NCBI GenBank assembly: GCA_012517995.1
Contig: JAAYTS010000018.1
Coordinates: 1 to 35,400, forward strand
Origin: Clostridium sp.
Lineage (GTDB): Bacteria > Bacillota > Clostridia > Acetivibrionales > Acetivibrionaceae
DNA: 35,400 nucleotides
Direction: 5' to 3'
The position numbers and the translations under genes are program-made. Below the pieces are notes generated by a model, which did not search any database, was not told the origin of the DNA, and was given only the letters and a program-made list of their open reading frames with translations. Every line of letters starts with the position of its first letter. Position 1 is the stretch's first letter. Below are positions 1-35,400 of the stretch, in pieces.

Positions 1-424
1 CCTTTGGTTTTTTCTCTGACTTCTTACTTTTCTTTTTCCCTTTGCTGTCTTTAGCATCTTCTTTACTTTCAAATGGAACTTCATAGTTAGGATCAACTTC
101 TTTTAAATATTCTATAGCTTTTACACAGTTTTTTTCTTTATCTATTACTTTTTTAAATGTGTGGGCGGCATTTTCATAATCTTCTATATAAGTATAAAAA
201 ATACCTAAAAGATTTATTGCTTCATGAAATTCGGGATTTAATGAAATAGCCTTCTTAAGCTGTATTATAGCAATATCCTCACTTTTAGCCTTAAAATCCT
301 CCAAAGCTTTATTATAAAGGACAATGGAATTTCTAACATTATCAGGCATATCTTTGTTGTTCTCTAACAGTTTATCCAAATCCAATGGAGGATAGTTTAA
401 AAGCTCTTTCTTAAAATCCATCAT
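1..424 (-). CDS. TPR-repeat protein (N-terminal part; gene runs off the window)
   Basis: Reverse-strand reading from ATG at 424 (MMDFKKELLNYPPLDLDKLLENNKDMPDNVRNSIVLYNKALEDFKAKSEDIAIIQLKKAISLNPEFHEAINLLGIFYTYIEDYENAAHTFKKVIDKEKNC...) after a GGAGGTGGC SD; TPR-like helix pattern; lysine-rich tail. Confidence 0.75.
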   Translation of the reverse strand, partial: MMDFKKELLNYPPLDLDKLLENNKDMPDNVRNSIVLYNKALEDFKAKSEDIAIIQLKKAISLNPEFHEAINLLGIFYTYIEDYENAAHTFKKVIDKEKNCVKAIEYLKEVDPNYEVPFESKEDAKDSKGKKKSKKSEKKPK

Positions 425-470
425 GCCACCTCCTAGTTTTGCACTGTAACTGACAAAAGTTTGGAAGGCT

Positions 471-1787
471 TTAACTTCCATCACTTCCGTAAGTTCTACC
501 TTTTTCTAAAGTTTTAAACAAGCCCCTCATAGTTCCTACAAAACTTAAAGAGCCATAAGCACAAACAATACCATCTTCCCATGCATCATTAATACTCATT
601 CTTACTGCATATTCTATTGTATCACTAACTACAACATTATTACAATAGTGCCTTGCTATTTTTGCTAATTCTTTTGCCTCCACTCCCCTTTTATTTTCTA
701 AATTTATAATTATAAATTTAGAAGCTATATAAGAACACTCTTTTATCATTGAAATATAATCTTTATCTGCAAAAATCCCTGTAATAAATATAATTTTTTT
801 ATTAGGAAAATATGTTTCTAAATTTTCCCTTAAAATCTTTGCTCCACTCAGATTATGAGCTCCATCTATAATAAATACAGGGTTTCTTTTCAAAACTTCA
901 AATCTGCCCGGCCATTTTGCCAAAAAAAGTCCTCTTTTTATGGCAGTCTCACTTATGTTATAACCCTTTTTTATCAGTACATCTATAGTATCCATGGCCA
1001 ATGCAGCATTATTTATTTGATGTCTGCCTAATAAATTTATTTTAATAGACTCTCTCTTAGCATAATCAAATTCTTGTCCATTTATAGAAGACTTTTTAAT
1101 ATTTATTTTGCTAATATCTGTTTTTATTAAAGTAGCATTCTTTTTTTTGCAAACATCTTCAATAACTTTTTCCACTTCTTCTTTTTGAGGATATAATATA
1201 ACACAAGATTTTTCTTTTATAATACCGGCTTTTTCATAAGCAATTTCAGATAAGGTGTTTCCTAATTTGCTGGTATGGTCATAACTAATATTAGATATTA
1301 CCGAAACTAAAGAGCTTTTTATTACGTTGGTAGAATCAAGACGCCCTCCAAGACCAACTTCTAAAAGGACAATATCACAATTTATACTATAAAAATACCA
1401 AAATGCAGTAGCAGTTAATATTTCAAACTCTGTAGGCTCAATGCTTTCTTTTTTTTTGGACATCAACTGAACTTTTTCTTTTACATATTGAAGACTATTG
1501 GCAAAATCTTCTTTTGAAATTATTTTGCCATTTGCCCAAATACAGTCCTCAAGGCTTTCAATGCAGGGAGAAGTAAATCTCCCCACACTATACCCTGATT
1601 TATTTAATATGCTGCTTATCATAGCTATAGTAGAACCTTTTCCATTGGTGCCAGCAACATGTATGCACTTTAACTTTTCTTGAGGATTACCCATTAAATC
1701 TAATAATTTTTTTATCCTTTCAAGCCCAAGATTAATGCCTAGTAGCGACCTTTCATTTACATAATCAACAGCCTCTTGGTAATTCAT
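471..1787 (-). CDS. folC: Bifunctional folylpolyglutamate synthase/dihydrofolate synthase
   Basis: Mur-ligase-like motifs: HVAGTNGKGST, GRFTSP, LLEVGLGGRLDSTNV, WPGRFEVL, IIDGAHN. Confidence 0.95.
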   Translation of the reverse strand: MNYQEAVDYVNERSLLGINLGLERIKKLLDLMGNPQEKLKCIHVAGTNGKGSTIAMISSILNKSGYSVGRFTSPCIESLEDCIWANGKIISKEDFANSLQYVKEKVQLMSKKKESIEPTEFEILTATAFWYFYSINCDIVLLEVGLGGRLDSTNVIKSSLVSVISNISYDHTSKLGNTLSEIAYEKAGIIKEKSCVILYPQKEEVEKVIEDVCKKKNATLIKTDISKINIKKSSINGQEFDYAKRESIKINLLGRHQINNAALAMDTIDVLIKKGYNISETAIKRGLFLAKWPGRFEVLKRNPVFIIDGAHNLSGAKILRENLETYFPNKKIIFITGIFADKDYISMIKECSYIASKFIIINLENKRGVEAKELAKIARHYCNNVVVSDTIEYAVRMSINDAWEDGIVCAYGSLSFVGTMRGLFKTLEKGRTYGSDGS

Positions 1788-1813
1788 TTAATCCACCTCA
1801 TGCAAAACCAGCA

Positions 1814-4549
1814 TTATTCATCTATTCCGCAGCATTTTTTGTACTTCTTTCCACTTCCACATGGACAACTGTCATTTCGACCCACTTTTTTACTGCTTCT
1901 TACAACAGGTTTTCTTCCCTGTTCTCCATGAGATGCAGATATTGGCTGTGCAACTTTTTGACGCTCAGGTATACGGTTTTTATCAACACGAGTATTTAAA
2001 ATAACTTTCACAGCATCATCCTGGATATTCCGAACCATCTCTTCAAACATTTCAAATCCTTCAAATTTATACTCAATTACAGGATCTTTTTGTCCAAATG
2101 CTCTAAGCCTTATACCCTGCTGCAATTGATCCATTGCATCTATGTGATCCATCCATTTTTGGTCTACAACCCTTAAAAGAATCACTCTCTCCAGCTCTCT
2201 CATAAGTTCAGAACCAATTTCTTCTTCTTTTTTCTCGTATTTATCAACCATAATTTTAAATATTTTTTCCTTAAGGGTTTCCTGTGTCATGCTTTCCATA
2301 TCATCTTTGCTAAATTCAAGGGCACCTTCATAAAGATAAGGAAGTTCAGCATATGTCTTTAATCCTTTCCAATCCCAAAAGTCAGGATAGGGACTTTCGC
2401 TGCAGTAAAGTGTAACTAATCTATCGGCAATTTCTTTCATCATCTTAATAAAACTATCTTTAATGTTTTTGCCGTCCAACACTTCCTTTCTTTGGGCATA
2501 AATAACTTCTCTTTGTTTATTCATAACATCATCATACTGAAGTACATTTTTTCTAATTGAAAAGTTCTTTCCTTCCACTCTCTTTTGTGCGTTTTCAATG
2601 GCATTAGACAACATTCTGTTTTCAATAGCTTGATCCTCTTCAAGTCCTAGCGTATCAACAACCTTAGTTAACCTATCTGAACCAAAAAGTCTCATTAAGT
2701 CATCTTCTAAGGAAATATAAAATCTTGATAACCCCGGGTCACCCTGACGTCCTGCACGTCCTCTAAGCTGGTTATCTATACGCCTTGACTCATGTCTTTC
2801 AGTACCAATTATATAAAGCCCACCAGCTTCTATCACCTTTTCACGTTCAGCATCTGTTATTTTTTTGTATTCAGCATTTAGCTGTCTAAAAACTTTTCTA
2901 GCTTCAATTACTTCTTCATTGTCAGTATCATTAAAGCCGGTAGCTTCATTAATTAGATTTTCATCATAACCTCTTTTTTTCATTTCCTGTTTTGCCATAT
3001 ATTCTGCATTACCACCAAGGACAATGTCGGTACCACGACCAGCCATGTTAGTGGCAATTGTAACTGCTCCCAATTTACCTGCCTGTGCAATTATAGCAGC
3101 CTCTTTTTCATGATATTTAGCATTCAAAACCTGATGAGGTACTCCTCTTTTTTTAAGCATAAGGCTTAAAATTTCTGACTTTTCAATTGATATTGTACCA
3201 ATTAGTACAGGCTGACCTCTTTTATGACATTCAACTATGTCGTCTATAACTGCATTAAACTTGCCAACCTCAGTTTTGTAAACGCAGTCAGGCATATCAG
3301 CTCTGGCAACTGGAACATTTGTAGGAATAATAATTACGTCCAAATTATAAGTGGTTCTAAATTCCTGCTCTTCTGTCTGAGCTGTTCCTGTCATACCTGC
3401 TAACTTTTTATACATTCTAAAATAATTCTGGAATGTAATAGTGGCAAGTGTTTTACTCTCTCTTTCCACCTTCACCCCTTCTTTAGCTTCAATTGCCTGG
3501 TGAAGACCATTGCTGTAACGTCTTCCATACATCAAACGTCCAGTAAATTCATCTACAATAATTATCTGACCGTCTTTTACCACATAATCTCTATCTCTAT
3601 GCATAAGCCCATGTGCCCTTAACGCTTGATTTAAATGATGGGATATTGTCATATTGTCAGGATCAGATAAGTTTTCAATTCCAAAAAACTCTTCTGCTTT
3701 TTTTATCCCGTCATCTGTAAGTGTGGCGGTATGAGCTTTTTCATCCACAATATAATCTGCTTCTACATCATCCATATGCTGTTTATCATCTGTCTCTTTA
3801 AACACCTTTGCTTTAAGTCTTCTCACAAAAGTATCTGCTACAGTATAAAGCTCTGTAGATTTATCTCCTGCACCTGATATAATAAGGGGGGTTCTTGCTT
3901 CATCCACTAAAATACTGTCAACTTCGTCCACTATTGCATAATGTAATTCCCTCTGAACCATATCTTCTTTGTAGATTACCATATTATCCCTTAAATAATC
4001 AAATCCAAACTCATTATTTGTACCATAAGTTATATCACATGAATAAGCCTTTCTTCTTGTTGCATTGTCAAGTCCGTGAATAATAAGTCCTACACTAAGA
4101 CCTAAAAAATTGTACACCTTTCCCATCCACTCGCTGTCACGCTTTGCAAGATAATCGTTTACAGTAACCACATGAACGCCCTTTCCCTCAAGAGCATTTA
4201 AATAAACCGGAAGGGTTGCAACCAATGTTTTTCCCTCTCCTGTTTTCATCTCTGCAATTCTTCCCTGATGAAGAACAATTCCACCTATCAATTGAACTTT
4301 AAAATGCCTCATTCCCAATACTCTTTTTGAAGCTTCCCTTACAACTGCAAAAGCTTCTGGCAAAATATCATCTAATGTTTCTCCTTCTTTAAGTCTCTTT
4401 TTAAAATGAGGAGTCATTGCTTTTAGCTCATCATCGGTCATAGCCTGCATTTTTTTCTCTAGGCTTTCTATCTTTTCAACAATAGGCATTATTCTTTTTA
4501 ACTCTCTATCACTATAACTTCCTATAATTTTTTCAATTAGTTTTAACAT
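1814..4549 (-). CDS. secA: Preprotein translocase subunit SecA
   Basis: [58 protein letters not shown]-terminal zinc motif [13 protein letters not shown]. Confidence 0.98.
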
Positions 4550-4564
4550 ATCAAAACCTCCAAC

Positions 4565-5158
4565 TTAAATTTTTATGTCCGCCTCACATGTTTTTTTATA
4601 TGAACTATTGATCATCTCAAGTACAAATACAAATAATCCAACTGCTACAATATAATCACCAATGCTTAAAACATACGCACCTTTGCCTAAAAAACCAGGG
4701 ATATAAAATATATCTGCCAAAAAATTCAGCTTTGTTAATTCACTCATAACAATATGTTTGTTATCTGCACCACTTTTCAATAATTCTATAAACTCTGGCA
4801 TATCCACCTTTTCTAATTTTTCTAAAGATACCGGCATCCTTCCTCCGTTTACCATCATAACCAATGCATTTAATGAGGCACCCAATGCTATTATCCACAA
4901 ACCCAAATGCTTCCTGTTATACCATAAGACAATAAACAACAGTGTAAAAACCACTCCTTGGGTTATCTGGCTGTATTTTGCAATAAAAACTAATCCCTTC
5001 ATTGAAAGAATCCTTGTAACAGTCTGTATTCCAAAGGCAATAAATGCCAGCCATACTTTTTCCAGTGTGATACATGATATATCAAACTTTCTTTTTTTAA
5101 CAGTTCCAACAAGCACTCCAAGGATAATTGCCAAAAGGATAACAAGCAAATACAGCAT
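4565..5158 (-). CDS. Membrane protein, DUF5317-like
   Basis: Multiple TM helices, motif NGGRMPVS, gene directly upstream of secA; family name from recall. Confidence 0.6.
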   Translation of the reverse strand: MLYLLVILLAIILGVLVGTVKKRKFDISCITLEKVWLAFIAFGIQTVTRILSMKGLVFIAKYSQITQGVVFTLLFIVLWYNRKHLGLWIIALGASLNALVMMVNGGRMPVSLEKLEKVDMPEFIELLKSGADNKHIVMSELTKLNFLADIFYIPGFLGKGAYVLSIGDYIVAVGLFVFVLEMINSSYKKTCEADIKI

Positions 5159-5243
5159 GTCTTCACCTCACTTTTTCATAAAAAGGACACAGCACTTCCG
5201 CAAGAATTAATGGCAATGCAATATTTTAGAAAAATATAATATT

Positions 5244-5615
5244 TTACATTATCGGAGGGGATAAATCAGATGAATTCAGCACTATTTTTTTGTCTTTTTT
5301 AAAAGACAACGGTCTAAAGGAAATTTTTGAATGGTAACCAATATATATGTTTTGCTGCAATATATAATTAAAACCAATCCAAAATTTACTTAAATTGTTT
5401 TTTGTCTTTATAATATAAGAACTGCCATAAGCAGTACTAAATGAAGATTCATTATTATTTTCCTCATCTATGCACATATTTCTTTTTTCAGACACAGCTA
5501 AAAACCCTGTATCTACATATAAACCAGAGCTGAACAAATATTCTGCTAGATTTACCGTTCCATCTGAGGTTAATGCTGATAAAATCAGCAAACTAACAAA
5601 AATTCTGCTTAACAT
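5244..5615 (-). CDS. Hypothetical protein with signal-like N-terminus (start revised to internal ATG)
   Basis: ORF 5244..5651; the internal ATG at 5615 follows an AAGGAAGG SD; N-terminus MLSRIFVSLLILSALTSDG is hydrophobic. Confidence 0.5.
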   Translation of the reverse strand: MLSRIFVSLLILSALTSDGTVNLAEYLFSSGLYVDTGFLAVSEKRNMCIDEENNNESSFSTAYGSSYIIKTKNNLSKFWIGFNYILQQNIYIGYHSKISFRPLSFKKDKKIVLNSSDLSPPIM

Positions 5616-5730
5616 TAATACCTTCCTTATTTTAAATCTAAATATCACCATTAATTGAAATATTATTACTGTAATAATATCTTATTTTCAAAATATAATC
5701 AATATATAAAATATATAATAAAAAAGCGTT

Positions 5731-6021
5731 TTACTTATCAGCTAGCCTGTCCAAAATAATTTTATATCCATCGGCACCATAAAGTAGGGCCTTATTTACT
5801 CTGCTTATTGTCGCCGTACTTGCACCAGTTTTTTCACTTATATCAGTATATGTTTTGCCTTCTCTTAGCATTTTTGCAACTTCAAGCCTTTGAGCCAATG
5901 CCTTTATCTCAGATATAGTGCAAATATCTTCAAAAAAACTATAACACTCATCTATATTTTTAAGAAGTAATATTGCTTCAAATAACTTATCTGTCATTTC
6001 ATCTTTTATCTTTTTATTCAT
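5731..6021 (-). CDS. YerC/YecD family TrpR-related DNA-binding protein
   Basis: 96 aa; ...ICTISEIKALAQRLEVAKMLREGKTYTDISEKTGASTATISRVNKALLYGADGY matches the TrpR/YerC helix-turn-helix family. Confidence 0.9.
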   Translation of the reverse strand: MNKKIKDEMTDKLFEAILLLKNIDECYSFFEDICTISEIKALAQRLEVAKMLREGKTYTDISEKTGASTATISRVNKALLYGADGYKIILDRLADK

Positions 6022-6246
6022 TGCCTAGCTTACGCTCCCACATCTTTAAGTTTACAAAATTTTTTCTCTTCCTTCTGAAATTACAATATCAGCTTTTTTA
6101 TAAAAGGTCAAGAGTTTAGCTGTGGCTACTTTACACCCTTTAGCATTTTGATATTTAGAAATATGTACTGCTTTTGAAAAATTATACTGAAAATTTAAAT
6201 AAACTTTTAGATTTACAACATCAACAAGGCAACAACTTTTACAGTT

Positions 6247-6338
6247 CCTTCTAACGCTACTCCAACCTCTACTCTAACTTCTCATCCTACTCCAACTTCT
6301 ATCCTCACTCTAACTTCTAACCCCACTCTAACTTCTAA
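6247..6338. repeat. Degenerate ~18-bp tandem repeat (about 5 units), consensus ACTCTAACTTCTAACCCC
   Basis: Units seen: actccaacctct / actctaacttctcatcct / actccaacttctatcctc / actctaacttctaacccc / actctaacttctaaaaat. Confidence 0.75.
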
Positions 6339-6469
6339 AAATTTCATTAAAAAAAAGAGAATGTCAGTTAAAATTTAGGAAGATTCAAATCCCTCATATA
6401 GTTTTTTAGTAAGTGTTCCGTTGCTTTTATTAAATTTTTTTGTCGAATTTTAAGAAGTTTCAGCATTAT

Positions 6470-6499
6470 GTTACATAATATGATTTTTTGTTGTATTAT
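6470..6499 (+). promoter_or_regulatory. Putative sigma-A promoter (GTTACA-18-TATTAT) with its -35 inside the palindrome ATTATGTTACATAAT (6465-6479)
   Basis: Read directly; -10 matches 5/6 and -35 4/6 of consensus; 15-bp inverted repeat with a single central unpaired base. Confidence 0.35.
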
Positions 6500-6549
6500 C
6501 ATCTTAGTGATTCTTAAGTAAGTAATTCTTAAAAGTTACTCCCCTAAAT

Positions 6550-6597
6550 CCCGTGGCATTCTCCCGTCTCTTCTTGGAATGCGCGGGACATTTTTTT
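6550..6597 (+). terminator. Intrinsic terminator-like hairpin upstream of cca, not preceded by a plus-strand CDS
   Basis: CCCG-TG-GCATTC ... GAATGC-G-CGGG followed by ACATTTTTTT. Confidence 0.75.
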
Positions 6598-6706
6598 ATC
6601 AATAGTTTTCCATAATATTCCTTTAAAACATTTTTCTTTTTGATAATAATATTATTATACATTATAATTATTTATAATTATATATTAAAAACAAAGGACA
6701 GTTGTT

Positions 6707-8014
6707 ATGTGGAAAAAAAACACTTTAAATCTACACCATGATATTTTATACATTATTAATGTGCTAAACAGCAATAATTATGAAGCATACTTAGTTGGTG
6801 GATGTGTGAGAGATTTTTTATTGGAAAGAAAACCGACAGATTGGGACATTGCCACCAATGCAAAGCCTTCTGATATAAAAAAACTATTTGAAAAAACAAT
6901 TGATACTGGTTTAAAGCATGGAACATTTACAGTGGTGTTAAATAAAAAAAATTATGAAATAACTACCTATAGAAAAAAACAAAACTTAAAAAGTGATTTG
7001 TCAGTACGGGACTTTACAATTAATGCAATAGCTTATCACCCAAAAGAAGGATTTATAGATCCTTTCTTTGGTGTTGAAGATATAAAAAATTCAATAGTAC
7101 GCTGTGTTGGAAAAGCAAAAGAGCGTTTTTTAGAAGACCCTCTTAGGATGCTAAGAGCCATTCGTTTTTCTTCAACTTTAAAATTTGAAATTGATGAAAA
7201 TATTATAAATGCTATAAAGGAAAACTGCCATCTTATAGACCAGGTAAGTTTTGAACGAATCAGGGATGAGATTTCAAAAATATTGTGCTCTGACAATCCT
7301 TTTAACATGGTAATATTAAAAGATACAGGACTTTTAAAAAATATAATGCCGGAATTTGACATATGTTTTGAAACTTCCCAAAACCATCCTTACCATTTAT
7401 ACAATGTGGCAATTCACTCTCTGCACACCGTGAAAAAAATTGAAAATAAAAAACATTTAAGATGGACTATGCTTCTTCACGACACTGGAAAAGCTGTAAC
7501 TAAAACCACCGATTCTAAAGGAATTGACCACTTTTACAACCACGGTGAACAAAGCGTTTTTATTGCAAAAAAAGTGCTTGAACGGTTTAAATTTGATAAT
7601 AAAACAATATACAAAGTATTAACCCTTATAAAACATCATGACAGGACAATATCACCCACTTATAAATCTGTAAAAAAAGCTATAAATGCTGTGGGAGAAG
7701 ATATTTTTTTAGACCTTTTAAAAGTGCAAGAAGCAGATAGAAGGGGGCAGAATTTAAAGTACTCAAATAAGGGAATTGAAAAATTACAAAAAATTAAAGA
7801 AATTTATTTTGATGTTATTAAAAATAATCACTGCTTTAAATTAGGTGATTTAGCTGTAAATGGTAATGATTTAATTGGGCTAGGTTTTAAAGAAGGAAAA
7901 GAAATAGGCAATATTTTAAATGCTTTATTAGGCATGGTTATTGAAAATCCTCAGTTAAATGAAAAAGAAAAACTTTTAAAAATTGTCCTTGAAAATTTTA
8001 CTCCTTCTTTTTGA
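6707..8014 (+). CDS. cca: CCA tRNA nucleotidyltransferase with HD domain
   Basis: YLVGGCVRDFLLERKPTDWDIATNAKP, RDFTINAIAY, DPLRMLRAIRFS, HD motif LLHDTGKA; SD AAAGGA. Confidence 0.95.
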   Translation: MWKKNTLNLHHDILYIINVLNSNNYEAYLVGGCVRDFLLERKPTDWDIATNAKPSDIKKLFEKTIDTGLKHGTFTVVLNKKNYEITTYRKKQNLKSDLSVRDFTINAIAYHPKEGFIDPFFGVEDIKNSIVRCVGKAKERFLEDPLRMLRAIRFSSTLKFEIDENIINAIKENCHLIDQVSFERIRDEISKILCSDNPFNMVILKDTGLLKNIMPEFDICFETSQNHPYHLYNVAIHSLHTVKKIENKKHLRWTMLLHDTGKAVTKTTDSKGIDHFYNHGEQSVFIAKKVLERFKFDNKTIYKVLTLIKHHDRTISPTYKSVKKAINAVGEDIFLDLLKVQEADRRGQNLKYSNKGIEKLQKIKEIYFDVIKNNHCFKLGDLAVNGNDLIGLGFKEGKEIGNILNALLGMVIENPQLNEKEKLLKIVLENFTPSF

Positions 8015-10640
8015 CCATATCTTCTATATGTTTTCTTGCCTTTGGAGACAGTGAATCCATAAAATAATTACGATCCATACCCTTTTTTTCTTCATACTCT
8101 TCTTGTATTCTTTTATTAGCTTGTATAATCTCAGCCTTAAGCTCCCTTGCTGAAAGCAGGGCACAGCCTTCACCTCTTACAATAATTTGCTGCAGGTTAT
8201 CTGATGTGGCAACTGTTATATCATATTTTTTCTTGTTATCATAGGCAAATTTCTCTATATACTCATCTGCAGTCTGGGCTTCTTTTGTGTATACCACATG
8301 AATGTTGTAATAATCTATTATCTCCTCACGATGCCCTTCAACACGGTATGCATCAAACACCACAATAATTTCACAATTTCGAATCCACTGATAATTACTT
8401 AATAAATCAAGTAATTTTGTTTTTGCAGCATCCATATTTTCATCTGCAAGCTCTTTTAATTCTGACCATGCGTATATAATATTATACCCATCCACCAAGA
8501 GGTACTCATCCTTCTTTTCTTCCTTTTTACTTGCATAATCATGTGGTCTATAATAGCTTTCAATAGCGGATTTTCTTTTTTTCCAGGAAGACTTTTTGCC
8601 CTGATTTGCATAAAAGGTTTTATCAATAATCTTATCAATTTCTTCTAAACTGATTGTTCTTTCTTCTTTAAATACAGGTTTTTCTCTCTCATCTATTTCT
8701 AAATTTATTTCCTTTTTGAGATAACTTTCCACATGCATGTATTCTTTCACTCTATCCCACTCTACAAAAAAACCTGCACCCTGGGCACAAAATATAGAAC
8801 CTGTTGGATTTTCCACATCTCTTTCTGAATCATATCCTATAGATTCTATCACTTCTTCTTGATTATGACATGGCTCATACCCTTTTAAGTTACAAAATAG
8901 CCTACCTAAACCTTTTGAATAAGCCAGCACTTCTTTTTGATAATTTCTCATTGTACTAACAGGAGCACTGCCCACAAGAACTGCCATATCACCATTTGAT
9001 TGGGATATTTCAAAAGTACCATGCATTTTTTCAATATCAGTCATAGCTCTTCCTACTATTTTTTCAGGCAATTCCAAATAAAATTCATAATAAGGTTCTA
9101 ATAATATACTCTCTGCTTCTTTTAATCCTTGGCGTACCGCCCGGTAGGTAGCTTCCCTAAAGTCACCGCCTTCTGTATGTTTATTATGTGCTTTTCCTGA
9201 AACCAAGGCAATTTTCATATCTGTAATTGGCGCCCCTGTTAAAACGCCTTTATGTTCTTTTTCTTTTAAGTGAGTTAAAATAAGCCTCTGCCAGCTTTTA
9301 GACAATATATCTTCGCTGCATTTTGTTTCAAATTTTAAACCACTTCCCCTTTTCCCTGGTTCTAATAGCAGGTGAACTTCTGCATAATGCCTAAGTGGTT
9401 CAAAATGCCCTACACCTTCAACTGTATTTAAAATGGTTTCTTTATAAACAATTTTTCCATCTCCAAATTCTACATCAACATTAAAGCGTTTTTTTATAAG
9501 GCTTTGTAAAATTTCAATCTGCACTTCCCCCATAACCTTTGCTTGAATTTCCTGCAAATTTTCATCCCATACAATATAAAGTTCAGGCTGTTCTTCCTCA
9601 ATCTCATAAAGTTTAGGAAGCATCGCCCTTGGATCACACCCTTTTGGCAGTATAATTTGATAGCGGAGTATAGGTTCTAATACAGGGGAATTTGAAGCCT
9701 CCTCCACCCCCAATCCTTCTCCCGGTCTAGCCTTAGTAAGTCCTGTTACCGCAAATACATCTCCTGCTTCCACTTCATTTACTGCCTCAAATTTTTCTCC
9801 TGAATAAATACGGATTTGATTTACTTTTTCTTCCCATACACCATTTGTTAAAACATCCCTGACTTTAAGTTTCCCACCTGTAAGTTTCATGTGAGTAAGA
9901 CGATTTCCTTGCTCATCTCTGGTTATTTTAAATATTTTAGCTCCAAATTCATCAGGATAATCAGGAAAAATAGAATACTTTACAATACCTTTTATAAATT
10001 GTTCAACACCCTCTAGCTTTAAAGCTGAACCAAAAAAGCAGGGAAACACTTTTCTTTTTACAAAAGCAGTGCTAATATGAGTAGTTTCAACTTTCCCCCC
10101 CTCCAGATAGGCTTCCATAATTTTTTCATCACACATAGACAATTGTTCATAAAATTCCTCTGTGTTATTCTGTCCAAAATCAATACATCCATCATCCAGC
10201 TGCTCTTTTATTTCCTTTATCAATTTATTTTTATCCACACTATCCCTGTCCATTTTATTTATAAATAAAAAAACAGGTATATTATATATCTCAAGAAGTC
10301 TCCATAATGTCTTAGTATGTCCCTGAACCCCATCTGCAGCACTTATTACCAAAATGGCATAGTCCAAAACCTGAAGTGTCCTTTCCATTTCTGCTGAAAA
10401 GTCCACATGCCCCGGGGTGTCCAATAAAATAACCTGCCTTCCGTCTATTTCAAATACAGCCTGTTTAGAAAAAATAGTAATACCTCTAGCTCTTTCTAGT
10501 TCATAGTTATCTAAATAGGCATCTTTATTGTCTACCCTTCCTATTTTTTTTATTTTTCCACTTAAATAAAGCAGGCTTTCTGATAATGTAGTTTTACCTG
10601 CATCCACATGTGCTAATATTCCAATTACAAACTTTTTCAT
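7998..10640 (-). CDS. EF-G/TetM-like translational GTPase fused to a C-terminal YacP/Rae1-like NYN ribonuclease domain
   Basis: G motifs AHVDAGKTTLSE, RGITIFSKQ, DTPGHVDF, NKMD; TetM-like domains III-V; C-terminal YLLVDGYNIIYAW...IVVFDAY...TADEYIEKFA...ITVATSDN (NYN). Confidence 0.92.
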   Translation of the reverse strand: MKKFVIGILAHVDAGKTTLSESLLYLSGKIKKIGRVDNKDAYLDNYELERARGITIFSKQAVFEIDGRQVILLDTPGHVDFSAEMERTLQVLDYAILVISAADGVQGHTKTLWRLLEIYNIPVFLFINKMDRDSVDKNKLIKEIKEQLDDGCIDFGQNNTEEFYEQLSMCDEKIMEAYLEGGKVETTHISTAFVKRKVFPCFFGSALKLEGVEQFIKGIVKYSIFPDYPDEFGAKIFKITRDEQGNRLTHMKLTGGKLKVRDVLTNGVWEEKVNQIRIYSGEKFEAVNEVEAGDVFAVTGLTKARPGEGLGVEEASNSPVLEPILRYQIILPKGCDPRAMLPKLYEIEEEQPELYIVWDENLQEIQAKVMGEVQIEILQSLIKKRFNVDVEFGDGKIVYKETILNTVEGVGHFEPLRHYAEVHLLLEPGKRGSGLKFETKCSEDILSKSWQRLILTHLKEKEHKGVLTGAPITDMKIALVSGKAHNKHTEGGDFREATYRAVRQGLKEAESILLEPYYEFYLELPEKIVGRAMTDIEKMHGTFEISQSNGDMAVLVGSAPVSTMRNYQKEVLAYSKGLGRLFCNLKGYEPCHNQEEVIESIGYDSERDVENPTGSIFCAQGAGFFVEWDRVKEYMHVESYLKKEINLEIDEREKPVFKEERTISLEEIDKIIDKTFYANQGKKSSWKKRKSAIESYYRPHDYASKKEEKKDEYLLVDGYNIIYAWSELKELADENMDAAKTKLLDLLSNYQWIRNCEIIVVFDAYRVEGHREEIIDYYNIHVVYTKEAQTADEYIEKFAYDNKKKYDITVATSDNLQQIIVRGEGCALLSARELKAEIIQANKRIQEEYEEKKGMDRNYFMDSLSPKARKHIEDMVKKKE

Positions 10641-10790
10641 ATTCTATCTCAAATCCTTAAATTTAATATGATTATAATTAAAAATTCAATATATAAAATT
10701 ATAATTAGTGTAATAAAAATAGCTTATTATGCTCTTATTATACATGCTTATTAGAATTAATCCAATATTCCCGTTTGTATATTAATAGAT

Positions 10791-10839
10791 AAAAAAATCT
10801 GTGTATTACAGCTTATTTAACTGCTATACACAGATTTTT
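10791..10839 (-). terminator. Intrinsic terminator downstream of tRNA-Leu
   Basis: AAAAAATCTGTGTAT ... ATACACAGATTTTTT inverted repeat directly 3' of the tRNA on the minus strand. Confidence 0.85.
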
Positions 10840-10924
10840 TGGTGCGGATGAAGGGAGTCGAACCCCCACGCCGTGAGACACTAGATCCTAAGTCTAGCGC
10901 GTCTGCCAATTCCGCCACATCCGC
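10840..10924 (-). tRNA. tRNA-Leu(UAG), CCA encoded
   Basis: Reverse complement GCGGATGTGGCGGAATTGGCAGACGCGCTAGACTTAGGATCTAGTGTCTCACGGCGTGGGGGTTCGACTCCCTTCATCCGCACCA; anticodon loop CTTAGGA. Confidence 0.95.
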
Positions 10925-11011
10925 ATATGAAATTTAACAACAAAAACAATTATACTCGGCTTCTTGTTATTTGTCAATAGTAAAATCATAATAATTTAAA
11001 AATTTTTTATA

Positions 11012-11179
11012 TTATTTAATATACCCTAGAACTGCTACTATGCCTAGTATCAAAAGCGTTAAAATATAAAAAAAGTATCTTAGAAATTTTTTTAAAAAAG
11101 TTGATTCACTTTTTTTGTAGCCTCTGATTGAATAACTTATCGGAACTAAATCATAGTCATCATTAAAATTAAAAAACAT
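11012..11179 (-). CDS. Small single-TM protein (55 aa), not in the supplied ORF track
   Basis: MFFNFNDDYDLVPISYSIRGYKKSESTFLKKFLRYFFYILTLLILGIVAVLGYIK, preceded by AGGGGGTG SD. Confidence 0.6.
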   Translation of the reverse strand: MFFNFNDDYDLVPISYSIRGYKKSESTFLKKFLRYFFYILTLLILGIVAVLGYIK

Positions 11180-11290
11180 AATAAACACCCCCTATAAAGA
11201 ATTATACATTTTTGTTCATCCAAAATCTAGAGGATATTGTTGGTAATACCAATTCATGCAATAAAAACTGAACTTTAGTACTGCATAAAA

Positions 11291-11322
11291 ATATCAGGTA
11301 AGAGTTTTCTCCCACCTGATAT
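11291..11322 (-). terminator. Intrinsic terminator of pgi
   Basis: ATATCAGGT ... ACCTGATAT hairpin, followed by T-rich sequence on the minus strand. Confidence 0.8.
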
Positions 11323-11344
11323 ATATTTTAATAATATTGTTTTA

Positions 11345-12697
11345 TTATTTTTGAAGACGGGCTTCAAGTTTTTCTTTTTCTTCTTCAAATCCTGGTTTTC
11401 CAAGTAGTGCAAACATATTTTTCTTGTATGCTTCAACACCTGGCTGGTCAAAAGGATTTACCCCTAAAATATATCCACTAATACCACATGCCTTTTCAAA
11501 AAAGTAAACCAGGCTTCCAAAGTAATACTCATTAAGTTCAGGTACAGTAATTAAAAGATTAGGAACGCCACCGTCATTGTGAGCAAGCATTGTTCCCTCT
11601 AGTGCTTTTTTGTTAACAAAATCTATATCTTTACCTGCTATAAAGTTAAGTCCATCAAGGTTTTCCTTATCTTCTTTTATTACAATGTTCTTTCTTGGTT
11701 TTTCCACCTTTATAACAGTTTCAAATATATTTCTCAAACCGTCCTGTACATATTGTCCCATTGAGTGAAGATCTGTTGTGAAATCAACACCTGCTGGGAA
11801 AATACCCTTTTGGTCTTTTCCTTCACTTTCCCCATAAAGCTGTTTCCACCATTCGGTGAAAAAATGTAATGAAGGTTCGTAATTCACCATTATTTCAATT
11901 GTTTTATTTTTTCTATATAATGCATTTCTCACAGCTGCATATTTATAACAATCATTCTCTTCTAGGTTTGGATTGTTGTATAGTTTATAAGCATCAGCTG
12001 CACCTTTCATCATGCTATCAATATCTGCTCCTGACGCAGCTATTGGTAGTAATCCTACAGCTGTTAAAACAGAAAATCTTCCACCTACATCATCAGGTAC
12101 TACAAAAGTCTCATAACCTTCTTCATTAGATAGCTTTTTCAAAGCACCTTTTTCTTTGTCAGTGGTAACATATATTCTCTTTCTAGCCTCTTCTTTTCCA
12201 TATTTGTTTTCTATATACTCTTTAAAAATTCTAAAAGCTATAGCTGGCTCAGTTGTAGTTCCAGACTTGGATATAACATTTACAGATATCTCTTTTCCTT
12301 CAATAACTTCTAATAAGTCTGCAATATATGTTGAACTGATATTATTTCCTACAAAATAAATTTTAGGTGTATTTCTCTTTTCTTTTGGCAGCTCATTGTA
12401 AAATGTGTGCGAAAGCATATCTATTGCTGCCTTAGCCCCTAGATATGAGCCTCCAATTCCTATTACAATCAAAACTTCTGAATCAGATCTTATTTTTTGA
12501 GCTGCTGCCTTTATTCTTGCAAATTCTTCCTTGTCATAGTTTAAAGGAAGGTCCAGCCAGCCTAAAAAATCATTTCCTGCTCCTGTTTTGTTGTGAAGCA
12601 TATCATGGGATATCTTTACAGCGTCTTTAAGATATGCTATCTCATTATCATTAACAAACTCCCCTGCTTTTGAATAATCAAATTTTATTTTTTCCAT
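11345..12697 (-). CDS. pgi: Glucose-6-phosphate isomerase
   Basis: [65 protein letters not shown]. Confidence 0.97.
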
Positions 12698-13035
12698 ACA
12701 ACAAAACCTCCAATATATTTTTCTCTAACCATATTTTGTAACATGTTTATAGATTAAATTTGTTTTTATTTTAACAAATCATACCTACAAGTGCAATAGA
12801 ATTCTTTTAAGAAGTCCAATTCTCTAATCCTCTTTAATACTTTTTCATGGGAAACCGTTCCAATATTATTTGTTCTGCATAAAGATCTCGCTTCCTACAC
12901 AGTATAAATTTTAGACAAAATTATTAAATATATTCTTGTAAGGTGTATATTTCTATGTGTTTTATTTTGTTTTTTGTTAAAAATAATGTTGAAACACAAA
13001 ATAAAACATTTTATTTAAAAAGGTTGGTGAATGAT

Positions 13036-13263
13036 ATGGCTAAAAGAAATACGCCATTAGTACCAGAAAGCAGAGATGCTCTTGCTAAATTTAAAATGCA
13101 ATGTGCTGAAGAAATCGGACGTTTAGAATTTGTAAAAGAAAATAATGACCACTACAAAGGTGACCTGCCATCTAGAGTTAATGGTGAACAAGGCGGTCCT
13201 ATAGGTGGACAAATGGTTAAAAGAATGATTGAAATGGCTGAAAAACAATTGGCTCAACAATAA
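13036..13263 (+). CDS. Alpha/beta-type small acid-soluble spore protein (start revised)
   Basis: MAKRNTPLVPESRDALAKFKMQCAEEIGRLEFVKENNDHYKGDLPSRVNGEQGGPIGGQMVKRMIEMAEKQLAQQ; AGGTTGGTGA upstream. Confidence 0.92.
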   Translation: MAKRNTPLVPESRDALAKFKMQCAEEIGRLEFVKENNDHYKGDLPSRVNGEQGGPIGGQMVKRMIEMAEKQLAQQ

Positions 13264-13316
13264 ATACTATATAGGAATTTAATAAAAACATAGAAAAACA
13301 GCCTTAAGAAATATCA

Positions 13317-13357
13317 TAAAAGACCACATTAGGTAATATTTTCAATGTGGTCTTTTG
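13317..13357. terminator. Bidirectional terminator between the SASP gene and pheT
   Basis: AAAAGACCACATT ... AATGTGGTCTTTT. Confidence 0.85.
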
Positions 13358-13378
13358 ATTTTATAAGCTTTCTAATAT

Positions 13379-15766
13379 TTATCTTAGTTCTGCATCAATG
13401 TTCTTTTTCAAACCATCAAGGATTTTTTTCATTGTCTTGTTTACATCTTCATCGGTAAGGGTTTTATCAGCTGCTCTAAATGTTAAAGAATAAGCAACAC
13501 TTTTCATTCCCTCTGGAACCTGTTTACCCTTATAGACATCAAAAAGTTTAATGTCTTCTAAAATCTTACCACCTCTTTGTTTTAATATATCCTCTATCTC
13601 TTTTACTAAAACCTCATCTTTTACAACCATTGCAATATCCCTTGTCACTGCTGGATACTTAGGAAGTGGCTTGTATTCAGATTTTAAAGATGCATTTTCA
13701 ACAAGTTTATCAATTTCAATTACACCTATATATGTTCTTTGAGGACATTCAAATTCATCTGCCACATCAGGGTGAATTTCTCCTATTGTACCTACATACT
13801 CACCATTTATTTTTACAATTGCTGTTCTTCCAGGATGAAATGTAACATTTTCTTTTTCAGGCACAAAATCATATTTTGCTATTCCAAGTACCGAAAATAA
13901 TTCTTCTATAACCCCTTTAAGTGAATAAAAATCTACATCTCCGTACATCCCTAATGTTAATACAGGTTTTTCTGTGGGAAGTTCTTCAATTGGCTGTCCC
14001 TTTGGAATATACACAAATGATTTTTCAAAAAATGCCGCCTCTTCCACTCTTCTATTGTAATTAGTGCTAATCACTTGGAGCATTTCTGGAATTGTTGTTG
14101 TCCTCATAATGCTAAAATCTTCTCCAAGTGGATTTTGAATTACAACGGTATTGCGAAGTTCACTTTCTTTTGGCAGCTTGATTTTATCAAACACCTTTGG
14201 ACTTGTAAAAGAATATGTGTATGTTTCAAATAGTCCACATGAAACCATTGTATTTATAATAATATCTTCTACTTTTTGCTTAAAAGTTTTCTTTCCTAAT
14301 GTAGAGGATTTACCAGATAATAAAGTCGGTTCTATGTTATTGTATCCATAAAATCTAGCTACTTCCTCAGCTAAATCAGCTTCCCTTTCTACATCTTGTC
14401 TAAAACTTGGCACCTTTACAGTTAAATCACTCTCATTAACTTCAAATTCCAGTGATTTAAATATTTTTATCATTTCCTCCGTTGGAATATTTGTACCTAA
14501 AAGTTTATTTATATTTTCAGGGTTAAATTTAAGTGCTCTCTCCTGTTGCTTCTTTTCATAGCAGTCAATTACACCTTTGCACACAACACCTGCATTAAGC
14601 TCTTCTACTAGCTGTGCAGCCCTATCAATAGCCAACAAAGCATTTTGAGCATCCAAACCCTTTTCAAACCTTGCTGATGCTTCAGTTCTAAGACCAAGTT
14701 TTTTTGCAGTAGTCCTGACGGAAGAACCTTTAAAATTAGCAGACTCAAATAAAATTGTCCTGGTATCTTCTCTGATTTCTGAATTTTCAGCACCCATAAC
14801 ACCTGCTACCGCCACAGCTCTCTTTTCATCTGCAATTACAAGCATGGAAGAATCAAGTTTTCTGTCTATATCATCTAAAGTTGTTATCTCTTCACCATCC
14901 TCGGCTCTTCTTACAATAATTTTTTGTCCTTCTAAATAAGTAAGGTCAAAGGCATGCATAGGTTGACCATATTCTAACATTACATAGTTTGTTATATCAA
15001 CAATATTATTGATAGGTCTTACTCCTGCCGCTTTAAGCCTATCTCTCATCCATTTTGGAGAAGGCTCTATTTTTACATCCTTTACTATTCTTGCAACATA
15101 TCTTGGACAAAGGTCAGCATCTTTTATTTCCACTTTAGCATATTTATCTGCTTCATCTCCCTTTTCTTCAAGCTTTACATCTGGTTTTTTAAATTCTTTG
15201 CCCAAAGTTACAGCAGCTTCTCTTGCAAGACCAACAATACTAAGGCAATCAGGTCTGTTGGATGTTATTTCAAATTCTACAACGGTATCATTTAATCCTA
15301 AAACCTCTTTTATATCCGTTCCTAATGGATAACTCTCATTTATTATATAAATCCCATCCTCAGGAGCATCTGGATAGTCTTCTTTGGTAAATCCCAACTC
15401 CCCTATGGAACACATCATTCCTTCCGATACCACTCCTCTTAGTTTGCCCTTGGATATTTTTATGCCTCCTGCTAAGGTTGCACCAGTAAGAGCAACTGGA
15501 ATAATATCTTGTTCTTTTATGTTGTCTGCTCCTGTTACAACTTGAATAACCTCATTTCCCACATCCACTTTACAAACTTGAAGTTTGTCTGCATCAGGAT
15601 GCTTTTCTATTGATAAAATTTTACCAACTACAACTTTGCTGATTTCTTCTCCCTGTACCTCAAGTCCCTCAACTTTAGAACCAGACATAGTCATTTTATC
15701 TGCAAATTCTTTAACTTCTACATCTATATCAACATAATCTTTAAGCCAACTTATCGGTGCTTTCAT
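13379..15766 (-). CDS. pheT: Phenylalanyl-tRNA synthetase beta subunit
   Basis: MKAPISWLKDYVDIDV, tRNA-binding domain VVVGKILSIEKHPDADKLQVCKVDVG, B5 and FDX-ACB domains. Confidence 0.97.
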   Translation of the reverse strand: MKAPISWLKDYVDIDVEVKEFADKMTMSGSKVEGLEVQGEEISKVVVGKILSIEKHPDADKLQVCKVDVGNEVIQVVTGADNIKEQDIIPVALTGATLAGGIKISKGKLRGVVSEGMMCSIGELGFTKEDYPDAPEDGIYIINESYPLGTDIKEVLGLNDTVVEFEITSNRPDCLSIVGLAREAAVTLGKEFKKPDVKLEEKGDEADKYAKVEIKDADLCPRYVARIVKDVKIEPSPKWMRDRLKAAGVRPINNIVDITNYVMLEYGQPMHAFDLTYLEGQKIIVRRAEDGEEITTLDDIDRKLDSSMLVIADEKRAVAVAGVMGAENSEIREDTRTILFESANFKGSSVRTTAKKLGLRTEASARFEKGLDAQNALLAIDRAAQLVEELNAGVVCKGVIDCYEKKQQERALKFNPENINKLLGTNIPTEEMIKIFKSLEFEVNESDLTVKVPSFRQDVEREADLAEEVARFYGYNNIEPTLLSGKSSTLGKKTFKQKVEDIIINTMVSCGLFETYTYSFTSPKVFDKIKLPKESELRNTVVIQNPLGEDFSIMRTTTIPEMLQVISTNYNRRVEEAAFFEKSFVYIPKGQPIEELPTEKPVLTLGMYGDVDFYSLKGVIEELFSVLGIAKYDFVPEKENVTFHPGRTAIVKINGEYVGTIGEIHPDVADEFECPQRTYIGVIEIDKLVENASLKSEYKPLPKYPAVTRDIAMVVKDEVLVKEIEDILKQRGGKILEDIKLFDVYKGKQVPEGMKSVAYSLTFRAADKTLTDEDVNKTMKKILDGLKKNIDAELR

Positions 15767-15814
15767 ATTAATACTACTCCTTTCAAAATATATTCTATAT
15801 TCTTGTATATTTTA

Positions 15815-16834
15815 CTAAAACTGTTTTAAAAATCTTATATCATTTTCATATAACAGTCTTAAATCATCAATATTAAATCTTCCCATTGCTGTTCTTTCAG
15901 CACCAAGCCCAAAGGCAAAACCGCTATACACTGTAGAGTCTATACCACACACTTCTAAAACTTTAGGATGTACCATTCCTGCACCTAAAATTTCAATCCA
16001 GCCTTCGTCTTTACAAACTCTACATCCTTTTCCTCCGCAAGCCCAACATGAAACATCAACCTCTGCGCTAGGTTCAGTGAAAGGAAAGTGATGTGGTCTA
16101 AGCCTTATATCAGTTTTCTCTCCAAACATGCTTTTTGCAAATACCTTTAATGTTCCAATTAAATCTCCCATTGTAACACCTTTATCTACTACAAGACCCT
16201 CTACCTGATGAAATATAGGAGAATGAGTTGCATCTACTGCATCAGAACGATAAACTCTTCCTGGACAAATTATCTTAATTGGAGGCTTTTTGTTCTCCAT
16301 CACTCTTATCTGAACAGGTGAAGTTTGAGTTCTTAAAAGTATATCTCCATTTATATAAAATGTATCCTGAACATCTTTTGCAGGATGATTTTCAGGGATA
16401 TTTAGTGCTTCAAAGTTATAGTAATCCTTTTCAACTTCAGGACCTTCTGCAATTTCATAACCCATTCCAATAAAAACTTCAGTAATTTCATCTATAACAT
16501 TGGTAAGGGGATGTTTTTTACCCAAAACTTTTCTCTTGCCAGGCATGGTTACATCTATAACTTCCTCTTGAAGCTTTAATTCTCTCTCTTTGTTTGCAAG
16601 TTCTTTTTTAACTTCCACCAACCTATTTTCCAGAAAACTTCTTATTTCATTTGCCATCTGACCTACCACAGGTCTTTCTTCTGGCGTCAGTGAACCCATA
16701 CCCCTTAGTACAGAAGTGAGTTCCCCTTTTTTTCCTAAGTATTTGACTCTTACATTTTCTAAACTCGTAATATCCGCAACATTAGCTATCTCCGCTTCTG
16801 CTTTATTTCTAATGTTGTTTAACTGTTCTTTCAT
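15815..16834 (-). CDS. pheS: Phenylalanyl-tRNA synthetase alpha subunit (start revised to [15 protein letters not shown])
   Basis: [70 protein letters not shown] before 16834; the 5' extension in the ORF track overlaps the T-box leader. Confidence 0.97.
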
Positions 16835-16934
16835 GCTTTTACTCCTCCTTATAATCTTAATGATATCATCCGTCAAAAAAAAATTTGAAATTTTTGTATA
16901 TGCAAAATATACATATTTTTTAATGAAACATATA

Positions 16935-17193
16935 AAAAACCTTCCTTCCCATATGGGACGAAGGTCATCTCGCGGTACCACCCAACTTTTTATACATGAA
17001 AAATGTATAAACACTCAATGCAAATAACGGTTTGCCCCCGGTATCTCCTACTTATATCAATGTTCAGGATACAGCTCCAGAGTGAACTTCAACAGCCAGC
17101 CTTTTAAAAATACTTTCAGCCTATGGTATTTTTTCTCTTTAAATAGCCAAAAGCTGTCTACTCTCTCTATCATTGCTTTTACATTAATAGTTT
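16935..17193 (-). promoter_or_regulatory. T-box leader (Phe) of pheST with terminator/antiterminator
   Basis: Minus strand has T-box GGGTGGTACCGCG (16971-16983), terminator CCTTCGTCCCATATGGGAAGGAAGGTTTTTT (16935-16964), AGTA-box-like AGTAGGAGATACC, and a plausible TTC specifier in GAAGTTCACTCT. Confidence 0.93.
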
Positions 17194-17199
17194 CCATAA

Positions 17200-17228
17200 A
17201 TTATAGCACAAATAATGCCTGCATACAA
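17200..17228 (-). promoter_or_regulatory. Promoter of the pheST T-box transcript
   Basis: TTGTAT-17-TATAAT on the minus strand, just upstream of the T-box start. Confidence 0.6.
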
Positions 17229-17454
17229 GAGGTCAATTTTTAGCTAGGTATATATACTTCTTGATATAATTTACACAGATATTTTAATTATATGTATAAA
17301 ATATGTTTAATTCTTCCGATAATTATTTTGCTGCTCCCCCCCTTGTCTTTCACTTATACTTTAAATATAATGTGTGATAAGACAATTACAATGTATAATT
17401 AAGAACATTTTATAAAACTTTTTTTAAATTAAAATATTATAAGGATGTGAAAAA

Positions 17455-18795
17455 ATGTCTAAAATTACATTTCCAAAAGATTTTATATGGGGTAGTGCAA
17501 CATCGTCTTATCAAATTGAAGGTGCTTTTGACCAAGACGGAAAAGGCGAATCTATATGGGATCGCTTCTGCCATACACCTGGAACCATTATAAATGGTGA
17601 CACTGGTGACGTGGCTTGTGATCATTATCATAGATATAAAGAAGACATTGCCTTAATGAAGGAAATTGGACTTCAATCCTATAGATATTCTATTTCCTGG
17701 CCTAGAATTTTTCCTGAAGGGAAGGGACAGTACAATGAAAAAGGACTGGACTTTTATAAAAGGCTTACTTATGAACTGTTAGAAAATGACATTAAGCCTT
17801 CTATAACCCTTTACCACTGGGACCTCCCTCAAAAACTCCAGGATATAGGAGGATGGGCTAACAGGGATGTAACTGATTATTTTGTTGACTATGTCGGACT
17901 CTTATTCGAAAAATTAGGAGATATTGTCCCCTTTTGGGTTACTCAAAACGAACCTTGGATAGTTGCCTTTTTAGGTAACATGAGAGGAGTTCATGCCCCT
18001 GGAATTAAAAATTTAAAAACTACTTTAGAAGTGTTTCATAATCTTTTGCTATCACACGGGAAAGCTGTTAGTGCTTACAGACAACTTAACCTTCCAGGTA
18101 AAATTGGTATAGCACCAAACTTTGCAACAAAATATCCTGCATCAGATAAAATAGAAGATATAAAGGCTTGCGAATTAGCAGACGGGGTTTTAAATAAATG
18201 GTTTATACATCCTGTTTTTAAAGGTGAATATCCTCAGGATATAGTTAAGTTTTATTCAGATAGAGGAGTTGAATTTAATTATCTTCCAGAAGATATGAAA
18301 ATAATTGGTGCTGCTATAGACTTTTTGGCAATAAATTATTACTCATCAGAATTTGTAAAACACCATCCTGTTGATGGTTTTGTAGACATAAATAATGAAC
18401 TTTCCCAGTTTGAAAGAACTGAAATGGATTGGATTATATACCCAAAAGGCTTATATGACCTTCTTTTACGTCTTGACAATGACTGCAATAAAATAGATAT
18501 AATTATAAGTGAAAATGGTGCTGCCTTTGATGATAAAATAGATGAAAACGGCAATATTAACGATGTTGAAAGAATGGAGTATATTAAAGAACACTTAATT
18601 CATGCACATAAAGCTATTGAAAAAGGTGTAAATTTAAAAGGCTATTATTTGTGGTCTTTATTGGATAATTTTGAATGGAGTTATGGATATTCCAAAAGAT
18701 TTGGTATTATACATGTAGACCATAAAAGCCAGAAAAGAACAATAAAAAATAGTGGTTATCTATATAAGGACATCATAAAAAATAACGGCTTATAA
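17455..18795 (+). CDS. GH1 family beta-glucosidase
   Basis: FIWGSATSSYQIEGA, YRYSISWPRIFPEG, WVTQNEPW (acid/base), IISENGAA (nucleophile), WSLLDNFEWSYGYSKRFGI. Confidence 0.96.
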   Translation: MSKITFPKDFIWGSATSSYQIEGAFDQDGKGESIWDRFCHTPGTIINGDTGDVACDHYHRYKEDIALMKEIGLQSYRYSISWPRIFPEGKGQYNEKGLDFYKRLTYELLENDIKPSITLYHWDLPQKLQDIGGWANRDVTDYFVDYVGLLFEKLGDIVPFWVTQNEPWIVAFLGNMRGVHAPGIKNLKTTLEVFHNLLLSHGKAVSAYRQLNLPGKIGIAPNFATKYPASDKIEDIKACELADGVLNKWFIHPVFKGEYPQDIVKFYSDRGVEFNYLPEDMKIIGAAIDFLAINYYSSEFVKHHPVDGFVDINNELSQFERTEMDWIIYPKGLYDLLLRLDNDCNKIDIIISENGAAFDDKIDENGNINDVERMEYIKEHLIHAHKAIEKGVNLKGYYLWSLLDNFEWSYGYSKRFGIIHVDHKSQKRTIKNSGYLYKDIIKNNGL

Positions 18796-18884
18796 TAAAA
18801 TACTTTTTATAACTAGCCGTACAAAAATAGTAAATAAAATAAAATTTCCTTAACGCAACGGGTGGGGCAAAGTCTCCACCTTAT

Positions 18885-19079
18885 TTAATCAAGGAGCTTG
18901 AAACTATAAATTTTACTTATATTAATATATTCCAACTTCTTATTCCTTTTTATCTCTACCCATCCACCTTTACAATCACTTATCACTCCCCTTGTACCCA
19001 ATCTTAAAATTTTTGACCAAAGGGAAAGATACAAAACAACCCTTCTTCCCACATACTGTTTTAAATAATTATTATTCAT
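18885..19079 (-). CDS. Small conserved-type protein (64 aa), possibly SH3/Sm-like barrel
   Basis: MNNNYLKQYVGRRVVLYLSLWSKILRLGTRGVISDCKGGWVEIKRNKKLEYINISKIYSFKLLD; alternating beta-strand pattern. Confidence 0.5.
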   Translation of the reverse strand: MNNNYLKQYVGRRVVLYLSLWSKILRLGTRGVISDCKGGWVEIKRNKKLEYINISKIYSFKLLD

Positions 19080-19204
19080 AATACAAACGACCGCCCTTCA
19101 TACTTTCTTAAAAATAATAATTTAAAAATTAAATAATAACATTGGCAGCAGTCAGCAATGTACCTTGTAGCTATTAATAATTATAACTATAGCTTTATTT
19201 TAAC

Positions 19205-19516
19205 TTATTTGAATTTAACAGCAGTTCCATACACTAAGATTTCTGCTGCTCCCTGCATTATACTGCATGTAGAATACCTAATATTAATAACTGCATCTGC
19301 TCCTAATTGTTCTGCCTCTTCAACCATTCTCTTTGTTGCTAGCGCTCTTGCATGGTTAACCATTTCAACATATGCCTTTAACTCACCCCCTACTATGTTT
19401 TTAAGTCCGCTCATAATATCTTTTCCCACATGCCTTGTCTGAATTGTAGATCCTTTAACAATACTTAAAACTTCAAATTCTTTTCCTGGTATAAAATCAG
19501 TATTTACTAAGATCAT
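19205..19516 (-). CDS. YbjQ/UPF0145 heavy-metal-binding-domain family protein
   Basis: EVLSIVKGSTIQTRHVGKDIMSGLKNIVGGELKAYVEMVNHARALATKRMVEEAEQLGADAVINIRYSTCSI. Confidence 0.93.
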   Translation of the reverse strand: MILVNTDFIPGKEFEVLSIVKGSTIQTRHVGKDIMSGLKNIVGGELKAYVEMVNHARALATKRMVEEAEQLGADAVINIRYSTCSIMQGAAEILVYGTAVKFK

Positions 19517-19715
19517 CTTTATCTTCCTCCTTTATTTCCAATAATCTTTCAACTAATACTCTAATAATAAACACTAGAATAGTAATGGCTATTATAGCTG
19601 TAATGATCCTTCCCGTAATTGGAAGTGTACTTTCTGCAACTATGGGCAAACTGAATAATAATACAAATGTAATCAAGAATATAGTTATTATTAAAGTCAC
19701 AATAATTTTTTTCAC
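19497..19715 (-). CDS. Small two-TM protein (72 aa) overlapping the ybjQ-like gene start
   Basis: IIVTLIITIFLITFVLLFSLPIV / IITAIIAITILVFIIRVL; 20-nt overlap with the downstream gene suggests translational coupling. Confidence 0.65.
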   Translation of the reverse strand: MKKIIVTLIITIFLITFVLLFSLPIVAESTLPITGRIITAIIAITILVFIIRVLVERLLEIKEEDKDDLSKY

Positions 19716-19869
19716 TTATTTGACCTCTTCCTTTATTAATTTATTTCTTCATTTCCTTTATTAAGTTCTAGAAAGTATTGTTAAAAAATATAGTCAAATT
19801 ATTGTCTTAAGATAATTATATCATGTATTTATTATAGAGTTAATAGTAAATTTATATTTAGAAAAAATA

Positions 19870-22164
19870 TCATTTTAAATATTCTTTAAATTTCTCCTTA
19901 TCCATATTTAATATAAAATCCTTGTATGCGTTTTTTTCTAAAAGAGCATTTTTTAAGCTTTTTTCTACAAAAACAATATTTGTATTTTTTCCTTCTCCTC
20001 TTCCTTGAAATACAAATACTTTGCTATGGTCCTCACTTAAAATATAATTAATGATACCTTTTGCCCTAAGATATTTAAGGCTAGCTTTAATAACTCCTTC
20101 CTCAACACAAAGCTTTTTGGAAAAAACCTCAATGTATTCTCTGCCACCCTTGTTCTTTATAGTATATTTTATTATTCCTAGAAAATTCATTAAAAATCCT
20201 TTAAATGAATAATCCGGCGGCAGGGTAAAGTTGATAATTATATTTTCTGGATTAGCTAAAGCTACAACTTCTCTAAATATTGCTGTGTTTGCAGGAGGTG
20301 AAAGAAAAACAACATCTTTTTTAGGTTTTATATTAAATCTATCTACACTACCGTCTATGGGACATAGGGATTTTAACCCTTCATAAAAAATTTGTGCATC
20401 TTTGTATTTTAATAAAAGAGTATTTAAACCGGTCTTTCTCTCGTCAATAATATTTCCTTCAAAAAGTAGCTTTCTAACACCCGGACTTTCAACCATATGG
20501 CCTATTGTTAACTGAATATTATTACTGCCTCTATAGGTATTTATTCCCACTTTGTAGGTGATGTCAAAAACCTTTCCCTCTAAAGACTCATCTTCCCCAA
20601 ACCATTTTACAGCTGAAATTCTTATATTGTTTTCGTCTTCTACAACCATTATATGATGATTTTTTTCAGTCTTCCTATCACTTACAACTCTTATATTTGA
20701 AGAATAAAACTCAGGAGGAGAAAACCCCTCTCCGTAAGGTCCAGCACTTTGAAGCCTTGTAAGAAGTTCTTCTGATATCTCTTCAAAGAAAAGCTCTGCA
20801 TCCACATTTGCTATTATTGTATCTTTTATAAAGTACCTTTTTTCTGCTGCTATTTCAATTTCCCTAACAAAATCCTCAAGGTTTTCTTTTTTTAACGAAA
20901 GACCTGCTGCCTGTGAGTGACCGCCAAATTTTAAAAGCTTTCCGCTGCATTCTTTTATAAGCTCATATATATTTATTTCTTCTATTGATCTGGCTGAACC
21001 CACTATTGTACTTCCATCGTCTTTAATTGAAAGGAGTATTGCAGGTTTTTTATACAGCTCACAAATTCTCCCTGCTGCTATTCCTACTATTCCATGATGC
21101 CAAAACTCTCCATACAGCACCAAAACCGTCTTGTTTTTTTTCTGTGTCTCCACCATTTCTATAGCTTCATCAATTATTTTTTGTTGAATTCTTTTTCTTT
21201 CACTGTTAAGAATATCAATTTTTTCTGCCATTTCTTTAGCTAAATCCTTATTTTTACATAAAAGCAGCTCAACTGGCAATTTTGCCGTTTCCATTCTTCC
21301 TGCTGCATTTATTCTTGGTGCAATTTGAAATGCAATATCCTCTTCATTATCTATACTCCCGCTTTTGCTGGCTATTTCAAAAAGTTCACTAAGGCCAACC
21401 CTTTTTGTATTAATCAAAGCTGGCAGTGACTTTTTTAAAAGATATCTGTTTTCACCATTAAGGCTTACCACATCTGCAATTAGTGACATTGCCAAAAGGT
21501 CTAAGAACCTGTCCCCAATATATTCTTCTCCCTTTTCTTTTAAAACAGCTAAGCACAAAAAATATGCCATGGCACAGCCTGAAATATTTCTTGCCCTGTG
21601 CCCTTCTTCTAAAAGTTTGGGATTTAATATAACATATGCATCTGGAGTTTCATCAGGAATACTGTGGTGGTCAGTTAGTATTACATCCATTTTAAGCTCT
21701 TTTGCAAGATTTATCTCATTTACATTGGATATACCACAATCACAGGTTATTATAAGGGATACCCCTTTTTCATAAAGACTTTTAACAACTTCTTCATTCA
21801 TTCCATATCCTTCTGTAAACCGATCCGGAACATGATAAATTACAGACTCTGTATAGTTTTTAAGACATTCTACAAGGGTAACTGTACTTGTTACACCGTC
21901 CACATCATAGTCCCCATAGATACATATTAATTCTTTAGAATCTATTGCCTTCAAAATCCTTTTTACCGCCCTTTCCATACCTGGAAACTCACTTGGCAGG
22001 GTAGGCTTATAGTATTCATCATTTAGCATGATTTTAACGGTTTCAGGGTCTTTATATCCCCTGTTGTAAAATATCCTTGCAATAAGCTCATCCCCCCCAC
22101 AGGCTTCTATAAGCTCTATGGGAATTTTTACTCTTTCATTAAATATATTTATTCTTACATCCAC
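19870..22164 (-). CDS. recJ: Single-stranded-DNA-specific exonuclease RecJ
   Basis: DHH motifs YGDYDVDGVTSTV, ILTDHHSIP, APRINAAGRM, GGHSQAAGLS. Confidence 0.95.
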   Translation of the reverse strand: MDVRINIFNERVKIPIELIEACGGDELIARIFYNRGYKDPETVKIMLNDEYYKPTLPSEFPGMERAVKRILKAIDSKELICIYGDYDVDGVTSTVTLVECLKNYTESVIYHVPDRFTEGYGMNEEVVKSLYEKGVSLIITCDCGISNVNEINLAKELKMDVILTDHHSIPDETPDAYVILNPKLLEEGHRARNISGCAMAYFLCLAVLKEKGEEYIGDRFLDLLAMSLIADVVSLNGENRYLLKKSLPALINTKRVGLSELFEIASKSGSIDNEEDIAFQIAPRINAAGRMETAKLPVELLLCKNKDLAKEMAEKIDILNSERKRIQQKIIDEAIEMVETQKKNKTVLVLYGEFWHHGIVGIAAGRICELYKKPAILLSIKDDGSTIVGSARSIEEINIYELIKECSGKLLKFGGHSQAAGLSLKKENLEDFVREIEIAAEKRYFIKDTIIANVDAELFFEEISEELLTRLQSAGPYGEGFSPPEFYSSNIRVVSDRKTEKNHHIMVVEDENNIRISAVKWFGEDESLEGKVFDITYKVGINTYRGSNNIQLTIGHMVESPGVRKLLFEGNIIDERKTGLNTLLLKYKDAQIFYEGLKSLCPIDGSVDRFNIKPKKDVVFLSPPANTAIFREVVALANPENIIINFTLPPDYSFKGFLMNFLGIIKYTIKNKGGREYIEVFSKKLCVEEGVIKASLKYLRAKGIINYILSEDHSKVFVFQGRGEGKNTNIVFVEKSLKNALLEKNAYKDFILNMDKEKFKEYLK

Positions 22165-22168
22165 TTTT

Positions 22169-22999
22169 CTAAATCAGCTCCTCAATATCATCCCACTCTA
22201 ATTGGTCTAAAAAATCTTCATCTTCTTCCATTTTTTTATAGTCTATTTTCTCATTATTGCAAAACCAATTAAATTCACAGTATGTACAGCTTTTTTTGTA
22301 CAAAGTTTTATCAAAGTTTGAGTAATCGTACCCTAGTATCCTTTCAATTTTGTCCTTTAACTGTTTCTCAAAGTTTGAGTGCATTTCATCACTATATTTT
22401 ATTTCTGCCAACACTTTTTTAGGCTCAGGTCGCCAGTAATACATACTTATATTTTCACATGGTATTTCTTTTTCTGTTAAAAGCTTCATTCCTTCCTTTA
22501 GAACATAGAGATAAACCAGCGTTTGAAGGCTTCTTTTAAGCCTTATTCTCTGAAGATTTTCATCTTTTTTAGGGTTTTCTTTATCTTTAACATGTGTTTT
22601 CCAGTCCCAAATTTCAACATTGTTCCCATCTATAATAATCAAATCATAATTTGCCTCAAGCCTTAAAACTCCTTTAGACATTCTAAGCTTATACTCTGGA
22701 AGATACCTTTTTTTCTCCTCCTTTTTAAAATTTCTCATAAGAGAAGAAACCCACCTGTCTAGTTCTTCATATCCTTCCACATCCTCTGTAATCCCCGGGT
22801 CTATTCCTTGAAAATACCTATATGCCATAAGATGAAAGTTGTTTCCCATCTCAAGCCTTTTTCTAATTTCCTCTCCTAAATAATTGTCCCATTTTAAATT
22901 TTCCAAATACCTTTTTTTAAATTTTAAAGGGCATTTTTCAAATGTTGAAAGAGAATGCTGGGTAAACAAAAAATAATGTACAAATCTTAAATCCTTCAT
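22169..22999 (-). CDS. PD-(D/E)XK nuclease, RecB/AddB/Cas4-like with probable 4Fe-4S cluster
   Basis: STFEKCPLKFKKRYL, GNNFHLMAYRYF, YDLIIIDGNNVEIWDWKTH, QTLVYLYVL, C-terminal CTYCEFNWFC. Confidence 0.88.
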   Translation of the reverse strand: MKDLRFVHYFLFTQHSLSTFEKCPLKFKKRYLENLKWDNYLGEEIRKRLEMGNNFHLMAYRYFQGIDPGITEDVEGYEELDRWVSSLMRNFKKEEKKRYLPEYKLRMSKGVLRLEANYDLIIIDGNNVEIWDWKTHVKDKENPKKDENLQRIRLKRSLQTLVYLYVLKEGMKLLTEKEIPCENISMYYWRPEPKKVLAEIKYSDEMHSNFEKQLKDKIERILGYDYSNFDKTLYKKSCTYCEFNWFCNNEKIDYKKMEEDEDFLDQLEWDDIEELI

Positions 23000-25236
23000 T
23001 CTTTACTTCCCTCCTCTTCAATATATTTTTTTAGTTCTAAAATATATTTTGAAGGAAGTGCTTCATTTTTTTTCCCTACATTGTATTGATGTGATGTCAA
23101 AAACAAATACTTTTTTGCCCGAGTAATACCCACATACAAAAGTCTTGCCCTTTCTGAAATTGCCTCAAGCTTTGACTTTAGTACCTGTTCTTTCCCATCC
23201 CCTTCATTTAAAACCTTTTCCATTTCTGATTTTAATATTGCCTGGGGATTTTTAAATTTCTCTTTTAAAAACCAGTGTTCACCTACAAATTTATCTTCTA
23301 ATGTAACAGGAAATTCCCAACTATTAATGCTTGTTAAAAAGACAATATCCCACTCAAGCCCCTTTGATTTATGGTAAGTTGCCAGGGTAATCTGTCCCGG
23401 CGTTGGTTCATAGCCTTTTAATTCCCATACCACCCCTGAAAAAAAGTTAAACCTATTTTTAGGACTTAAAAGTTCTAATGCAAGGTCACTAAGTTTCCAG
23501 TGAATATCCTGGTTCATAAGATATCTTACATCCCCTGCAACCTTTTGTGCTATTGCTCTCTCTTCTCTTTCAAACTTTAATTTTTCAGATATAAATAAAA
23601 TAAGCTTTTCTACAATAGCATTTGGAAATTCTAAAAATTCCCTCATTGTTTCCATATTCTTTGTAAAATCTGACCATATATCACTTTTTAAAAGTTCTTC
23701 TGGTATTTCTGAAATTTCAATCTCCCCTGCCACTGGATAAAGAAGCTTTTCCACAGGATAGTTTTTTAAAAAACTTTTAAGCAGTTTCTTTTGGTCATTT
23801 GTTTTTTCTTCCTCTTTATTCTCAACTTCTCCATTTTCTTCTTCATAGGAATCTGGTAAAAAGCACTCATCTAACATATAGAAAAGCTTTTCACCGCTTT
23901 CAGGCAAGGCAATAAAATCTATAACCCGTCCAAGTTTTCTAACTGTCTTGTTTTTTTCATTTGATGTATTTTCAAGATGCTCATAAGGTATTTTTTCATC
24001 ATCTAGCATGTTTAAAACCACTCTCATTCTCCAGCTACTGGGAACTAAAATTGCAATGGTCTTGTCTGGATGCTTTTTTAACATGTAAGAAGCTCTATTT
24101 ACAACTGCCCTGGCCTCATCTACCCAGGAATCAAATACAGCAGCCTTTATCCCATATTCGTCTATTTTAGGATTTGGCATATCATCTTTTTCATCAACTG
24201 GTTCTATGTACTGGGGAAGAAGGCTTTCCCGGCACTCTAAAACAGGATGGCTTTCTCTTACATACCTTACAAAATAGTTTGCCAAATCAATTATTTCTTT
24301 TGTATTTCTGCTGGATTGGGTAATCCTATATACAGTTGTGGAAGGGTCTTCACAAAAACTTTTAAAAAGAGTGAAATCACTGTTGCTAAAGCTGCCACAT
24401 ATAGCCTGATTACTATCCCCCACCCTTAAAAGATTGCCGTTTGCTATCATTTTTAATATTTCACTTTGAATGTAATTAGAATCCTGAGCTTCATCTTCAC
24501 ATACAAATGAATATGTTCTTTGGTATTTTTCTAAAAGATGTTCATCTTCTAGAAGCATTTTTCTTGCATTGTAAAGCATATCATCAAAATCTAAATATCC
24601 TCTTATTTTAAGCTGCCTGTCATAGATTTCATATATTTGACATGCCCAGTTTAGTATAGAGTCTTTATGAATGTTTTTACAAAGCTTTTTTGCATCCCCG
24701 GAAGTTATTCCACGCACTTTAAAATCACCTATGGCAGAAAGCATAATATTGCAAAGCCTGTCATGCCAATTTTTATAAATTTCCTGGGCTTTTCCTGCAG
24801 ATATATTATCTATATCTAAATACAATCTAAATTCTCTTTCATTATGCCTTTTCCATTCATCAATTGCATTTGAAATCAAATGTATTTTTTCAACACCGTC
24901 AATTACATCAAATTCCTCATTGGTAATGACAAGATCAGGTTTTTCTTTTATTATCTGAAGGCAAAGACCATGTATTGTGGATACAAAATAATCTTTTGTA
25001 CCTAGAATATCTCTTTTTTGAAGTTCTGATGCAATTCTTTGCTTAAAATTATTAACAGCACTATTCATATATGTAACAATAAGTATCTTTCCCGGTCTGT
25101 GTAAGCCCTTGCTTATCATTTCAACCGCCCACTGGGTAAGGGAATAAGTTTTCCCCCCTCCGGGGATGGCAGGTATTGCACAATATCCGCCCCGGTACTG
25201 CTCCACCAGCTCTTTTTGCCCTTTTCTAAGTCCCAT
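22996..25236 (-). CDS. UvrD/PcrA-type SF1 helicase (start revised to MGLRKGQKEL)
   Basis: AIPGGGKTYSLT, CEDEAQDSNYIQ, VGDSNQAICGSF, ATYHKSKGLEWDIVFLT, RARLLYVGITRAKKYLFLT; GGAGGGGG SD before 25236. Confidence 0.9.
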   Translation of the reverse strand: MGLRKGQKELVEQYRGGYCAIPAIPGGGKTYSLTQWAVEMISKGLHRPGKILIVTYMNSAVNNFKQRIASELQKRDILGTKDYFVSTIHGLCLQIIKEKPDLVITNEEFDVIDGVEKIHLISNAIDEWKRHNEREFRLYLDIDNISAGKAQEIYKNWHDRLCNIMLSAIGDFKVRGITSGDAKKLCKNIHKDSILNWACQIYEIYDRQLKIRGYLDFDDMLYNARKMLLEDEHLLEKYQRTYSFVCEDEAQDSNYIQSEILKMIANGNLLRVGDSNQAICGSFSNSDFTLFKSFCEDPSTTVYRITQSSRNTKEIIDLANYFVRYVRESHPVLECRESLLPQYIEPVDEKDDMPNPKIDEYGIKAAVFDSWVDEARAVVNRASYMLKKHPDKTIAILVPSSWRMRVVLNMLDDEKIPYEHLENTSNEKNKTVRKLGRVIDFIALPESGEKLFYMLDECFLPDSYEEENGEVENKEEEKTNDQKKLLKSFLKNYPVEKLLYPVAGEIEISEIPEELLKSDIWSDFTKNMETMREFLEFPNAIVEKLILFISEKLKFEREERAIAQKVAGDVRYLMNQDIHWKLSDLALELLSPKNRFNFFSGVVWELKGYEPTPGQITLATYHKSKGLEWDIVFLTSINSWEFPVTLEDKFVGEHWFLKEKFKNPQAILKSEMEKVLNEGDGKEQVLKSKLEAISERARLLYVGITRAKKYLFLTSHQYNVGKKNEALPSKYILELKKYIEEEGSKE

Positions 25237-25507
25237 AGTCCCCCTCCAAAGCCCTGTTTTAAAATACATGCATTCACCTGTATACATTATAACATGAAAA
25301 TAACATGAAATATTTTACAACATTCATGAAGTTTTTTAAAAAATTTACAAATTATTAATATATTGTGTATAATATTTGTAAAGCTACATTTATAAGAAAA
25401 ACAGTATTTAAAATTTCATAATTACTTTTAAGATGTTTTACCAATTTGATAATTTGCAGAAAAGGAAAAGAGGTCGTAAAAATGAAAAGGTGGATTTTTA
25501 ATGCAAC

Positions 25508-25699
25508 TTATTTTTGAAATATTATATTTAAAATTCCTACAACAATGCAAAGAACGCCACCTATATATGTTATTATTGCTTTAGATTTAGACGGTTCTTC
25601 AAATTTATAATTCTCCATCTTTTCAGAAGCCTTAGACAAAACTTTAGGAAGAAATATCATAACAAATCCAAATAGTATAAGTAAAATTCCCAATAACAC
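25508..25699 (-). CDS. Small two-TM protein (63 aa)
   Basis: LLGILLILFGFVMIFLPKVL ... AIITYIGGVLCIVVGILNIIF. Confidence 0.6.
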   Translation of the reverse strand: MLLGILLILFGFVMIFLPKVLSKASEKMENYKFEEPSKSKAIITYIGGVLCIVVGILNIIFQK

Positions 25700-25773
25700 T
25701 ATATCACCCTCTCTTTATCATCCTTAATTTTTTCATCATACGCTATTATAACATTATAACACTTCATTTAAAA

Positions 25774-27852
25774 CTATTCTCTTCCTGATACAATAAGCTC
25801 ATCAAAATATTCTGACAATATACCGTCATTTTCATAACCATTAGCTGACAGCATAGATTCAAAAGTTATAACCTTTTCCCCGCATCTTTTTAAAATTGAC
25901 CTCATTAAAACTGCCACATAGCGTTTTTGATTTTCCTCTTCAATATCTTCTGTATAAATATCTTTTGGATTCCAAGTCTTTGTAAGAACATGTAAATTTG
26001 TTATTTCCTTTACACTCCTTGGTGTCCAGTGACTGCTGCTAAGACTTGTAATAATAGTCACTTTGCTTTCTAAAGAACTTGCAAGATAAGCCACTGGAGT
26101 TGATAAAAGAACAAAATTCCCGCTAAGCTTTTCTTCTAACTCAAATATGCTCTCTGCTGACTTTATTCCCTTTCTCACCACATCCAGAAAATCCCTACTG
26201 GCATTTCTGTTAAATCTTGAAACCACATCTACAAAAGACTGAGCACTATCAATAAGTTTTTTTGCTTCAAGAATATCATTTTGGGACATTTCATCTGAAA
26301 TAAGTATCTCCAAAAAAACCCTTTGAAAAAATTCATGTATCTTAAGTGGTTCTTCCCTCTCTCTGTATTCTTTTATCCATTCTCTAATATATTCATATTT
26401 TTCAACATTATAATAGCCCACCCTCTCTACAAGCCCTGGAAACTCTATATCAGGAAACTGGGCAAAGGGTCTTTGGCTTAATACCTCTCCTGCAAGCATA
26501 GAACTTCTTATAGGATCAATTTTTAAAACCACCCTTATAAGAGATTTAACATCATCCCTTCCTGGCATAAAGCCGTATGTGGGATGGCACAGCTGTGCTA
26601 AAGTTATTAAGCCTTGTGAAAAAGGATTATCTATAACCCTATTCTTTCTAGTAAGGTTTTTAATTTCATATCCTCTGTTTTCTAAAGCTCTTGCTATAAC
26701 AAACTCTGTAACTGGATCTGCATAATTGGAAATTACAACTATATCTGATGGCTCATAGCCCTCTTTCTCAATAAGATTTATTATTCTCTCACCTATATTT
26801 TCAAGCATTTCACTTCTAAGTTCAAAAGGAGGTACCCTTTCAATTTCAGGTCTTGATTTAAATTTATAAGTTTTCCCATTCCTTATATTGTCAAACAACA
26901 TATCTGAAAACTCAGTCATAAACTCCTTGCATGTATAACATTCCTGCATTTCAACGGTTTTTAATTTATCTATCAACTGTCTTTTTGTATATTCATGATT
27001 GCTGCCAAAAGCCTCCCCATAGCCACCTTCATGATTGTATGCTAAAAGACATGTTTTAAGATTTGGCATCAGCATATTTATAAAATCAACTTCCGTTGGA
27101 ACACATTCTTCTATATTATCTACAATAAGGTGCTGAATTCTTTTAAATAATTGCTCTTTATATGTAGAATCTTTTAAAAGATAATTATTATAAAGTTCCA
27201 CAGCCATTCCGAAATCAAATATTCCAAGCTCTATACAGCGTTTTCTATATCTTTTTAAAATGTCATCTGCTTCAACATATATGTTCTTTTTTAACTCATC
27301 CTTTTTTTCTAAAGCAGAATACAGCCTCTTTCCTATTTCATCATATGGAATATCTGAAATGGCAGCCCTTACCAGGTTTGAAGTAAGGTCAATTGCAAGA
27401 CGGTCTGTAAAGGAGGTAACCCCTTCAAAAGCCCCTTTATTTTGTCTTCTCCACTCAATAACTACAGACACTAAAAACTGGGCTGCCTCAAAGGTCAAAA
27501 ACACCGGTTTTACATTTTTATTTTTTATTTCATGGCAATTTTTTAATAAAATAGGGTAATATGTCTTTATTTCTTCCTGTATAAATCCATAATAGGAAGT
27601 CCTTAAAATAGCCCCAGAATGGTCAAGTATTGTTTTAGTTCTCCACTCTAATGATTGGGTTCTGTTTAATAGGAGAATAAGTATTTTTTCGCTGGGTATT
27701 TTAAGTTCTGACACCATATATTTGTATCTTTCCAATAACAAAGTGGATTTACCACTTCCAGTAGGACCTTTTAAAATCAGTTTAGAATTGTCTTTAGGCA
27801 AACTTATCACCTTTTTTGCTAAATGACTAAATATAATGGTATATCCCTCCAT
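25774..27852 (-). CDS. UvrD/AddB-like P-loop protein with degenerate helicase motifs
   Basis: Walker A GPTGSGKSTLLLERY; Walker-B-position IVDNIEEC instead of DE-Q-D; motif-VI-like NQKRYVAVLMRSILKRCGEKVITFES. Confidence 0.75.
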   Translation of the reverse strand: MEGYTIIFSHLAKKVISLPKDNSKLILKGPTGSGKSTLLLERYKYMVSELKIPSEKILILLLNRTQSLEWRTKTILDHSGAILRTSYYGFIQEEIKTYYPILLKNCHEIKNKNVKPVFLTFEAAQFLVSVVIEWRRQNKGAFEGVTSFTDRLAIDLTSNLVRAAISDIPYDEIGKRLYSALEKKDELKKNIYVEADDILKRYRKRCIELGIFDFGMAVELYNNYLLKDSTYKEQLFKRIQHLIVDNIEECVPTEVDFINMLMPNLKTCLLAYNHEGGYGEAFGSNHEYTKRQLIDKLKTVEMQECYTCKEFMTEFSDMLFDNIRNGKTYKFKSRPEIERVPPFELRSEMLENIGERIINLIEKEGYEPSDIVVISNYADPVTEFVIARALENRGYEIKNLTRKNRVIDNPFSQGLITLAQLCHPTYGFMPGRDDVKSLIRVVLKIDPIRSSMLAGEVLSQRPFAQFPDIEFPGLVERVGYYNVEKYEYIREWIKEYREREEPLKIHEFFQRVFLEILISDEMSQNDILEAKKLIDSAQSFVDVVSRFNRNASRDFLDVVRKGIKSAESIFELEEKLSGNFVLLSTPVAYLASSLESKVTIITSLSSSHWTPRSVKEITNLHVLTKTWNPKDIYTEDIEEENQKRYVAVLMRSILKRCGEKVITFESMLSANGYENDGILSEYFDELIVSGRE

Positions 27853-27901
27853 AAATCTTAAGTCTTTCGTATATTATACCATTATAGAAATATTAATGAA
27901 A

Positions 27902-27943
27902 GGAAAAAAATAAATGCCCAAGCATTACACCAAGGCATTTATT
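27902..27943 (-). terminator. Terminator-like hairpin (minus strand) upstream of the degenerate helicase gene
   Basis: AATAAATGCC ... GGCATTTATT with a T-run 3' on the minus strand. Confidence 0.65.
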
Positions 27944-28117
27944 AGGGGGTTAAAATGTATTTTGTGAGGTCAATTTAAGTATTAACCTTTTATTATTTTT
28001 TTATTCAAATAATTTAAAATTTTTTTAAAATTATTTTTTGCATTAAATTCTATTTTAAAATTTAAATGAATAGATATTATAAAATGATTTATTATCAAAA
28101 GGATGGTTTTTTTTATG

Positions 28118-28291
28118 AAAAATGTTTATTTTATAACTCTTCAAAAAAAACATATTATACGTTCAATTGTATTTCTTTTACTTACAATTTTATTTATATT
28201 ATTAATTAGTAACTTTGCATCAATGAGAAGAGTTCCCTCTTTTTCACCTATATTAGATACTGAAGTAATTGCACACCTTCCCCTAAAATAA
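28118..28291 (+). CDS. Small TM protein (58 aa), short product (start revised)
   Basis: MKNVYFITLQKKHIIRSIVFLLLTILFILLISNFASMRRVPSFSPILDTEVIAHLPLK; AAAAGGATGG upstream; terminator follows. Confidence 0.45.
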   Translation, partial: KNVYFITLQKKHIIRSIVFLLLTILFILLISNFASMRRVPSFSPILDTEVIAHLPLK

Positions 28292-28300
28292 TATCAAAGG

Positions 28301-28338
28301 AAAAAAACGGAGTACATATGCTTTATACTCCGTTTTTT
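28301..28338. terminator. Bidirectional terminator between the small ORF and the MCP gene
   Basis: AAAAAAACGGAGTA ... TACTCCGTTTTTT. Confidence 0.85.
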
Positions 28339-28359
28339 GTATATCTTAATCATTTAAAG

Positions 28360-30183
28360 TTATTTTTTATAGTCCCAGTTTAAACTTAATGTATCAATTG
28401 AATTTTCTTCCTTTGTATTATTAACATCACTTTGATTTTTATTTTCAGTAGCATCTTTAATCATTTTAATAATTTCAGGACTAATTTCATTATATCTATT
28501 GCGGGATGAAGTGGTTATATCTTTTAACTTGAATTTGTGGACAGAATCTCTTAAAAGCTCAGCCTGAGTACTTAATTCTTCACTTGCAGCCGCACTTTCT
28601 TCAGATGTAGCTGAATTAGCCTGTATAACTTGAGACACTTGTATAATTCCCTGATTTATCTGCTCAATAGCTGCAGCCTGCTCATTAGAAGCAATATCTA
28701 TATTATTAACTAAAGCAGCTGCCTTCTCAACACCTTCCACTATTTTATTAAGGGATTCTGATGTTTCTTTTGCTATTCTTGTACCATTTTCAGTTCTCTT
28801 AATTGAACCTTCAATAAGTTCTGTAGTTTCCTTTGCTGCATTAGCAGACCTTGCTGCAAGATTTCTGACTTCTTCAGCTACAACAGCAAATCCCTTGCCA
28901 TGCTGCCCTGCTCTTGCTGCTTCAACTGCTGCATTCAGTGCAAGAATGTTAGTCTGAAAGGCTATTTCATCAATTACCTTTATTATTCTTGATATGTCTG
29001 AAGAGGAATTGTTTATTTCTTCCATAGCTTTAAGCATATCAGACATCTGCCCACTTCCTTGTTGGGCATTATCTCTAACAGCCTCTGCCAATGTATTTGC
29101 CTCATTTGCATTTTTGGCATTTTGTTTTGTCTGTGTAGACACTTCTTCAAGGGATGAAGTTAGCTGTTGTACTGTACTTGCCTGTTCTGTAGAACCTTGT
29201 GAAAGCTGCACACTTGAATCTGATATTTGTTTTGCCCCAGCTGCCACCTGCTCTGCTGCAGCATTGATATTTCCAAGAAGCTCATTATTTTTTTCAATCA
29301 TTTCGTTGAGTTTTTTACCAAGCACATCCTTCTCAGATTTTACTTTTAATTCTACCGTCAAATCACCAGCTGCAATCTTTTCTACTGCATAAGCCTGTTC
29401 ACGAATATTCTCAATCATTTTTCCAAAGGACTTTGTCAAACTACCAATTTCATCTTTAGTTTTAGCTTCAACATTGACTTCCACATCTCCTAAAGCAAGT
29501 TTATCAGCAGCATCAACCATTTCATTTATAGGTCTGCTTATAATACGGGATATAAACCCTCCTAAAATAATAGCAACAAATATACTAATAATTATTGTAG
29601 CAATCATTGTCACTGAAGCAACGCTGGCAATTTTTTCATTCTCCGTCATTCTCTCATGACCCATATCTGAATTATAATCAATTATTTCCTGAAAGGACTG
29701 CATAAGTGAATCCCCCATACCGGCAATTTCCCCCAGCACCAATGTTAATGCCTCTTCTTTTTCACCAGCTAAAACAAGTTCTATTGTGTTTTTTATTGCT
29801 TCCACATACTCAGCCCATTGCCCCTTCAATCCATTAAAATATATACGTTCTTCCTCTGAAGCAATTCTTCCTTCATATAAGCTTAGGTAATTATCTACTT
29901 CTGCAAAATAATTCTTTACATTATCAATACAGGTATTTATAATCTCTTCATCATCAAGCAACATGGTTTTTACAGTATTAAATCTTATCCTCTGATAATA
30001 TACGCTAGCAATACCTATATACTCAATTCCTAATGTATTTTCTTCATACAAAAGTGCATCTGCTTCACTTATATTATTGATATTTACTAGTCCAACAATA
30101 CCAACTATTCCTGCAATTATTGCAACTAACAAAAATCCTATAATTAGCTTTGCTGATATTTTTAAATTATAAAACCAATTCAT
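28360..30183 (-). CDS. Methyl-accepting chemotaxis protein (4HB-like sensor, HAMP, signalling domain)
   Basis: ISRIISRPINEMVDAADKLALGDVEV (HAMP); IIKVIDEIAFQTNILALNAAVEAARAGQHGKGFAVVAEEVRNLAARSANAAKET. Confidence 0.96.
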   Translation of the reverse strand: MNWFYNLKISAKLIIGFLLVAIIAGIVGIVGLVNINNISEADALLYEENTLGIEYIGIASVYYQRIRFNTVKTMLLDDEEIINTCIDNVKNYFAEVDNYLSLYEGRIASEEERIYFNGLKGQWAEYVEAIKNTIELVLAGEKEEALTLVLGEIAGMGDSLMQSFQEIIDYNSDMGHERMTENEKIASVASVTMIATIIISIFVAIILGGFISRIISRPINEMVDAADKLALGDVEVNVEAKTKDEIGSLTKSFGKMIENIREQAYAVEKIAAGDLTVELKVKSEKDVLGKKLNEMIEKNNELLGNINAAAEQVAAGAKQISDSSVQLSQGSTEQASTVQQLTSSLEEVSTQTKQNAKNANEANTLAEAVRDNAQQGSGQMSDMLKAMEEINNSSSDISRIIKVIDEIAFQTNILALNAAVEAARAGQHGKGFAVVAEEVRNLAARSANAAKETTELIEGSIKRTENGTRIAKETSESLNKIVEGVEKAAALVNNIDIASNEQAAAIEQINQGIIQVSQVIQANSATSEESAAASEELSTQAELLRDSVHKFKLKDITTSSRNRYNEISPEIIKMIKDATENKNQSDVNNTKEENSIDTLSLNWDYKK

Positions 30184-30213
30184 TATTTAATCCTCCTTGA
30201 TTTTTATGCTGTA

Positions 30214-30291
30214 CTACTTAGATTTCGTAGTACTCCATTTCAATGGCAATGTCAAAAACTCATTTTTTAGGGTTTTATCCTGCTGTACCAA
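30214..30291 (-). CDS. Putative 25-aa leader peptide upstream of the MCP gene
   Basis: TTG start 7 nt after AGGAGG: (M)VQQDKTLKNEFLTLPLKWSTTKSK*. Confidence 0.4.
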   Translation of the reverse strand: MVQQDKTLKNEFLTLPLKWSTTKSK

Positions 30292-30302
30292 TAAATTCCC
30301 TC

Positions 30303-30323
30303 CTAATGTTTCAGACAACCCAT
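30303..30323 (-). CDS. Putative 6-aa mini-ORF (MGCLKH) upstream of the MCP gene
   Basis: ATG six nt after AAGGAGG: ATGGGTTGTCTGAAACATTAG. Confidence 0.3.
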   Translation of the reverse strand: MGCLKH

Positions 30324-30767
30324 TTCACACCTCCTTGTGCAATGGTTTTGAAAACAAAACCAATACTATTCCTCATCTAAATTGTTTGTATAACTTTAGA
30401 ATGTAAGAATAATAGACCTTTCTTCAATTTTTGTTTAGGATAATAGTTGACTTTTAAAATTTAGTAAGATTTACGTTATAGAAAGAATATTAATTAATCA
30501 TTCATCCACCTTGTTAATTTTTTGACTATCTTATTATATATATTCTACATTAACACTAAATTTCCTTCTTTATTTTTTTAAAAAATACATAAACTTTCAT
30601 CTAAAATCAGGTTCCTCTAGTAAATATCAAAGTTTTTTTAATGTCTCAAATATATAAATTGTTTTTTACTTTTACATGTTCTATTAAGTAATAAACTTTA
30701 CTAATAAGGAAATATTATATAGGACTGCAATTTTAATGCTCAAAATTTTAAAAGGATGGTGAACATT

Positions 30768-31283
30768 TTGACAAAACCCCAGTCTATTAGCATAACTAAG
30801 CCTGTAAGTAAAGATTTACCTGAAGAAAAATTTAATGAACTTGAAGCATTTATTGATGGATTAAAAACCACCAAAGGAGCATTAGTTGAAATACTTCACA
30901 AAGCTCAACAAATATTTGGATACCTTCCAAGGGATGTACAGCTTTATGTGGCAAGAAAACTAGGAATTCCAGGAGCAGAAGTTTTTGGTGTGGTAAGCTT
31001 CTACTCATACTTTACTACAAAACCAGGGGGAAAACACACCATAAGTGTTTGTATGGGAACCGCCTGTTTTGTAAGAGGTGCTGATAAAATTCTTGAAAGG
31101 CTAAAAGAAAAATTAGGTATTAAGTCCAATGAAGTTACAGAAGATGGACTGTTTGCCTTAAAAGATATCCGATGTGTTGGGGCATGTGGACTAGCCCCTG
31201 TTGTTATGGTAGATGACAAAGTATATGGACGTGTAAAAGAAGAGGATTTAGACGATATTATAAACCATTACAGAAATAATTAA
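30768..31283 (+). CDS. hydC: NADH-linked [FeFe]-hydrogenase NuoE-like subunit (start revised to TTG)
   Basis: LVEILHKAQQIFGYLPRDVQLYVARKLGIPGAEVFGVVSFYSYF, CMGTACFVRGADKIL, CVGACGLAPVVMV; TTG at 30768 follows the AAAGGATGG SD. Confidence 0.9.
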   Translation: MTKPQSISITKPVSKDLPEEKFNELEAFIDGLKTTKGALVEILHKAQQIFGYLPRDVQLYVARKLGIPGAEVFGVVSFYSYFTTKPGGKHTISVCMGTACFVRGADKILERLKEKLGIKSNEVTEDGLFALKDIRCVGACGLAPVVMVDDKVYGRVKEEDLDDIINHYRNN

Positions 31284-31309
31284 GTTTCAAAAAGCCAGGG
31301 AGGTGTGGT

Positions 31310-31702
31310 ATGAAAATAAAATCATTGGAGGAACTGCAAAAAATACGTGAAGAACATGAAAATAAAATACGTCTAAGAAATACCGGAGATGATAAAGAGG
31401 ATAAAATTGAAATACGTATAGGGATGGCAACCTGTGGTATTTCCTCTGGTGCAAGAGAAACCCTTAACGCATTTATAAAGGAAATGTCATTAAATAAAAT
31501 TGAAAATGTAAAAATTATAGCTGTTGGATGCATTGGATACTGCCACTCAGAACCTATTGTACAGGTAAATGTACCCGGACACGCTCCTGTAATATATGGG
31601 AATATAAAAAAAGATAAAGTACCCCTAATAGTAAATAATCACATAAAGCAGGGAAAGCCTGTGGAAAGTTTAGTACTTAAAGTAGATTTTGAAAGGATAT
31701 AA
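31310..31702 (+). CDS. Thioredoxin-like (2Fe-2S) ferredoxin-domain protein of the hydrogenase operon
   Basis: GMATCGISSGARETL ... IIAVGCIGYCHSEPIVQV. Confidence 0.88.
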   Translation: MKIKSLEELQKIREEHENKIRLRNTGDDKEDKIEIRIGMATCGISSGARETLNAFIKEMSLNKIENVKIIAVGCIGYCHSEPIVQVNVPGHAPVIYGNIKKDKVPLIVNNHIKQGKPVESLVLKVDFERI

Positions 31703-31744
31703 TCAACACAAAATAAGAATTATCAATAAAAAAGGAGGCTAAAA

Positions 31745-33391
31745 ATGGCAATAACTCGCACAAATATTCTTGTCTGTGGTGGTACAGGCTGCTTAGCCAG
31801 TGAAGCCGAAAAGGTACAAAGAAACCTTGAACTTATATTAAAAGCAAGAGGTTATGAAAAAGAGGCAAAAATTATTAAAACCGGCTGCTTTGGCTTTTGT
31901 GAACAGGGACCAATAGTGAAAATAGAACCTGAAAATGTGTTTTATGTTCGTGTTGGTCCAAAAGATGCCAAAGATATTATAGATGAGCATATTATTAAAG
32001 GCAGAAAGGTTGAAAGACTTTTATATAAAGAGCCTTATGAAAAGGAGAAAATTGATACACAGGAAAATATGCCCTTTTATAAAAAACAGTTGCGTATAGC
32101 ATTGAGAAACTGTGGACTTATAGATCCAGAGGACATCTACGAATACATAGCTTTAGGAGGGTATGAAGCATTAGGTAAAGCTATAACAAAGATGTCTAGA
32201 GATGAAGTTATAGAAACAGTTAAAAAATCAAAACTTCGTGGTCGCGGTGGCGGGGGCTTTCCTACAGGCATCAAATGGGAAATTGCCAAAAAACAAAAAA
32301 GTGATGTGAAATTTATTGTATGCAATGGGGATGAAGGTGACCCAGGAGCCTTTATGGACAGAAGTATTCTAGAAGGTGACCCTCACAGTGTAATAGAAGC
32401 AATGGCAATAGGAGGCTATGCAATTGGTGCAGATAAAGGCATTATTTATATCCGTGCCGAGTACCCTCTTGCTATAAAACGCCTTAAAACAGCATTAGAA
32501 CAGGCAAGGGAGCTTGGGCTTCTGGGAAAAAATATTTTTGAAACAGATTTTAGTTTTGATATTGATATAAAATATGGAGCCGGCGCCTTTGTATGTGGTG
32601 AAGAAACTGCCCTTATAAATTCATGTGAAGGCAAAAGAGGAGAACCAAATTACAAGCCGCCATACCCTGCAGAAGAGGGATATTGGGGATATCCTACCTG
32701 TGTAAATAATGTCGAAACCTTCTCAAACATTCCACCAATTATAACAAAAGGGGCTGATTGGTTCCTTTCCATTGGCACTGAAAATAGTAAGGGAACAAAG
32801 GTTTTTGCACTGGCAGGAAAGATTAACAATGTGGGACTTGTGGAAGTTCCCATGGGAATCACTTTAAGAGAAATTATTTATGATATTGGCGGAGGAATAC
32901 AAGGAGGAAAAAAATTTAAAGCTGTTCAAACAGGTGGCCCTTCTGGAGGTGTTATTACAGAAAATGAATTGGACACCCCCATTGACTATGACAGCCTGCT
33001 AGGTATCGGCTCAATGATGGGGTCAGGTGGAATGATTGTCATGGACGAAACAGATAATATGGTAGACATTGCAAAGTTTTATCTGGAGTTTACCATGGAT
33101 GAGTCATGCGGCAGATGTACGCCTTGCCGAATAGGAACAAAACGCCTTTATGAAATGTTAAATAAAATAACCAGTGGAAAAGCCACCATGGCTGACCTTG
33201 ATGCTATGAAACAGTTGGCATATATGATTAAGGATAGTTCCCTTTGTGGTCTTGGACAAACAGCACCAAACCCTGTTATAAGCACCATGAAGTACTTTTG
33301 GGATGAATATTTGGCTTTAATTAAGGATGTAGACAACCCACAGGGTGAAGGAAAGTTTGAGGTAAAAAATAAAATAGGAATTGAGTCTTAA
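31745..33391 (+). CDS. hydB: NADH-linked [FeFe]-hydrogenase NuoF-like subunit
   Basis: KLRGRGGGGFPTGIKWE, CNGDEGDPGAFMDRS, GAGAFVCGEETALINSCEGKRGEP, ESCGRCTPCRIG; N-terminal 2Fe-2S domain GTGCLAS...GCFGFCEQGP. Confidence 0.95.
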   Translation: MAITRTNILVCGGTGCLASEAEKVQRNLELILKARGYEKEAKIIKTGCFGFCEQGPIVKIEPENVFYVRVGPKDAKDIIDEHIIKGRKVERLLYKEPYEKEKIDTQENMPFYKKQLRIALRNCGLIDPEDIYEYIALGGYEALGKAITKMSRDEVIETVKKSKLRGRGGGGFPTGIKWEIAKKQKSDVKFIVCNGDEGDPGAFMDRSILEGDPHSVIEAMAIGGYAIGADKGIIYIRAEYPLAIKRLKTALEQARELGLLGKNIFETDFSFDIDIKYGAGAFVCGEETALINSCEGKRGEPNYKPPYPAEEGYWGYPTCVNNVETFSNIPPIITKGADWFLSIGTENSKGTKVFALAGKINNVGLVEVPMGITLREIIYDIGGGIQGGKKFKAVQTGGPSGGVITENELDTPIDYDSLLGIGSMMGSGGMIVMDETDNMVDIAKFYLEFTMDESCGRCTPCRIGTKRLYEMLNKITSGKATMADLDAMKQLAYMIKDSSLCGLGQTAPNPVISTMKYFWDEYLALIKDVDNPQGEGKFEVKNKIGIES

Positions 33392-33409
33392 AACCAAAGA
33401 GGTGAAATA

Positions 33410-35176
33410 ATGGCTGAAAATAAAAAAATGTTAAATGTCACAATAAATGATTATGAGTTACAATTTCCTGAAGGCATCACTATATTAGAGGCAGCCGGCC
33501 AGGTTGGAGTAAAAATACCCACCTTATGCCATCTGGATTTACATGATATAAAAATGGTAAATCAAACAGCCTCCTGTCGGGTATGTATGGTTGAACTTGT
33601 AGATTCAACAAACAACAGAAATAAGCTGGTGCCCTCATGTGTAACAAAAATAACTGAGGGAATGGTAATACGTACTGATACATTAAAAGCTATAACCGCA
33701 AGAAGAATGGCTGTAGAACTTTTATTGTCCAATCATCCCAATGAATGCTTTACATGCCCTAAAAATACAAATTGTGAGTTACAGTCCTTAGCGGCAGAAC
33801 TAGGTGTAAGAAAAATCCGTTGGGAAGGGGAACGGATGAATTACCCAAAAGATTTGTCCAGTGATGCCATAGTAAAAGATTCCAATAAATGTATCTATTG
33901 TAGACGTTGTGAAACCATGTGCAATGAAGTTCAAACCTGTGGAATACTGTCAGGCATAGGCAGAGGTTTTAATTCTTTTGTAGGTCCTGCATTTAACATT
34001 CCCATGGTTGAATCCTCCTGTACTTACTGTGGACAATGTGTTCAGGTTTGTCCTACAGCAGCCCTTACAGAAGTAAATCATATTGACAAGGTGTGGGAAG
34101 CTTTAAATGACCCTGACAAACATGTAATTGTTCAAACTGCCCCTGCAATACGGGTTACTTTAGGTGAGTTATTTGGCATGGAGCCTGGTACTATTGTAAC
34201 AGGTAAAATGGTAACAGCCCTTAAAAGACTGGGATTTGATGCAGTTTTTGATACTGATTTTGGGGCTGATCTCACTATTATGGAGGAAGCTTCTGAACTT
34301 ATTTACCGTATACAAAATAACAAAACCCTTCCAATGCTCACCAGTTGCTGTCCTGCATGGGTTAAATTTATAGAACATCAATTCCCTGAACTATTAAAAG
34401 TTCCTTCCACTTGTAAATCGCCTCATATAATGTTTGGCACCATAGTAAAAACATATTATGCAGAAAAAAATAAAATTGACCCTGATAACTTTGTAGTTGT
34501 ATCAGTAATGCCCTGTATAGCAAAAAAAGCTGAAGCCAAACGCCCTGAGCTTACTAAGGACAAGCACAACAATGTTGACATAGTGGTAACAACAAGGGAA
34601 CTTGGTTTAATGATAATGGAAGCAGGCATTAAGTTTGAAGATTTGCCTGAAAGCCAATTTGATAAACCTTTAGGGGAAACTACAGGTGCTTCTGTAATAT
34701 TTGGAACTACTGGAGGAGTAGTTGAAGCAGCCATCCGTACAGCCCACAAGTGGCTGACAGGGAAAGAACTTGAAAATGTTGAATTTCATCAGTTAAGGGG
34801 CAGTGATGGTCTTAGAAAAGCTACTGTACAAGTAGGGGATAGAGAACTTAGGATAGGAATTGCAAGTGGACTTGGAAATGCCCGTACCCTTTTAGAGGAA
34901 ATACGAGAAGAGAAAAGCCAATATGATGTAATTGAGATTATGGCTTGCCCTGGAGGCTGTATTGCAGGAGGTGGTCAACCATACCATCACGGAAATTATG
35001 AAATAGTTAAAAAAAGACAAGAAGCAATATACAGAGAAGACCGGAATAAAAGGTACAGAAAATCCCATGAAAATGCTGAAATACTTAAACTCTATGAAGA
35101 ATACTTAGGTAAGCCCTTTGGAGAACTTGCCCACAAACTCCTTCATACCCATTATGAAGAAAGAGAAAGAATATAA
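33410..35176 (+). CDS. hydA: [FeFe]-hydrogenase catalytic subunit
   Basis: H-cluster motifs TSCCPAW, MPCIAKK, MACPGGCIAGGGQPY; N-terminal 2Fe-2S, HPNECFTCPKNTNC, two 4Fe-4S motifs. Confidence 0.97.
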   Translation: MAENKKMLNVTINDYELQFPEGITILEAAGQVGVKIPTLCHLDLHDIKMVNQTASCRVCMVELVDSTNNRNKLVPSCVTKITEGMVIRTDTLKAITARRMAVELLLSNHPNECFTCPKNTNCELQSLAAELGVRKIRWEGERMNYPKDLSSDAIVKDSNKCIYCRRCETMCNEVQTCGILSGIGRGFNSFVGPAFNIPMVESSCTYCGQCVQVCPTAALTEVNHIDKVWEALNDPDKHVIVQTAPAIRVTLGELFGMEPGTIVTGKMVTALKRLGFDAVFDTDFGADLTIMEEASELIYRIQNNKTLPMLTSCCPAWVKFIEHQFPELLKVPSTCKSPHIMFGTIVKTYYAEKNKIDPDNFVVVSVMPCIAKKAEAKRPELTKDKHNNVDIVVTTRELGLMIMEAGIKFEDLPESQFDKPLGETTGASVIFGTTGGVVEAAIRTAHKWLTGKELENVEFHQLRGSDGLRKATVQVGDRELRIGIASGLGNARTLLEEIREEKSQYDVIEIMACPGGCIAGGGQPYHHGNYEIVKKRQEAIYREDRNKRYRKSHENAEILKLYEEYLGKPFGELAHKLLHTHYEERERI

Positions 35177-35262
35177 GGATTTTATTCCTAAAACCTATAA
35201 ACCAAGACAAGGAGAAACTTCTCTTGTCTTGGTAACTAATCTATTGGAATTGGGACATATAC

Positions 35263-35290
35263 AAAAAAACTCGGCTTTGTAAACCGAGTC
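35263..35290 (-). terminator. Terminator downstream of tRNA-Arg
   Basis: AAAAAA-ACTCGG ... CCGAGT; T-run 3' on the minus strand. Confidence 0.75.
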
Positions 35291-35292
35291 TC

Positions 35293-35370
<78 letters not shown>

Positions 35371-35375
35371 ATAAA

Positions 35376-35400
35376 TGGAGCGGGTGAAGGGAATCGAACC
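35376..35400 (-). tRNA. 3' part of another tRNA (possibly tRNA-Gly), truncated by the window edge
   Basis: Reverse complement GGTTCGATTCCCTTCACCCGCTCCA = T-arm, acceptor and CCA. Confidence 0.75.

Follow-up and report, generated by a model that had tools for sequence, protein, structure and literature searches.

A clostridial TetM-like translational GTPase fused to a Rae1/YacP-type nuclease domain in genomes that have mostly lost stand-alone yacP

The coupling between stalled ribosomes and the cleavage of mRNA is poorly understood in bacteria. In B. subtilis, Rae1 (YacP) functions in ribosome-dependent mRNA decay, with action at the A site proposed, and an efp deletion is suppressed when Rae1 is lost (PMC6613710, PMC10100781). 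Among the ribosome-type GTPases, TetM is characterized by a Pro509 that overlaps bound tetracycline (PMC7456112, PMC8161019). A fusion of these two protein types was reported in one sentence by Atkinson 2015 (PMC4342817), in ten Clostridiales, where the proteins were treated as Tet proteins and an RNase-based resistance was suggested.

Here we analyzed a fusion of this kind in a stretch of 35,400 nucleotides from Clostridium sp. (hereafter the window). The gene is a single ORF of 880 amino acids with an ATG start and no internal stops, and its Pfam domains (Table 1) bear out the initial annotation of one reading frame that carries an EF-G/TetM-type GTPase followed by a complete NYN domain, as well as the motifs and the NYN position given there. 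The G domain has an intact P-loop, Thr55, DTPGH(78) and NKMD, and the NYN_YacP match covers positions 1 to 165 of the 166 in the model, at 179.7 bits against a cut-off of 24.6. Domain V is followed by a conserved extension (GSIFCAQGAGF...) and then by a linker which, across 109 homologous fusions, ranges from 56 to 134 amino acids and is poorly conserved. Domain IV, which in EF-G and TetM reaches the decoding centre, shows the highest conservation of all domains in the fusion family (mean majority residue 0.80). The AlphaFold model of the fusion reached a pTM of 0.59 and was thus not used to read domain docking; Foldseek with the full-length protein returned only EF-G-like structures among the matches listed, which say nothing on the placement of the NYN domain.

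Table 1. Positions of the fusion gene and its domains in the window
Feature	Residues	Position	Strand	Evidence or remark
Fusion gene: translational GTPase, C-terminal extension, linker and NYN_YacP (Rae1)		7998..10640	-	ORF, Pfam, 109 homologous fusions
G domain, GTP_EFTU	5-222	9975..10628	-	Pfam 5e-53
Domain II, EF-G_D2	233-304	9729..9944	-	Pfam
Domain III, EFG_III	323-393	9462..9674	-	Pfam 24.5 bits, just below the curated cut-off of 27 bits
Domain IV, EFG_IV	395-509	9114..9458	-	Pfam 7e-19
Domain IV tip loop, GKAHNKHTEGGDF	482-494	9159..9197	-	K487 at the TetM Pro509 position
Domain V, EFG_C	513-594	8859..9104	-	Pfam 2e-17
Structured C-terminal extension, GYDSERD-ENPTGSIFCAQGAGFFVEWDRV	595-643	8712..8858	-	Conserved; also in unfused relatives
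Linker, flexible, unconserved	644-710	8511..8711	-	pLDDT mostly <50
NYN_YacP/Rae1 nuclease domain	714-876	8013..8501	-	Pfam 6e-53; D717, D763, D792, D814

The closest solved structures for the fused NYN domain are those of B. subtilis YacP (5MQ8/5MQ9; 3e-23). Its four aspartates (D717, D763, D792 and D814) correspond to D7, D53, D81 and D104 of Rae1 and, together with N720, are invariant in all 109 fusions; the catalytic aspartates have therefore not been lost, and the description of the protein as a ribosome-type GTPase that bears an entire Rae1-type nuclease is supported. The fusion retains 24 of the 30 columns conserved among stand-alone Rae1 proteins. At the column of Rae1 R118 (approx. 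residue 828 of the window's protein), Arg is found in 34/34 stand-alone Rae1 proteins, while 28 of 40 fusions have Leu or Val, a change that would fit an altered ribosome contact.

The fusion is widespread in Clostridia. It is present in all sampled genomes of the window's family (one copy being cut by a contig end), and a phylum-wide sample of 300 genomes yielded it in 18. A further 80 named Clostridia loci carry it, most of them from Lachnospiraceae and Oscillospiraceae; Anaerovorax, Fusibacter, Butyrivibrio and Holdemania are represented. Dozens of additional genomes, one-contig assemblies among them, have it as well. As the same architecture recurs in all these loci, a frameshift or an assembly artefact joining two genes can be excluded. 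Moreover, nearly all of the 109 fusions retain intact GTPase motifs, and dN/dS ranges, where computable, from approx. 0.06 to 0.18 in both halves; the GTPase half and the NYN half are thus both under purifying selection.

The best solved relatives of residues 2 to 591 are TetO and TetM, which at 31% identity are also the closest characterized proteins. The initial annotation had cautioned that a tetracycline-resistance label would hide the fusion, a caution that proved apt: the best NCBIfam match is tet_protect, but at 441.4 bits against a cut-off of 775, and the matches to tet_protect_M_W (312.7 bits; cut-off 1100) and to the EF-G model TIGR00484 (298.9 bits; cut-off 659.4) also fall below threshold. 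In the domain IV tip loop, which reads AHNKHTEGGDF, the position of TetM Pro509 is occupied by Lys in 103 of the 109 fusions and by Pro in none, as compared to Pro in 7/7 protection proteins (TetM, TetO, TetS, TetW, two OtrA and a Tet36-like protein). Absence of this proline would not prove that drug protection is lost, yet it takes away the feature that would underlie the label. In the GTPase tree, the fused and unfused proteins form one clade (support 99) beside the clade of ribosome-protection proteins (RPPs; 99-100), with EF-G outside. The sequences thus place the fusion GTPase in a sister clade of, and outside, the sampled RPPs, with the exact branching provisional because the tree contains long branches and does not include Tet(Q). 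The suggestion of ribosome protection against drugs was not supported, given this placement and the Lys in the KHTEGGDF loop. The window's genome also encodes two separate EF-Gs.

A few unfused GTPase relatives group with the fused proteins in this clade: those of G190, G214, G296 and G311, each found together with an unlinked stand-alone Rae1, and one on a Ligilactobacillus salivarius megaplasmid. In the phylum sample, all three unfused relatives accompany a stand-alone NYN_YacP, and in the order sample the GTPase extension is carried by 25/25 fusion genomes as well as by G311 and G320, in which a stand-alone gene is paired with an unfused GTPase. The Ligilactobacillus salivarius copy (plasmid p1; L108, 4986-6920) is annotated as a member of the TetM/TetW/TetO/TetS family, carries HTVGGDF instead of the SPVSTPADF loop and adjoins an extra rpsN; its tetracycline-resistance label is likely wrong. 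The NYN domains of the fusions group in a single clade (97), which points to one fusion event. The fusion copies of G001, G324 and Herbinix group together (100) against species relations, indicating that the fusion gene also moves horizontally.

In the window's genome, which is 98% complete, the sole NYN_YacP is the fused one. Among the 38 genomes of the order sample, 24 have the fusion only, 12 the stand-alone gene only, one has both (G004) and one has neither; 24 of the 25 fusion genomes of the order thus do without stand-alone yacP, so that the initial annotation's question as to whether a separate gene persists was answered in favor of the fusion taking over. A second NYN_YacP was likewise absent from 18/18 fusion genomes of the phylum sample. 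The raw association between fusion and stand-alone yacP was strong when kinship is ignored (P = 1.6e-7; Fisher's exact test). On the rpoC tree the fusion state switches approx. seven times. Supported branches provide five independent pairs, of which four changed in opposite directions and none in the same direction (P = 0.125), only four pairs being informative, which is too few for significance.

The yacP gene lies directly after rlmB in 7 of the 8 stand-alone loci first examined and precedes sigH in the six stand-alone loci in which both neighbours were detected, where the gap between rlmB and sigH is 575 to 783 nt. Where the fusion is present, rlmB and sigH remain adjacent, with gaps of 16 to 351 nt outside the window's family and 296 to 601 nt within it, and no intact yacP was found between them except in G004; the slot in the window's genome likewise holds no yacP, its NYN domain residing in the fusion instead. 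Broken yacP remnants were found in this slot in nine fusion genomes (G001, G003, G006, G007, G009, G323, G324, G325 and G332). A first profile scan gave weak scores in several genomes, and remnants were counted only if confirmed by tblastn with the yacP of G004; the matches, all in fusion carriers, range from faint (1e-5) to a freshly split gene (1e-46; G324). The latter pseudogene lies at 1827-2319 of locus L260, in a genome whose own fusion copy seems to have been acquired horizontally (see its grouping with G001 and Herbinix above). Weak NYN-like proteins of 163 to 165 amino acids in G312, G317 and G318 were rejected as yacP, as they lie away from the yacP slot and miss the VDGYN aspartate; in two of these genomes, both fusion-bearing (G317, L263 2016-2159; G312, L264 1951-2094), the match is weak and the protein, encoded away from rlmB, has LECYN in place of VDGYN and is apparently inactive. 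Remnants at an otherwise empty slot are the expected trace of a redundant gene that has been displaced again and again, and together with the empty slot they give the strongest support to the view that the NYN domain of the fusion does the work of Rae1. The co-loss of yacP in itself speaks for redundancy or incompatibility and not for a mechanism.

The genomic surroundings did not single out a pathway. No conserved gene neighbourhood was found, the window's genus sharing only secA/cca surroundings, and no conserved mobile or resistance neighbours were present within 7 kb in the 109 loci, so that a mobile resistance gene was rejected despite some horizontal transfer in the gene trees; with no PADLOC matches, a defence system was rejected as well. 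A cca-type tRNA nucleotidyltransferase gene (6707-8014, +) converges on the fusion gene and overlaps its 3' end by 17 nt. Searches for a tet(M)-like leader attenuator gave no Rfam match, and the only strong hairpin, which is followed by a T run (10795..10837, -), lies just after a tRNA-Leu gene. It is likely the terminator of that tRNA gene, so that transcription of the fusion gene probably starts from a separate promoter downstream of it. Elsewhere in the window, a T-box leader (16951-17182, -; 128.5 bits) lies just upstream of pheS-pheT, as in ordinary tRNA-Phe-responsive control, and a four-gene cluster (30756-35176, +) encodes NADH-linked electron-transfer subunits and an [FeFe] hydrogenase, which is typical of fermentative Clostridia.

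Overall, we consider it probable, though well short of certain, that the fusion is a chromosomal housekeeping factor, i.e., a GTPase which carries the cell's only Rae1 on a flexible tether and serves mRNA decay or quality control rather than drug resistance. That the fusion cleaves RNA, binds ribosomes and acts at the A site is inferred. The GTPase would dock on ribosomes whose A site is open or stalled, where the conserved KHTEGGDF tip of domain IV would probe the decoding centre; upon GTP hydrolysis domain IV would withdraw and the tethered NYN domain could cut the mRNA there, as proposed for the lone Rae1 of B. subtilis. In TetM-type proteins domain IV itself occupies the 30S A site; the NYN domain should therefore not share this site with it and would enter only after domain IV withdraws, or else act elsewhere; cleavage at a place other than the A site is thus the alternative. 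If extended, the linker of 67 amino acids could span >200 Å. Points that weigh against the housekeeping reading are the expected clash of domain IV and the NYN domain in a single A site, the presence of both genes in G004, the small number of informative pairs, the Leu or Val at the R118 column in 28 of 40 fusions and the lack of a conserved gene neighbourhood. We offer more tentatively, and would sooner expect to see revised, the fuller proposal of a one-polypeptide no-go-decay factor in which the tip would sense an open A site and GTP hydrolysis would time entry and cutting by the tethered Rae1, and which would have supplanted the free enzyme in a large part of Clostridia, to some extent through horizontal transfer.

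It is tempting to retain the published proposal that the protein protects ribosomes from antibiotics and that the RNase domain provides a new resistance mechanism, as TetO and TetM are the closest characterized proteins, the clade of the GTPase is the sister of the RPP clade and a relative is so annotated by pipelines. We regard this as unlikely, given the Lys for Pro509 in 103/109 fusions, a different loop I, the wide margin by which all RPP models are missed, the lack of a recognized drug-inducible leader and of a conserved mobile context, and a distribution that tracks the loss of yacP. We see about as little probability in a union of independent halves, in which the GTPase would have a ribosome job of its own (rescue, back-translocation or similar) and the NYN domain would be carried for co-expression. 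The four genomes with an unfused GTPase and an unlinked Rae1, and the long, unconserved linker, are what such independence would predict; the very wide persistence of one fusion in Clostridia and the repeated loss of free Rae1 suggest instead that tethering is tolerated or useful.

Two further readings appear far less probable. A factor that shuts off translation under stress or phage attack by cutting mRNA or rRNA would match a common defence design, i.e., a nuclease combined with ribosome targeting, and horizontal movement such as that of the G001, G324 and Herbinix copies; we think it very improbable for a gene which has no PADLOC match or recurrent neighbours, occurs in all genomes sampled from the window's family and replaces a conserved housekeeping gene. 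It is just as hard to credit a role of the NYN domain in rRNA or tRNA maturation, as was predicted for NYN domains before the work on Rae1 (cited in PMC4342817), since YacP was later found to function in ribosome-dependent mRNA decay (PMC6613710, PMC10100781).

The presence of Rae1 on a ribosome-type GTPase, in lineages where the free enzyme has repeatedly become dispensable, suggests a route by which the nuclease may be targeted. For the surveillance of resistance genes, it matters that a family of gut Clostridia proteins labelled as tetracycline resistance is probably a housekeeping translation factor.

The clostridial "Tet"-NYN proteins of PMC4342817 have the same architecture and very probably represent the same family; they were counted there, in ten species, inside the Tet subfamily, whereas the GTPase falls here outside the sampled RPPs. 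The present analysis adds the separate clade, the absence of Pro509, a sister family without the fusion, the apparent single origin and the displacement of yacP, for which no earlier report was found in the literature searched. With TetM, TetO, TetS, TetW and Otr(A) the fusions share domains G to V and the GTPase motifs, as befits a sister clade, but differ by an identity of only approx. 30%, by the Lys for Pro509 and by loop I, and they carry the conserved extension and the NYN domain that these proteins do not have. EF-G, which like TetM is without the extension, shows the same domain order and a tip His with which a His in the fusion's tip loop aligns, at 25-30% identity. Compared to B. subtilis Rae1, the NYN domain is homologous and keeps all four aspartates; B. 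subtilis Rae1 is free-standing, encoded after rlmB, and needs no GTPase partner in cis, which counts against our preferred explanation, while the fused NYN domain forms the C-terminus of a GTPase.
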